From Alphaproteobacteria bacterium (GTDB lineage Bacteria > Pseudomonadota > Alphaproteobacteria > Caulobacterales > Maricaulaceae): a DNA stretch of 64,000 bases. Each line of letters begins with the position of its first letter. Position 1 is the stretch's first letter. Made by a program: the position numbers and the translations under genes. This document shows positions 1-64,000 of this stretch, piece after piece. The stretch spans positions 744,001 to 808,000 of the forward strand of contig JANSXV010000001.1 of NCBI GenBank assembly GCA_024742735.1. The letters are read 5' to 3'. The notes beneath the pieces are model-generated. The model did no database searches. It saw only the letters and a list, made by a program, of their open reading frames with translations, and was not told the DNA's origin.

Positions 1-182
1 GGGCGCGCACGCCCCCTCCCCATGAGCCCTCCCCGTGAGGAATCGCGCCGCCTTACGCGAATGTTGCGCCTGTCCGGGCCAGGTGCGAAGCGCGCCGAGC
101 CGGGACCACGGAGATTGTTCTGCAAGGGGTCCCGGACCGCCCTTTCGGGCGTCCGGGATAGAGGGCGCCAAGCTGTGACGCC

Positions 183-2591
183 CTAGTGCGCCCGGGCCTG
201 CTCGCCGCCGGCCTCGCCGCCGGACACGGCCGCGAGCGCTGCTGCGTCGGCTTCGGTCCACTCCACCGGCTCGACTTCGCCCGCCAGAGCGTTCTGGAGC
301 ACTTCATCCACGGTCTCCACCGGAATGATGGACAGCTCGGACTTCACATTGTCCGGCACGTCCTCCAGGTCTTTGACGTTCTCCTGCGGGATCAGCACGG
401 TCTTCACGCCGCCACGCAGGGCCGCCAGCAGCTTCTCTTTCAGGCCGCCGATGGGCAGAACGCGGCCGCGAAGCGTGATCTCCCCGGTCATGGCGACGTC
501 CTTCTTCACCGGGATGCCGGTCAGGGTCGACACGATCGCGGTGATCATGGCGCCGCCCGCGCTCGGCCCGTCCTTGGGCGTCGCGCCTTCGGGCACGTGA
601 ACGTGGATGTCGGTGTTGCGGAACACGGTCGGCTTCACGCCCAGCGCCGGGGCCCGGCTTTGAACAAAGCTGTTCGCCGCCGAGATGGATTCCTTCATCA
701 CGTCGCGCAGATTGCCGGTGACCGTCATCTTGCCGCGGCCGGGCATCTTGACCGCCTCGATGGAGAGCAGATCCCCGCCGACCTCGGTCCAGGCCAGACC
801 CGTGACCAGACCCACCTGGTCCTCGGCCTCGGTCTCGCCGAAGCGGTGCTTACGCACACCGGCGAAGTCCTTGAGGTTCTCGGGCGTGATCGTGACGCTC
901 GTCGCCTCGCCCGAGACCAGCTGGCGCACGGTCTTGCGGGCCAGACGCGCCAGTTCGCGCTCGAGGTTCCGCACCCCGCTTTCGCGGGTGTAGTAGCGGA
1001 TCAGGTCGCGCAGGGCCTCGTCGGTGATCGTCCATTCGCCCTCTTTCAGGGCGTGGTTCGTCACCTGCTTGGGGATGAGGTGACGGCGGGCGATCTCCAC
1101 CTTCTCATCCTCGGTGTAGCCGGCGATGCGGATGATCTCCATGCGGTCCAGCAAGGGCTGAGGCATGTTCAGCGTGTTCGCCGTGGTGATGAACATCACG
1201 TCGGACAGGTCGTAGTCGACCTCCAGATAGTGGTCGTTGAACGTGGCGTTCTGTTCAGGATCGAGCACCTCCAGCAGCGCGGCGGACGGGTCGCCGCGAT
1301 AGTCCGCGCCCAGCTTGTCGATTTCGTCGAGCAGGAAGAGCGGATTGGAGTGCTTGGCCTTCTTCATGGACTGGATCAGCCGGCCCGGCATGGAGCCGAT
1401 ATAGGTGCGCCGGTGGCCGCGAATCTCGGCCTCATCGCGCACGCCGCCCAGAGACATGCGCACGAACTCGCGATTGGTCGCTTCCGCAATGGAGCGTCCC
1501 AGCGAGGTCTTGCCCACGCCCGGCGGACCGACCAGGCACAGGATCGGGCCTTTCAGCTTCTTGGTGCGCGCCTGAACAGCCAGGTGCTCGATGATGCGTT
1601 CCTTGACCTTCTCCAGACCATAATGATCGCGATCCAGGATCGCTTCGGCCTGGGCCAGATCAGACTTCACGCGCTTGCGCTTGTTCCAGGGAATGGACAG
1701 CAGCCAGTCCAGATAGTTGCGCACCACGGTGGATTCCGCCGACATGGGGCTCATCTGGCGCAGCTTCTTCATCTCCTGATCGGCCTTGGCGCGGGCCTCC
1801 TTGGAGAGCTTGGTCTTCTCGATGCGCTCTTCGAGTTCGGCGAGTTCTTCCTTGCCCTCGTCGCCCTCGCCCAGCTCGCGCTGGATCGCCTTCATCTGCT
1901 CGTTCAGATAATACTCGCGCTGGGTCTTCTCCATCTGGCGCTTCACGCGGCTGCGGATCTTCTTTTCGACCTGCAGGACGGAGATTTCGCCCTCCATCAG
2001 GCCGAACACCGCTTCAAGGCGCTCGGAGACGTTGGCGTTGGCGAGCAGCTCCTGCTTGTCAGCGATCTTCACCGCCAGATGCGCGGCGATCGTGTCGGCC
2101 ATCTTGGCCGGCTCGGTGATCTCTTCCACCGCAGACAGGGCCTCGGGCGGCACCTTCTTGTTCAGCTTGACGTAGTCCTGGAACTTCTCCGAGGCGGTGC
2201 GCATCAGCGCCTCGGCCTCCGAGGCGTCGGGAATGTTTTCCTCGACCAGCTCGGCTTCGGCCTCGAAATAGGCCTCGTTATCGAGGAAGCGCTTGATCGT
2301 CATGCGCCGGCCGCCCTCGACCAGCACCTTCACCGTGCCGTCGGGCAGTTTGAGAAGCTGCAGCACGCTCGCGACGACGCCGCTCTCATAGATGGCGTCG
2401 GTCGCCGGATCATCATCCGCAGCGCTTTTCTGAGTGGCGAGCAGGATCTGCTTGTCCGCGCGCATCACTTCTTCCAGGGCGCGCACAGACTTTTCGCGGC
2501 CGACGAAGAGCGGAACGATCATGTGGGGAAACACCACGATGTCGCGCAGCGGCAGCAAAGGAAGGGATTTTGTCTCAGTCATCGAATTCAT
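183..2591 (-). CDS. lon: ATP-dependent endopeptidase Lon
   Basis: 802-aa ORF with Walker [12 protein letters not shown] and the Lon catalytic region [10 protein letters not shown]. Confidence 0.98.
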
Positions 2592-2771
2592 CTCCTGGCG
2601 GACCGGTCCTTGCGCCCTTGCTCTGGAAGCAACGCAAGGCCGGCGTCCTGCCCCCTCGTATCAATGCGGCGGGCGGCGGCCCCGTCTTAATGTCGGCAGC
2701 CTTCACCCGTTCGCGTCTTATCTCAAGTGGAGGCCGCTTATCCCCGCTTCAAGGCGAGGCGCTGCGCGCCC

Positions 2772-3836
2772 CTATCCCCGCTTGAAGAAGCCCGCCTCGA
2801 TCATGAAGGCGAACATGTCCTCCAGCGTCTCCTTCAAGGGCCGGTAGGTCATCCCCAGCTTCTCGACGCCTTTGGAGTTGTCGGCATGCCACTCGATGTC
2901 GACATTGCGCGCGATGTATTTGCGCGTGGTCATGGGGTTCAGCATCGGCCCGACCAGCCAGGCCAGCCATTTGGGGATCGGCCCCTTGGGCAGCGGATAA
3001 TCCGCCCCGTACGTGTCCCGAAGCTTGTCCGCCAGACCCAGGAAGTCGGTCTCCTCATTGGAGATGATGTGCCGGCCCTCAGCGTCGGGCAAAAAGCCCG
3101 CGCGCATGTGAGCCACGGCGAGGTCGCGCACATCCACCGTCCCGATGCCGATGCGCGGCGCGCCGGTCTTGAACGTGCCGTCGCCGAAGCCCTTCATCAG
3201 GGAGAAGCTCTCCGAGGTCGGACGCGGCTGCAGGGCCGGACCGAGCACGAAGCTGGGATTGACCACCACGAGCCGCCACCGGTCCTGGGCGGTCGCGATC
3301 TCCCATGCGGCGCGCTCAGCGACCGTCTTGGAATAGGAATAGGCCACGTGATCCAGGCTCGAGCTGGTGTTCCAGATCTCCTCGGTCAGCACGCCGCCGG
3401 GCGCGTCGGCCAGGTCCGCATTGTCGCCATAGATCGCCGCGCACGAGCTGGTCACCACCACCCGCTCGACGCTGTCCTGCCGGTTCGCCTCCTCAAGCAC
3501 GTTGCGCGTGCCGTTCAGCGCCGGATCGACCAGATCCTTCTGCGGATCGGTGATCTTCGAGGTGAAGGGCGAGGCGGTGTGGAACACGATCCGGCAGCCC
3601 GCCATGGCCTCGGCGAATGAGCCCTCATCCAGCAGATCGGCCTTGAAGAATTTGATCTCGCCTGGCGCGTTGGCGGCCAGGTTCACCAGATGAGCGAGCT
3701 TTTCAGCATTGTCCGGATCGCGCACGGCGGCGTGAACGGTCGCACCCGCGTCCAGCAGCGCCTTGACCACCCAGCCGGCGACATAGCCTGTCGCCCCTGT
3801 GACGAGGACGGGGGCGGACGTGTCGATGCTGCTCAT
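2772..3836 (-). CDS. NAD-dependent epimerase/dehydratase, dihydroflavonol-4-reductase-like
   Basis: N-terminal VLVTGATGYVAGWVVKALL Rossmann motif and YSYSKTVAE active-site region. Confidence 0.9.
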   Translation of the reverse strand: MSSIDTSAPVLVTGATGYVAGWVVKALLDAGATVHAAVRDPDNAEKLAHLVNLAANAPGEIKFFKADLLDEGSFAEAMAGCRIVFHTASPFTSKITDPQKDLVDPALNGTRNVLEEANRQDSVERVVVTSSCAAIYGDNADLADAPGGVLTEEIWNTSSSLDHVAYSYSKTVAERAAWEIATAQDRWRLVVVNPSFVLGPALQPRPTSESFSLMKGFGDGTFKTGAPRIGIGTVDVRDLAVAHMRAGFLPDAEGRHIISNEETDFLGLADKLRDTYGADYPLPKGPIPKWLAWLVGPMLNPMTTRKYIARNVDIEWHADNSKGVEKLGMTYRPLKETLEDMFAFMIEAGFFKRG

Positions 3837-3875
3837 GGCGGGCCTTTCGCTGGCGGGATTGCGCGCCAGCGTAGA

Positions 3876-5174
3876 CTAGAAATACCGGGTGAGCATCACA
3901 TAGCTGTAGATTGAATCCCCGTCCGCCGGGGCGCCGGGCGCGTCGGTGGCGAACTCGCCCTTGAACAATACGGCTGCGCCGGCTTCCAGCCGGTATGTGT
4001 CCGGCGCGATCCACCAGCGCAGGCGGGTGTCGATGACCTGGCCGACATGATCGCCGGAGGCGCCGGTCACATCGCGCAGACCCGCCCGGCGCCAGCGATC
4101 CGTATCCGAAGCCAGCGACACATCCTGCACCAGCACATGGGCCTGGAGCGGCCCTCGGCGCACTTCGACGCGGGCGCCGAGCGCGACGATGTTCTCCACA
4201 TCCAGCGGACCGAAAATGCCGGTCTGGCCCAGCGCCCCGCGCCGCAGGCCGTACAGCCGGTCAAAACCGTTATCCTCCGCGTCGCCCGGATCCTCATCGC
4301 CTGAGGCATACACCAGCTGGGCCGACACGCGCGGCGACCAAGCGCCTTCAAAGCTGTAACCCGCCTCGGCATGAACCTTGCCCGCAGCGACATCCTCGCC
4401 GCCACCGGTCTGACCGACCTGGCGCATGATCTCGAGATCGAAATCGATCGGGCCGCGTTCGCCGGAGATGCGGCCCCCCAAGGTGTAGCGGTCGTCCCCG
4501 CCGTCTTCGTTGAGGCCGTACAGATAAACCTCCCCGGTCACACCCGGAGCGAGTTCCTCACGCGTCAGGTGGGCGGCCCAGAACCGCGTATCCCAGTCGC
4601 CCTCGTCGAACTCGTGGTCGTTATCCAGAAGCGAGGCCCGGTCGCCGGGACGCCGGCTCACCGGCGCGGTGTAGAACGCGTCCAGCGTCAGGTCCGCGGA
4701 CAGCGCGAACACGCCGCGCACGCCCTCGAAACTCGCGGGGAAGTTCCGGAAGGAGTTCTCCCCGGCGAGGCGGCGCGAACCGATATTCATCACGAAGCGT
4801 CCGGCCTGGATCTCCCCGCCTTCGAATTCGGCCTGCACATAGGCCTGCAGAATCTCAAGCGTGTTGATGGCGGTGGAGGTGAGATAGCTGCCGTCATCGG
4901 TCAGCCAGGCGCGTGAATCGAAGAATTCGCCGCCGAGGGTGAGCGGCCCCGCGTCGTATTCGGCCAGCGCGCGCGTGCGCCAGCTGAGCTGCTGATCGGA
5001 GCCCCCGCGTCCGGCGCGATAGGCGCCGCTGAGCGTCTCGTAGCGCACGCGCGTGGACGCCTCGAAGGTGAAGGGCGAGGCCGCCGGCGCATCGTCCGCG
5101 AAGGCCGGCGCAGTCAGTCCGGCTGCGGCGATCGCGCCGCTCAGAGCGGCCATGGTCGAAAATCGGATCAACAT
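3876..5174 (-). CDS. alginate-export/porin-like outer membrane protein
   Basis: Signal peptide MLIRFSTMAALSGAIAAAGLTAPAFA, beta-rich body, terminal aromatic residue (LTRYF). Start placed at internal ATG 5174. Confidence 0.7.
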   Translation of the reverse strand: MLIRFSTMAALSGAIAAAGLTAPAFADDAPAASPFTFEASTRVRYETLSGAYRAGRGGSDQQLSWRTRALAEYDAGPLTLGGEFFDSRAWLTDDGSYLTSTAINTLEILQAYVQAEFEGGEIQAGRFVMNIGSRRLAGENSFRNFPASFEGVRGVFALSADLTLDAFYTAPVSRRPGDRASLLDNDHEFDEGDWDTRFWAAHLTREELAPGVTGEVYLYGLNEDGGDDRYTLGGRISGERGPIDFDLEIMRQVGQTGGGEDVAAGKVHAEAGYSFEGAWSPRVSAQLVYASGDEDPGDAEDNGFDRLYGLRRGALGQTGIFGPLDVENIVALGARVEVRRGPLQAHVLVQDVSLASDTDRWRRAGLRDVTGASGDHVGQVIDTRLRWWIAPDTYRLEAGAAVLFKGEFATDAPGAPADGDSIYSYVMLTRYF

Positions 5175-5326
5175 CCCCTCCCCGGATTGCTGTCTATAAC
5201 TTGGGGCGAGCAGGGTTAATGTCGAGAGTGGACGCAGGCACTCAAAGCCCGATCGCCGCTTCGCTGGCTGGGCGCTAAGGCGGGGCATGTTAGGCTTGCC
5301 GCGCAAATCCATCAAAGGAGCAGGAA

Positions 5327-5569
5327 ATGGGATTGATCGTCTGGCTTCTGATTGGCCTGGCGGCCGGCTATCTCGCCGGCTACGTCATGAAGGGCAAGCG
5401 GCCCTACGGCCTCCTCGGCGACCTGGGCCTCGGCATTCTGGGCGCAGTGGTCGGCGGCTTCCTGCTGGGCCTGGTCGGGTTTTCCGGCAGCGGGCTGATC
5501 GCGACCTTCATCACCGCCTTCATCGGCGCGGTGATCCTGATCTTCCTGGTGCGCCAGTTCAAACGCTAG
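5327..5569 (+). CDS. GlsB/YeaQ/YmgE family (transglycosylase-associated) small membrane protein
   Basis: 80-aa, Gly-rich hydrophobic; MGLIVWLLIGLAAGYLAGYVMKG pattern. Confidence 0.85.
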   Translation: MGLIVWLLIGLAAGYLAGYVMKGKRPYGLLGDLGLGILGAVVGGFLLGLVGFSGSGLIATFITAFIGAVILIFLVRQFKR

Positions 5570-5766
5570 GCGTCGTCGTCCTGAGGACGCTCCTGAGGCG
5601 GCAGCGCCTCGGGATCGACCGGCTCGCCCGGGACCGCGTAAGCGCCGGAGAACCACTTGCCCAGATCGGCGTCCGCGCAGCGTTTCGAGCAGAACGGCCG
5701 GTAGGCTTTCTGCGAAGGTTTTTTACAGATCGGACAGGGCGAAGCGGTCGTCTGGGGATCGGCCAT
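5566..5766 (-). CDS. yacG: DNA gyrase inhibitor YacG (zinc-binding)
   Basis: CPICKKPSQ...YRPFCSKRCADADLGKWFSGAYAVPG. Confidence 0.95.
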   Translation of the reverse strand: MADPQTTASPCPICKKPSQKAYRPFCSKRCADADLGKWFSGAYAVPGEPVDPEALPPQERPQDDDA

Positions 5767-5770
5767 GGAC

Positions 5771-6832
5771 TCAGGCTCTCACATCAAAGCCGCGCGGCGC
5801 CAGCTCTTCGCCCAGCTCCAGGGTGAAGCGCGCGCCAAGGCGGTCTGTCATGGACTTGCGCCAGCCGATCGCGTCGGCCTCCAGCCAGGCGTGAACCTCA
5901 GCGCCGGCGCGCAACACCAGTTTCGCTGACCGATTCGCCCGGCCCTCGCGCTCCAGGCCCCGCAGGGCGGCCAGTGAGCAGGTCTCCACGCTCTCAACGC
6001 CGAAGCGCTCCCAGCAGATCTCGTGCAACGCCCGGCCCAGGCGCTGTCGGGCCAGCTCCACGATGGCGAAGCGGGAGGACGGCGCGATGTCGATCTTGGC
6101 CGGATCATTGCGGAAGGCGCCCTTCATGGCCTGATCCAGCGCGCTCTGATCGGCCTTCTTCTTCAGCGGCAGGAAATCGATGGCGACCACGCCGCCAATC
6201 CCGCGCAGGCGGATCTGGCGCCCGGCCTCGCGCGCGGCGGCCTTGTTCAGGTCCAGGGCGAATTTCTGCCCGGTGGATTGCGCCTTGCGTCCGGAGGCGT
6301 CGACATCGATAGCGGTCAGGGCCGTCACCGGCTCGATGATCAGACGCCCGCCGCCGGGAACGGCCACGACCGGCTCCAGCGCCGCCTCGAACAGATCGTC
6401 CAGACTCACCTCCGCCTCGGCCGGAGTGCGCACGGGCGCGTCGAACATCATGGACAGGCGCTCAGCCAGGGGCGGCGCGGACACGACGGTGGCGGGCGCA
6501 TCGCCGTCCTCCACCTCGAACAGGGCGAGCGTCGGCCCCTTGTCCTGGAACTGCTCGCGCGCGATCTGGACACCGATCGCCGAGCCGTTGGTCATCCCGT
6601 CCGGGCGCCCGCTCTTGCCGAAGGGCAGGAACCCGTCCGGGCCCTTGCCCAGGGCTACGAAGGCGCCGTTCAGCCCCGCCTCGATGCTGGTTACGCGCCC
6701 GCGAAACACTTCTCCGCGCACGGCGCGCGCCTTGCGCTCGCTCCAGCGTTCCAGGTGCAATTCCACGGCCCGGTCCCCGTCCATGACGGCGGCGCGGGTC
6801 TCGCCCACATTCTGCTCGGCGACGATCCTCAA
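5771..6832 (-). CDS. ribonuclease E/G family protein
   Basis: S1-like FRGRVTSIEAGLNGAFVALG; GGRLIIEPVTALTAIDVDAS; short 353-aa form. Confidence 0.85.
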   Translation of the reverse strand: MRIVAEQNVGETRAAVMDGDRAVELHLERWSERKARAVRGEVFRGRVTSIEAGLNGAFVALGKGPDGFLPFGKSGRPDGMTNGSAIGVQIAREQFQDKGPTLALFEVEDGDAPATVVSAPPLAERLSMMFDAPVRTPAEAEVSLDDLFEAALEPVVAVPGGGRLIIEPVTALTAIDVDASGRKAQSTGQKFALDLNKAAAREAGRQIRLRGIGGVVAIDFLPLKKKADQSALDQAMKGAFRNDPAKIDIAPSSRFAIVELARQRLGRALHEICWERFGVESVETCSLAALRGLEREGRANRSAKLVLRAGAEVHAWLEADAIGWRKSMTDRLGARFTLELGEELAPRGFDVRA

Positions 6833-7422
6833 AACACGTATCCCAATCCGTTCAACAGCTGGCGGGTTTCATAGACCGGCAGGCCCACCACGCCGGTATA
6901 GGAGCCGATCAACCGCACCACATAGGCGCCCGCCAGCCCCTGTATGCCATAGCCGCCGGCCTTGCCGTTCCACTCGCCACTGTTCAGGTAAGCCGTGATC
7001 TCGCCCTCGCTCAGCGGCTTGAAACTGACCTTCGTCTCCACGACCCGGCTCGCCTCCCGCCCGTCGGGTGCGCGCACGGCGACGCCAGTGAAGACCCGGT
7101 GATTGCGGCCGCTGAGCAGGCGCAGACAGCGCTCGGCCTCTTCGCGCGCTTCGGTCTTGGGCAGGATGCGCCGGCCGACCCCCACGACCGTATCGCTGGC
7201 CAGGACGAAGCAGCCTGGATGCTGCGCGGCGGCGAGCTTGTCTTCAGCCAGACGCAGGGCCAGCGCCCGCGGCGTCTCGCCGGGGCGCTCGGATTCGTCG
7301 ATGTCAGCAGGGGCGATCTGATCAGGCGTGGCGCCGATCTGGATCAGAAGCTCGCGCCGGCGCGGCGAGGCGCTGGCCAGCACGAGCGGCGCGCGGGGTT
7401 CAGACCCCATCGCGCCGGTCAC
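6829..7422 (-). CDS. Maf family nucleotide pyrophosphatase
   Basis: [14 protein letters not shown] and [13 protein letters not shown] motifs. Confidence 0.95.
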
Positions 7423-7637
7423 TTGAAGCGATAGGTGATGCGCCCCTTGGTCAGGTCGTAGGGCGTCATCTCGACCAGGACCTTGTCGCCGGCCAGTACG
7501 CGGATGCGGTTCTTGCGCATCTTGCCGGCGGTGTGGGCGATGATCTCGTGATCGTTTTCAAGTTTGACCTTGAAGGTCGCGTTGGGAAGGAGTTCCACGA
7601 CTTCACCGGGGAACTCCAGGAGTTCTTCTTTCGACAT
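7419..7637 (-). CDS. infA: translation initiation factor IF-1
   Basis: 72 aa; [62 protein letters not shown]. Confidence 0.99.
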
Positions 7638-7722
7638 GCATCTCCTCTGGCGCTAGGCGCGGCGTTCTTTTGCAGGCGCGCTATATAGGCCGGAACCCCC
7701 CGCCCCGTCGAGAACTGAAACT

Positions 7723-8151
7723 CTACGCAGATTCGCGCACATAGCGCGCGATGAGCGCGTCGATGGCCTCCCGGGCGGCCCGGTAGGCCTCCAGCCGGGT
7801 CTCCCGTCCGCCCGGAGCGGTCGTGGGATCAGCCACGGGCCAGAACTGAAATTCCGCGTCCCGGCGCTCAGCGAAGGCGGCCGCGTCCGGGCCGGCCTCC
7901 TCGGCCAGACACACCACCAGCTCGACAGGATCATCAGCGGCTTCCGCCAGATCCCGGCACTCAAAGCCTGACAGATCCACGCCTTTTTCCGCCATGACCG
8001 AGATCATGAACCCGTCCGGCCAGGCCGCGGGCGCAATCCCGCAGGACACCGACTGGGCGTCATCGCCGAAGCGCAACCGCCACAGACCTTCCGCCATGGG
8101 CGAACGCACGGCGTTGCGTGCGCAGACGAACACGACGGCCGGTGGGCTCAC
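7723..8151 (-). CDS. low-molecular-weight phosphatase / arsenate reductase-like protein
   Basis: VVFVCARNAVRSPMAEGL P-loop-like motif. Confidence 0.85.
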   Translation of the reverse strand: MSPPAVVFVCARNAVRSPMAEGLWRLRFGDDAQSVSCGIAPAAWPDGFMISVMAEKGVDLSGFECRDLAEAADDPVELVVCLAEEAGPDAAAFAERRDAEFQFWPVADPTTAPGGRETRLEAYRAAREAIDALIARYVRESA

Positions 8152-8621
8152 GCCCCCCTCCGGTGCAACGCGCAGATCAGGGTGAACAGGCGCCGGGCGG
8201 TGTCAAAATCCACCTCGATCTTCCCATTCAGCCGCTCGCGCAGGAGTGTGGAGCCTTCGTTGTGGACGCCGCGCCGGGCCATATCGATGGTCTCGATCTG
8301 GCTCAGCGGCGCATCGCGGACGGCCGAGTAGTAGTTCTCGCACATCAGGAAATAGTCCTTGATGATGCGGCGCAGCGGCCCCAACGAGAATACGAACATG
8401 CGAACCGGCGAGCCGTCGGCGCGCTTCACGTCGAAGACCAGCTTCTGATCCTCGATCGCCAGGCGCAGGGCGTAGGGTCCGGCTTCAGAGCCGGCGGGGA
8501 CGAACTTGTTGGATTCAAGAAGGTCGGCGATGGCCACGCGGCGCTCATGCTCCACGTTCTCGTCGGCCTTGCCGATGGTCAGCTGGTCCAGCTCCACCGA
8601 AACCAGATGATGATCGCTCAT
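8148..8621 (-). CDS. UPF0262 family protein
   Basis: 157 aa; ERRVAIADLLESNKFVP...FSLGPLRRIIKDYFLMCENYYSAVR. Confidence 0.85.
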   Translation of the reverse strand: MSDHHLVSVELDQLTIGKADENVEHERRVAIADLLESNKFVPAGSEAGPYALRLAIEDQKLVFDVKRADGSPVRMFVFSLGPLRRIIKDYFLMCENYYSAVRDAPLSQIETIDMARRGVHNEGSTLLRERLNGKIEVDFDTARRLFTLICALHRRGA

Positions 8622-9070
8622 GCGCCGCCCTCCGGCTCGTCAGGATGCTGAGGCCGCGCCGAGGCCGGCCAGGGGTCGGACAGGTCGGCCAGCACCAGAT
8701 CTACGCAGTCCACCTCCAGGCGCAGCACACCGCCGCCGGAGAACGTGAAGACCAGCGCGCCCGAGGGCGGGTCGCCGGCTTCGAACGTGACGCTGAGCAG
8801 GCTGACCACGGCGTCATCAGCGCCCTGCTTGAGCCTGTGGCCCCTTGCGGCGGTGACCTCGCCGGCCTGCAGGGCCGTGCGCACCCGCTCGCCGCGGCCC
8901 TTGCGCGCGCCTTCCCAGCGATAGCGGTTCAGCGCCAGGGTGAAGCGCCGCGCATTGGGCTCATAGTGAAAGTCGCCGATCTGGCCCACAGCGTCCTGCA
9001 ACGCAGCGGAGACCGGCGGCACGTCGTCGGGCTCGCGCGCGATCAGTCTCAGCGGCGCCGTGGCGGTCAT
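8618..9070 (-). CDS. DUF2948 family protein
   Basis: LRLIAREPDDVPPVSAALQDAVGQIGDFHYEPNARRFTLALNRYRWE; genomic position next to murA. Confidence 0.8.
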   Translation of the reverse strand: MTATAPLRLIAREPDDVPPVSAALQDAVGQIGDFHYEPNARRFTLALNRYRWEGARKGRGERVRTALQAGEVTAARGHRLKQGADDAVVSLLSVTFEAGDPPSGALVFTFSGGGVLRLEVDCVDLVLADLSDPWPASARPQHPDEPEGGA

Positions 9071-9085
9071 GGGGCGGGCCTCTTC

Positions 9086-10351
9086 CTATTCGCTTTCACG
9101 GATGATTTCGGCGCCGCAGGCGGAGAGCTTTTCCTCCAGGCGCTCGAATCCCCGGTCCAGATGGTAGATTCGGTTCACGATCGTATCACCTTCAGCCGCG
9201 AGCCCGGCGATGACAAGGCTGACCGATGCACGCAGGTCCGTGGCCATCACAGGCGCGCCTTTCAGCGTCGCCGGGCCGCGCACCACCGCCTCATTGCCAT
9301 GCACCTGGATCTTCGCGCCCAGGCGTGACAGTTCAGGCACGTGCATGAAGCGGTTCTCGAAAATCGTTTCGCGAATGATGGAGGCGCCCTCGGCGACCGC
9401 CATCAACGCCATGAACTGCGCTTGCAGGTCAGTGGGGAACCCCGGATAGGGCGCGGTGTCGATATCCACGGCCTTCAGCGCGCCGGACCGGCTGACCCGT
9501 ACGCCGTCTCCAGCCGTCTCCACCTTCGCCCCGGCCTTCTCCAGGGCGCGCCACAGCGCGCCGTTATGGCCCGCCTCCGCGCCCGCCAGCGTGACGTCGC
9601 CGCCCGCCACCGCAGCCGCCGCGATGGCGTAGGTGCCCGTCTCGATCCGGTCCGGCGTCACCGTCCAGTCCGCGCCATGGAGACGATCGACGCCCTGGAT
9701 GCGGATGACCGCGTCCCCCGCGCCTTCCACCTGCGCGCCCATGGCGTTCAGGCAGCCGGCGAGATCGGCGATCTCCGGCTCGCGCGCGCAGTTCTCCAGC
9801 ACTGTCTCGCCCTTCGCCAGAACGGCGGCCAGCATGGCGTGCTCGGTCGCACCGACCGACACCATGGGGAAGGTCACGCGCCCGCCCGTCAGGCCGCCGG
9901 ACGGCGCCTTCGCGATGACATAGCCCTCCTCCAGCTCGATCTGCGCGCCGAGCGCCTCCAGCGCCTCCAGGTGCAGATTGACGGGCCGCGCGCCGATGGC
10001 GCAGCCGCCCGGCAGCGAGACTTTCGCCCGGCCCTCGCGCGCCAGCAGCGGGCCGAGCACGTTGAAGCTCGCGCGCATCTTGCGCACCAGATCATAGGGC
10101 GCGAACGGATCGGTGATGGCGGCGGCGTGGATCGACAGCTTCGCCCCGTCCTGCTCCTCCACCCCAGCGCCCAGATGAGCAAGCAGCTGGCCCAGAAAGC
10201 GGGTATCGGCCAGGCGCGGCATGCGCGACAGGACCAGCGCCCCCTCGGTGAGAAGGCTCGCGGCCATCAGCTTCAGCGCGGAGTTCTTGGCGCCGGAAAT
10301 CTCGATGCGTCCGGTCAGCGGACGCCCGCCGCGAATACGAATTCGATCCAT
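9086..10351 (-). CDS. murA: UDP-N-acetylglucosamine 1-carboxyvinyltransferase
   Basis: [37 protein letters not shown]...[19 protein letters not shown]. Confidence 0.98.
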
Positions 10352-10418
10352 GAAGGCCTCTTGGTGGAATTGTGACGGCGCCGCCCCCTCGTCCTGATGA
10401 CGGGCCCATCGGGCGAAA

Positions 10419-10574
10419 TCAGGGCGAGTGCGGACCGGCGTCGGGTTTTTTCTGAGGGTCCTTCGCAGGCTTCTTGCGCCGGCGCAGATTGGCGCGCAAG
10501 GCCTCGGCCAGACGCTGTTCGCGCGCGCTGGGGGGCTGTTTGGGCGCTGAGGGCTTGGCGTCGCGGTCGCTCAT
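10419..10574 (-). CDS. small basic hypothetical protein
   Basis: 51 aa from ATG 10574: [43 protein letters not shown]. Confidence 0.6.
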
Positions 10575-10685
10575 GACCCTCGAATGGCGCCGCCTGCAAA
10601 ACGCGTCAAGCCCGGCCTTGGCGCGCCCGCGATGATGGGGTATACGCCCCGCTCCGATGAAGCCGGTCGCCCGGCCCGCCATCGC

Positions 10686-10760
10686 GCCGCCATAGCTCAG
10701 GGGTAGAGCGTTCCCTTGGTAAGGGAGAGGTCCACAGTTCAAATCTGTGTGGCGGCACCA
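10686..10760 (+). tRNA. tRNA-Thr (anticodon GGT)
   Basis: Cloverleaf with GCCGCCA/TGGCGGC acceptor stem, TTCCC-TTGGTAA-GGGAG anticodon arm, encoded CCA. Confidence 0.96.
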
Positions 10761-10762
10761 TT
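10706..10762 (+). repeat. att direct repeat, tRNA-proximal copy
   Basis: gagcgttcccttggtaagggagaggtccacagttcaaatctgtgtggcggcaccatt, identical to 18585-18641. Confidence 0.97.
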
Positions 10763-10839
10763 ACTTACCCAGCAAAAACAATAGTATATGCGCTTGTCTC
10801 AATCCGCAGACGGACGGTTTTTGGCCCCAGTACTGCCGC

Positions 10840-10860
10840 TGTCCCAAGTATGTCCCAAGC
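10840..10860. promoter_or_regulatory. putative integrase arm-type binding repeats, left end
   Basis: TGTCCCAAGTATGTCCCAAG, shared with the right end; an inverted relative CTTGGGGACAG lies at about 10894-10904. Confidence 0.7.
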
Positions 10861-10927
10861 GTGATCGAACTTCCCAACGGGCCTCAGGACACACTTGGGG
10901 ACAGCCGATGAGGCCTCAAAGTCTGCT

Positions 10928-11176
10928 TTAAGCAGCAGCAGTTTCAGCCGCAAGACGTGCTTCAGTCCCGCTCTTGAATGCCTGCGAGCGAGCCCAAGTG
11001 TCCACCTCGGAGAGCTTGAAGGCGATCCGACGCCCGATGTTGTAGCAGGGGAATGGCACCTCTCCGCGCTCTCTCCACTTCCGCAGGGTAGACGGCTTCA
11101 GACCGAGAAACTCAGCAGCATCGTTCAGGGAGACATAGGGTTCAGGTTGGGTGGTTTGGTTGTGGTTCGTGGTCAT
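10928..11176 (-). CDS. AlpA/excisionase-like helix-turn-helix protein
   Basis: YVSLNDAAEFLGLKPSTLRKWRERGEVPFPCYNIGRRIAFKLSEVDTWARSQ. Confidence 0.85.
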   Translation of the reverse strand: MTTNHNQTTQPEPYVSLNDAAEFLGLKPSTLRKWRERGEVPFPCYNIGRRIAFKLSEVDTWARSQAFKSGTEARLAAETAAA

Positions 11177-11382
11177 GGTTCCTGTTCAGCGGTAGACGCG
11201 GCCTCCCGCAGGCTCATGAGCCGAGGACTAGCCCCGGCTCCCTCCCCCCTCGGCTTCCTTCAGAAACTCAGGGAGGGGGTACGGGGGGAAGCGCGCTTCG
11301 ATATAGATGATTTCGGGCTCTCAGATTTTTGGGCCGAAATCTCGACCCCACCAGAGAGGCTTGGGGTTGCCTTGAGCGGCGG

Positions 11383-11464
11383 TTTAGGCGGGGGCTAATG
11401 GCCGTCTCGGTGTGTCCATAGGCCAACCTACCGGAGCCGCTCGGATGCTCATTGGCCCCGGAGG
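11383..11464 (+). repeat. dispersed ~80-bp structured repeat, copy A
   Basis: TTTAGGCGGGGGCTAATGGCCGTC...CCAACCTACCGGAG...CATTGGCCCC; partner of copies B, C and D. Confidence 0.8.
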
Positions 11465-11500
11465 GCTTTGCCCGAGGACAGGCCTAGGCCCCAAAGCGAT

Positions 11501-11854
11501 CTACTCATACGAAGGCCCGGAGGCTTCCATCGGGACGCCATGGAGAAACTCCGCAGGAAACACGCGGTAGGTCTCATGGCGCTGATAGTGAGCTTCAACG
11601 CCTTCGAGGTAGGTCCGGCGCTCGGCTTGGAGCCGGGGTACGGCCTCAGCCGTCAGCCGCTCCATTTTCGACTTGCGCTCAAGCCTGAGAGCCTCAAGGG
11701 CGTTGGCCTTGCGCTCGGCCCGGCGTTGTCTGGCGTAGGCGTTCTGACACTCCTTGCAGCGGGTCAGGCGTCCGCCTTTGGAGCGTTTCACGAAGGCCTC
11801 GTAGGGCTTGGTCTCACCGCAGTCTCGGCAGACTTGGGTTTCAGGCTCTTTCAT
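11501..11854 (-). CDS. putative zinc-ribbon protein with helical C-terminus
   Basis: CRDCGETKPYEAFVKRSKGGRLTRCKECQNAYARQRRAERK: two CxxC pairs followed by a charged helix. Confidence 0.65.
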   Translation of the reverse strand: MKEPETQVCRDCGETKPYEAFVKRSKGGRLTRCKECQNAYARQRRAERKANALEALRLERKSKMERLTAEAVPRLQAERRTYLEGVEAHYQRHETYRVFPAEFLHGVPMEASGPSYE

Positions 11855-11870
11855 GGATGGCCCTCACGTT

Positions 11871-11950
11871 CGTTTTAGGCGGGGGCCATTGGCCGTCTAG
11901 GGGTATCCGAAGGGTAGACCACCAGAGACAGTGAGACGGTCATTGGCCCC
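11871..11950 (+). repeat. dispersed ~80-bp structured repeat, copy B
   Basis: CGTTTTAGGCGGGGGCCATTGGCCGTCT...AGACGGTCATTGGCCCC; terminal arms are complementary. Confidence 0.85.
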
Positions 11951-11983
11951 GCAGGCTCATGAGCCATTGGCTCCGCGCATTCA

Positions 11984-12193
11984 CTACGCCTCAGGCTTGG
12001 GCTTCTGTGGGATCATCCGAGAGGCCGTCTCTTCGATCCATCGGCCAAGGTCTCTGAGGGTCTCAGGCGTGGTCGTGGCGAGCGGGTCCACGTCGATTTG
12101 GACCTTCCCCGGCTCTCCGGCGCGGGCCCTCAGGGTGACGGCCTTGGACGGAGAGACGAGGAAGTGAACGGGGAAGCGGGCGGTCTTGGGCAT
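11984..12193 (-). CDS. hypothetical protein (69 aa)
   Basis: ORF in an all-minus operon-like run with small intergenic gaps. Confidence 0.5.
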   Translation of the reverse strand: MPKTARFPVHFLVSPSKAVTLRARAGEPGKVQIDVDPLATTTPETLRDLGRWIEETASRMIPQKPKPEA

Positions 12194-12213
12194 GGCGTGT
12201 TCAATCCTTCGGG

Positions 12214-12504
12214 TCAGCCGTTGATTTCCTCAATGCGGTCGCAGAGCCCAACGGCTCGGCGCGTCATGAGGTCTGCAATCGACGGCAGGGGCGTGGCGTT
12301 GAGCTTGAGGTCCTCGCGCCATGCGAGTTGACGCAGGCACTTCAGAACACCGTGGAAGCCCTCGCGGGTGAACTTGAGGTTCTCATAGCGGGGCTTGCCG
12401 TTCTTCCGGGTCCCCTTGCGCTTGGACACGATGAGCTGAAGGGGATCGCAGCGCAGCGCGAGGTCCTCATTGAGGTCCATGAGGAAGCGGTCTTCGGTCT
12501 TCAT
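12214..12504 (-). CDS. hypothetical protein (96 aa)
   Basis: ORF 10 bp downstream of the next gene; MKTEDRFLMDLNEDLALRCDPLQLIVSKRKGTRKNGKPRYENLKFTREGFHGVLKCLRQLAW. Confidence 0.6.
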   Translation of the reverse strand: MKTEDRFLMDLNEDLALRCDPLQLIVSKRKGTRKNGKPRYENLKFTREGFHGVLKCLRQLAWREDLKLNATPLPSIADLMTRRAVGLCDRIEEING

Positions 12505-12515
12505 CGCCGGACCTC

Positions 12516-13418
12516 CTAGCGCCGCTTGGCGTAGTTGATGACCGCAGCCGGAACCCAGTCCGGGAGGGTCGCCGGTTGGGCCGGGGAGGTCAGGAAGCCG
12601 ATCAGGAAGCGTAGGGCGGACGTGGCCTCAGTTGGCAGCTTGGAAGCGAGAGCCTCAGCGGCCTTCCACTGGGAAGCCGTCAGGTCCCGGTCGAGGGACT
12701 TCAGGGCCGTCCGCAGGGCTGCGAGGGCGTTCACCGGGCTTTGATGGTTCGACATCAAGACCCCGTTGGTGTTCGTGCAGAACCAATGGTCTGCGTTGCG
12801 GCTCTTGATCCAGACCGCGAAGCCGCCGCGTTCGATCCGCAGGGCGGTGTCGGGAGAGAGCTTGGCGAGAAGGATGGACGGATAGCCCGCGCCATTCCTA
12901 CCTATGACCTTAGAGCCTGCATCCTCGGAGACATCGCCTTCGATGGACGCCAGCCCGTCGAGGCTTAGCCGGACGCGATTAACGGGGTTGGAGGTCGTGG
13001 TTTCCACCTTCAGCCCATGGACCCGCTTGCGCTCGGCTACGAGGTCAGGGTGTACCCATGCCGGGGGCTCTGAGGTCATGGCCCCGCCCGAGGCGATATT
13101 GTGGACGGCCTGATAGGCCGCAGCGGCCACCGCAGGGACGCCATGGAGGAGAAGGTCTACCTCCCGGTTCCCGGTGAGGCCCAGAGCCTCGGCTTGCTGG
13201 CGGAGCGTGGTTTTGTCGCGCGCGAGGCCATTGGGACAACGCAGAGCCCCCGTGTCGAGAGTCAAGATGCGATAGGCCTGCGGTTCAATACGGATGGCGT
13301 AGGCTTGGCCTGCGTTCTCCACCTCGCAGAGTAGGTATGAGGAACCGCCGTTGGCGAGCGTGGCTTTCAGGGCCGTGAGATTAGACGCGGAGAGTTGTTC
13401 GACGGCGTGAGACATCAT
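12516..13418 (-). CDS. hypothetical protein (~300 aa) of the integrated element
   Basis: Long ORF; start placed at ATG 13418 (MMSHAVEQLSASNL...). Confidence 0.65.
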   Translation of the reverse strand: MMSHAVEQLSASNLTALKATLANGGSSYLLCEVENAGQAYAIRIEPQAYRILTLDTGALRCPNGLARDKTTLRQQAEALGLTGNREVDLLLHGVPAVAAAAYQAVHNIASGGAMTSEPPAWVHPDLVAERKRVHGLKVETTTSNPVNRVRLSLDGLASIEGDVSEDAGSKVIGRNGAGYPSILLAKLSPDTALRIERGGFAVWIKSRNADHWFCTNTNGVLMSNHQSPVNALAALRTALKSLDRDLTASQWKAAEALASKLPTEATSALRFLIGFLTSPAQPATLPDWVPAAVINYAKRR

Positions 13419-13529
13419 CGAGGTCCTTTTGTTGTTGCTGGGATGGGTTGCGGGGCTGAGCTTGTTCTCAGCCTTCGGCTTGCGGGGCTGAGGCCGGTCC
13501 TCTGCTTTCAGCCTGCGGGGCGTGAATGA

Positions 13530-13597
13530 CAAAAGAAGCCGAACCCGCGCCTCAGGAGGCCCTAGGGGAGGCTTCCCGGTCGCATGGTTCGGCTTCT
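13530..13597 (-). terminator. putative intrinsic terminator downstream of the scaffold-like gene
   Basis: 12-bp perfect inverted repeat AGAAGCCGAACC (13534-13545)/GGTTCGGCTTCT (13586-13597) followed on the minus strand by a T-rich tract. Confidence 0.6.
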
Positions 13598-13674
13598 CTC
13601 TCTCTCCGCTCACGCCAGACGGAGAGCTGGTTACGCCTAGGCTTGTCCTCGGCTGAGAGACAGTGGGAACGCGC

Positions 13675-14163
13675 TTAGGCGTCCCAGTCTGTCGCGGCGA
13701 TCCGAGCCTCTACGGTTTCAGCGTAGGTCGGGTCGCTGCGGTATCGCGGGTCTTGAATGGCCGCGATCATGTCGGATTGCGTCTCGAAGGCCGGAGCCTC
13801 AGGGACGGGCTTCATCTCGTGGGCTGAAGCGTTTCCAAAGACCCCTTCGAGCTGAACGCCTATGGACGGAGATGAGGCCGGTTCCATAGGCGCACTCATG
13901 GGCGCGCTCTCTGGCCCTTGGAAGGACCTTCCTTGCGCCTCATAGGCTTGACTGAGGTCGTGAACGAAAGCCTCAAATCGGGAGATGTCCTTGCCGTCGA
14001 GTGCGTCGTTCAAGGCTGCGTCGAAGGCTTCCTTGGAGGCTTGGTCCAAGGTGTTACGTCCGAAGTCTACGAGCGCTCGAAGTCGGTCATAACCGCCGCC
14101 TGCGAGGAGAACGCGGTCTTCGTAGCGCTCCTCCTTCGAGGGCGAATAGTCGATAGGTCGCAT
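13675..14163 (-). CDS. putative T7-like capsid assembly scaffolding-domain protein
   Basis: LAGGGYDRLRALVDFGRNTLDQASKEAFDAALNDALDGKDISRFEAFVHDLSQAYEAQG then FETQSDMIAAIQDPRYRSDPTYAETVEARIAATD, matching the C-terminal pattern of T7-like scaffold proteins (recognised by eye, not searched). Confidence 0.55.
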   Translation of the reverse strand: MRPIDYSPSKEERYEDRVLLAGGGYDRLRALVDFGRNTLDQASKEAFDAALNDALDGKDISRFEAFVHDLSQAYEAQGRSFQGPESAPMSAPMEPASSPSIGVQLEGVFGNASAHEMKPVPEAPAFETQSDMIAAIQDPRYRSDPTYAETVEARIAATDWDA

Positions 14164-14233
14164 GGTCGTCTTTCTGGTCTGGCGTGAGTTTGGCTGAAGC
14201 CCCGGTCTTCGCGGGGAAGGCGGTCGCGAACGA

Positions 14234-14283
14234 AGAGGCCCCCGCCTGCGTCAACCTTTCGGCAAACGCCAGCGAGGGCCTCT
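14234..14283 (-). terminator. putative terminator/attenuator hairpin upstream of the scaffold-like gene
   Basis: AGAGGCCCCCGC/GCGAGGGCCTCT inverted repeat (11 of 12 paired); minus-strand 3' side is TTCGTT. Confidence 0.4.
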
Positions 14284-14343
14284 CCATCTCAGCAATAAGG
14301 ACCACCGCTCCCACATCGACCGTAGGGAGCTTCAGGGACGCAG

Positions 14344-14425
14344 TTCAGGGCGTCCCGGTGTTCCCTGAGGAGTGAGCTTTGGACGCCAAGAGGCGCAGCC
14401 TCAGGAAACACCGGGAGGTCCTGAA
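14344..14425. repeat. long inverted repeat (27-nt arms, 24 of 27 complementary)
   Basis: TTCAGGGCGTCCCGGTGTTCCCTGAGG (14344-14370) vs CCTCAGGAAACACCGGGAGGTCCTGAA (14399-14425), 28-nt loop. Confidence 0.8.
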
Positions 14426-14626
14426 GATGTCTTTGAGATTATGACTACGGAGATGTCTTCTTCGTCGTCGAGCTATGGAAGGTCTAAAAGAGAGACTGAA
14501 GGTATCTTTAGATGTCTTTCAGTTTGTCTCTTGGCCCCCCTTCCCCCCAGAGCAGTGTCTCTGGGTTCGTCTTCGTCATCGTCGATCATGGGTGATCTTG
14601 GAGAGCGCGGCTGAGAGCGATCTTTC

Positions 14627-14780
14627 TCCTATAACACTGGGTTTTGGATCGGCCTTGGTCGGAACCTGTCTCCTGTGTTACAGAGGGTTTTGAAAATCCA
14701 TTTGATTTCAGAGGCTTGGCGGAGGGGCGTTGCCGATTGCGAGCGAACTCGTCCCCTATAACACTGGGTTTTTGAAAGCC
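14627..14780. repeat. three iteron-like repeats (core TAACACTGGGTTTT and a variant)
   Basis: TCCTATAACACTGGGTTTTGG (from 14627), TCCTGTGTTACAGAGGGTTTTGAAAATCC (from 14671), TCCCCTATAACACTGGGTTTTTGAAAGCC (from 14752). Confidence 0.65.
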
Positions 14781-14796
14781 ATTGTACTTCAATGAC

Positions 14797-15432
14797 TTAC
14801 GGAATCTCCGAGGCTCTACGTCCCAGAGAGGCGTCCATGAACTCAGCAGGCCCCAGCCCCGCAGGCCGAAGCCCGAAGCCCGCTCTCACTGACGTTCGCC
14901 CTACGAGAAGACAAGCCTCGGCCCAGACACGTCCATAGGCGGCGATTTTGGCGGGGCTAATGCGCTTCCGAAGGTGTCCGAAGGGTAGACCAGCGGGGAG
15001 CCTCGGATCGGCGTTGGCCCCTCGGTCTCTCAAGGCGATGAGCTTCATGGCGTGGGAAAGGTCCCGCGCGTCAGGCGTAGGAGGCTTAAGGCTGTTCCTA
15101 AGGGGCTCGCCGGGGGCCTCCTTAGGCTTATTGCCGCATATCTCCTGCCAGCGGTCCCACGACACCGGCCACTCACGGGCCAGCTTCATGAGCTGCCCGA
15201 TGCGGGATCGGGAGATGTCCAGTATACTGGATATTTCCACCTTCAGCGGCTCGAACTCCCCGTGCTTACACGCGGCCTTCAGCTCGATCAGGGCTTCCCC
15301 GGCGTTCTTGTAGTGAACCAGCGCCTCGTCTCGCTTGGCGTCTCCAAGGCGAACCTCGGAGACCACGCGGGAGACCAGCCGGTCGATCTCCCGCACGGTC
15401 GGCAGGTCGTGGCGGTTACGTCGATCCATCAT
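14797..15432 (-). CDS. DUF3102-like protein
   Basis: ALVHYKNAGEALIELKAACKHGEFEPLKVEISSILDISRSRIGQLMKLAREWP; ATG overlaps the upstream ORF stop (ATGA). The C-terminal coding part overlaps repeat copy C. Confidence 0.6.
   Translation of the reverse strand: MMDRRNRHDLPTVREIDRLVSRVVSEVRLGDAKRDEALVHYKNAGEALIELKAACKHGEFEPLKVEISSILDISRSRIGQLMKLAREWPVSWDRWQEICGNKPKEAPGEPLRNSLKPPTPDARDLSHAMKLIALRDRGANADPRLPAGLPFGHLRKRISPAKIAAYGRVWAEACLLVGRTSVRAGFGLRPAGLGPAEFMDASLGRRASEIP
14944..15022 (+). repeat. dispersed ~80-bp structured repeat, copy C (divergent)
   Basis: ATTTTGGCGGGGCTAATGCGC...CCGAAGGGTAGACCAGC...GTTGGCCCC; shares the CCGAAGGGTAGACCA segment with copy B. Confidence 0.7.
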
Positions 15433-15641
15433 GAGCCCTTGCCCTCCCATTGGTCCAAGTCGAGGACAAACGGACCAGCCCGGAGCGTCGTCCCTGTGTG
15501 CTCTCGCTCAACGAAGAAGGCGGGAGAGCCTTTCGGAGCCGGGTCCCAAGCGAGATGGAAACCGCGTCCGTTGCGGGCGAAATGGAGAAGCGTGAAGCCG
15601 TCGAAGGCGGTGAAGCTCAGCGAAGCGGTATGCAGCGTCAT
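15429..15641 (-). CDS. hypothetical protein (70 aa), translationally coupled to the DUF3102-like gene
   Basis: TGA overlaps the downstream ATG by ATGA. Confidence 0.55.
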   Translation of the reverse strand: MTLHTASLSFTAFDGFTLLHFARNGRGFHLAWDPAPKGSPAFFVEREHTGTTLRAGPFVLDLDQWEGKGS

Positions 15642-15949
15642 AGTTCCTCTACCGGGTCGTCTTTGTGTGCGTGTCGTGGAGCCTAGAGCGGCTCTGAAAC
15701 TTGGAAATACGAATCCGTCGCGCCGACCTCAAGTGCATGAAGTTAAATTGTTTTATTGATTTTCTTGCCCATTCGTGATACGCAGATATCGAAGCTGAGG
15801 ACTCCAATTCCCATCGCCGCCTTCTGCTGTTCCGGCATTTGCGTTGCAGATCGCGGACATAAAGAAGCCGGGCAGGTTCCCATTGGGGCTGGTTTTGTGA
15901 CGCGGCGTGACGCAGGTTGTACGCGCAAACCAATTCAGGGAATTGAAAC

Positions 15950-16885
15950 GTGATACCAGACTTCCAATCGCTTATGCGTCCGGTGCTGAGTTACGCGGCG
16001 GCGCGCGAGGAAGCGCGCATAGGCGCTGCGGTGTCTGATCTAGCAGACGAACTGGGGCTATCAGACGAAGAGCGGGCTGAGCTTCTTCCCAGCCGGAAGC
16101 AGACGCGGTTCGCCAATCGCGTGCATTGGGCGAAGTTCTACTTGACCCGAGCGGAACTCGTTAAGGCCACGAAGCGCGGCTACTTCCAGATTACAGAGGC
16201 GGGGAAGGAGGCGCTGAAAACCGACGAGCAGATCAATATGGCGTTCCTTGAGCGCTTCGAGGCCTACCGGGAGTTTCGCGAGAGTATGACGAAGGACGAT
16301 GCAGGCGATGAAGCCGCAGCTCGCCCTACTCAATCGCAGTCCGATGATGACGTGGACGATGCGACACCGGACGAACAGCTCAGGTCGGCGCACAAGCTCA
16401 TAAACGACGCCCTTGCGGCAGAGCTTCTCGAAAAGCTGCGAGACGCAACTCCTGCCTTCTTCGAGGAAGTGATTGTGTCGCTTCTTCTGGCGATGGGCTA
16501 CGGCGGGGCAGATGAAGGCGCTGGCAGAACCCTTGGCCAGAGCGGTGACGGCGGCGTTGATGGGGTCATAGACCAAGACCCGCTAGGCGTTGACCAGATA
16601 TATGTTCAGGCAAAGCTGTATCGCGAAGGGAACAATATCGGCCCCGGAGCGATCCGGGATTTCTTCGGAGCGCTGGACATCAAGAAGGCCAAAAAGGGAA
16701 TTTTCGTTACTGCCTCAACCTTCTCCCGAAGCGCGCGAGAGACGGCTGCGGCGCTAGGCACGCGAATTGTCCTTATCGACGGCCACGAATTGGCCCGCCT
16801 GATGATCCGTTACGGGGTCGGGTGCCGGGTCATAAACGTGCTTGAGGTTAAGCAGATTGACGAAGAGTTCTTCCCCGATCCGTGA
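15950..16885 (+). CDS. Mrr-family restriction endonuclease (type IV-like)
   Basis: N-terminal winged-helix-like Mrr_N region (LSDEERAELLPSRKQTRFANRVHWAKFYLTRAELV) and Mrr_cat motif FFEEVIVSLLLAMGYGG...GQSGDGGVDGVIDQDPLGVDQIYVQAKLY. Confidence 0.92.
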   Translation: MIPDFQSLMRPVLSYAAAREEARIGAAVSDLADELGLSDEERAELLPSRKQTRFANRVHWAKFYLTRAELVKATKRGYFQITEAGKEALKTDEQINMAFLERFEAYREFRESMTKDDAGDEAAARPTQSQSDDDVDDATPDEQLRSAHKLINDALAAELLEKLRDATPAFFEEVIVSLLLAMGYGGADEGAGRTLGQSGDGGVDGVIDQDPLGVDQIYVQAKLYREGNNIGPGAIRDFFGALDIKKAKKGIFVTASTFSRSARETAAALGTRIVLIDGHELARLMIRYGVGCRVINVLEVKQIDEEFFPDP

Positions 16886-16898
16886 TGCCCTTCAGCGG

Positions 16899-16979
16899 CG
16901 TTTTAGGCGGGGGCCAATGACCGTCGAGAGGGTTCCTCGGGTCAACCTACCAGAGCCCCCTCAGAACGTCATTGGCCCC
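16899..16979 (+). repeat. dispersed ~80-bp structured repeat, copy D
   Basis: CGTTTTAGGCGGGGGCCAATGACCGTC...GGTCAACCTACCAGAG...AACGTCATTGGCCCC. Confidence 0.85.
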
Positions 16980-16983
16980 ACCG

Positions 16984-18282
16984 CTAGGCCGGGAACCGAA
17001 CCACGTTGGACGCGGCCTCCTCAGTCGCCTCCTCGCCAGCCGCGATGCGCTCCACAAGACGCCCCCAAGCCTCCAAGGCCCGGCGCTTGTCCGGGAGGTA
17101 GGCGTTAAGGTCGTAGGTGCGCTGAAGGCCAGAGCCGGTGGCGTGGTTCAGCACCAGCTCCCCCACATGAGGCTCCATACCGATCCTCTCAGGGTCTGTG
17201 ATGGCCGTCCGGCCAGTCCGGCGAAGGTCATGCGGCGTAAGGTTCTCAATCCCCAGAACCTCACAGTCACGCCGGAAGACCTGAGTGAGGGAGTTCCGCT
17301 TCAGGGTCCCGTCCCCATCGCGGCCTGCGAAAGGCCCTTCGTGATCGCCGTTCATTTCCAAGGCGGCTTCGAGGACGGCGACGGCCTGAGAGGAGAGCGG
17401 GACAACGGCCTCCCGGCCTTCCTTCTTGCGGCCCTCTGGGAGCGTCCAGACCTTCCGCTTCCAGTCGATTTCCTCCCACCGCATTGACGCTACTTCCTCG
17501 CCCCTTTGAAGCGTCAACGCCATGAACTGAAGCGCGAGAGCCCCAGAGACGGCCCGAGGGTCGCCTCCTGTCGCCTTGGCGTCCCAACGGGTCCAGAGCG
17601 CGCGGAGTTCTTCGTCTGAGGCCCGGCGCGTCCTCGGCTTCTCCGGGAACTTCTCAATGTGCTGCATGGGGTCCAGTTCGATCCACTTCAGGAAGTGGGC
17701 GTGCTTGAAAAGCTGAAGGAGGTACTTGCGCGCGTCGTTCGCGGCCCCTGCGCCTGTCCCACCGCTCCGCTTTGCGGCCTCGGCTTGGACCTCAAGAAGG
17801 AACTCCATGATGTCTGTGTGATCCACTTCGGAGACGATGCGGTGTCCAAGGCCGGGGACGATCTTCGCCTCCACCTGATACCGGGCCTTCTGGAGCGTCG
17901 AGAGCCTCTTACCGCTGCGGCGCTCTTCGTGAGCGAGATAGAGTTCCCCGAGGCGCTTGAATGTCCGCTCGCGCTTCTCGACGCCCTTCTTGCGGGTGGC
18001 CTTGCGCTCGGCTCCGGGGTCCTTCTTGTCGCTGCGGACATCGGCGCGGACCTTCGCGGCCATGTCGCGGGCCTTCTCCGGGAGGAGGCTTGGGTACTCC
18101 CCGAGGATTTGGTCTGAGTTCTTACCCTCGGCGGTCACATAGCGGACGGCGAACTTCTTGCGGCCTGTCGGATAGACGAAGAGGCAGAAGCCGGGCTGGT
18201 CGGTGTCGTTGATCCGGTACCGTTTGGGACGGATTTCGGCGTTTTCGACGGATCGCTTGGTGAGTTTGAGTTTCTCGGGCAT
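16984..18282 (-). CDS. tyrosine recombinase/integrase with N-terminal arm-binding domain
   Basis: 432 aa; N-terminal KLTKRSVENAEIRPKRYRINDTDQPGFCLFVYPTGRK; catalytic LQRGEEVASMRWEEID, HDLRRTGRT, LNHATG, TYDLN. Confidence 0.95.
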   Translation of the reverse strand: MPEKLKLTKRSVENAEIRPKRYRINDTDQPGFCLFVYPTGRKKFAVRYVTAEGKNSDQILGEYPSLLPEKARDMAAKVRADVRSDKKDPGAERKATRKKGVEKRERTFKRLGELYLAHEERRSGKRLSTLQKARYQVEAKIVPGLGHRIVSEVDHTDIMEFLLEVQAEAAKRSGGTGAGAANDARKYLLQLFKHAHFLKWIELDPMQHIEKFPEKPRTRRASDEELRALWTRWDAKATGGDPRAVSGALALQFMALTLQRGEEVASMRWEEIDWKRKVWTLPEGRKKEGREAVVPLSSQAVAVLEAALEMNGDHEGPFAGRDGDGTLKRNSLTQVFRRDCEVLGIENLTPHDLRRTGRTAITDPERIGMEPHVGELVLNHATGSGLQRTYDLNAYLPDKRRALEAWGRLVERIAAGEEATEEAASNVVRFPA

Positions 18283-18431
18283 TTTCGGCGCGTTTCACTT
18301 CCTGAGGACTTATGGCGAACCCTAGGAGGGGATTTGGAGGGGACTTCGTTGGGACGCTTCTCAGCTTGGCTGTTCTGACAACGCGGTGAAGACAGCAAGT
18401 CGCCTCGAAGTGTCCCTGAAAACCCCAGAGC

Positions 18432-18460
18432 GTCCCAAGAATGTCCCAAGTATGTCCCAA
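18432..18460. promoter_or_regulatory. putative integrase arm-type binding repeats, right end
   Basis: GTCCCAAGAATGTCCCAAGTATGTCCCAA: three GTCCCAA units at 10-bp period, upstream of int. Confidence 0.7.
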
Positions 18461-18584
18461 TTTCAAGGCCGAAAAGCGTCGAACTCCATCGCACTCAATA
18501 CGAAAGCCAACGAGGTCTAAACGCCTGTTTTTCCATGGAAAACAAACAAACAGTCGATGAGAAACAGGCACTTAGAACATATCT

Positions 18585-18641
18585 GAGCGTTCCCTTGGTA
18601 AGGGAGAGGTCCACAGTTCAAATCTGTGTGGCGGCACCATT
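18585..18641 (+). repeat. att direct repeat, distal copy (partial tRNA-Thr 3' segment)
   Basis: 57 nt identical to 10706-10762. Confidence 0.97.
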
Positions 18642-18661
18642 TTCAGGCATGACGAAGCGCC

Positions 18662-18850
18662 TTAGACGGCCGGCTCGCCAATCTCCACCGCCCCCTCCCC
18701 CGTTTCCGGATCACCGTGCACGAGCCGGCGGTAATCGGCGTTGTGCGGATCAGCCGGGACGAAGCGGCGCTCGCCGTTCTGCTCCACGATGATCTCGGCG
18801 TGGCGCGCATCGCTCCAGCGCGCTGTGAGGGCGGGGGTCGTCTCAGTCAT
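18662..18850 (-). CDS. small hypothetical protein linked to a DUF2793 gene
   Basis: ATG 18850 overlaps the TGA of the 18853-20337 ORF region; MTETTPALTARWSDARHAEIIVEQNGERRFVPADPHNADYRRLV. Confidence 0.6.
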   Translation of the reverse strand: MTETTPALTARWSDARHAEIIVEQNGERRFVPADPHNADYRRLVHGDPETGEGAVEIGEPAV

Positions 18851-18852
18851 GA

Positions 18853-20337
18853 TCAAAGCTCCGCGAGGGCGTCGACGGTGGTGTCGGCGGCCGTGGTGTA
18901 GGTGAGTTCAAATCCGGCGGGCGTGATGTGCGCTGCGGATCCCGCGCTGAGGCTGACGGTGGGCGCGGCGCGCATGGGGCTTAAGCCGATATGCCGGTTC
19001 CCGTTTTCGGTGCGCACGGTCTTCCTCTGGAAATAGCGCGCGCACAGGGCCGCCTCCAGGCTGCGCGGACGCCGCTCGAAGGGCGTGGCGAGCGGGCCCG
19101 GCTCCAGCTGGACATCGGCCAGCTCGATGGTCGGCGCGGCGCTGGCCGCCGGCACGGTCAGGCGCAGGGCCAGGTAATGGCCCGCCGCCAGGGTGCGCCC
19201 TGTGAGATCGGGCAGCGTCACGGTCTGGACGCACCGCGACCAGCTGGTCCCGACCGCGAAGGCTTTGGTGTCCCCGAAGCTCGCCGCGGGTGAGCCGCCG
19301 CCCCAGTATTGCTGCAAGCGGGCCTGCAGGCTCACCGTTTCGCTCGCCCGGGCCCAGAAGCTGTAGGTCAGCGTCTGACCGGCCAGCGTGCGCACATCCT
19401 CGATGCGTTGCTCGATGGAGGCGTCAGACGGGACCGCATCCATCACCCATCGCAAATAAGAGCCCGGCGCGCCGGGGACATCAGACTGCCCCGGCGCGAA
19501 ACTCTCCTGGGTGAACACATGGCCGACGCCGCCGCTCTGCACGCGCACCCACCGGTCCATGAAGGCAGGCTGGCTCTGCGCGCCGCCGCGCTGGTGGATG
19601 GAGAAATCGCCGTTGATGATCCGGTTTCGCAAGCCTCCCAGCGCATCGCCGTTGAGCGCCGTCAGCGCCCGCGCGGTCAGCGCGCCGGAGTTCCGGTCCA
19701 CATGGACCGCCTGCGTCCAGTTCGCCCCGTCCGCACTGACTTTCAGCGACAGGTCATCCGATCCGGTCAGCCCCAGCTCGGCCCGGCCAGACCACGCGGA
19801 CTGGAACAGAAGCGAAAGGACGTTTCCCGGCGCTTCCTTGTTCAACGTGTAGCGCAAGTCTCCCGTGCCGCCTTCTGCGTCAAAGCGGGCGGTCCACAGC
19901 GCGCTGTTGAGCTTGGCGGCGAACGGGTTGGCGATATCCGGGGCGGTTCCGACCCCCAGTCCTGTCAGGTCGCTGAGCACCGTGATCGCATCCGCAAACG
20001 CCGCCCAGCCCGTGCCGTCGAACATGATCAGCGCCGCCTCGTCCACGACCCAGGCGGTCAGCCCGGCACGCGCGGTGATGCGCCGCCAGGCGCCGTCCTG
20101 GAAATAGGCGATGTCATGCTCGAAGAATCCGTCCCAGTCCGCCCCGCTCGCGCCGTCCGGCAGGATCCAGGCCTCCCCCTCCCCCGGGGCGGCGGGCTGG
20201 GCGGTGGTCGTGCGGCTCTGGACGGCGCATTGCACCAGGGCGTCCAGGCGCCCCAGGCTTTCATTGACGGTGACGTGCTTCTGGGCCTGGGCCGGCATGA
20301 GCCAGGGAAGGCCAAGGCGGGGGGTGGCGTCGCTCAT
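18853..20337 (-). CDS. DUF2793 domain-containing, phage/GTA tail-associated-like protein
   Basis: PRLGLPWLMPAQAQKHVTVNESLGRLDALVQ plus NRIINGDFSIHQRG carbohydrate-binding-like tail-fibre module. Confidence 0.85.
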   Translation of the reverse strand: MSDATPRLGLPWLMPAQAQKHVTVNESLGRLDALVQCAVQSRTTTAQPAAPGEGEAWILPDGASGADWDGFFEHDIAYFQDGAWRRITARAGLTAWVVDEAALIMFDGTGWAAFADAITVLSDLTGLGVGTAPDIANPFAAKLNSALWTARFDAEGGTGDLRYTLNKEAPGNVLSLLFQSAWSGRAELGLTGSDDLSLKVSADGANWTQAVHVDRNSGALTARALTALNGDALGGLRNRIINGDFSIHQRGGAQSQPAFMDRWVRVQSGGVGHVFTQESFAPGQSDVPGAPGSYLRWVMDAVPSDASIEQRIEDVRTLAGQTLTYSFWARASETVSLQARLQQYWGGGSPAASFGDTKAFAVGTSWSRCVQTVTLPDLTGRTLAAGHYLALRLTVPAASAAPTIELADVQLEPGPLATPFERRPRSLEAALCARYFQRKTVRTENGNRHIGLSPMRAAPTVSLSAGSAAHITPAGFELTYTTAADTTVDALAEL

Positions 20338-20473
20338 GGGCGGGCGGTCCTTCTTCGCGGTTGAAAACGCGCCAAGCCTAGGTGCGGCGGACAGGACGGC
20401 GGATTGCGCCGGGCCCTCTCCAACGCCGCAGACCGGCTTTTCTCAGGGGCCTGTGCGGTGTAGGCAGACCGCC

Positions 20474-22435
20474 ATGAGCGACTCTCTCCACGCCTTCGCG
20501 GGGGATTTCCCCGCAGCCGACCTCGACGCCTGGCGCGCCGAGGCGGACAAAGCCCTTAAAGGCGCGCCCTTCGAGCGCCTGATCCGCACAACCGTCGACG
20601 GGATCGAGCGCGGCCCGCTTTTCACGCGCGCCGACCTGGCGGACGCCGGCGACAGCGGAGCCCCCGGCGCGGCGCCCTTCATCCGCGGAGGCTTTGCGGA
20701 GCGCGACGAGTTCCTGCCCTGGGGCGTTCGCCAGACGGTCGATCATCCCGACCCGAAAGCCGCCAACGCCCACATCCTTGAAGAGCTGTCCGGCGGCGCC
20801 AGTGAGATCGCCCTCAAGCTGGATCCGCTGGGTGAGACCGGCGTCGCGGCGCGCACGCTGGAGGAACTCAAGATCGTGCTTGACGGGGTCATGCTGGACC
20901 TCGCGCCGGTGCACCTTCAGCCCAGCCGCATGGCGCCCCAGTCCGCGGCGTTGTTCCTGGCCCTGCTGGAGCAGTCCGGCCTCGATCCCAAGACGATACG
21001 CGGCGGGCTCGGCCTGTCGCCCATCGGGCAGAAATCCCTCGCTGGCGGCGGGGCGGCGAGCCTGGAAGAACGCTTGCAGCGTACGGCGGAAGCCGCCGCC
21101 TACGCTGCTGAAGCCGTCCCGGGCGTGAAGACCGTGGCCATCACCGCCACCGCACCTCACGAGGCCGGCGGATCGGAAGCCCAGGAGATCGCCTTCGCCT
21201 GCGCCGGCGGCGCCAGCTATATGCGCGCCTTCATCGATTCAGGCCTGAGCCCGGACCAGGCCGCAAACGCCCTGGAATTCTCCTTCGCCGCCGACGCCGA
21301 CATTCACCTGACCATCGCCAAGCTGCGCGCTGCGCGCCGGGCCTGGGCCAGGGTCGCCGAGGCCTTCGGCGTCAGCGAAGACAAGCGCGCCATGCAGCTT
21401 CATGCCGTGACCAGCGCGCGCATGCTGACCGCGCGCGATCCCTACACCAATCTGATCCGCAACGCCTGCGCAGGCCTCGCCGCCGCGGCGGGCGGCGCAG
21501 ACAGCCTGACCGTCCGGCCCTTCACCGAGGCGCTGGGTCCCGCGACACCGTTCGCACGGCGCATGGCGCGCAATCTGCAGATCCTGCTCATGGAGGAAAG
21601 CCATCTGGGCAAGACCGCCGATCCGGCCGGCGGCGGCTATCTGCACGAGACCCTTGGAGCACGCATCGCCGAGGCCGGCTGGGCGGTCTTCCAGGAGATC
21701 GAGCGGCGCGGCGGCCTGTTCTCGACCGTAAGGTCCGGCTGGCTGCAGGGCGAAATCGCGAAATCTCTGGACGCCCGCCGTCAGGCTTTGGCCAAGGGTA
21801 AGGATGCTCTCATCGGCGTGTCGCACTTCCCGCAGCTCGACGCGAAAGCCGTGGAGACCGAAACCCGCATCTACGCCGCGCCGAAGCTCGACGCGCCCGT
21901 CATCGAACCCCAGCCCTTCGCCGGCAAGGTCGAGGCGGCCCGCTCCGGCGCCCAGGTGCGCGTGCTCGACCTGCCCGAACCGGAATGGACTCCGGTCAGC
22001 CCGGTGCGCCTGGCCGAACCGTTCGAAGCGCTGCGCGCACGGGCTGAAGCCTTCATGGCCACCAACGGCGACCGGCCAAAGGCGTTTCTGGCGACGCTCG
22101 GCCCGCTGGCCGACTTCAACGCCCGGGCGACCTTCGCGGCCAACCGTCTGGCCGTCGCCGGTGTCGAAGCGATGGCGCCTGACGCTTACGAGACGCTGGA
22201 AGACTGCGTGGCGGCCTTCGGCGCGTCCGGCGCGACGCTCGCGGTGATCTGCGGAACCGACGAGGCCTATGCCGAGCAAGGCGAAGCGCTCGCCCGGCTG
22301 ATCAGGATCGGCGGCGAGGTGGAGGTCTGGATCGCCGGCAAGCCCTCTGAGACAGCTGGCGTCGACCATTTCATTCACATGCGAAGCGATGCGCTGGACG
22401 ACGGCGCGCGCGCCTTGCAGGCCGTGGGAGCCTGA
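20474..22435 (+). CDS. mutA: methylmalonyl-CoA mutase small (beta) subunit
   Basis: TIM-barrel-like protein with [32 protein letters not shown], directly upstream of mutB. Start at ATG 20474. Confidence 0.9.
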
Positions 22436-22440
22436 GCACC

Positions 22441-24567
22441 ATGAGCCATCCTGATTTCACCCAGATCGATCTCGGCGCACCGAACGCCTCCGCGGGCGCC
22501 GCCCCGTCCCGCGATCCCTGGACCCCGCCGGAGCAGGTGCCGGTGAAGACCGCCTACACCGCCGCCGACCGGGATGCGCTGGACTTCGCCGACACCCTGC
22601 CCGGCCTGGCGCCGTTCCATCGCGGGCCGTACCCGACCATGTACACCCAGCGCCCCTGGACGGTGCGCCAGTATGCCGGCTTCTCCACGGCGGCGGACTC
22701 AAACGCCTTCTACCGGCGCAATCTGGCGGCGGGGCAGAAGGGCTTGTCCGTGGCCTTCGATCTGGCCACCCACCGCGGCTATGACAGCGACAATCCGCGC
22801 GTCATCGGCGATGTGGGCATGGCGGGCGTGGCCATCGATTCCATCCTGGACATGCGCCAGCTCTTCGACGGCATTCCGCTCGACCAGATGAGCGTGTCCA
22901 TGACCATGAACGGCGCGGTGCTGCCGGTCATGGCGCTCTATATCGTAGCGGCCGAGGAACAGGGTGTTTCACACGCAAAGCTTTCAGGAACGATCCAGAA
23001 CGACATCCTGAAAGAGTTCATGGTGCGCAACACCTATATCTACCCCCCTGCGCCCTCCATGCGGATCATCTCCGACATCTTCGCCTACACGGCCGAGGAG
23101 ATGCCGCGCTATAACTCCATCTCCATCTCCGGCTATCACATGCAGGAGGCCGGCGCCCCGGCCGATATCGAGCTGGCCTACACCATCGCCGACGGGCTCG
23201 ATTACATCGCCGCCGGGGTGAATGCAGGCCTCGACGTGGACGCCTTCGCGCCGCGCCTGAGCTTCTTCTGGGGTATTTCCATGAATTACTTCATGGAGGT
23301 GGCCAAGCTGCGCGCCGCACGGCTGATCTGGGCGAAGCTCGTCAAAGAGCGCTTCGATCCGAAGAACCCCAAGTCCTACTCCCTTCGCACCCACTGCCAG
23401 ACCTCCGGCTGGTCCCTGACCGCCCAGGACGTGTTCAACAACGTGGCGCGTACAGCCGTGGAGGCCATGGCGGCCGTGGACGGGCACACCCAGTCCCTGC
23501 ACACCAATTCGCTGGACGAGGCGCTGGCGCTGCCCACCGACTTCTCCGCGCGCATCGCGCGCAACACCCAGCTGGTTCTGGAGACTGAGGCTCACTTGTG
23601 TGACGCCATCGATCCCTGGGGCGGGTCCTATTATGTGGAGCGGCTAACCCATGATCTGGCCGCCCGGGCGCTGGAGCATATCGCCGAGATCGATTCGCTA
23701 GGCGGCATGACCAAGGCCATCGAGGAAGGCGTGCCGAAACTGCGCATCGAGGACGCGGCCGCGCGCACCCAGGCGCGAATCGATTCCGGTCTGCAGACCA
23801 TTGTCGGGGTGAACAAGTTCCGCCTGACCGAACCCGAAGACGTGCCGGTCCTCAAGGTCGACAACGCCAAGGTCCGTTCCGAGCAGCTCGCCAAGCTGGA
23901 AAAGCTTCGCGCCGAGCGCGACAGTGCGGCGGCGGACACAGCGCTTGAAGCGCTCACCAATGCGGCCGGCTCTGACGGCAACCTGCTGGCGGCCTGCGTA
24001 GAGGCCGCCCGCGCCGGCGCCACGGTGGGCGAGATGAGCGACGCCATGGAGAAGGTCTTCGGCCGCCACAAGGCGGAGATCAAATCGGTTCAGGGGGTGT
24101 TCTTGAAGGCTTCAGGCGACGACGAGAAGATCAAGACCGCGCTGGCCGCCTCCGACCGCTTCGCCGAAGCTGAAGGCCGGCGCCCGCGCATCCTCATCGC
24201 GAAAATGGGCCAGGACGGCCATGACCGCGGCCAGAAGGTCGTGGCGAGCGCCTTCGCGGATCTGGGCTGGGACGTGGATATTGGTCCCCTCTTCCAGACG
24301 CCTGAAGAAGCCGCCCGCCAGGCGGTGGAGAACGACGTCCACGTGGTCGCGGCCTCATCGCTCGCCGCCGGTCACCTGACCCTGGTGCCCGAACTCAAAC
24401 GCCAGCTCGCCGAGATGGGCCGCGAAGACATGCTCATCGTCGTCGGCGGCGTCATCCCGCCCGAAGACGTGCCGACGCTCCTGCAGATGGGCGCGGCGGC
24501 GGTCTATCCCCCGGGGACCGTGATCGCCGAGAGCGCGGTGGAGTTGATCGAGCGGTTGGAAGGTTAG
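22441..24567 (+). CDS. mutB: methylmalonyl-CoA mutase large (alpha) subunit
   Basis: [41 protein letters not shown]12-binding [26 protein letters not shown]. Confidence 0.97.
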
Positions 24568-24580
24568 CCTCCGCTCTTTC

Positions 24581-24678
24581 TGAATCCCCGGCCAAGTCCG
24601 AAGGGCGCAGAGCCGAGGGGCCTCCCTGCGAGCTCGCAGACAGGTCCCGGCCCGGCGCTGCGCTTGGCCGGGAATTCA
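24581..24678. repeat. 98-bp intergenic nested-palindrome element
   Basis: TGAATCCCCGGCCAAG/CTTGGCCGGGAATTCA termini (15 of 16 complementary) and internal perfect palindrome CTGCGAGCTCGCAG. Confidence 0.7.
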
Positions 24679-24695
24679 ACGCGATTGAAGTAAAG

Positions 24696-24726
24696 AAAAA
24701 CCCCGGCGCGCTTTCGCACGCCGGGG
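24696..24726 (-). terminator. intrinsic terminator of the beta-oxidation gene 24755-26950
   Basis: Minus strand CCCCGGCGTGCGAAAGCGCGCCGGGGTTTTT. Confidence 0.85.
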
Positions 24727-24754
24727 CTCGTCATGTCAGCGATGAGGGGGCGAG

Positions 24755-26950
24755 TTACGCCGCCGCCTTCTCCGGGTTGAACCGTTTGTAGAAGGTCTCG
24801 CCCTTCGCGGCCATGTCCCGCAGGAGCTCCGGCACGTTGAAGGGTTCGCCGTACTTGCCCTTCAGCTCATCAGCGCGGGCCACGAAGGCTTTCGCGCCGA
24901 TGGTGTCGATGAAGGACAGCACCCCGCCGGTATAGGGCGCAAAGCCCCAGGCCAGGATGGAGCCGACATCGGCCTCGCGCGGATCGGCGACGATGTTCTC
25001 CTCCATGGTGCGCGCGGCCTCGATGGCCTGGGCGTAGAGGATCCGGTCCTTGATCTCGTCGACGCTCGGCTGCTCGTCCAGAAGCTTGCCGTTCGGGGCG
25101 AACTGGTCGAGCTCGTCCCAGAGCTGCTTGCCGCTGTCGGAATAGACGTAGAAGCCCTTCTGGTTCTTCCGCCCATAGCGGCCGAGATCATACATCTTCT
25201 CGATCACCGTGGCGTTGGGGCCGGCCACAGCCGCCTCGCCCAGATCCGCCTTGGTCTGCTGAAGCACCTTGTAGCCGAGATCAATGGCCACCTCGTCCTG
25301 CAGGGAGAGCGGGCCGACCGGCATGCCGGCCATGCGCGCGCCGTTCTCGATCAGGGCCGGCTTCACGCCTTCGGTCAGCATGTACATGCCCTGCTCGATA
25401 TAGCGCATGACGCAGCGGTTGGCGTAGAAGCCGCGCGTGTCGGCGACGACGATCGGGGTCTTCTTGATCTTGCCCACGAAGTCCAGCGCCAGCGAAATCG
25501 CCTTGTCGCCGGTCTTCTCGCCCACGATCAGCTCGACCAGCATCATCTTCTCAACCGGGGAGAAGAAGTGGATGCCGATGAAGTTTTCCGGCCGCGAGGA
25601 GGCTTTCGCCAGCGAGGTGATCGGAATGGTCGAGGTGTTGGAACCGAAGATCGCGTCGGCGGGCAGATGCTCCTCGGCGGCCTTGGTGATCTTGTGCTTC
25701 AGCTCGGAGTTCTCGAACACGGCTTCGACCACCAGATCCACGTCCTTCAACATGGAATAGTCGGTCGTGGCGGTGACCAGATTGGTCTTCGCATCAGCCG
25801 CTTCCTGGGTGAGCTTGCCGCGCTTGACGCCCTTGGCGAAGTGCGCCGCGACATGGGCCTTGCCCTTGTCGGCGCCTTCCTGGTTCACGTCGATCAGCAC
25901 CACTTCGATGCCGGCCTGGGCCGACACCGTGGCGACGCCCGCACCCATGAAGCCCGCACCGATGACGGCGATCTTCTTGATCTCGCCCTTGGTCTGGCCG
26001 GCCGGACGGCGCGCGCCCTTCTCAAGAGCCTGCTTGGACAGGAAGAGCGAGCGGATCATGTTCCGGCTTTCCGGACGCATGAGCAGCTTGGTGAAGTAGC
26101 GGCTCTCGATGCGCAGCGCGGCGTCCATGGGCACCTGCAGGCCCTCATAGACGCAGGACAGGATGTAGCGCTGGGCGGGATAGTTGCCGTAGGTCTCCTT
26201 CAGCAGCATCGGGGATGCGCCCATGAAGACCTGCATGCCGGCGGGGTGGTAGGGGCCGCCGCCGGGCAGCTTGAACTTGTCCTGGTCCCAGGGCTGCTTG
26301 GCGCCCATGGGATCGGCTTTGACCAGTTCCTTGGCCTTGGCGACGATCTCGCTGGCCGGCGCGATCTCGTGGACGACGCCCTGGGCCTTTGCCGTTTCGG
26401 CGTCGAACTGCTTGCCCTGCAGCATGATCGGCGCGGCGTTCATCACGCCCACAAGGCGCGGCAGACGCTGGGTGCCGCCGCCGCCGGGCAGAACGCCGAC
26501 GAGGCTTTCCGGCAGGCCCAGCTTGGCGCCGGTGTCGGTCGCCATGACCCGGTAATGGCAGGCGAGCGTCACCTCGAACCCGCCGCCCAGCGCCAGGCCG
26601 TTGATGGCCGCCGCGATAGGCTTGCCGCAGGTCTCCAGCGCACGCAGGGACTGGTTCAGACGATAGGCGACCTCGAACAGGGCTTCCTTGGCTTCCTCTT
26701 CAGATTTGCCGGCCAGAGCGCCCATGCCGCCGCCGAGTTCGGACAGATCCGCGCCGGCGCAGAAGGCTTTCTTGCCCGAGGTGATCACCGCGCCCTTGAT
26801 GGCGTCATCGGCGGCGATCTTCTCCACCATGTCGCCCATCTCGGCCATCACGGCATTGGAGAGGACGTTCATGGAGACGTTGGGGCTGTCGAAGGTGATG
26901 AGGGCGATGCCGTCGGCGTCGACCTCGAATTTGAAGTGTGTGTAGGTCAT
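24755..26950 (-). CDS. fadJ: 3-hydroxyacyl-CoA dehydrogenase/enoyl-CoA hydratase multifunctional protein (FadB/FadJ-like)
   Basis: Enoyl-CoA hydratase N-terminus and [33 protein letters not shown]-binding motif. Start at ATG 26950. Confidence 0.93.
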
Positions 26951-26975
26951 TGTTTCTGCTCTCAAATGCCTTGGA

Positions 26976-28184
26976 TTAAACCCGCTCGATGATGGTGGCC
27001 GTGCCCATGCCGCCGCCGACGCACAGCGTGGCCAGGCCCGTGCCCTTGCCCGTGCGCTCGAGCTCGTCGAGCACGGTGCCCAGGATCATGGCGCCGGTGG
27101 CGCCCAGCGGGTGACCCATGGCGATGGCGCCGCCGTTCACATTGGTCTTGGAGTGGTCCACTCCCAGATCCTCCATGAAGCGCAGCACGACCGAGGCGAA
27201 GGCCTCGTTCATCTCGTAAAGGTCGATATCGTCCGGGCTCATGCCGGCCTTCTTCAGCGCCTTGCGCGCCGAAGGAGCCGGGCCGGTGAGCATGATGGTC
27301 GGTTCAGACCCGATGGAGGCCATGGCCTTGATGCGCGCGCGCGGCTTCAGGCCCAGCTTCTCGCCCATTTCCTTGGAGCCGATCAGGATCGCCGCGGCGC
27401 CGTCCACGATGCCCGAGGAGTTACCGGCATGGTGGACGAAGTTGATCTTCTCGATGTCCGGGTATTTCTGGATGGCGACCCGGTCCAGGCCCACCATGGC
27501 CGACAGCGCCTCGAAGGAGGGCTTCAGGCTGGCCAGGGACTGCATGTCGGTTTCCGGACGCATGATCTCGTCATGGTCCAGCTGGGTCAGGCCCAGCTGG
27601 TTCTTCACCGGAACGACCGAGTTCTTGAAGCGGCCCTCTTTCCAGGCCTGGCCGGCCCGGCGCTGAGACTCCACCGCGTAGGCGTCCACGTCGTCGCGGG
27701 AATAGCCGTATTTCGACGCGATCAGGTCGGCCGACACGCCCTGGGGCACGAAGTAATGGTCAAACGCCATTTCCGGATCGACGGCCATGGCGCCGCCGTC
27801 AGAGCCCATGGGCACGCGGCTCATGGCCTCAACGCCGCCGCCGATGGCCAGGTCCGCCTCGCCGGACATGACTTTCGCCGCGGCCAGGTTGGTCGCTTCA
27901 AGGCCAGAGGCGCAGAAGCGGTTCACCTGGAAGCCGGACGCGGTCTCGGCGTAGCCCGCATTCAGCGCGGCGGCGCGGGCGATGTCAGCGCCCTGCTCGC
28001 CCACAGGCGACACGCAGCCCAGCACCACGTCGTCCACGAATGAGGTGTCCAGATTGTTGCGATCGCGGATCGCCTCAAGCTGCTGGGTGGCCAGCTGCAG
28101 AGCGGTGATCTCGTGCAGCGAGCCGTTCTTCTTGCCCTTGCCGCGCGGGGTTCGCGTGGCGTCGTAAATATAGGCTTCAGTCAT
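26976..28184 (-). CDS. fadA: acetyl-CoA C-acetyltransferase / thiolase
   Basis: [43 protein letters not shown]. Confidence 0.95.
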
Positions 28185-28214
28185 GGGGTTTCCTCCCGGT
28201 TGAGGGGTGTTGTC

Positions 28215-29381
28215 CTAAAGCGTCCGAGCAATCAGCAGCTTCATGATTTCGTTCGTCCCGCCATAGATCCGCTGGACGCGGGCGTCGCGGAACATGCGGG
28301 CGATGGGGTATTCGTTCATGTAGCCGTAGCCGCCATGGAGCTGGACGCATTCGTCGATCAGCTCGCACTGGATATCGGTGACCCAATACTTGGCCATGGA
28401 GGCCGTGGCCGCATCCAGCTGGCCCTTGATCAGCAGGTCCGAGCAGTGCTGGGTGAACACCTCGGCGATGGTCGCCTTGGTCTTCAGCTCGGCCAGCTTG
28501 AACTGGGTGTTCTGGAAATCCAGGATCGCCTTGCCGAAGGCCTTGCGCTCCTTGACGTAGGCGATGGTCTCTTTCAGCGCGCGCTTCATCATGGCCACGC
28601 CCTGGACCGCGATCTGCAGGCGTTCCTGGGGCAGCTGCTCCATGAGCTGGATGAAGCCCTGGCCTTCTTCCTGACCCAGACGCGCCTCGGCGGGCACCCA
28701 CATATCCTCGAAGAACAGCTCAGCGGTGTCCTGAGACTTCATGCCGACCTTGTCGAGATTGCGCCCGCGGCGGAAGCCTTCCACCTCGTCGGTCTCGACC
28801 ATGAACAGGGTCGTGCCCTTGGCGCCGGCCTTGGGGTCGGTCTTGGCCACGACGATGATGAAGTTCGCCGTGCCGCCATTGGTGATGAAGGTCTTCGAGC
28901 CGTTGATGCGGTAGCCGTTGCCGTCCTTGACCGCGGTGGTCTTGACGCCCTGCAGGTCCGATCCGGCGCCCGGCTCGGACATGGCGATGGCGCCGACATA
29001 TTCGCCGCTGACCAGCTTGGGCAGGATTTTCTTCTTCTGCTCCTCCGAGCCGTAGTGCCAGACATACGGACCTACGATGGAGTTGTGCAGAGACGCGCCC
29101 CAGCCTTCCACGCCGGCCTCAGTGGTGGCCATGTGGAAGGCGTAGTCATGGGCCCAGTTGCCCCCGGCCCCGCCGTATTCTTCCGGGCAGGACGGGCAGA
29201 GCAGGCCGGCCTCGCCCGCCTTTGTCCACACATCGCGGTCGACGATGCCTTCCTTCTCCCAACGATCGGTATGGGGCAGGCATTCTTTCTCGACGAAGCC
29301 GCGCACGGCGTCCTCGAAGATGTTCACGTCTTCCTGATCGAGCCATTCAGGGCGCGGCACGTTGAGCACTTGAGCGGTCAT
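28215..29381 (-). CDS. acyl-CoA dehydrogenase
   Basis: AMSEPGAGSDLQGVKTTA; CVQLHGGYGYMNEYPIARMFRDARVQRIYGGTNEIMK. Confidence 0.95.
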   Translation of the reverse strand: MTAQVLNVPRPEWLDQEDVNIFEDAVRGFVEKECLPHTDRWEKEGIVDRDVWTKAGEAGLLCPSCPEEYGGAGGNWAHDYAFHMATTEAGVEGWGASLHNSIVGPYVWHYGSEEQKKKILPKLVSGEYVGAIAMSEPGAGSDLQGVKTTAVKDGNGYRINGSKTFITNGGTANFIIVVAKTDPKAGAKGTTLFMVETDEVEGFRRGRNLDKVGMKSQDTAELFFEDMWVPAEARLGQEEGQGFIQLMEQLPQERLQIAVQGVAMMKRALKETIAYVKERKAFGKAILDFQNTQFKLAELKTKATIAEVFTQHCSDLLIKGQLDAATASMAKYWVTDIQCELIDECVQLHGGYGYMNEYPIARMFRDARVQRIYGGTNEIMKLLIARTL

Positions 29382-29415
29382 GTCATCCTCCCGAGGGGTC
29401 GTCTTTTTTAGAAGA

Positions 29416-29443
29416 ACGCCCCGCCCGGATGTCCGGACGAGGC
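29416..29443 (-). terminator. putative intrinsic terminator between two acyl-CoA dehydrogenase genes
   Basis: Minus strand CGCCTCGTCCGGACATCCGGGCGGGGCG followed by TTCTTCTAAAAAA. Confidence 0.5.
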
Positions 29444-29456
29444 GTTTCAAACGGCC

Positions 29457-31244
29457 TTAAAAGGCCGCGGCGTCGAGCGCCATCAGGGTTTCCGCGCCGG
29501 TTTCGACACGGGCGAGATGGGTGTCGGCCTGCGGCAGCCAGCGCTCCACGAAGTATTTCGCGCACACCATCTTGGAGGCGTACATGGGATCGCTGTCGCC
29601 AGCCTTGATCTTGGCGTTGGCGACTTTGGCCATCTTCGCCCACATGTAGGCCATGCAGGTCAGGCCGAAGAGGTGGAGATAGTCGGTCGAGGCAGCACCG
29701 GCGTTGTCGAAGTTCTCAAGCCCCTTCTCGACCAGCCAGTTGGTGGCCTTCTGCAGCTTGGCCTTCACCGCCTTCAGCCCTTCGACGGAAACTTTCAGAT
29801 CCGCATCGCCTTCGTTCTCGGCGATGAAGCCGTCCAGTTCGGCGAAGAAGGTGTTGATCGGGCGCATGCCGGCCATGGCCAGCTTGCGGCCCACCAGGTC
29901 GAGGGCCTGAACCCCGTTCGTGCCTTCATAGATCAGGGTGATGCGCGCATCGCGCAGGGTCTGCTCGATGCCCCATTCCTGAGTGAAGCCCGAGCCGCCA
30001 TGGATCTGCAGGCCTTCGGACACGCAGTCATAGCCCTTGTCGGTCAGGTAGGCCTTGATGACCGGGGTGAGCAGCGCCATAAGGTCGCCGGACTTTTCGC
30101 GCGTGGCCTCGTCCTCGGACTTGTGCTCCAGATCGCCGTGCAGCGCAGTCCAAAGCGCCAGAGCGCGCGCGCCTTCCACAAAGACCTTCTGGTTCATCAG
30201 CATGCGGCGCACATCGGGGTGCACGATGATCGGGTCGGCCGGGCCGTCCGGGTTCTTTGGCCCCGTAAGCGAGCGGCCCTGGATGCGGTCTTTCGCGAAC
30301 GCCAGGGAGTTCTGGTAGGCCACTTCGGCCAGGCCCAGACCCTGCAGACCCACGCCGAGGCGCGCCTCGTTCATCATGATGAACATGGTGCGCAGGCCCT
30401 TGTTCTCCTCGCCCACGAGCCAGCCCTTGGCGCCGTCATAGTTCATGACGCAGGTGGCGTTGCCATGGATGCCCATCTTCTCTTCCAGGCCGCCGCACTG
30501 CAGCGCGTTACGCTCGCCCGGCTCGCCATTCTCATCGGGGATGAATTTCGGCACGACGAAGAGCGAAATGCCCTTCACACCGGCGGGCGCGCCTTCGACG
30601 CGCGCCAGCACCAGGTGGATGATGTTGCTGGACATGTCGTGCTCGCCGGCGGAGATCCAGATCTTCTGTCCGGTGATGGCGTAGGAGCCGTCGCCGTTCG
30701 GCACGGCCTTGGTGCGCAGCATGCCCAGATCCGTGCCGCAGTGAGGCTCGGTCAGGTTCATGGTGCCCGACCACTCGCCGGAATACATCTTGGGCAGGTA
30801 GAGGTCTTTCTGCTCCTGCGACCCGCCGATGAACATCGCGTGCGCCGCGCCGTTGGTCAGGCCCGGATACATCCCGAACGCCATGTTCGAGCTGGTGATC
30901 ATCTCGTTGAAGGCGAGGTTGAGATAGGCTGGCAGGCCCTGCCCGCCGTATTGCGGATCGGCCGACAGCGCGGTCCAGCCCGCTTCAGTCAGCTGCTGGT
31001 AGGCGTCCTTGAAGCCGGTCGGCGTCGTCACTTCGCCGTCCTTCAGGGTGCAGCCCTCTTTGTCGCCCACCTTGTTGAGCGGGTAGAGCACGTTCTCACA
31101 GAACTTGCCGCCCTCTTCCAGAACGGCCGAAATGATGTCCGGCGTCGCTTCGGCGAAGCCAGGCACGTTGTTGTACTGGTGGACGTTCAGCACGTCGTTG
31201 AGGACGAAAAGCTGGTCTTTCACCGGGGCGGTATAGGAGGGCAT
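29457..31244 (-). CDS. acyl-CoA dehydrogenase (long FadE-type)
   Basis: NLTEPHCGTDLGMLRTKA; LQIHGGSGFTQEWGIEQTLRDARITLIYEGTNGVQALDLVGRKL. Confidence 0.95.
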   Translation of the reverse strand: MPSYTAPVKDQLFVLNDVLNVHQYNNVPGFAEATPDIISAVLEEGGKFCENVLYPLNKVGDKEGCTLKDGEVTTPTGFKDAYQQLTEAGWTALSADPQYGGQGLPAYLNLAFNEMITSSNMAFGMYPGLTNGAAHAMFIGGSQEQKDLYLPKMYSGEWSGTMNLTEPHCGTDLGMLRTKAVPNGDGSYAITGQKIWISAGEHDMSSNIIHLVLARVEGAPAGVKGISLFVVPKFIPDENGEPGERNALQCGGLEEKMGIHGNATCVMNYDGAKGWLVGEENKGLRTMFIMMNEARLGVGLQGLGLAEVAYQNSLAFAKDRIQGRSLTGPKNPDGPADPIIVHPDVRRMLMNQKVFVEGARALALWTALHGDLEHKSEDEATREKSGDLMALLTPVIKAYLTDKGYDCVSEGLQIHGGSGFTQEWGIEQTLRDARITLIYEGTNGVQALDLVGRKLAMAGMRPINTFFAELDGFIAENEGDADLKVSVEGLKAVKAKLQKATNWLVEKGLENFDNAGAASTDYLHLFGLTCMAYMWAKMAKVANAKIKAGDSDPMYASKMVCAKYFVERWLPQADTHLARVETGAETLMALDAAAF

Positions 31245-31345
31245 GGATCAGTCTCCGTGGAGGGGTCGCGTAACGGGGATAAGCAAACCGCGCCAAGCGG
31301 CCTGCGTCGAGAAAAACAGGGGCGGCGTCGCGAAAGCTTCACGCA

Positions 31346-31825
31346 TCATTCGCTCGCCCCTTCGGTCCAGTCGTTCAGGCGCGCTGCGGCCAAAGCCTCG
31401 AAGGCCCGCGCGCGGCGCTTGATGTCCTCGGGCGGGTCGCGATCGGCGATCTTCTCCTCCAACCAGCGGCAGCCAGCGGTGAGTTCGGCGAGCGCGTAAT
31501 CGATGTCGCGGCGTTGACGCTCCAGCGTGGCGATCCGGTCGCGGAAACGTTCCAGCGCGGTCTCGAGCCGCATGCGTGAGCCTTCATCCAGACGCTCGAT
31601 CTCCTGCATCTCCTTGATCTCTTCCAGGGAGAAGCCGACGCGGCGTCCCCGCAGAATCAGATCAAGGCGTGCCGCATCCGCAGCACTGTAGACCCGCGTC
31701 GAGCCTCGGCGCGTGGGGCTCAAAAGCCCTTTCTGCTCGTAAAAGCGCAGGGTCCGCGCGGTCACATCGAACCGGTCGGCGAGCTCGCGGATCGTGTATT
31801 CCGCCTTGCTCTTGCGTTCAGTCAT
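31346..31825 (-). CDS. MerR family transcriptional regulator
   Basis: YTIRELADRFDVTARTLRFYEQKGLLSPTRRGSTRVYSAADAARLDLILRGRRVGFSLEEI. Start at ATG 31825. Confidence 0.92.
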   Translation of the reverse strand: MTERKSKAEYTIRELADRFDVTARTLRFYEQKGLLSPTRRGSTRVYSAADAARLDLILRGRRVGFSLEEIKEMQEIERLDEGSRMRLETALERFRDRIATLERQRRDIDYALAELTAGCRWLEEKIADRDPPEDIKRRARAFEALAAARLNDWTEGASE

Positions 31826-31844
31826 GGCGCGCAAGCTAACGAAG

Positions 31845-31860
31845 TTGACGTGAACGTCAA
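31845..31860. promoter_or_regulatory. putative MerR-family operator
   Basis: TTGACGTGAACGTCAA, near-perfect palindrome 20 bp upstream of the MerR start. Confidence 0.6.
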
Positions 31861-31961
31861 CGTCAATATGGCTGCGATCTGGAAACGCCTTTGCGGTCAT
31901 CGCCTTGACCGCGCCGCATTCGCGCGCTGACCTCCACGCTGAACTCAAGACAGGATCCGCC

Positions 31962-33446
31962 ATGCGCCTCGCCCTGCTCGCCAGCGCCCTTCTCTCCGCG
32001 CCCGCCGCCGCACAGAGTCCGGCGACGGCGCCGGACGCTTACGAAACCGCGCGCGGCGCGCCGTTCGGCGACGCCTCGGCCCATGTGTGGGAAATCGGCG
32101 TGGCCGGACCGGATGGCGCACCGGGCGAAAAAACCCGCCTCGCCGTCAGCCTGGGCGAGGACTGGGCGCGGTGGGATGATCCGGACGGTGAAGGCGCCCT
32201 GATCGACCTGCGTGCGGCGCGGTTCGTAACGATCGAGCCTGGTGAAGACGGCGCGCCGGCCCGCGTGACCAACTCCAGCCTCTACGCCGAGGCGCGGCGG
32301 CGCCTCGATATCTATGCTGGCCTGTCCCAGGGCGGATCGCGCGAGCAGATCAGCTTCGGCCCCGCCGGGACGTTTCACCGGATCTGGCTGGAGGCGGCCA
32401 TGGGCGTCGCCGCCCAGTCCGGCGCGCTTGAGATCGGCCAGGCGCCGGGCGTCCTGACCGCCTCCCACGACGGCGAGGTCATCGCGCAAGCGTGGTTCGC
32501 GCCTGGCGAAGACAGCCCTTGCCAGAGCGATCCGGCGGCCGAGCTTGAACCCATGCTCGCGCTCCTTCGCCACAGCGCGCCCTTGCATCCCGACCTGATC
32601 TCGGCCTTCCGGCAGCTGGGCGTCGCGCCGTGTGCGATCACTTTCACCGTGTTTAGCCCGGACAGCCCGCAGGGCCGCACGGAGACCTGGGTGCTGCAGA
32701 CCGCAGAAGACGGCCCGCCCGCGCTCCCTTCGGACGCGGTCGCGGTCCTCCCGCGCGCCAGCCTTGCCGGCGAAGTGGCTGTCGCCGCGGTTGAAGCCGC
32801 CCAGGCAGACGGCGCAGGCGCCCTCGATCCGGCCGCGTTCTACGAGCTGATGCTGACGCTGCGCAGCGATAACGACCTGACCGGGGCCTTTCTGCTGAGC
32901 GTGCAGGAGACCCATAATTTCGGGCCCTGTCCGGAGCAGGTGATCGGCAGCGCGCGCCTGGTCTGCGGAGAGCTGAACGCCCTGACTCAGGCCGGCCTGG
33001 GCGATGCGGATTTTGAACGCGCCCTGGAAGGCGTCACCGCCGTGCGCGAAACACAGCACGCTGTGGCGGTCAACCAGCTGTCCCGCTTTCTTGGCCGGGA
33101 CGATCGCGCCGGGGCCGCAGCGCGGATCATGGTCGCGAATGAACTGGTGGCCTGGGGTCAGGAGGGGCTGGAAAGCCGCCCCGATCTCGATCCAGCCGCG
33201 CTTCTTTCCGAAGCCCTGATGATCGACCCCTATGCGCCGGACACTTACTGGCATCTCGGCCGGCGCTATCTGGAGGCCGGCGCGCCCCATGCGGCCTGGC
33301 TGTTCTTCGACCTGGGCCGGGCCATTCCCGGCCGTGCGCCGACGCCGCTGCTCGAACAATCCGGCCTTCTGGAACAGCGCATCAGCGCCCTCGCCCCGGA
33401 TCTGGCGCCTGCGCCCCGAGTCGAATCGGGTGAAGATCAGCGATAA
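31962..33446 (+). CDS. hypothetical secreted protein
   Basis: Signal peptide MRLALLASALLSAPAAAQS; no family recognised. Confidence 0.7.
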   Translation: MRLALLASALLSAPAAAQSPATAPDAYETARGAPFGDASAHVWEIGVAGPDGAPGEKTRLAVSLGEDWARWDDPDGEGALIDLRAARFVTIEPGEDGAPARVTNSSLYAEARRRLDIYAGLSQGGSREQISFGPAGTFHRIWLEAAMGVAAQSGALEIGQAPGVLTASHDGEVIAQAWFAPGEDSPCQSDPAAELEPMLALLRHSAPLHPDLISAFRQLGVAPCAITFTVFSPDSPQGRTETWVLQTAEDGPPALPSDAVAVLPRASLAGEVAVAAVEAAQADGAGALDPAAFYELMLTLRSDNDLTGAFLLSVQETHNFGPCPEQVIGSARLVCGELNALTQAGLGDADFERALEGVTAVRETQHAVAVNQLSRFLGRDDRAGAAARIMVANELVAWGQEGLESRPDLDPAALLSEALMIDPYAPDTYWHLGRRYLEAGAPHAAWLFFDLGRAIPGRAPTPLLEQSGLLEQRISALAPDLAPAPRVESGEDQR

Positions 33447-33641
33447 TTTCGCGAAACGCTTTGGTAAGTTTTACGCCGCGTTAACCGCATCAACGGCTCC
33501 TGAGAGCTGATGTCGTAGGGTCGTGTCGCGGAACCCCCGTACTATTCTGTGGATATACCAGATGTTGGGCCTGCAGCTCTGGTTTACACAATATTAACGG
33601 TTCCGCTACCGTCGACGAGTCTGCAGGGGAGTTGAGTCGGT

Positions 33642-36600
33642 ATGCCGTCCGGGGCGCCTTGGAGTGTGAAGGGGATTGATCCCCGCGCCCGCGCGATCGC
33701 CAAGACGGCCGCGCGCAAGGAAGGGCTGACTCTGGGTGAATGGCTGAACCGCGTCATTCTGGACGACGGCGAACCCGGCGTCGGCTGGGATGACCGGCTG
33801 GAAAACTTCCCCGGGTTTGGATCCGGCGGCGGCGATGATGATGACAGCGACGCCCTGCGCGCGGTCGTGGACCGCCTGGCCGAACGCCTCGAAGCCGCCG
33901 AGCGGCGCTCCACCCTTGCGATTTCCGGCGTCGACCAGTCGCTGAACGCCCTGACCCGGCGCCTGGATGCGCTGGAAGACGAGGCCGAGGACGAGGACGG
34001 CGCACTTGACGCCGCCCTTTCGAGAGCCCGGTCTCAGCACGACGAACTTCTGGACCGGGTGCGCAAGCTGGAGCGCAGCGGCCCCGGCGGAAGCGACCCG
34101 GCCGCCCTGAAAGCCGTTGAAGGCGCGCTCGGCAAGCTGGCCGGCCGGCTTTATGAGACCGAGCGCGACATGCGGGCCGAGATCGATAATCTCACCCACC
34201 GCGAAGAGGAGCGCGCCTCCCTGTCTCAGAAGGCGCTGAAGTCGGTGAAGTCCCTGGCTGATCAGGTCGCCGAAAGCGAGCGGCGGCTCGCCTCGGAGCA
34301 GACAGATCTGCGCGAGCGGGTCGAGGCCGAGGCGCGCGCCCGCACAGAGGCCCTGTCCGGCGCCGAAGACCGCGCGCGCTCCCTGCAGGGCCGCATCATC
34401 GCGGCGGAGAACGCCACCCACCGCGCCGCAGAAACTCTGGCTCACTCTCATGAGCGCCTGGAAGTCCGGCTGAGAGCGCTTGAGGGCCGCGCCGGTCAGG
34501 CCGTCGGCGCCGAGGAGATCAACCAGCGCTTTGAATTGCTGGGCCGCGAACTGGCGGACTTGATCCGCGAAACCCGTCAGGACTGCGCCCGCCAGATCTC
34601 TGAATTGAACGCCTCTGGGACTGCCGCGCCGCAGCTGGAACGCGCCCTGGAAGCCGCCGAAGCCCGCCTGACCCGGGCCGAGACGCGCCAGTCCGACGCG
34701 CTGGCCCGGATCGGCCAGGAGGTCTCGCGCCTGGCGCGCGCCGTCGACAAGCGCATCGAGGAGGCCGAACGTCGCCTGGAACGCAAGTTCAACGATGTGG
34801 AGAGCCGCCGCGAAGGCCGTGAAAGCCGGGCCGACTTCGAGACCCGTCTGGAGCGCGTGCGCGCGGAAAACACCGAAGCCGTGCGCCGCATCGGCGAGCA
34901 AATGGCCCGCCTTGGCGAAAGCCTCGCCGACCGGGTGCACCAGGCAGAAGCTCGGTCGGCCCATGCAGTCGAGCAGGCGGGCGAACGCATGGCCCAGGTC
35001 GTTGAAAAGCTGGAGACCAAGCAGACCTCGCCCCGGGCCGTTGATCTGGACGAGCGCATCCGCGCCAGCGAGGAACGCACCGCCAAGCGCATCGAGGACG
35101 CCATGCAGGGCGTCCACGCCCGGCTGGATCAGGCGCGCACCGAAACCGCCGACGCCCTGTCACCGGTGCAACGCGCCATGAGCGCCCTGGCCGACCGGCT
35201 GGAAGCGATCGAGCAGCGTGGCGGACCGGCGAAGTCCGGCGAGGCCGCCGCGCTGAAGATCGAGGCTGACTCAGTCAGCCTGGACCCGTCCACGCCCCTG
35301 CCCCAGCCCCCCGGCCTTCGCGATGAAGCCGCGAGCGGTGAGTGGGATACCGATCCCGGCACTGTGCGCGACAGCTTCGTCATGGATGCCGAAGCGCCGC
35401 GTCCCACGCGGCGTACCGCCGAACCCGAGCTTGAACGGTTGCAGGTGGAAGAGCCGGCCGAGGCGCCCGCGCCCCCGCGGGAACGCCCCGCACCGCGCCT
35501 GGGCGCGACAGCGGACGCGGACTTCCTGGCGTCAGCGCGCAAGACTGTTCGCGCCAACGCCAGCGCCACCCAGTGGAGCCCGCCGCCGGAACCTTCGGAG
35601 GGCGGAGGCGGCCGCAAACTCTTGATTGGAGCAAGCGTTCTGGGTTTCGTGGCGGTCGCGGCGGCGGCCGGCATGCTGGCCATGGAAGCGCTGAATGGCG
35701 GGGATGAACCTGCCCGCGCCGCCCAGCCTGACGAAGGCGGGTCGCTGTCCACGCTTTTCGCCGACCCTGAACCCGGCTCGACAGCTCCGGAGCAAGACGC
35801 CGCGCCCGCTGCCGACACGGGTCCTTTGACGCCTGAGACAGGCGAGACCGCACCGCAGACCGATCCACAAGCCTCGCTCAGCCAGACCGTTGAAACCACC
35901 CCGTCAGATCAAGTTCAGACCCAGCCCGCCGCCTCGACCGAGCCTGCGCCGCAGATCGCGGTCGAGCCTATGTCGCTGGAAACAGCCGCGGCGAACGGAA
36001 ACGCCGTCGCGCGCTATCAGCTCGCGCTGCAGCGTCTCGAGGCCGGGGCCCGCTCCGACGGCGCCGCCCTCATGCGCCGCGCCGCCGAGCAGGGCGTGCC
36101 GGACGCCATGCGCCGCTTCGGCCTGATGCAGGCGCGCGGTGAAGGCGTGCCTGCCGATCCCGCCGCAGGGCGCGCCCTGGTCGTGGCCGCCGCCGAGGTG
36201 GGGAATATCCAGGCCATGCATGACGCCGGCGGCCTGTTCATCAACGCTGAAGGCGTGACGAACGCGGAACAGACCGCCGCCCAGTGGTTCCAGCAAGGCG
36301 CTCTGCACGGGGTGCGCGACAGCCAGTTCAACATGGCGCTGCTGTTCCAGGAAGGCTTCGGGGTCGCCCAAAGCGCCGCTGACGCCTATGCCTGGTTCCT
36401 GATCGCGGCTGAAGCGGGCGACACCGATGCGGCCGGACGCGCCGCCGCCCTGCGGCGCGAGCTGACCCCTGAGGCGCGCGCCGCCGCCGAGCAGGCCGCC
36501 CGGGACTTCACCCCGCGCCCGGCCGATCCGTCCGCCCAGGGCCAGTACCCGGCTCAGCCCTGGGAGACGGGACCGCAAGGCATGATCGCGCGCACCCAGA

Positions 36601-36764
36601 CTCTGCTGGCCGAGCTGGGCTATGATCCCGGCCCGGCGGACGGGGTCATGGGCGACCTCACGCGCCGCGCCATCGTGAGTTACCAGCGCGCCGAAGGCCT
36701 GGAGCCCGGCGCGCCGCTGGATGCGCGCCTGGTCGCCCGTCTCGAACGATCCGCCGCCGATTAG
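33642..36764 (+). CDS. podJ: PodJ-like polar localization protein (coiled coil, TM, Sel1 repeats, peptidoglycan-binding domain)
   Basis: N-terminal WSVKGIDPRARAIAKTAARKEGLTLGEWLNRVI; long coiled coil; Sel1-like repeats; C-terminal LLAELGYDPGPADGVMGDLTRRAIVSYQ. Confidence 0.85.
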   Translation: MPSGAPWSVKGIDPRARAIAKTAARKEGLTLGEWLNRVILDDGEPGVGWDDRLENFPGFGSGGGDDDDSDALRAVVDRLAERLEAAERRSTLAISGVDQSLNALTRRLDALEDEAEDEDGALDAALSRARSQHDELLDRVRKLERSGPGGSDPAALKAVEGALGKLAGRLYETERDMRAEIDNLTHREEERASLSQKALKSVKSLADQVAESERRLASEQTDLRERVEAEARARTEALSGAEDRARSLQGRIIAAENATHRAAETLAHSHERLEVRLRALEGRAGQAVGAEEINQRFELLGRELADLIRETRQDCARQISELNASGTAAPQLERALEAAEARLTRAETRQSDALARIGQEVSRLARAVDKRIEEAERRLERKFNDVESRREGRESRADFETRLERVRAENTEAVRRIGEQMARLGESLADRVHQAEARSAHAVEQAGERMAQVVEKLETKQTSPRAVDLDERIRASEERTAKRIEDAMQGVHARLDQARTETADALSPVQRAMSALADRLEAIEQRGGPAKSGEAAALKIEADSVSLDPSTPLPQPPGLRDEAASGEWDTDPGTVRDSFVMDAEAPRPTRRTAEPELERLQVEEPAEAPAPPRERPAPRLGATADADFLASARKTVRANASATQWSPPPEPSEGGGGRKLLIGASVLGFVAVAAAAGMLAMEALNGGDEPARAAQPDEGGSLSTLFADPEPGSTAPEQDAAPAADTGPLTPETGETAPQTDPQASLSQTVETTPSDQVQTQPAASTEPAPQIAVEPMSLETAAANGNAVARYQLALQRLEAGARSDGAALMRRAAEQGVPDAMRRFGLMQARGEGVPADPAAGRALVVAAAEVGNIQAMHDAGGLFINAEGVTNAEQTAAQWFQQGALHGVRDSQFNMALLFQEGFGVAQSAADAYAWFLIAAEAGDTDAAGRAAALRRELTPEARAAAEQAARDFTPRPADPSAQGQYPAQPWETGPQGMIARTQTLLAELGYDPGPADGVMGDLTRRAIVSYQRAEGLEPGAPLDARLVARLERSAAD

Positions 36765-36772
36765 GGCGGAGC

Positions 36773-37699
36773 GTGGTGCAGATCTACCTTCCCATCGCGG
36801 AAATATCGCTGAACCTCTTTGTCCTGCTCGGACTGGGGCTGGGCGTGGGATTCCTGTCCGGCCTGTTCGGAGTCGGGGGCGGTTTTCTCATGACCCCGAT
36901 CCTCATCTTCCTGGGGATTCCACCAGCCGTCGCCGTCTCCACCCAGGCCAACCAGATCGTGGCCAGCTCGGTCTCCGGGGCCCTGGCTCACTGGCGGCGC
37001 AAGACGCTGGACGTAAAGATGGGGCTGGTGCTGATCATCGGCGGTGTGTTCGGCTCGGTCTTCGGCGTCCAGTTGTTTTCCCTGCTACAGCGTCTGGGGC
37101 AGATCGATCTGGTGATCTCGCTTTGCTACGTGCTGTTCCTGGGCGTCATCGGCGGGTTGATGCTGGTGGAGAGCGTCAATGCGATCCGGCGCCGGCGCAA
37201 AGCGGGCGGGTCGCGCAGCAAGGCCCGCCGCAAGCGCGGCCTGATCGACACGCTGCCGTTCAAGACCCGCTTTCCGGTCTCCGGGCTGTACATGAGCGTG
37301 ATCCCGCCGCTGGCGATCGGCTTCTTCGTCGGCGCGCTAGCCGCCCTCATGGGCGTGGGCGGAGGCTTCGTCATGGTTCCGGCCATGATCTACCTGCTGC
37401 GCATGCCCACCAGCGTCGTCATCGGCACATCCCTGTTCCAGATCCTGTTCGTTACGGCGCTCACCACAGTCCTCCAGGCGACCCAGAACCAGACCGTGGA
37501 CATCGTGCTGGCGGCGATCCTGATCATCGGCGGGGTGATCGGCGCCCAGATCGGCGCGCGGTTCGTCCAGCGGGTCCCGGCTGAAGAGCTGCGCGCCGCG
37601 CTCGCCCTGCTGGTCGTGTCGGTGTGCCTGAAGCTCGCCTGGGATCTCGGCGCGCCGCCGCCAGATCTCTACGAGCTGATCGAGGCGCGCGGACCATGA
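36773..37699 (+). CDS. sulfite exporter TauE/SafE family protein
   Basis: GFLSGLFGVGGGFLMTPILIFLGIPPAVAVSTQANQIV. Confidence 0.93.
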   Translation: MVQIYLPIAEISLNLFVLLGLGLGVGFLSGLFGVGGGFLMTPILIFLGIPPAVAVSTQANQIVASSVSGALAHWRRKTLDVKMGLVLIIGGVFGSVFGVQLFSLLQRLGQIDLVISLCYVLFLGVIGGLMLVESVNAIRRRRKAGGSRSKARRKRGLIDTLPFKTRFPVSGLYMSVIPPLAIGFFVGALAALMGVGGGFVMVPAMIYLLRMPTSVVIGTSLFQILFVTALTTVLQATQNQTVDIVLAAILIIGGVIGAQIGARFVQRVPAEELRAALALLVVSVCLKLAWDLGAPPPDLYELIEARGP

Positions 37700-38523
37700 T
37701 CAGATCGCTCAGCGCCCTGTTTACGGCGGCCGTCGCCGCCCTCGCCTCGGCGGCGGCCGCCCGCTCCGCCCCGCCTGAGGGAACCCCGCCGCCTGCGCGC
37801 ATCGCAGCCGCCCTGACCGAAGACGTGGTGGAGATCCGTTCCGACTTCGCCGGGGCGGAGCTGGTGGTGTTCGGCGCTGCGGAGGGGCTGGAGGACAGCG
37901 ACGCCATCGTCGTCGCCGTGCGCGGGCCCCAGCGCGATCTGCGTGTCATGAAGAAGCGGCGCGTGCTGGGAATCTGGGTCAACGCCGCGCCGGTCAGGTT
38001 CGAAGGTGCGCCGACCTTCTTCGCGGTGGCCTCGACCGCGCCGCTTGAGCAAGTCGCCAGCTTCGGCGCGCTGCGGCGCAACCAGCTGGGCGCCGACCAT
38101 GTGCGCCTTTCAGCGCCGGAGACCGAGCGCACGGAAACGCTTCTGGGTGTGACCGGCGTGACGGTGTCCGAGCTGGGCCCGGAGATCGTGGATTACCGCG
38201 AGGCCGTGGTGCGCGCGCGCAGCCGGCTGGGCCTGTTCGCCGAGGACCCTGACGGCGTAGAGCGCCTTGAGGGCGGACTGTTCATTGCACGCCTGGCGCT
38301 GCCCTCGGGCGCGCCGACCGGGGACTATAACGTCGACGTCTACCTCTTCCGCGACGGCGCACCGATCGCGACGCGGCGCACCGGTCTGACCGTGGCCAAG
38401 GCGGGAATCGAGCGCGCGGTCTTCGACCTTGCACACGGCCAGCCCCTTGCGTACGGACTTCTGGCGGTGATCATGGCGGCGCTGGCCGGCTGGGCCGCCG
38501 CCGCCGTCGGCGGACGGCGCTGA
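37696..38523 (+). CDS. TIGR02186 family membrane protein
   Basis: VEIRSDFAGAELVVFGA; GIWVNAAPVRFEGAPTFFAVAS; ATGA overlap with the TauE gene. Confidence 0.85.
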   Translation: MIRSLSALFTAAVAALASAAAARSAPPEGTPPPARIAAALTEDVVEIRSDFAGAELVVFGAAEGLEDSDAIVVAVRGPQRDLRVMKKRRVLGIWVNAAPVRFEGAPTFFAVASTAPLEQVASFGALRRNQLGADHVRLSAPETERTETLLGVTGVTVSELGPEIVDYREAVVRARSRLGLFAEDPDGVERLEGGLFIARLALPSGAPTGDYNVDVYLFRDGAPIATRRTGLTVAKAGIERAVFDLAHGQPLAYGLLAVIMAALAGWAAAAVGGRR

Positions 38524-38540
38524 ACAGGACGAGTTACACC

Positions 38541-39035
38541 ATGAAACGCTTGAGCGACGCCCCTCTCATCGCAGTCATTCTCGGCTTTGGCGGCCTGATC
38601 CCGTTCGCTGCTGGCGCAATCGGGCTTGGACTGGGCGGCCAGGCTGAATTGCAGGCGGCGAATGCGCTTCCGGTCTACGCCGCGGTCATCCTGTCCTTCC
38701 TCGCCGGTGGGCGCTGGGCGTCAGAACTGGTCATCCGCTCTGATGCGCCTCGCGCCGGCGTCCTGCTGCTGGCCGTGACCCTGGCTCTGGCCGGCTGGAT
38801 CGCCGTGCCGCTTCAGGTCTGGAGCCAGCCGGGACTGACGCTCAATCTTGAGCTGGTCGGCTGGTGCGTCCTGATCGCGGGATTCCTGATCCAGTATCTC
38901 TGGGACCGCGCCGCCATCCGCGACGCGGTCTTTCCGGAATGGTATCTGCCCCTGCGCGGCATGCTGACTCTCGGGGCCGTGCTCAGCCTGTCGGCGGCCG
39001 CCTTCATCCGCTGGTCGCCGACCTTCAGCCTTTAA
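38541..39035 (+). CDS. DUF3429 family membrane protein
   Basis: LGFGGLIPFAAGAIGL...YAAVILSFLAGGRWASEL. Confidence 0.75.
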   Translation: MKRLSDAPLIAVILGFGGLIPFAAGAIGLGLGGQAELQAANALPVYAAVILSFLAGGRWASELVIRSDAPRAGVLLLAVTLALAGWIAVPLQVWSQPGLTLNLELVGWCVLIAGFLIQYLWDRAAIRDAVFPEWYLPLRGMLTLGAVLSLSAAAFIRWSPTFSL

Positions 39036-39039
39036 ACGC

Positions 39040-40209
39040 CTACTCGATCCTGAACGTCAGGCCGGCATGGCGGGTCAGGCGATCGATGAGCGCCTGGCCG
39101 AGCGCAGGCGCGGGCGTGTAGACGCCGCCCGGCGTGGTCTCCCGCGGGGTCTCCCGCAAAGTGAGCGCGGCTTCACTGATCATCTTCGAGGTCGATCCGT
39201 AGCCCGGGTCCTTGTCGCCGGCGACCACGGCGGTCAGGCGGTCGCCCTGAACCGTCTCCCCGGTGAACATCACCTCGTAAAAGCCGGTCTCGCGCTCTTC
39301 CTTGGACGGGCCCTCGCCGGGCTTGGGCGGGTTTTCCGCCATGGACTTGTCGTTGGCGACATGGTTGGCGAGCTTTTCGCCATCCTCGCCCGGACCGGTC
39401 AGCATCATTTCGTCATAGACGAAGTCCTCGCCGTAGCGGTGACCGAGAAGCGCGTTGGACCGGTGGATATTCTTCACGTTGATCGTGGCCATGATGAACG
39501 GCGCCGACCAGGAGCCCAGGTCCTCCTCGTAGACGGGTCTGGAGCCTGAAGGCTGCTTCGGCCCTGTGAAGCCGTCCGACAGGGAGAACGGGTCTTTCAG
39601 CCACTCCAGAATATGGGGCTCGTCCCCGGCGCGCTTCATGGTCTCGAAGAAGCTCGCGGCTGTTCCGCCGGAGAAGGTGCCCTTCATCTTGCGCACACGG
39701 CCTTTCACCCGGGCGATCGGTTCGCCGGAGCGGCGGATCGCCTCCTCCTGCAGGAAGAACACGCCCAGATCGAAGGGAATGGAATCAAAGCCGCAGGACA
39801 GAACGATGCGCGCGCCGGTCTTCTTCGCCTCACCGTCATGGCGGTCGATGATGTCGCGCATCCAGGCCGGCTCGCCGCACAGGTCGACATAGTCCGTACC
39901 CGCCGCGACGCAGGCCTGCACGAGCGGCTCGCCGTATTTCTGGTAGGGCCCGACCGTCGTGATGACAGCGTCGGTGCGCTCGGCCAGCGACTTCAGAGAA
40001 GCCGGATCGGAGGAGTCCGCCTCGATCAGCGGCGTGTCGGCCGGCGCGCCGATCTCGTCGCGCACGCTGGTCAGCTTGTCCATCGAGCGGCCCGCCATGG
40101 CCCAGCGCACGCCGGGATGCTCGGCGGCCAGATACTCGGCCACCAGACGGCCGGTGAAGCCGGTCGCCCCGAACACCACCACTTCAAACTCACGCTGGCT
40201 CATGGTCAT
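39040..40209 (-). CDS. saccharopine dehydrogenase-like / trans-acting enoyl reductase family protein
   Basis: VVVFGATGFTGRLVAEYLAAEHPGVRWAMAGRSMDKL; YVDLCGEPAW. Confidence 0.9.
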   Translation of the reverse strand: MTMSQREFEVVVFGATGFTGRLVAEYLAAEHPGVRWAMAGRSMDKLTSVRDEIGAPADTPLIEADSSDPASLKSLAERTDAVITTVGPYQKYGEPLVQACVAAGTDYVDLCGEPAWMRDIIDRHDGEAKKTGARIVLSCGFDSIPFDLGVFFLQEEAIRRSGEPIARVKGRVRKMKGTFSGGTAASFFETMKRAGDEPHILEWLKDPFSLSDGFTGPKQPSGSRPVYEEDLGSWSAPFIMATINVKNIHRSNALLGHRYGEDFVYDEMMLTGPGEDGEKLANHVANDKSMAENPPKPGEGPSKEERETGFYEVMFTGETVQGDRLTAVVAGDKDPGYGSTSKMISEAALTLRETPRETTPGGVYTPAPALGQALIDRLTRHAGLTFRIE

Positions 40210-40277
40210 CCTCCTCATAGACGCGGTTCATTTGCGCGGGAGGGTTCACGCTTGAGCCAGTGATGGCAAGCGCGGAC

Positions 40278-40991
40278 TTAATCGGGACGCAGCTTGGCGG
40301 CCCGCACCGGAAACACGCGCGCATCGCCCAGCATCCAGGCGTTGGGCCGCTGCTCGAAAACAGCCGCCCAGGCCGGATCGCACACATTCAGCCCGCCCGC
40401 ATAGGCGCCGAAGGCCGGCAGCACCAAGCGGCGGCCATCGGTGGCGAAACAGCGCTTGCGCAAGGTCCGGCCACGCACCGCGACCCGCGCGCAGGGATGC
40501 AGGTGTCCCGCGATCTCGCCCTCAGCCGGATACGGGCCAGGTTCATGGCGCAGGGTGAGCGGACCCAGTTCGATCTGCGGCGCGGTTCGTCCACCGAAGC
40601 GTGCCGGCGGTTCGGGATCGTGATTGCCTTCGATCCAGAGCCAGTCCTCGACCGAGTTCACCAAAGTTGCGAGCTGGCGGGCGTCGTCGTCATGGATGCG
40701 CCCATCCGCGCCCAGATCATGGAAGCTGTCGCCCAGGGCGACGACCCGCCGGGCGCCAAGACGCGCCATGGCGTCAGCCAGCCGGTTCAGAGTGGACCGT
40801 GTGTCATAGGGCGGCAGCATCTGGCCGCGCGCGGCGTAGGCGCTTCCCTTCTCCAGGTGAAGATCGGCGACGAGCAACGTCTCCGTCGAAACGTCGAAGG
40901 CTGCGCCGCTGATGTCAGCGAGCAGCACCGCCCCGTTCACGGTCAGGCGGGCCGGAGCGGAGAGGGAGGCGCGAGCGCTTGAGGCTGACAT
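40278..40991 (-). CDS. PdeM-like metallophosphoesterase (ligase-associated DNA damage response type)
   Basis: LLVADLHLEKGSAYAARGQMLPPYDT; ALGDSFHD; WIEGNHDP. Confidence 0.85.
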   Translation of the reverse strand: MSASSARASLSAPARLTVNGAVLLADISGAAFDVSTETLLVADLHLEKGSAYAARGQMLPPYDTRSTLNRLADAMARLGARRVVALGDSFHDLGADGRIHDDDARQLATLVNSVEDWLWIEGNHDPEPPARFGGRTAPQIELGPLTLRHEPGPYPAEGEIAGHLHPCARVAVRGRTLRKRCFATDGRRLVLPAFGAYAGGLNVCDPAWAAVFEQRPNAWMLGDARVFPVRAAKLRPD

Positions 40992-41046
40992 GCCCGCAAT
41001 CATGCAAACATATCGTGAACACGCAAGCGTGACGGCCTGTTGAAAC

Positions 41047-42153
41047 TCAGTCGGCGCGGCCGCGCTCGAAAACCCAGTTCCAGTAGCGCAGAACCGTCTG
41101 GGCCTTGTCCACCGACAGCGTATCGAAGACCAGCTGAGCCTGGCGACCGCGCGCGGCCTCCGCGCCCTCACCCGGCTTGCCCGCGATCAGCTCCAGATGG
41201 GCGCGCGACATCCCCGTCGCCTTGGCCAGAACCGCAATCGGCTCTCCGCCCATGTCGGCGAGCAAGCGCTCGGCGAGGTCGGAACGCACTCCGGCCAGCC
41301 GGGCGATTTCGGCCTGCAGCTCCAGATCTTCTCCGCGGCGTGCATACTCCTCCACCGCGCGCTCCAGCGAGCCGTAGACAGAGCGCTCGGCGGCTTCGCG
41401 ATTGCGCTGGCGGCGATCGATGTAACGCAGCGCTTCGCCGACATCGCGGTCGACTTCAGCAGCACCCGCGGCAAGGGGAAATACGTCCGCCGCCGCTTCC
41501 TGGAGAATGGCCCGGCTGACCGAGAAGCGCTCCAGAATCTGCCGGCGCAAGGGATGAGACACCGACCAGAACAGGGCGAAGGCCTGGTTCGGGCGCAGTT
41601 CGGGACGCTTGATCAGCAGCTCGGCGAGGCGATCATTCTCCCGCAGCTCACGGACGAGAAAATCTGTCGTCTGCGGCGCAAGACGCGCTCCACGATTGCG
41701 CAGCAGCACTGCAATAACGTCCGGACCGCCTGACGACGCCAGCGAGGCGGCCACCGTCTCTGAAACGTGTTCGCGGCGGGCAAGAGCCATCTGGTGGCTC
41801 GGCCCGCCCTTACGCGCGATCTCCATCATGTCGAAATCGGTCAGCGCCTGGGATCGGCGCACGATCGGTTCTGCGACCTCGAACGCATCCAGCGCCAGGC
41901 GTCGCAGCAGCCCAGCCGGCGCGTCACCCTGACCGGCCAGGCGCTCTGCGACCTTGGCGCGCAGGTCCGGCGCGGCGTTGCGCAGAAGCTCTTCCAGCAC
42001 ATCCGCCGTCATCCAGCGTTCCTGTGGGGAGACGCGGGTCTCAGGCAGGCACACGATGTCGGCCAGCCGGCGCGTCAGGCGCAGCCGCGCCCGGCCCGCC
42101 GGCGGTTCAGGGGCGGAAGCCATGAGTTGGGACGTCTGAAGATCGTCGGCCAT
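41047..42153 (-). CDS. DUF2336 domain-containing protein
   Basis: Helical-repeat protein RLADIVCLPETRVSPQERWMTADVLEELLRNAAPDLRAKVAERLA. Confidence 0.75.
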   Translation of the reverse strand: MADDLQTSQLMASAPEPPAGRARLRLTRRLADIVCLPETRVSPQERWMTADVLEELLRNAAPDLRAKVAERLAGQGDAPAGLLRRLALDAFEVAEPIVRRSQALTDFDMMEIARKGGPSHQMALARREHVSETVAASLASSGGPDVIAVLLRNRGARLAPQTTDFLVRELRENDRLAELLIKRPELRPNQAFALFWSVSHPLRRQILERFSVSRAILQEAAADVFPLAAGAAEVDRDVGEALRYIDRRQRNREAAERSVYGSLERAVEEYARRGEDLELQAEIARLAGVRSDLAERLLADMGGEPIAVLAKATGMSRAHLELIAGKPGEGAEAARGRQAQLVFDTLSVDKAQTVLRYWNWVFERGRAD

Positions 42154-42203
42154 ATCAGCCCGCTTGCAAGCAGAAGGGCCGCCAGCATCGCGCGAGGCCG
42201 TTA

Positions 42204-43613
42204 ATGAACGCCTTAATCACGGAAACAAGACCGCACGACCGCTTGTACGGACAATATTTCGACTGCGCACTGGCGCCTCGCAGATCAACCGCGTATCAAG
42301 CATCAAGGCGCGTCATAAGCGAAAGGGGCAAGACCCCGCCGGGAGGAGACTTGAAGCTGGATCAGGCTGACCGCAGGCGCCGAGCCTGGCGACTACCCCC
42401 TTTTACCGCTTACCTTCTTGCGGTGAGCGGCTGGTTCTTCGGCTTCGGACTCCAGACCACGCTCTTCCCGGGCGTCATCAACTATACGCTGCAGGCCGGC
42501 CCGGAACGGCTCGGCATGGCCCAGGCTGCGCTCACCGCGCCCATGCTTTTCCTTCTGCCGTTGGCCGGCGTGCTGGCGGAGCGCTTCGAGCGGCGCAAGA
42601 TCATGTTCCGCTTCCAGCTGCTGGCCGCCGGCGCCTCCGGTCTCCTCGCGGTGCTGCTGCTTCAGGATCAGCTCAGCTATGCGCTACTGGTCGGCTACGC
42701 CTTGCTCACCGGAACGGCGGGCGCGTTCATGATGCCGGCGCGCGACAGCGCGGTGAACCCGGTGACACGGGCGACCCAGCTCATGGGCCGGCGCGCGCTC
42801 ACGCTTCAGAAGGCCGTGATCATCGCCTCTCTCGTCCAGTTCGCCGCCCAGATCGCCGGAATGGCCGCCGGGTTTCTCGCCGGGATCCTCGGGCCCGGGC
42901 CGCTATTCGCGGCCCAGGCCGCAGGCCTGCTGATCGGCGCGGGCAGCGCGCTTCTCCTGCCGCGCCTGAACCGATCGGCGCCGACCGGCGAACCGGTCCT
43001 ACAAAGCCTGTCCGACGGCGTGCGCGCGGTCACCGGGTCCAATATTCTCGCGCCGATGACGCTGGTGATGATGGCCGTCGGCTGCCTTATCGTCGGCGGG
43101 GGGTTCTTCGTGATCGTGCCCACCCTTGTGCGCGACGCCTATGACGGCGGCTACGGGCTGCTGGCCTTTCTGCTGGTGGCCTTCTGGATGGGGGCGTTTC
43201 TGGCCAATGTGATGCTGGCGCGGGCCGGGTCGATCGAGCGGCCGGGCCGGGCGCTGATGCTGGCCCAACTGGTGACGGTGGTGTCCATGGGCCTCCTGGC
43301 GCTCCCCATGGCCTTGCCGGCGTTGTTTGTTCTGGTGTTCGCCTGGGGGCTGGGCGGCGGCGTGGCGATCTCGCTGTCGCGCGCCGTAGTTCAGGAAAAC
43401 GCGCCGCGCGACAAGGTCGCCCGGGTCATGAGCGTCTATCAGCTGGGCCTGTTTGGCGGCATGCCGGTCGGCGCCTTCTTCATGGGCTTCGTCGTCGCCG
43501 AGTTGGGCCCGCGCCTGTCCGCGCTTGTCCCGATGGCCGGGCTGTTCCTTGTGCTCGCAGCGATCGCGCTGCTGACGCCGATCCTGACCATCAGACGGCT
43601 CGATCCAGCCTGA
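42204..43613 (+). CDS. MFS transporter
   Basis: Multiple TM segments; GVLAERFERRKIMFRFQLL. Start uncertain (could be a TTG near 42351). Confidence 0.85.
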   Translation: MNALITETRPHDRLYGQYFDCALAPRRSTAYQASRRVISERGKTPPGGDLKLDQADRRRRAWRLPPFTAYLLAVSGWFFGFGLQTTLFPGVINYTLQAGPERLGMAQAALTAPMLFLLPLAGVLAERFERRKIMFRFQLLAAGASGLLAVLLLQDQLSYALLVGYALLTGTAGAFMMPARDSAVNPVTRATQLMGRRALTLQKAVIIASLVQFAAQIAGMAAGFLAGILGPGPLFAAQAAGLLIGAGSALLLPRLNRSAPTGEPVLQSLSDGVRAVTGSNILAPMTLVMMAVGCLIVGGGFFVIVPTLVRDAYDGGYGLLAFLLVAFWMGAFLANVMLARAGSIERPGRALMLAQLVTVVSMGLLALPMALPALFVLVFAWGLGGGVAISLSRAVVQENAPRDKVARVMSVYQLGLFGGMPVGAFFMGFVVAELGPRLSALVPMAGLFLVLAAIALLTPILTIRRLDPA

Positions 43614-43654
43614 ACCCGTTCCTATATGGTGCAGGAAAAGCATGGAGACCGGCC

Positions 43655-44062
43655 ATGGCTCGTCTGAGCTCATCTGAAATCAATGCCCTCCGCGAGAACC
43701 TGCCTGAGGAGGTCGACCGCATCGCCTTCTTTGAAGGCACCGAAGCGCCGGGCTGCAGTCCGCTGAATGCGGAGAAGCGCGAGGGCGTCTATGCCTGCGC
43801 GGTGTGCGGCGAGGTCCTGTTCACCAGCAAGGAAAAGTATGAAAGCGGATCGGGCTGGCCCAGCTTCTGGGCGCCGGCCCATGACCAGGCGCTTGAGACC
43901 AAGAGGGACTTCAAGCTGATCATGCCGCGCACCGAGTTCCATTGCGCCAATTGCGGCGCCCATGGCGGTCATGTCTTCCCCGACGGGCCGCAGCCGACAG
44001 GGCTTCGCTATTGCGTCAATGGCGCGGTGCTGGACTTCAAGCCTGCACAAGGCGAAAACTGA
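43655..44062 (+). CDS. msrB: peptide-methionine (R)-S-oxide reductase
   Basis: YACAVCGEVLFTSKEKYESGSGWPSFW; GLRYCVNGAVLDF. Confidence 0.95.
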   Translation: MARLSSSEINALRENLPEEVDRIAFFEGTEAPGCSPLNAEKREGVYACAVCGEVLFTSKEKYESGSGWPSFWAPAHDQALETKRDFKLIMPRTEFHCANCGAHGGHVFPDGPQPTGLRYCVNGAVLDFKPAQGEN

Positions 44063-44105
44063 GCCCCTCAATCACCCAGGGGAGTCGGCGACTGCGCCGG
44101 ACATC

Positions 44106-46433
44106 ATGCCCATGATCAAGAAGACCTTTACGCCCGCGCCGATGGTGTTCGCCCTCGGCGCGTTTCTCACATTATCCGCCTGCTCTGATCAGCCCGCCGA
44201 TCAGGCCGGCGAGCCGGACCCGACTTTGGAGACTGATACCGCCATGGCCGAAACCGCCCCGCAGGACCTGATCGCGCGCGCGCAAGGCCTTGAGGCTCCG
44301 ACCCCGGAGCAGCGCCCGCAGGAAATCACCCAGCACGGCGAAACGCGCGTCGATGAATTCGCCTGGCTGCGCGACGACGACTGGCAGACGGTGATGCGCG
44401 ATCCGTCCGTGCTGCAGGCCGACATCCGCACCCATCTCGAGGCCGAGAACGCCTATTACAACGCAGTGATGGCGCCGCTGGAGGCGCTGGAGGACCGCAT
44501 CTATTCGGAGATGCGCGGGCGCATCAAGGAAGACGACGCCTCCCCGCCGGAGCGTGACGGGCCGTGGTTCTACTACACCCGCTTCCGCGAAGGCGGACAG
44601 TATCCCGTCTTCGCCCGCCGTCCCGCCGATGAGAACGGCGAGATGAGCGGCGAGGAGCAGATCATCCTGGACGGCGACGCCGAAGCGGATGGCATCGAGT
44701 ATTTCGACCTCGGCTCGGTCGAACACTCCCCGGACCATCGCTACATGGCCTGGGCGGTCGATACCGCCGGATCGGAGTTCTACGAGATCCGCATCCGTGA
44801 TCTGCAGACCGGCGAGGATGTCGCCACCCTGACCGATGAGGGCTATGGCTCGCTGGAATGGGCCAATGATTCCCGCACGCTCTATTGGGTCTGGCGCGAC
44901 GCCAATAACCGGCCCAAGCGCGTCTATCGCCAGGCCATGGACGCCGACGAGGCCGAGCTGATCTATGAAGAGGCCGATGACGGCTTCTTCCTGGGCGTCG
45001 GCAAGACCGATGGCGACACCTGGATCGTCCTGTCCGCCAGCGACCACACCACGACCGAGATGCGCGTGTTCGACGCAAACGATCCAGCCGCCGAGCCGAT
45101 CCTCGTCTCCGAGCGCGAAAGCGGCGTGGAGTATTCCCTGACCGAGGCGGGCGGGCAGATCTTCGTGCGCACCAATCAGGACGGCGCAGTGGACTTCAAG
45201 ATCATGACCGCCCCCCTGGACGATCCGCGCCGGGAGAACTGGTCGGACCTGATCGACCATCGCCCGGGCGTCCTCGTCAACGGGCTTGTGGGCTATCAGG
45301 ACTGGCTGGTCCGAATGGAGCGGGCGAACGCCCTGCCCCGCATCATCGTGCGCAATCTCGCCGATGGCGAGGAGCACGAGATCGCGTTCGAAGAAGAGGC
45401 CTACGCCCTCGGGCTTGATGGCGGCATGGAATACGCCGTGGACATGATGCGCTTCTCCTACGAGAGCCCGTCCACGCCGGAAGAGACCTTCGACTATGAC
45501 ATGGCCTCGCGTGAGCGGACCCTGATCAAGCGTCAGGAAATCCCCTCCGGCCATGACGCCTCGGACTATGTCGTCCGCCGCCTGATGGCGCCGGCCCGCG
45601 ACGGCGAGATGATCCCGGTCACCCTGCTCTATCGCGAGGGCACGGCGCTGGACGGCTCGGCGCCGCTGATGCTGTATGGCTACGGGTCCTACGGCATCAC
45701 CATCCCGGCGGGCTTCTCGGTCTCCCGCTTCAGCCTGGTCGACCGGGGCATGATCTACGCCATCGCCCACATCCGCGGCGGCATGTCCAAGGGGTACCAG
45801 TGGTATCTGGACGGCAAGCTGAACAGCAAGACCAACACCTTCAACGACTTCGTGGACTCCGGCCGGTTCCTGGTCGAGCAGGGCTTCACGACCGAAGGAA
45901 ACATCGTCGCCATGGGCGGATCGGCCGGGGGGCTGCTGGTCGGCGCGGCCATGAACCAGGCGCCGGAGCTGTTTGCTGGCGTGATCGCAGCGGTGCCGTT
46001 TGTGGACGTGACCAACACCATGTCCGACCCGAGCCTGCCGCTCACCCCGCCGGAATGGCCTGAGTGGGGCAACCCGATCGAGGACGCCGAGGCCTATCGC
46101 TACATCATGAGCTACAGCCCGTACGACAACGTCACGGCGCAGGACTATCCCCACCTCCTGGCCACGGCCGGTCTGACCGACCCGCGCGTGACCTATTGGG
46201 AGCCGGCGAAGTGGGCCGCGCGGGTGCGCACCCGGCGGACCGATGACGGTCTGACGCTCATGCGCACGAATATGGGCGCCGGCCATGGCGGCGCATCCGG
46301 GCGTTTCGATGCGCTGAAGGAACGGGCTGAGGAATGGGCGTTCGCCCTGATGACCGTGGGCCTCGCCGATGCAGAAGCCGCGCAAGCGAGTGTTGAATCG
46401 GCAGAAGCGGGCGAAAACTCAGCCGGGAACTAA
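44106..46433 (+). CDS. ptrB: prolyl oligopeptidase family peptidase (oligopeptidase B-like)
   Basis: GNIVAMGGSAGGLLVGAAMNQAPELF; lipoprotein-like signal. Start at ATG 44106. Confidence 0.92.
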   Translation: MPMIKKTFTPAPMVFALGAFLTLSACSDQPADQAGEPDPTLETDTAMAETAPQDLIARAQGLEAPTPEQRPQEITQHGETRVDEFAWLRDDDWQTVMRDPSVLQADIRTHLEAENAYYNAVMAPLEALEDRIYSEMRGRIKEDDASPPERDGPWFYYTRFREGGQYPVFARRPADENGEMSGEEQIILDGDAEADGIEYFDLGSVEHSPDHRYMAWAVDTAGSEFYEIRIRDLQTGEDVATLTDEGYGSLEWANDSRTLYWVWRDANNRPKRVYRQAMDADEAELIYEEADDGFFLGVGKTDGDTWIVLSASDHTTTEMRVFDANDPAAEPILVSERESGVEYSLTEAGGQIFVRTNQDGAVDFKIMTAPLDDPRRENWSDLIDHRPGVLVNGLVGYQDWLVRMERANALPRIIVRNLADGEEHEIAFEEEAYALGLDGGMEYAVDMMRFSYESPSTPEETFDYDMASRERTLIKRQEIPSGHDASDYVVRRLMAPARDGEMIPVTLLYREGTALDGSAPLMLYGYGSYGITIPAGFSVSRFSLVDRGMIYAIAHIRGGMSKGYQWYLDGKLNSKTNTFNDFVDSGRFLVEQGFTTEGNIVAMGGSAGGLLVGAAMNQAPELFAGVIAAVPFVDVTNTMSDPSLPLTPPEWPEWGNPIEDAEAYRYIMSYSPYDNVTAQDYPHLLATAGLTDPRVTYWEPAKWAARVRTRRTDDGLTLMRTNMGAGHGGASGRFDALKERAEEWAFALMTVGLADAEAAQASVESAEAGENSAGN

Positions 46434-46460
46434 AGCCGGACCGGCTTGTCTGAATGCAGC

Positions 46461-46484
46461 GGCGCGGGCCAGACGGCCCGCGCC
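46461..46484 (+). terminator. hairpin terminator between convergent genes
   Basis: GGCGCGGGCCAGACGGCCCGCGCC followed by GTTTGC. Confidence 0.55.
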
Positions 46485-46492
46485 GTTTGCGT

Positions 46493-47161
46493 TCAGTCCT
46501 CCAGCCGGAAGGCGAGCGTGGTGGTCACGCCGCGGCGCACCACTGCATTGGGATCCTGGCCCCTGGCCGCCGAATGCCGCCAGCCCGACACCGCCTCGAG
46601 ACTTGCACGCTCGAATCCGCTGGAGTCACAGGACACCACGGAGAGGTTCGCCGTACGGCCCGACGCCAGGATGTCGTACCGGACGGTGCAATCGCCCTGG
46701 ACGCCGCGCGAGGCTTCGCGCGAGGGATAGATCGGCTCGACGCGGGTCGCCAGCGGCGGCGGCGCCAGCACGAAGTCTGCAGTCCCGTCCATCACCACTT
46801 GGTCGTCGATTACAGGCGGCTGCACAGTATAGCCAGTCTCTACAGGCCGGGCCTCGCGTTCAGTGGTGATGACCGGCCGTGGCGGCGGGGCGACGACCGG
46901 GTCAAGGGTCGGCCGGCGCTGATCCCTGACGGCGTCGCGCTCGGGCACCTCAAAGGAGATCGTGATCGTCGGCGCCTCATCGACCTCGGCGGCGGGGGCA
47001 GAATCACTGGCGATCAGCGCCTGCATCACCATGAACAGGCTGAATGTGATCGCGCCCGCGAGGCCGAGCGCGGCGACAAGGCGCAGCCCCGCACCCAGGG
47101 TGCGGGCGAGTCCGGAGGCGGCGCCCGAAGGCGCTGAAAGCATGAAAACAGCGGTGGTCAT
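46493..47161 (-). CDS. energy transducer TonB family protein
   Basis: Single N-terminal TM; TonB C-terminal RVEPIYPSREASRGVQGDCTVRYDILASG. Confidence 0.88.
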   Translation of the reverse strand: MTTAVFMLSAPSGAASGLARTLGAGLRLVAALGLAGAITFSLFMVMQALIASDSAPAAEVDEAPTITISFEVPERDAVRDQRRPTLDPVVAPPPRPVITTEREARPVETGYTVQPPVIDDQVVMDGTADFVLAPPPLATRVEPIYPSREASRGVQGDCTVRYDILASGRTANLSVVSCDSSGFERASLEAVSGWRHSAARGQDPNAVVRRGVTTTLAFRLED

Positions 47162-47251
47162 GGCGCAATCTCCCTTGCCGGCGCGGGAGCCGGCTGGAGA
47201 TAGACTCCCGCCAAGATCGAAATCCTAACACATACTCCCGGCAGGCGCGAG

Positions 47252-47503
47252 CTATTGCTCGATCACGCCGGCCCGCACCTCTTCGCAAAAGGGCGAGTCC
47301 AGGTCCGGAGGGCCTGTACGCTGCGGCTGGAACGGGGGCTGAGACTGGCTCGGCGCCGCCTCCGGCTCAGCGATCTGCTCGCCGTAAGCGTTGAAATACG
47401 GTGCGCAGCGCTCCGGGAAGGCGTTGTCAGGGATCGCGATCCTCGCTTCGGGATCAAGTCCCTCGGTCAGGATGAGGATGCGCCGCTCCGCTTCCAGTGT
47501 GAG
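47252..47503 (-). pseudogene. remnant paralogue of the C-terminus of the adjacent TPR protein gene
   Basis: Minus-strand LTLEAERRILILTEGLDPEARIAIPDNAFPERCAPYFNAYGEQIAEPEAAP... aligns with LTLEAERRILVLTGEVDEDGRVRISEDAFPERCARYFNRFGEQIREANMTD of 47626-49221; no start or N-terminal region. Confidence 0.75.
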
Positions 47504-47564
47504 GGGAATTCAAGCCACAGTGCGCGGTAAGCGGGCCATGTCAGCACGAACCTTCACCATGCAG

Positions 47565-47592
47565 AAACCCCGCCACCAGAGGTGACGGGGTT
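47565..47592 (-). terminator. intrinsic terminator of the TPR/TonB/ExbBD cluster
   Basis: AACCCCGTCACCTCTGGTGGCGGGGTTT on the minus strand. Confidence 0.7.
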
Positions 47593-47625
47593 CTGAATTC
47601 CAGGCAAGGCTTGTGACTGATAGGT

Positions 47626-49221
47626 CTACCCGCCAGCCTGTTGCTGGGCGGCCTGCTCGGCGCGGCGCTGCTGGGCCGCCTCGAACTCGGCGTCGGTCAT
47701 GTTCGCTTCGCGGATCTGCTCGCCGAAGCGGTTGAAGTAGCGCGCACAGCGCTCCGGGAACGCGTCTTCCGAGATGCGCACGCGGCCGTCTTCATCGACT
47801 TCACCGGTCAGGACCAGGATGCGCCGCTCGGCTTCAAGCGTGAGACGGCACTCATCGATGGTGACCTGGATGCGCTGGATGCGGCGGCGCTCCTCACCCT
47901 CGATCTGGGCGTTGATGAAGCGGATCCACCCGTTTGCGGAGGTTCGGCTGCCGGAGAAGCGCGCGGCCTGGCGGAAGGCTTCAAGCGCCTCATTCACCTT
48001 GCCGGCGTCGGCGGTCACGCTGTCCACCTGCTCAAAGCGCACGTTACCCAGCAGCTCCCAGGCGGCGCCCGTATTGGACAACCCGCCGCGGGACAGGGCG
48101 GTCTCGAGCGCGGCTTCGGCCTGGACCGGCTGGTTCAGCTGGAAGTGGGCCTCAGCGAGACGCAGGGCTGTTTCGCCATCGCCCATGAGCTCCGACAGAC
48201 GCTCCAGAACCGGAATCGCCCGATCAAATTCGGCGGCCTGCCGCCACATGTTGGCGAGGGTCTCCAGATTGTCTTGCGTGGTCTGGATCCGGCCCGCATT
48301 CATCTCGCGCTCAAGGATCGTGGCGCCGCGATAGGGATTTTCGTAGTAGCTGTAATACTGCACCAGGCGGATCAGCTCGTTCTCTTCCTGGAACAGGCCG
48401 TTGAGATACATCAGCTTGTTGGCCTCGAACGCATCTTCCTCCCGGCCAAGACGGGCGAACAATGCGACGAGGTTCTGCCAGCCGCGGCGCGTGCCCGGAT
48501 AATCCTGCAGAGAGTCGCGCACCACACGCAGCTCATCCTGGGGACGATCGAGCTGCTGATAGAAGAACTGCATCAGCGCGTACTCGGACTCGCTCTTGTC
48601 CGACTCCAAACGGTAGAAGCGCTCGGCATAGGGCAGACCCGCGCGGATCAGGCGCATGGTCTCGGATTCGTTATCGGTTGCCTGGGACGCCTGGATGTAA
48701 ACCTGCGCCAGGGTCTTTGACAGACGCGCGTTAAGCTCGGCCCCCGCATCGACCGCAAGCTCGAACTGACGAATGGCTTCGGAGTAGTTCTCCTGGACCA
48801 TGTAGAGCTGGCCGAGATTGGTCCGGAATGCGATTATCTGATCGGTAACGAGGGCGCCGGTATCGATGGCGGCCCGGAAGTCGCTGATGGCGCCCTGATA
48901 GTTATCGACTTGGAAATAAGCGTTGCCGCGCAGCTGATAGACGACGCTGCTTTCGTACGGAGTCATCTCGGTCGCCAGAAGGCGGGTCCCGATGCGGATC
49001 ACCTCCTGAAAATTCTCAGCCATGAGGGCATCCTGCATCAGGATGACCTGCTCACCGACGCGTGTCGTTAGAACGCGGCCTTCCGCGCTCTGTTCGTCGT
49101 TATTGTTCCGCCGCTGCGCGTCAGCAGGAGCGGCAAGGCTGAACGCGATGGCGGCGGCCACGAACAGCGCACCGACATTGCGGATCAGGGATCGGGGGTC
49201 GAGGAACTCGGACCGGGTCAT
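47626..49221 (-). CDS. TPR-repeat secreted protein (TonB-system associated)
   Basis: Signal-like N-terminus and multiple TPR motifs; directly follows the tonB/exbD genes. Confidence 0.85.
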   Translation of the reverse strand: MTRSEFLDPRSLIRNVGALFVAAAIAFSLAAPADAQRRNNNDEQSAEGRVLTTRVGEQVILMQDALMAENFQEVIRIGTRLLATEMTPYESSVVYQLRGNAYFQVDNYQGAISDFRAAIDTGALVTDQIIAFRTNLGQLYMVQENYSEAIRQFELAVDAGAELNARLSKTLAQVYIQASQATDNESETMRLIRAGLPYAERFYRLESDKSESEYALMQFFYQQLDRPQDELRVVRDSLQDYPGTRRGWQNLVALFARLGREEDAFEANKLMYLNGLFQEENELIRLVQYYSYYENPYRGATILEREMNAGRIQTTQDNLETLANMWRQAAEFDRAIPVLERLSELMGDGETALRLAEAHFQLNQPVQAEAALETALSRGGLSNTGAAWELLGNVRFEQVDSVTADAGKVNEALEAFRQAARFSGSRTSANGWIRFINAQIEGEERRRIQRIQVTIDECRLTLEAERRILVLTGEVDEDGRVRISEDAFPERCARYFNRFGEQIREANMTDAEFEAAQQRRAEQAAQQQAGG

Positions 49222-49279
49222 GTCAATCTCCGTCCGCGCCGCGCCGCAGGATCTCGGTCCTGCGGCGCTTCAGGCGCGC

Positions 49280-49897
49280 TTAGTCATCAAGTTGATAGTC
49301 AAGGCGGGTCACAACGCCGCGACGCCAGACGGCTGTGCCGTCCTGAACCTTCGGCTCGTAACGCCAGCGCTCAACGGCTCGGATAGTCGAGCGTTCAAAC
49401 ATGGAGTCGCAGGTCGTGGCCTGGATGTTGGTCGGCGTGCCGTCAGGCGTCACGTCGAACATCACCGTACAGCTGCCTTCGGTTCCCCGCTCAGCCGCCC
49501 GCGGAGGATATTGCGGGGGAATTCGAACCATCGGCTGGGCGTCGCGGTCTGACACGTCGAAGCTGACATTGTCGCCGGACATTTCCGGGGTTTCGAACTC
49601 GGGGAGTTCGCCGCCGACCGTGGACATGTCCTCGTTCGGCTGCTCGGCCCGCTGGCGCTCGATCTGCGGCGGCGGGGGCGGCGGATCGACCCGCTCCACA
49701 TCGTCGAGATTCACCTCACGCTGGCGAATATCGACATCGTCTACTTCTTCCGAGATCGCAATGCGCAGCTCTTCACCAGCCTCCTCAAGGGGAACCTGAT
49801 CCTCGAAGATCAGGATGATCATGAGCTGGAACAGCAGGAAAGTGATCGCACCGGCGATCGGAACCCCGATCAGGAGACGAATAATGCTGGCCATCAT
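49280..49897 (-). CDS. tonB: energy transducer TonB
   Basis: N-terminal TM, Pro-rich linker DPPPPPPQIERQ, C-terminal PQYPPRAAERGTEGSCTVMFDVTPDGTPTNIQ. Confidence 0.92.
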   Translation of the reverse strand: MMASIIRLLIGVPIAGAITFLLFQLMIILIFEDQVPLEEAGEELRIAISEEVDDVDIRQREVNLDDVERVDPPPPPPQIERQRAEQPNEDMSTVGGELPEFETPEMSGDNVSFDVSDRDAQPMVRIPPQYPPRAAERGTEGSCTVMFDVTPDGTPTNIQATTCDSMFERSTIRAVERWRYEPKVQDGTAVWRRGVVTRLDYQLDD

Positions 49898-49903
49898 GCT
49901 CTC

Positions 49904-50311
49904 CTAGTTATCTTCGGTCGAGATGTAGATGTTCTCGATCTCGAGATCCTGAAGCACTTCCTGCACGTCAAGAACGGTGCCGGCGGGCGCCTCGTCATCG
50001 CCCTGGATCATGGCGTCCGCCCGAGGGTTCTGGGCGAGCAGCTGTTCCAGGACGTTGCGGATCTGGCTGAGCTCATAGGCCCGGCCATCGATATAGATCT
50101 CATCGTCAGCAGAAACGGCGACCAGGATGGTCGGGCGAACCCGCTCCTGGGTCTGGGCCTCGGGACGGAGCGGGTCGATGCCCGGCTCCTTCACGAAGAC
50201 CGCCGTCACGATGAAGAAGATCAGAAGGATGAACACCACGTCGAGCATGGGAGTCATGTCCAGCTCGACCTCTGCATCATCCTGCAGAACACGGCTTTGG
50301 CGGCGTGCCAT
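49904..50311 (-). CDS. exbD: ExbD/TolR biopolymer transporter
   Basis: ELDMTPMLDVVFILLIFFIVTAVF. Confidence 0.95.
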   Translation of the reverse strand: MARRQSRVLQDDAEVELDMTPMLDVVFILLIFFIVTAVFVKEPGIDPLRPEAQTQERVRPTILVAVSADDEIYIDGRAYELSQIRNVLEQLLAQNPRADAMIQGDDEAPAGTVLDVQEVLQDLEIENIYISTEDN

Positions 50312-50328
50312 TGGTTACTCCTCCCGAC

Positions 50329-50742
50329 CTATTGTTCGTCTTCGCGGCGGTTGAACGACACCGGGATCGAGTTGGCGCGCAGCTCATCGATCAGATAGAT
50401 CAGCGTGCCGTGCTCGGCCTCGTCGGCAACCTCGATCAGGACGGCCGAATTCGGCTGCTCTGCGCGAATACGCGATACGGCGGCCAGCACCCGAAGCTCA
50501 CTGGTCTGCTCCTGATTCACGAACACACGATTTGAATCGTCGATCTGAACGAAGATGACTGTGTTGTTCGGCGGATTCTCCTCATTCTGGTTCGGAGGCG
50601 GGGGAACTATGTCGATCCCCTGCTCCTGCAGGAATGTGGCCGTCACGATGAAGAAGATCAGCAGGATGAACACGATATCCAGCATCGGCGTCATGTTGAC
50701 GTCGGCCTGATCGTTCCCCCTTTGCGATGCTCGTCTGCGCAT
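50329..50742 (-). CDS. exbD: ExbD/TolR biopolymer transporter (second copy)
   Basis: DVNMTPMLDIVFILLIFFIVTATF. Confidence 0.95.
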   Translation of the reverse strand: MRRRASQRGNDQADVNMTPMLDIVFILLIFFIVTATFLQEQGIDIVPPPPNQNEENPPNNTVIFVQIDDSNRVFVNQEQTSELRVLAAVSRIRAEQPNSAVLIEVADEAEHGTLIYLIDELRANSIPVSFNRREDEQ

Positions 50743-50745
50743 GAC

Positions 50746-51267
50746 CTACTCCACCTCGAGTTCGTCAGCCAGCTCGTGCACGCGTTGCTTCGCCATGCGT
50801 TCGATCTGGTTGGAGAACAGAAGCCCGGACAGGGCCGCGACCATGCCGGCCATGGTGGGGATCGTGGCGCGCGCCACCCCCGCACTCATGGCTTTGGCGT
50901 CGGAGGACCCGGAGATCGACATCACGTCGAACACCGCGACCATCCCGGTCACCGTACCCAGAAGCCCGAACAGGGGAGCCACCGCGACCAGGGTCTTGAT
51001 GAGCTCCACATTCTGTTCCGCTTTCTGTTTCACCTCTGAGATGAGCTGATCCCGGATGGCCAGGGCATGCCAGGAGTGATGGTCGCTGCGCGCGCCCCAC
51101 TCCTGCATGACCCGCTTCTTCACTCCGCCATGGGCGAAGCCGAAATAAGCCAGCCGCTCCAGGATGAACGCCCACATCACAAAGGTCAGCAGCATGATCC
51201 AGTTCAGGATCGGACCGCCGCGCTCCAGGAATTCCTGAAGACCATTGAGGGCGCCTTGGAGATCCAT
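50746..51267 (-). CDS. exbB: MotA/TolQ/ExbB proton channel family protein
   Basis: VAPLFGLLGTVTGMVAVFDVMSISGSSDAKAMSAGVARATIPTMAGMVAAL. Confidence 0.95.
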   Translation of the reverse strand: MDLQGALNGLQEFLERGGPILNWIMLLTFVMWAFILERLAYFGFAHGGVKKRVMQEWGARSDHHSWHALAIRDQLISEVKQKAEQNVELIKTLVAVAPLFGLLGTVTGMVAVFDVMSISGSSDAKAMSAGVARATIPTMAGMVAALSGLLFSNQIERMAKQRVHELADELEVE

Positions 51268-51279
51268 GGGTTTGTTCCT

Positions 51280-52674
51280 CTAGCCCGCGGATTCTTCGGC
51301 GTGACGCGCGATGATGCCGGCCGCCTGCTCTTCCAGAGCCTGCTGCGCGCCGCGCGCGAAGCTGGCCGCAAAGGAGTGGATGAACAGAAGCGGGATCGCG
51401 GCGATCAGGCCCGACACGGTGGTCACAAGGGCCTCGGAGATGCCGCCCGCCATGATGCGGGGGTCGCCGGTGCCGAACAGGGTGATCTGCGTGAAGGTCC
51501 GAATCATGCCCGTCACGGTGCCGAGCAGACCCAGCAGCGGGGCGACGCCGGCGGCCAGCTTCAGGAAGTTCAGACCGAACTCCAGCTTTGGCGTTTCGCG
51601 CAGGATCGCTTCGTCGATCTTCAGCTCGATCGTCTCGATCGGACGGTCCTTGACCTCTTCATAGGCCAGCATGATGCGGCCCAGCGGGTTGGACTTGGAC
51701 GCCGTCGAACGGCGCTTCTGAGCGTTGATGGCCGAGGTGGTCATCAGGAGCGAGAAGAGCCGGAACAGGCCAAAGGCGGCCGAGAAGATCAGCAGCGCGG
51801 CGATGATCTGAGCGACGATGCCGCCCTGATCAAAACGCTCACGAAGGTCCGGCACATCCTTGTAGATGTTCAGCAGAGCGCCGCGCGACGGGTCGACCGG
51901 ACCGGCGACGATCTCACCGGGATCGGCGTTGATCAGACGGCTGGCGGCGTCAAGCAGACGGCCCGGAGGCTGCTGCTCGAGTTCTTTCAGGTCATAGCCC
52001 AGCGCACTGTTGGTGTCGTCCGCAGACCAGCGCACATAGCGCGGGCCGCCATCGTCGGCGATGGACAGGAACGGACCGACACGCGTCACCGGAAGCGGCT
52101 CGCCATTATTCAGGCCGAGCACGCGGCGCTGGAAGGTCACCACCTGGGCCTGGGCGTTCATCTCGCCGATAAGCGTCTGCCAGATGAGGTCCAGCTCGCG
52201 GCGCTCAGGCAGCGTGCGGCTGTTGGCCAGCTCGATCAGCGGCTCGTGGCGGCCGTCGAACTGAGCGGAGATGGACGAGGACTCAATGGTCGAGCCGAAT
52301 TCGCCGGCGGCCTGACGGGCCGCGCCGAACAGCTCACCGAACGCGCCTTGCTCTTCGCGAAGCTGGGCGTCCAGCTCGGCGATGCGCTGATCGTTCTGTT
52401 CAAACTGCGCCGTGAGCCGGTCCGCTTCAGCTTCCAGCGACGCCAGTTCGTTGCGGGCCTGGGCAAGGAGCGCGGCCTGGCGGTCGCGATTCTGGCGGAA
52501 TTCCTGAAGCCGGGCCTGGTTCTGCGCTTCCGCGTCACGCGCGTCGGCGCGAACGCGGTCAAGCAATTGTTGAATAGAGGTGACCGGTTGACGGTCAGCC
52601 TGGGCGAAAGCCGGCGCAGCGAGCATGGACGCTCCCAGCGAGACGGCCGCAATGGTCTTGATGATCATTTTCAT
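51280..52674 (-). CDS. MotA/TolQ/ExbB family protein with long N-terminal coiled-coil domain
   Basis: Signal peptide and coiled coil, then AAGVAPLLGLLGTVTGMIRTFTQITLFGTGDPRIMAGGISEALVTTVSGL. Confidence 0.92.
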   Translation of the reverse strand: MKMIIKTIAAVSLGASMLAAPAFAQADRQPVTSIQQLLDRVRADARDAEAQNQARLQEFRQNRDRQAALLAQARNELASLEAEADRLTAQFEQNDQRIAELDAQLREEQGAFGELFGAARQAAGEFGSTIESSSISAQFDGRHEPLIELANSRTLPERRELDLIWQTLIGEMNAQAQVVTFQRRVLGLNNGEPLPVTRVGPFLSIADDGGPRYVRWSADDTNSALGYDLKELEQQPPGRLLDAASRLINADPGEIVAGPVDPSRGALLNIYKDVPDLRERFDQGGIVAQIIAALLIFSAAFGLFRLFSLLMTTSAINAQKRRSTASKSNPLGRIMLAYEEVKDRPIETIELKIDEAILRETPKLEFGLNFLKLAAGVAPLLGLLGTVTGMIRTFTQITLFGTGDPRIMAGGISEALVTTVSGLIAAIPLLFIHSFAASFARGAQQALEEQAAGIIARHAEESAG

Positions 52675-52700
52675 CGGTATGTTCTCCCGTCTCGACCGGT

Positions 52701-53468
52701 TTACTGAGCGTCCGGCCCAGGCAGCGGGGCCACGAAGACTTCCGGGGTGGTCACTTCGTTGGCGATGCGGAACGCACGGTCAACGTCAGCGGCCATGGAG
52801 CCCGGCACGGGGCGCCAGTCCGGATTGTCCTTGGTGCGAATTTCAAGAGCGCCGTCGACTTCGCGAATGATGGCCACGCGGCCGATCTGAAGGACGCGGG
52901 CGGGCTGGGGCACGCCGTCGACCTCGACCTCTTCCTCATAGGCGGTCAGCGACCGGCCATAGGAGGCTTCAATCTCATACGCATTCAGCAGGACGCGATA
53001 ACGTTCCGCCGGCGAGACCTGCGCGTCGCCCAGGGCCTCGCGGATCCGGTCAAGGCGCGCAGTGCGCTCTTCCATCCGGAACTCCAGGTCCTGCGCCACG
53101 AAGTCTTCCAGCGCGGTGAACATCTCCAGCAGCATCGGCGTCAGATCACGCTCGATGTTACCGACCCGCTCGAGCTGGGCCTGAAGACCAGCCAGCTCGT
53201 TTTCCTGCGAACGCAGGAACACCCGCTGCTGCTCGAGAAACACCCGCTGGGATTCGATCTGCTCGCTCAGCGCCAGATACTCGCGCTCTGCGTTGTCAGC
53301 CTGGTCCGCCAGGTTGTCGATCTGGGCCTGCGCCTGCGCGCCCGCCTGGGTGGACTGGCGCGCCACCTGGAGCGCCTGGTCGAGCTGAGCCTGAGCGCCC
53401 CCCGCCGCAACCAGCGCAGCAGCGCCGGCGAGCAGCGATGTGCGGATAGCCTTCATCGTCTTGGACAT
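52701..53468 (-). CDS. DUF3450 family protein
   Basis: Signal peptide, coiled coil, NIERDLTPMLLEMFTALEDFVAQDLEF...RYRVLLNAYEIEASYGRSLTAYE. Confidence 0.88.
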   Translation of the reverse strand: MSKTMKAIRTSLLAGAAALVAAGGAQAQLDQALQVARQSTQAGAQAQAQIDNLADQADNAEREYLALSEQIESQRVFLEQQRVFLRSQENELAGLQAQLERVGNIERDLTPMLLEMFTALEDFVAQDLEFRMEERTARLDRIREALGDAQVSPAERYRVLLNAYEIEASYGRSLTAYEEEVEVDGVPQPARVLQIGRVAIIREVDGALEIRTKDNPDWRPVPGSMAADVDRAFRIANEVTTPEVFVAPLPGPDAQ

Positions 53469-53989
53469 ATGTTCGCCTCACAGTAGCCGGCGCGAACCGT
53501 CATGGTCCGCGCGCTTCCGGTTCCCTCGCTGTGTCGGTGCGCCTGGCGCCCAACGGACGCTTCGGCCCCCCAAACAAATAAAACGCGGCGCACCGCGCTC
53601 CGACGCCCTTCTCAGAACGCCGGACAAAAAGAAATTCGAGGGAAATTCTGGTTTTAAGTCTTCCCCTCGGTCATGCGGCGTAGACCACCGTCTCTTTCGT
53701 TTGGATGAACGCTAGCACCCGATTTGCAGCGCAATCAACCGCGCAAACACGCCGGAAGGCGCCACAGCTTGGTTAACGGCGATTAATTTCCTGAAGTGCG
53801 GTGATCAAGTGACACCAGCGGCTTGTCGTCGAAAGCCCTGATTTCACGGGCCGAGCGCGCCAGGTTTCCAGGATCATAGTCGTCCGCTGACGGCGCATCG
53901 CAGTCCTGCAAATAATTTTCAGCAGCGCGATGTTGCAGCAAGCCGGATGCGCCATGCTGCACGGTGATGTGCATCTTCACAGGAAGGAT

Positions 53990-54064
<75 letters not shown>

Positions 54065-54227
54065 GCAGGGCCAGTGAGACCGGCCACGGGGCGGGCTAGA
54101 TAGCCCGGCTTCGCGGCCAATGCAACGGCCTGCACTGCAGCTCCGCCGAGCTGCGATTCAGGGCCTCGACAGCGGCCCGCACCGATTGCCAAGCCTGAGG
54201 GCATTGTCTATAAGCCGCGCCTCGGTT

Positions 54228-54304
54228 CGGAGTATAGCTCAGCCTGGTAGAGCACCGTCTTCGGGAGGCGGGGGTCGTAGGTTCAAATCCTGCTACTCCG
54301 ACCA
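54228..54304 (+). tRNA. tRNA-Pro (anticodon CGG)
   Basis: CGGAGTA acceptor, CCGTC-TTCGGGA-GGCGG anticodon arm, GTTCAAATC T-loop, encoded CCA. Confidence 0.95.
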
Positions 54305-54482
54305 GTATTCCCGCTCCCTGATCATCAAGCCGCTCCGCCCCTGCTTGGGCGCTCACCGTTGCACAGCGTCGCTTTCTGGCAACGCCTGATCCGGGATCGG
54401 CAAAGCAGCGCATCGCCCCCTGTCCAGTTTGCTCGCAGTGCGGCTAAGGTGCCGGCGCAGGTGGACGGGAGGGGGCCCGAAC

Positions 54483-55886
54483 ATGCGTGAATTCTGGTTC
54501 GGCGTATTTGGATCGATCCTCGGCATGCTTGTCGGGAGCGCGATGATCGTTGTGCTCGCCCTGTTCGCGTTCGGCGCGCTGGTTACGCCGGCCCTGCAGG
54601 CGACCGGAGCCGCAGAGTCGTCTTTGGACGCCCTGGGCGGCAATCTGATCGAAATCGATATGCGCGACTCAGAGACGGCGCCGCGGACGATCGACATTCT
54701 TGAAGCGCTTTACCGCGCCCAATCCGATCCTGCGATCACCGGCGCGATCCTGCTTGTCGGAGGCGATAAGCCGCTGCCGCTGGCTCATGGTGAGTCTGTG
54801 TCGCGAGCGCTCGACAGGCTGTCGCGCGCCGGAAAGCCGGTCACGGCCTTCCTGCAGGACGCCGGAACTTCAGGTCTTTCCAACTACATTGCCGCGAGCC
54901 GAGCAGACGAGATCTGGGCTTCGCCTCTGGCGATCATACAGCCAGGCGCCGCCGGAGAGCTTGACCGGTTCCTTGCGCCCCAGACTGGAGATCGCATTCT
55001 GGGGATGATCGCCAACGCGCGCGGCCTTTCTCAGGACAGGGTGGCTGCGCAGCTTCAATCCGGCGCATTTGATTCGGCGGCCGCGCTTGACGGCGGGCTG
55101 ATTGATCAGCTGGGATCTTCTTTGGCCGCGCGCGCCGCGAGACTCCAGTCGGGGCCAGAAGACGAAGCGCTAGCGGTCGTGTCGGCGCAAGCCTACCTTC
55201 GCAGCCGCAACGCCCCTCGCCCTCCACGCGCCGCCTTCGCCCTCATCAGCATCGATGGTCCTTTGACCGCCGCCGCAGCGTCCCGCACGGCGACCGAAAT
55301 CGACGGCGCTCTGCGTGACGATCAGGTCCGAGCAATCGTGCTTCATGTCGATTCGCAGTCAGGCTCTGCGCCGGCCGCCTTCGAAGTCGCGGATGCGATC
55401 ATGCGGGCCCAGGCCGCCGGCAAGCCGGTGGTCGCCCTCGCCGGCGCTGCGGCGACCGGCGCCGCCTATTACGCGCTGTCTCCCGCCGATCAGATCATCA
55501 CGCCTTCGTTGGCGGCGCTCGTCGGTCTGGGAGCAAGCGAGTCCCGTCTGCCTGCAAGTCTTAGCCCCACCTCGCAGCCCCCAGCCGATTCCGCAGCGGT
55601 CATTGATCGCGCCCACTACGCGGTGATGCTCGAGCAGGTGGCCGACGCCCGTGACCTGCCTCTGGCGCGCGTGGCTGCGCTCGGGCGCGGTCAGATCTGG
55701 TCCGGCGCGGACGCAGTTTCCTACGGCCTTGCCGACCTTGAAGGCGGGCTTGATGAAGCGGTGACAGCTGCGCGCAGTCTCTCGGGTCTTGCGATGGACG
55801 AACCTGTCGGCCTGATCCGCAAACCAGAACGGTCCAGCACAGCCGATGTTATTGATCAGCTCATCCAGCGCCTCGCCGGGCGTTAA
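54483..55886 (+). CDS. S49 (SppA-like) signal peptide peptidase family protein, possibly catalytically degenerate
   Basis: MREFWFGVFGSILGMLVGSAMIVVLALFAFGA TM; two SppA-like halves (NYIAASRADEIW...; AAATGAAYYALSPADQI). Confidence 0.75.
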   Translation: MREFWFGVFGSILGMLVGSAMIVVLALFAFGALVTPALQATGAAESSLDALGGNLIEIDMRDSETAPRTIDILEALYRAQSDPAITGAILLVGGDKPLPLAHGESVSRALDRLSRAGKPVTAFLQDAGTSGLSNYIAASRADEIWASPLAIIQPGAAGELDRFLAPQTGDRILGMIANARGLSQDRVAAQLQSGAFDSAAALDGGLIDQLGSSLAARAARLQSGPEDEALAVVSAQAYLRSRNAPRPPRAAFALISIDGPLTAAAASRTATEIDGALRDDQVRAIVLHVDSQSGSAPAAFEVADAIMRAQAAGKPVVALAGAAATGAAYYALSPADQIITPSLAALVGLGASESRLPASLSPTSQPPADSAAVIDRAHYAVMLEQVADARDLPLARVAALGRGQIWSGADAVSYGLADLEGGLDEAVTAARSLSGLAMDEPVGLIRKPERSSTADVIDQLIQRLAGR

Positions 55887-57196
55887 CCGGCCAGCGCGCC
55901 GAGCAGCAGCACGGCCAGGAAGCCGAAAAGCAGGACGATCAGATAGAGAAAATCCAGCGTCAGGGTTCGCAGACCGCTGGCGATGCGTCCGCGCTCGTAG
56001 ACCACGCGGTTGAGCCGGTAGAGATAGATGTTGGAGTAGACCAGCAGCGCCAGGAACGCCCATCCCGACCCGATCAGAAGCCCTGCGCCCATGGCGAGAA
56101 ACAGCGCGGAGTGAAAGTGCATCGACACGATCAGGTGATCGTAGAAAAAGAAGCGCCGCCTCCAAGCATAGACCAGACTGAGAAGAAGCGCATAGATCGG
56201 CACCATGACGAACATGATGCGCGGCACCCAGTCGAGGGTCGCCTCCACCCAGCCGCCCGGATCCTCGCTGACCCCGGCGAAACGGTCTCCCAGAAACCGG
56301 CGGACTGAAAGTGGAAAGATCGAATCAGGCGGCGATTCACCGTAATCCTCCGGCGCAAAGAAGCGGCGGATCTGATCGGGCTCCCCGCCGGGCCCGATCA
56401 CGACGCTTCCAGACTGTCCGTCGCTGCGACCGGCGATGAACTGGACATGCGAGCTGGAATCGGCGCCGGAAACCTCCGCCCCTTGCGCCGGGCCGGCTGG
56501 CTGAGCTTCGCCTGCGTCCGCCCCAGCCGCCTCGCTCTGACCAGGCGGGGCGGCCTGAGAGGCCAGTTCATCGCTCGCCTGGTTTTCTCCAGATGCGATC
56601 ACGCCCATGCGCGCAAGGGATTCAAGCGCCTGAGCGGCCTCCTCTTCCGTCATGTCCCCGGCATCGACGGAGGCTTGCAGTTCAGCCTCCATGCGCTCGC
56701 GCAGCGCTGCACGGGTCGGACCCGCTTCACTCATGGCTTGGGACACGCCGGCGGCAGTTTCGGAGAAACCGTCCGAGGCCTGATCCAGGCCAGGAACAAG
56801 CAAGAAGAAGATGAGCGAGGCGATGATGTAGAGACGGAAAGGCGGCATGTAGCGCGCCCGCCTGCCTTTGAGATAATCGCGTGTGATCCGCCCTGGCCGG
56901 CCTAGCAGATTGGGGATGGTGCGGGCCACGCGTCCATCCAGGGCGAACAGTCCCTCAACGAGCTCACCGAGCAGCCCACGCGCCGGACGGTGGTACTCGT
57001 CGGCGAGCTGACCGCAATTGTGACAGACCGGCCCCTGAAGATGAGTAAAGCAGTTCGCACACACGCCGTCAGGCGCGTCCGGCGCCAGGGCGGCGGGACG
57101 GGACGCGCGCGCCTTCGCGCCGCGTCCCGGCTCAGCCGCCGTAGCGGCGGCATGCTCGGCGGCGGTCTGCGCGGCTTCGTCGAGCCCGTCCGTCAT
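55883..57196 (-). CDS. DUF3667-like zinc-ribbon membrane protein
   Basis: CANCFTHLQGPVCHNCGQLADEYHRPARGLLGELVEGLFALDGRVARTIPNLLGRPGRITRDYLKGRRARYMPPFRLY. Confidence 0.85.
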   Translation of the reverse strand: MTDGLDEAAQTAAEHAAATAAEPGRGAKARASRPAALAPDAPDGVCANCFTHLQGPVCHNCGQLADEYHRPARGLLGELVEGLFALDGRVARTIPNLLGRPGRITRDYLKGRRARYMPPFRLYIIASLIFFLLVPGLDQASDGFSETAAGVSQAMSEAGPTRAALRERMEAELQASVDAGDMTEEEAAQALESLARMGVIASGENQASDELASQAAPPGQSEAAGADAGEAQPAGPAQGAEVSGADSSSHVQFIAGRSDGQSGSVVIGPGGEPDQIRRFFAPEDYGESPPDSIFPLSVRRFLGDRFAGVSEDPGGWVEATLDWVPRIMFVMVPIYALLLSLVYAWRRRFFFYDHLIVSMHFHSALFLAMGAGLLIGSGWAFLALLVYSNIYLYRLNRVVYERGRIASGLRTLTLDFLYLIVLLFGFLAVLLLGALAG

Positions 57197-57222
57197 GCCG
57201 CCTCCCGCGCTCTGGCTGCGCC

Positions 57223-58845
57223 TTAGCCGTCCTGGCCTTCCTGATCAGCAAAGCACAGGAAGCGCGTGCGGTGGATGTGGACGATATTGTCCTCCCATCC
57301 GGTCACGCGCGGATTCACCAGCGCCTTGTTCACGTAATAGACGATCGGGATGTACGGCATCTCATCCAGCATGACCTGCTCGGCTTCGGCCATGAGCCGG
57401 CCGCGTTCGTCAGTGTCGAGCGTGGTATTCGCCTGAGCGATGAGCGCATCGTACTGTTCATTGGACCAGCGCGAATAGTTCATCGGCACCGAGTCGGTTT
57501 CGGCCAGGAAGAGGAAGTTGAAGGCGTCGTTATAATCGCCGATCCAGCCGCCATCGCCGAGCTGGTAATCGCCCGCACGCAGATTGGAATAATGGATCTG
57601 GGTCTCGATGCCGACGATCTCCGCGTCCACCCAGTCTGCGATCGCTTCCCAGTCCTGCTGGACCACCGGCGCCACACGCGGGTTATCCCCGGTGGTGCGG
57701 TGATTGTATTCGAAACTCAGAGGATTGTCGGGACCAAAGCCGGCCTCTTCAAGCAGCTCGCGCGCCCGCGCGCGGCGCTCCTCTATGGACTGATCGAACC
57801 AGGAAATGCGGGCGGTGTCAGGATAACCCGGAACACCCGGCGGCACGAATGAGTGCGCCGGGATCTGGCCGGCCCGCAGAATTTCTTCAGCGATGAACTC
57901 GCGGTCGATCGCCATGCCCAGCGCATTGCGCACGCGCGGATCGTCGAACGGTTCGATCGTCGTGTTGAACGAGAAATAGATGATCCCGAGATAGGGGTGC
58001 ACACGCACATAATCCGGGATTTCCTGCTGGAGGAAATCCAGGCTCTGGCCGGCGAAGTCGACGGTCAGGTCAAACTCGCCCGATCGCACCCGGCGTTCGG
58101 ACGCCTGGAGTTCGGTGGGATAGTAGAACACCTCATCGATGCAGACATTCTGGTCGTCCCAGAAATATTCGTTGCGCTCGACGTGAACGAAATCGTTCGC
58201 GCGCCACTGCACCAGCTTGTACGGCCCGTTGGTTTCGATGTTCGCCGGCTGAATCCAGGCGTCACCATGCTCCTCGACCACGTGCTGGGGAACCGGGAAG
58301 GTGGTGTAGTGGGTCAGGAGCTGAGGCAGGTAGGGCGCCGGAAACTCCAGCTCGATCTGCAGCGTACGCTCGTCCAGCGCGGTCACGCCGAGTTCTTCAG
58401 GCTGGAGTTCGCCTGCGTTGACGCCACGGGCGTTACGGATCGGGTAGAGGATCGAGGCGTAGTTCGCCAGGGTCGCCGGGGTCAGAATGCGCCGCAGGGC
58501 GAACTCGAAATCATAGGCGTCCACCGGCTCGCCGTCAGACCATTGCGCCTCGCGAAGGGTGAAGGTCCAGGTCAGGCCGTCCTCTGAGACCGAATATTCC
58601 GTGGCCATGCCCGGGATCGGTTCGCCGGCGGCGTTCTCGGTGAACAGGCCGATGAACATGTCGCCGATGATATTGTTTTCCCAGGTGCCCGACGCCTTGT
58701 GCGGGTCAAGCGAGAGCGGTTCGGCGTTGTTGCCGCGATGGAGCACCACCACGTCGCTGTCGGGCGCTTCGCCTCCGCAGGCTGCAAGCGTAAGCGCAGA
58801 AGCGCCGGCGGCGAGCGCGAGGGTGAAGGATCTAAAGCTTGTCAT
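57223..58845 (-). CDS. oppA: oligopeptide ABC transporter substrate-binding protein
   Basis: Lipoprotein signal ASALTLAACGG; RGNNAEPLSLDPHKASGTWENNIIGDMFIGLF. Confidence 0.93.
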   Translation of the reverse strand: MTSFRSFTLALAAGASALTLAACGGEAPDSDVVVLHRGNNAEPLSLDPHKASGTWENNIIGDMFIGLFTENAAGEPIPGMATEYSVSEDGLTWTFTLREAQWSDGEPVDAYDFEFALRRILTPATLANYASILYPIRNARGVNAGELQPEELGVTALDERTLQIELEFPAPYLPQLLTHYTTFPVPQHVVEEHGDAWIQPANIETNGPYKLVQWRANDFVHVERNEYFWDDQNVCIDEVFYYPTELQASERRVRSGEFDLTVDFAGQSLDFLQQEIPDYVRVHPYLGIIYFSFNTTIEPFDDPRVRNALGMAIDREFIAEEILRAGQIPAHSFVPPGVPGYPDTARISWFDQSIEERRARARELLEEAGFGPDNPLSFEYNHRTTGDNPRVAPVVQQDWEAIADWVDAEIVGIETQIHYSNLRAGDYQLGDGGWIGDYNDAFNFLFLAETDSVPMNYSRWSNEQYDALIAQANTTLDTDERGRLMAEAEQVMLDEMPYIPIVYYVNKALVNPRVTGWEDNIVHIHRTRFLCFADQEGQDG

Positions 58846-59087
58846 ACGAGCAGGTTCCCCTAGAGACATGCGCCCCGCCGCTTCGGGGCGATTGGATGCG
58901 GTATGCGCAGTCCGGCGGGCCGGAAGCGCTGCGGATGGCCATTATGTGCAGCGGTCGATGAGTTCGTGATGAACACGCGCCGCCTTGACGTGACCTTAAT
59001 CTCCTAGAGAACTGGGTAGAGTTTCAAGCAAAACCCGACGCGTCGCCGCAGCGGGGATGCATCGCATGCAGATCAGGAGGTCCCTCC

Positions 59088-59744
59088 GTGACCCGCTTCA
59101 GCGCCTCCATAGCCGCCCTCGCCTTGTGTCTCCCCGGCGGAGCCCACGCCATGCAGCAGGCCGAAGACGATCCGCTATCCCCTGTTCTGGATTGCCGGGA
59201 GGTGCCAGGCGACGCAGAGCGGTTGGCCTGTTTCGATGACGCGACGGCCGCGCTGGCCGAACGACGCTCCGGCGGAGCGTTCGTGGTCGTGCGCCGCGAA
59301 CAGGTCGAGCAGGCTGAGCGGGAGGCGTTCGGGCTGCCGACCCCAAGCGTCGGCGGCCTCGCACGGTCTCTAGGCGCCTTGTTCACGAGCGAAAGCGAGC
59401 CCGGCGGACCACGCCATGACGCTGTCGACGCCGCCGAACCGGCCCGCGCGGGCGACGCTGAGGCGCAGGTCGCGGAAGCCTCTGGTGTCCGGGTTCTCGA
59501 GCGTGATGACGAAGGCGAAGCTGAAGTCGTAATCATGCAGATACGCCGCTTTGATGAGTATGGTTATCAGCGCGGCAGCTTTCACATGACCAATGGCCAG
59601 GTTTGGGAGATGACCGAGACCGAGCGCATGCGCATGCCGCGCAGCGGCGAGGCTGAGGCCCACATTCGCCGACTGCGCACCGGCGGTTATGTGCTTCGGA
59701 TCAATGGTCGTGGTGCGACGACGAATGTGCGCCGGGTGCGCTGA
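59088..59744 (+). CDS. hypothetical secreted protein, tandem paralogue 1
   Basis: GTG start; signal peptide; CREVPGDAERLACFDDATAALAE; FHMTNGQVWEMTETERMRM. Confidence 0.7.
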   Translation: MTRFSASIAALALCLPGGAHAMQQAEDDPLSPVLDCREVPGDAERLACFDDATAALAERRSGGAFVVVRREQVEQAEREAFGLPTPSVGGLARSLGALFTSESEPGGPRHDAVDAAEPARAGDAEAQVAEASGVRVLERDDEGEAEVVIMQIRRFDEYGYQRGSFHMTNGQVWEMTETERMRMPRSGEAEAHIRRLRTGGYVLRINGRGATTNVRRVR

Positions 59745-59799
59745 AGCCCGCCGCGCGGACGTGAACGCGCCGGCCGGAGCGAACGTGTTTGGAGGTAAG

Positions 59800-60456
59800 A
59801 TGATGTCCCGCTTTAAACTCGCCCTGGCGACGACCGCCGCGCTGACCTTCGCCCAGGCCGAAGCGCAGGACAGTAACGGTTCAGGCGAACCGCCCGTGGT
59901 CGACCGGCTCCTCGCCTGCCGCGCGATCGAGGCGAGCGCCGAACGCGCGGCCTGTCTGGATGCGGCTGTGGACGGCTTCGCGCAGGCGCTTGAGCGCGGG
60001 GATATCGCCATCATCGAACACCGCGCCGTGCGCGAGATCGAGCGAGACGGTTTCGGATTGTCCCTGCCGTCACTATCCGGTCTGCAAGGGCTGTTCAGCG
60101 CGCGCACTTCAACGCGGGATGGCGAAGGCTCCGGCGACGCCCCTCCGCCTCAAGCCGCGAGATCACAAGTGCTCTCGGATGGTGCGCTTGCGGCCTATGA
60201 CGACGAGGGTCGGCTGGAGCGCATCACCGACGCGCCGGTCGCCTCGGTGCGCGAGAGCCGCACCGGTGTCCTCGTGACCCTCGAGAACGGCCAGGTCTGG
60301 CGACAGACCGACGGGACCCGCTTCCAGATACGCCCGATCCGCTCCCACCACCTGGAGGCTGGCCTGACGGCGACCATCGAGCGGGGCCTGCTCGGTTCAT
60401 TCTTCATGGAGCTGAGCCATGATGGCCGGAGATTTCGGGCGGAGCGGGTGCGCTGA
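59800..60456 (+). CDS. hypothetical secreted protein, tandem paralogue 2
   Basis: Signal peptide; CRAIEASAERAACLDAAVDGFAQ; VTLENGQVWRQTDGTRFQI. Confidence 0.7.
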   Translation: MMSRFKLALATTAALTFAQAEAQDSNGSGEPPVVDRLLACRAIEASAERAACLDAAVDGFAQALERGDIAIIEHRAVREIERDGFGLSLPSLSGLQGLFSARTSTRDGEGSGDAPPPQAARSQVLSDGALAAYDDEGRLERITDAPVASVRESRTGVLVTLENGQVWRQTDGTRFQIRPIRSHHLEAGLTATIERGLLGSFFMELSHDGRRFRAERVR

Positions 60457-60492
60457 CAGACACCCCCCGGAGGCATCACGTCATGCGCGCCA

Positions 60493-61398
60493 CTAGCGAT
60501 CCTTGGGATCTATCGCGTCGCGCAGGCCGTCGCCGATGAAGTTGAAGCAGAACAGCGTCACCATCATGGTCAGCGCCGGGAAGTAGAGGGTCCACGGCGC
60601 CACCTCCATGTCGCGGGCTCCATTGGAGATCAGGTTGCCGAGCGACGTGAGCGGCTCCTGAACGCCCAACCCCAGGAAGGACAGGAAGCTTTCGGCCAGG
60701 ATCACGACCGGGATGGTGAGCGTCACGTAGACGACGACCGGGCCCAGCACGTTCGGCACGATATGGCGGCGAATGATCGAAAACTGGCTGACGCCGGCGG
60801 CCCGGGCGGCTTCGACGAACTCCATTCCCTTAAGCGAGATGGTCTGGCCGCGCACGATCCGCGCCATGGTCAGCCATTCCACGGCTCCGATCGCCACGAA
60901 AATCAGGATGATGTTGCGTCCGAACACGACCATCAAAATGATCACGAAGAAAATGAACGGCAGTGAGTAGAGCACGTCGACGATACGCATCATGAGCTGG
61001 TCCAGACGCCCGCCGACGAAGCCGGCGGTCGCGCCCCAGATCACGCCGATCGCCAGCGAAACCATGGTGGCGACCACGCCGACCATGAGGCTCATGCGCA
61101 GTCCGACCAGCGTACGTGCGAACAGATCGCGGCCCTGGGCGTCGGTTCCGAATATGTGAAGATGCTCGAAGGTCGGCGGCAGCTGAACCCGGTCGCGATA
61201 GATGTGGGAGCTGTCATGGATCCACAGAAGCGGGCCCAGGAAGGCCAGCACCACCAGCACTCCCAAAAGCACGAGGCTGAATACGGCCGCCTTGTTGCGC
61301 AGAAGGCGGCTCTGAGCATCTTCCCAGAGCGAGCGGCCCTTGACCGCCGCGCCCTCGAGCATGGCGCTCTTCTCAGCTGGCGTGGAGATCAGAGACAT
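60493..61398 (-). CDS. oppC: oligopeptide ABC transporter permease
   Basis: HIFGTDAQGRDLFARTLVGLRMSLMVGVVATMVSLAIGVIWGA; EAARAAGVSQFSIIRRHIVPN. Confidence 0.96.
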   Translation of the reverse strand: MSLISTPAEKSAMLEGAAVKGRSLWEDAQSRLLRNKAAVFSLVLLGVLVVLAFLGPLLWIHDSSHIYRDRVQLPPTFEHLHIFGTDAQGRDLFARTLVGLRMSLMVGVVATMVSLAIGVIWGATAGFVGGRLDQLMMRIVDVLYSLPFIFFVIILMVVFGRNIILIFVAIGAVEWLTMARIVRGQTISLKGMEFVEAARAAGVSQFSIIRRHIVPNVLGPVVVYVTLTIPVVILAESFLSFLGLGVQEPLTSLGNLISNGARDMEVAPWTLYFPALTMMVTLFCFNFIGDGLRDAIDPKDR

Positions 61399-62330
61399 CA
61401 GTCGTACTTCACCTTCGGATTGAGCGCGGCATACAGCAGATCTGCGATCAGATTGAGCAGAATGATGAGGCTGGCGTAAAGGATCACCACGCCCATCACG
61501 ACCGTGTAGTCCCTCTGGAGCGCTGCGTTGACGAATTGCCGGCCGATCCCGGGCAGCGAGAAGACCTGCTCGATGACGATAGAGCCGGTCAGCAGCGCGG
61601 CCGACGCCGGGCCGAGATAGCTGACCAGCGGCAGGATCGCGCTCCGAAGCGCGTGTTTCACGATGACCGCCGGCGCTGACAAGCCCTTTGCGCGCGCGGT
61701 GCGGATATAGTTCGACCGGATCACCTCGATCATGGACGCCCGCATGAGACGAGAGATGATCGCGATCTGCGGCAAGGCCAGCGTGATGACCGGCAGGATC
61801 AGGCGGTCCGGCGTCATGCCTAGCCGGGGATCAAGCCCCCCTGAGGGCAACCAGCCAAGATAGATTCCAATGGTCAGCGCCAGAATCGGCCCGACCACGA
61901 AAGGAGGGATCACGATGCCGACCGTGGCGAAGGCGACCACGGCATAGTCGGAGGGATTATTCTGGCGCAGGGCCGCCACCGAGCCGAACACCGTCCCCAC
62001 CAGCACGGCCAGCGTCATGGATAAAAGGCCGATCGTGGCCGAGACCGGGAAGCCCTGACCGATAATGTCGGCCACATCCATGTCGCGGAATTTCAGCGAT
62101 GGCCCCAGATCGCCGCGCGCCAGCCCTGCCAGATAGTCCAGATACTGTTTCCAGATCGGCTGATCCATGCCGTAGGCGGCCAGAATATTCTGGCGGATCT
62201 CCTCCGGCATGGGGCGCTCCAGGTCGAACGGACCGCCCGGCGCAATGCGCATCATGAAAAACGCCACCGTGATGATCACGAGGATCGTCGGGATGGCGAC
62301 AAGGATGCGGCGAAGGACGTAACCGAGCAT
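61398..62330 (-). CDS. oppB: oligopeptide ABC transporter permease
   Basis: MLGYVLRRILVAIPTILVIITVAFFMMRIAPGGPF; YIRTARAKGLSAPAVIVKHALRSAILPLVSYLG. Confidence 0.97.
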   Translation of the reverse strand: MLGYVLRRILVAIPTILVIITVAFFMMRIAPGGPFDLERPMPEEIRQNILAAYGMDQPIWKQYLDYLAGLARGDLGPSLKFRDMDVADIIGQGFPVSATIGLLSMTLAVLVGTVFGSVAALRQNNPSDYAVVAFATVGIVIPPFVVGPILALTIGIYLGWLPSGGLDPRLGMTPDRLILPVITLALPQIAIISRLMRASMIEVIRSNYIRTARAKGLSAPAVIVKHALRSAILPLVSYLGPASAALLTGSIVIEQVFSLPGIGRQFVNAALQRDYTVVMGVVILYASLIILLNLIADLLYAALNPKVKYD

Positions 62331-62474
62331 GGAGCAACGGACCAGCTGGAGGACAAACGGAAGGCGGGTTTGTGGGCGCTTAGCCGTTTTCGATCAAGAT
62401 TGGCCCGCAGTAGGCGCGATTAATGAAGAAGTCTCAAGTGTTTCCGCACACAGTGCGCACCGAGGGACGATGTG

Positions 62475-62651
62475 TCACCCTGGAGCGACAGGGTCGGCGC
62501 CCCGGATTTGCGCACCCGCCGGAACCGGATCCGGGGGCGTGTCGAGTGCGGCCGCAGCCGTTTTCACTGCGGCCACGGCCAGCAGCGCCAGCACAGCGAA
62601 TCGGAGCCGGCGGCTGGTCCAGAGCAGAGTGTCGATGAGGCGGTCTTTCAT
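62475..62651 (-). CDS. small hypothetical membrane/secreted protein
   Basis: MKDRLIDTLLWTSRRLRFAVLALLAVAAVKTAAAA. Confidence 0.45.
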   Translation of the reverse strand: MKDRLIDTLLWTSRRLRFAVLALLAVAAVKTAAAALDTPPDPVPAGAQIRGADPVAPG

Positions 62652-62795
62652 GTCAGGCTCGCTTCTGAAGACCCGCGTCGGGCAGCAAGAAGCATACCGC
62701 TCTGACAGGGGTTCAACGCCGATGTGAGCCGGTCGTGAATTGCGCCCGATACAGACGCTCGTATTCTGCCTGTCAGTGAGGCGGGAGCGATTCTC

Positions 62796-63737
62796 ATGGC
62801 GGCGCGGGCCTGGTGGCGCGATTTCCAGCTGGATGGCGCAGCGGTGCATGTCCGCAAAACCGGCGCGCGGGTTCCCATTGAGCCTGGCGTGGTCGGCGAA
62901 ACGTTGGCCTGGCTGCGTTTTCACCTGGCTGTCGAAGCCGAGCGCCGCGCGATCCGCAGCGACGGACCGCGCCTCTGGTTTGCGCCGGAGCGGCCCCGCC
63001 CCTGGTATCTGATCTGGCCTGCGGTGCAGCTGTCAGGCCTGCGCATCGCAGAGAGTCCTGACGAAGCTGACCTTGCCTTCGTGTTCGAGGACGTCACGCA
63101 AGGACGCATTCCCGCCGGTCATGGTCTGCCCATCATCAACGGGCGATGTGCGGACGTCTCCAAATCCCGGGTCGCCGACGTTTTCGAGCAGGTCAGCGGG
63201 CGCGCCCTGACGCTGGGCCCGGAAAGCTGGCATGGTCCCATGGTGGCGAAGTCCGAAGCCAATGGCGCCCACGACGGCCGCGTGGTTCACGGGCCGGCCG
63301 CGCCGCAATCGGGAATGGTCTACCAGCGCCTCATCGACACCGCCGCGCCCGACGGCATGGTGGAAGATCTGCGCTGCCCGACCGTGGGCGGCGAGATCGC
63401 AGCGGTCTTCCTGAAGCGCCGCCCGATCGCGGCGCGCTTCGCAAACGCCAACGCCGAAGTACGCGAGCTCGATCCCGGTGCGGTGTTCAGTGAGGAAGAG
63501 CGGTCCTTGATCCGCGAGTTCTGCGCGGCGTTCGGCCTGGACTGGGGCGGGGTTGACGTGTTGCGGGAGCGTTCGTCCGGCGCGATCTGGATCGTCGACG
63601 CCAACAAGACCGACATGGGGCCCCCGACGGCCCTGCCCCTGGATCGCAAGCTCGCCAGCGCGCGCGCGATCGGCGCCCGCCTGCGCGCCTATTGCGAGCG
63701 CCGCCTGACCACCGCGCAAGGAGCGCCGCAGCCATGA
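62796..63737 (+). CDS. ATP-grasp-like protein of unknown function
   Basis: MVAKSEANGAHDGRVV, MVYQRLIDT, IWIVDANKTDMGPP pattern; ATGA overlap with the next gene. Confidence 0.6.
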   Translation: MAARAWWRDFQLDGAAVHVRKTGARVPIEPGVVGETLAWLRFHLAVEAERRAIRSDGPRLWFAPERPRPWYLIWPAVQLSGLRIAESPDEADLAFVFEDVTQGRIPAGHGLPIINGRCADVSKSRVADVFEQVSGRALTLGPESWHGPMVAKSEANGAHDGRVVHGPAAPQSGMVYQRLIDTAAPDGMVEDLRCPTVGGEIAAVFLKRRPIAARFANANAEVRELDPGAVFSEEERSLIREFCAAFGLDWGGVDVLRERSSGAIWIVDANKTDMGPPTALPLDRKLASARAIGARLRAYCERRLTTAQGAPQP

Positions 63738-64000
63738 CCGCCATCCCCTTCGTGCGCGAATTCGACTTCGAGTATGGCCGTTGCGATCAGCTGAGCCCGC
63801 TTGTGCGCCGGCTGATCGCACCCAATCCGGGCCCCTTCACCTTTACAGGGACCGGCGTCTTTATCGTCGGCGGAGGCGAAGTGGCGGTCATCGACCCTGG
63901 CCCGCTGGACGCTGATCACGAGGCCGCGCTCGACGCTGCTCTGGAGGGCGAGACGATCAAGTTCGTGCTGGTCACCCATCACCACATGGACCACTCACCG
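63734..64000 (+). CDS. MBL-fold metallo-hydrolase (truncated at window end)
   Basis: GTGVFIVGGGEVAVIDPGP...FVLVTHHHMDHSP. Confidence 0.9.
   Translation, partial: MTAIPFVREFDFEYGRCDQLSPLVRRLIAPNPGPFTFTGTGVFIVGGGEVAVIDPGPLDADHEAALDAALEGETIKFVLVTHHHMDHSP

Follow-up and report, generated by a model that had tools for sequence, protein, structure and literature searches.

The island in tRNA-Thr and its gene content

The window, a 64,000-nt stretch of contig JANSXV010000001.1 (positions 744,001-808,000) from an Alphaproteobacteria bacterium of the Maricaulaceae, contains an integrated mobile element at 10706-18641. This 7.9-kb island lies in tRNA-Thr, is flanked by 57-bp exact direct repeats, and has a GC content of ~57-64%, compared with mostly 65-70% in the flanks (Table 1). 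Besides a tyrosine integrase, it encodes an HTH_17/AlpA-type protein that is a candidate excisionase or activator, and TTGGGACATAC-type repeats near both of its ends may be integrase arm sites. A further gene encodes a 162-aa protein, called here the scaffold fragment, which is the subject of this analysis. For the neighboring p300, the start was placed at the ATG that matches its counterpart in a second island described below (the longest ORF, of 365 aa, begins at 13613); an AlphaFold model of p300 was uninformative (pLDDT 37).

No portal, capsid, tail, or terminase gene was recognized among the island proteins tested with Pfam and PHROG profiles, and within the island no Rfam family except tRNA reached its gathering score. 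Of the features by which satellites are recognized, the island has an integrase and attachment repeats that bound a small element, without a complete virion gene set. When the two flanks were joined to represent the empty site, same-genus genomes matched this query on the tRNA side alone and not across the junction. Immediately outside the right boundary of the island lies a 494-aa ORF (18853-20337, minus strand), which presumably resembles DUF2793-type phage/GTA tail proteins.

Table 1. Positions of features in the window island, with the promoter-like repeats of the Marinicauda salina island (locus L007) for comparison
Feature	Position	Strand	Evidence or remark
Direct repeat, left end (attachment site)	10706..10762		57-bp exact; overlaps 3' part of tRNA-Thr(GGT) 10686-10760
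TTGGGACATAC-type repeats, left end, candidate integrase arm sites	10836..10864	-	role inferred
HTH_17/AlpA-type DNA-binding protein, 82 aa	10928..11176	-	PF12728 E=3.1e-12; phrog_66 excisionase E=1.7e-12
Inverted-repeat unit copy 4	11382..11464	-	fold z -1.1
Zinc-binding endonuclease VII/HNH-like core protein, 117 aa	11501..11854	-	phrog_1035 E=5.7e-12; match in L007
Inverted-repeat unit copy 3	11872..11954	-	fold z -4.1
Small ORF, 69 aa, no family assigned	11984..12193	-	absent from L007
Core protein p96, no family assigned	12214..12504	-	66% identity to L007:11706-12026
Core protein p300, no family assigned	12516..13418	-	60% identity to L007 counterpart
Scaffold fragment, stand-alone homologue of T7-like scaffold C-terminal half	13675..14163	-	profiles, alignment, model, fold search
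Promoter-like repeat 3, CAAAACCCAGTGTTATAGGAGAA	14624..14646	-	
Promoter-like repeat 2, CAAAACCCTCTGTAACACAGGAG	14670..14692	-	
Promoter-like repeat 1, AAAAACCCAGTGTTATAGGGGAC	14751..14773	-	
p217, 217 aa, weakly DUF3102-like (below cut-off)	14797..15450	-	profile search
Inverted-repeat unit copy 2, degenerate, inside 217-aa ORF	14938..15012	-	fold z 0.4
Core protein p70, no family assigned	15429..15641	-	67% identity to L007:8800-9018
Mrr-type (type IV, modification-dependent) restriction endonuclease, cargo	15950..16885	+	Mrr_cat E=3.2e-33, Mrr_N E=7e-28 (Pfam); PADLOC mREase_IV E=1e-79
Inverted-repeat unit copy 1	16897..16983	-	fold z -4.9
Tyrosine integrase, 432 aa	16984..18282	-	PF00589 E=9.9e-16, PF13356; phrog_1 E=3.1e-54
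TTGGGACATAC-type repeats, right end, candidate integrase arm sites	18427..18465	-	role inferred
Direct repeat, right end (attachment site)	18585..18641		57-bp exact
Promoter-like repeats in L007	9507, 9737		

Homology of the 162-aa protein to T7-like scaffolding proteins

As judged by profile comparison, in which the similarity is far above chance, the 162-aa protein (ATG start, minus strand, read from 14163 to 13675) is a homologue of T7-like scaffolding proteins, limited to their C-terminal half. Residues 11-160 matched positions 176-293 of the 293-position profile phrog_1052 (“head assembly”; E=2.3e-15), and the match to PF05396 (Phage_T7_Capsid) had E=2.3e-8 and a score of 35.1 bits, above the cut-off of 27.1. 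In an alignment with four full-length scaffolds (loci L028, L008, L009, and L033), the scaffold fragment begins at a “GG” helical block with almost nothing before it, and the N-terminal half of its full-length homologues is missing. The sequence-only reading had proposed just such a C-terminal half, and both profiles and the starting point of the alignment bear it out; the motif blocks on which it had relied are likewise all in the protein, namely, AGGGYDRL in an AGG block, a linker, and then AAIQDPRYRSDPTY with the DPRY block. The layout is a four-helix block, a variable linker, and a C-terminal DPRY block.

Pairwise searches gave a fainter picture. With tblastn against annotated phages, matches were weak (best E 2e-7, most of the matches listed >1e-3), spanned ~92% of the scaffold fragment at 26-28% identity, and fell on the C-terminal part of scaffold/capsid-assembly genes, T7 gene 9 among them. 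A trimmed query gave no phage match at 1e-5; the homology therefore shows only marginally in pairwise comparison, and it is the profiles that carry the case. An AlphaFold model built from two sequences (mean pLDDT 59.6) had a block of four helices, a linker without structure, and, at the C terminus, a short helical part. A Foldseek search with such a model had been proposed as a check, and against viral predictions it placed named T7-like capsid-assembly/scaffold proteins at ranks 1-4 (probability 0.80-0.99, best E 0.012). Neither by sequence nor by fold was there a match for the scaffold fragment in the PDB. In profile and fold searches alike, the relatives are T7-like scaffolds rather than unrelated families alone.

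Compared with T7 gp9 and the phrog_1052 scaffolds, with which homology extends over the C-terminal half, the scaffold fragment is without the N-terminal half and does not lie between portal and capsid genes. That it stands alone, as the sequence-only reading had held, agrees with the absence of a recognized portal, capsid, or terminase gene from the 7.9-kb island, and its surroundings are an integrated mobile element rather than an intact prophage structural operon.

A second island in Marinicauda salina

Among 137 genomes in the family, one other carried an orthologue of the scaffold fragment, namely, that of Marinicauda salina WD6-1 (Maricaulaceae), where it occupies L007:9980-10429 with 54-55% identity. 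It is part of an island of ~7.7 kb bounded by a 14-bp repeat (6202 and 13883 in L007) where an ABC-F-type ATPase gene begins, an insertion site unlike the tRNA-Thr of the window. The Marinicauda integrase gave no tblastn match to that of the window. Common to both islands is a core in the order p70, scaffold fragment, p300, p96, and zinc protein, with identities of 67, 55, 60, 66, and 41%, respectively. The dN/dS values of 0.15-0.33 across the five core genes, for which dS is close to saturation or past it (for the scaffold fragment, dN 0.48 and dS 1.48), indicate purifying selection on all five. Within the scaffold fragment, identity between the two islands is 67% in the helix block, 61% in the C terminus, and 36% in the linker, and the alignment places the truncation point of the scaffold at the same position in both. 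In Marinicauda, p217 is a stub of which the first 26 residues alone match.

A second independent island that keeps the core is as expected of a satellite, and the back half of a scaffold standing alone, together with this matching island, suggests that the element could be a parasite, one that takes over T7-like head assembly or spoils it. The main rival to a satellite is a role in defense only, in which the scaffold fragment would be a dominant-negative poison of T7-like heads, kept with Mrr for the protection of the host, the island itself being unpackaged. A type IV restriction gene of the Mrr kind is indeed present in the window island, and a truncated scaffold could act as a competitor for coat protein. 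However, the Mrr gene was not found in the Marinicauda island and lies outside the common core, of which p70, p300, p96, and the zinc protein are without a defense match, and the integrase with its tRNA attachment, like the AlpA-type gene, is in keeping with a mobile satellite. We consider a purely defensive island rather unlikely, and since satellites interfere with their helpers too, the two readings overlap.

Rarity of stand-alone scaffold fragments

With the scaffold fragment as the query, no further convincing stand-alone case was found in 398 genomes of the order and 385 of the class. Other PF05396 matches in the order and class were frames of 186-456 aa, and at the four loci whose neighborhoods were read (L008, L009, L073, and L074, a minority of the PF05396 matches in the class), portal and/or capsid genes adjoin the T7-type scaffold gene. 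Short scaffold ORFs in two genomes (G659 and G788) were considered as further stand-alone cases and rejected because a portal-like gene lies directly upstream. Within the inspected set, the two islands thus appear to be the only stand-alone cases (n=2). The scaffold-like ORFs of L073 (8758-9255, 165 aa) and L074 (8419-9030, 203 aa) lie in small prophage-like clusters of other alphaproteobacteria, each with a portal-like gene directly upstream.

A family-wide search found no other PF05396 match in either host genome; with one match per host, no resident T7-like prophage supplies a scaffold. Scans of IMG/VR with the scaffold fragment, its two-member alignment, p300, and p96 returned no relatives, the corresponding integrase scan returned one distant relative only, and no plasmid with a relative of the scaffold fragment was found.

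Could the scaffold fragment be a leftover of a T7-like prophage shrunk by deletion? The order does contain T7-like prophages or phage contigs, so a source for such a remnant exists. However, the attachment repeats are intact and exact, the two islands share truncation point and gene order although their integrases differ, the core genes are under purifying selection, and no convincing phage relatives were found for the neighbors p300, p96, and p70. A remnant, already disfavored on these grounds, is very improbable.

Promoter-like repeats upstream of the scaffold fragment

In both islands, CAAAACCCNSYRTWAYW repeats lie on the same strand as the scaffold gene and upstream of it, with three copies in the window and two in Marinicauda. 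A stricter exact pattern of the repeat occurs once in the host genome, inside the island. With the same 18-mer search, intergenic motifs in multiple copies also came to light in three T7-like phages that infect alphaproteobacteria (RHEph21, CRP-113, and S2B), including seven copies of ATTACCCCTCACTTAAG in RHEph21, and no convincing motif was found in AP013549; motif discovery in one T7-like contig (G367:C168) gave no clear promoter. In the RHEph21 motif and in the T3 and gh-1 promoters, ACCC is followed by G 8-9 nt on, but in the island repeats the spacing from ACCC to the G run is 9-11 nt, which is variable and unusual for one T7-type promoter. A scan with the motif pattern produced three chance matches, all within coding regions, and no phage carrying the motif. 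The similarity of the repeats to T7-family RNA polymerase promoters is suggestive, and it is plausible that they would serve as promoters for the polymerase of a helper.

A 5' hairpin was considered as a general feature of these repeats. Strong hairpins directly follow both copies in Marinicauda (L007 9524-9556 and 9754-9786; z -3.9 and -4.7) but were not seen after the copies in the window (z 1.1, 0.2, and -0.5), so the hairpin was rejected as a general feature.

A candidate satellite of T7-like phages

The island at 10706-18641 is probably, though by no means certainly, a phage satellite of the phage-inducible-island type that exploits T7-like podoviruses and whose scaffold fragment competes for the coat protein of the helper. 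In the model that we infer, which extends from coat binding, competition, and capsid change or poisoning to helper identity, packaging, and mobilization, infection by a T7-like phage would induce the island, which would excise and express the scaffold fragment, perhaps by way of promoters that the RNA polymerase of the helper recognizes. The product, which keeps the conserved C-terminal half of a scaffold without the N-terminal half, would then compete with the full-length scaffold of the helper for the inner surface of the coat protein, with two possible outcomes: (i) assembly is diverted to capsids that fit the 7.9-kb island or (ii) assembly of the helper is spoiled. On grounds of conservation and analogy, the conserved C-terminal half of T7-like scaffolds presumably binds coat protein; against the model, a T7 structure paper assigns scaffold helices near the portal (PMC7196576). 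A narrower version, which we hold only tentatively, is a satellite family specialized on T7-like phages, in which the C-terminal-half scaffold redirects heads and its gene stands under promoters for the single-subunit RNA polymerase of the helper. With such promoters, we propose, the pirate protein would be made together with the structural proteins of the helper.

Another use for the same protein is conceivable. Capsid-sensing defense is known in general, and a mobile element might have recruited the scaffold fragment, which keeps the part likely to interact with coat, for a task unrelated to helper capsids, such as sensing T7-like coat protein and then setting off the island or a toxic response. 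However, no effector domain is fused to it, and none was recognized among the neighbors apart from Mrr, which makes a recruitment of this kind improbable.

For the satellite, a capsid-redirecting or capsid-poisoning role of the scaffold fragment fits and has a close mechanistic precedent in SaPI1 CpmB (PMC5644958). CpmB has its coat-binding C terminus in common with the helper scaffold, with which it competes for one and the same site, and CpmB binding changes the inter-capsomer angle (PMC5644958, PMC6893505), so that small capsids form. Like CpmB, which comes from a satellite of 80alpha, the protein studied here is small and consists of the C-terminal part of a scaffold without the rest, although here the activity is predicted. 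In contrast, CpmB resembles 80alpha/phi29-type scaffolds and carries RIIK, whereas the scaffold fragment is a member of the T7 scaffold family, retains about half of such a scaffold, and has no RIIK motif. Its C terminus is homologous to T7-like scaffolds in general, and no CpmA-like gene was recognized in the island. Rcm, the capsid redirector of the satellite SaPIpT1028, has likewise been proposed to act as a competitor of the helper scaffold (PMC12409344); it differs from the scaffold fragment in sequence family and in helper. A mobile island that carries just the C-terminal half of a T7-type scaffold is an arrangement analogous to CpmB and Rcm. P4 Sid and PLE TcaP are also satellite capsid-size factors, but both are external scaffolds (PMC10945586), whereas the scaffold fragment derives from an internal one.

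The PICMI of Vibrionaceae have no capsid-remodeling genes and insert next to fis (PMC10803314). The island resembles them as a small marine element with few genes and AlpA, and differs in its position in tRNA-Thr rather than beside fis and in having its relative in the Maricaulaceae rather than the Vibrionaceae. We file it as a candidate satellite with a putative capsid-interfering protein, placed in none of SaPI, PICMI, or PLE. In the open-access literature, no satellite of a T7-like phage was found, and the known capsid-redirecting satellite proteins (Sid, CpmB, Ccm, Rcm, and TcaP) act on other phage types. If the reading as a satellite is true, the T7 lineage is a further case in which the “reduced scaffold” solution evolved anew, and the island offers a test system and a way to learn which region of a T7-type scaffold sets capsid size. 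Likewise, the helper-promoter idea, if true, would give a satellite a simple means to time its genes.

Other repeats in the two islands

A second repeat family is an inverted-repeat unit of ~75 bp with the ends GGGGCCAATGA ... GGCCATTAGCCCCCGCC, present in four copies in the window island and in at least two in Marinicauda (L007 9222-9298 and 12507-12583). At the sensitivity used, it was not found elsewhere in the host genome. Every copy is in the operon orientation. In the window, copies 1 and 3 fold far better than shuffles and copies 2 and 4 do not, those in Marinicauda fold moderately (z -1.9 and -2.1), and the RNAalifold covariation term of +1.17 is not supportive. The Marinicauda island also has, at L007 9340-12234, many short repeats such as GGAGGACATGCCTCGGCC, which occur in several places.
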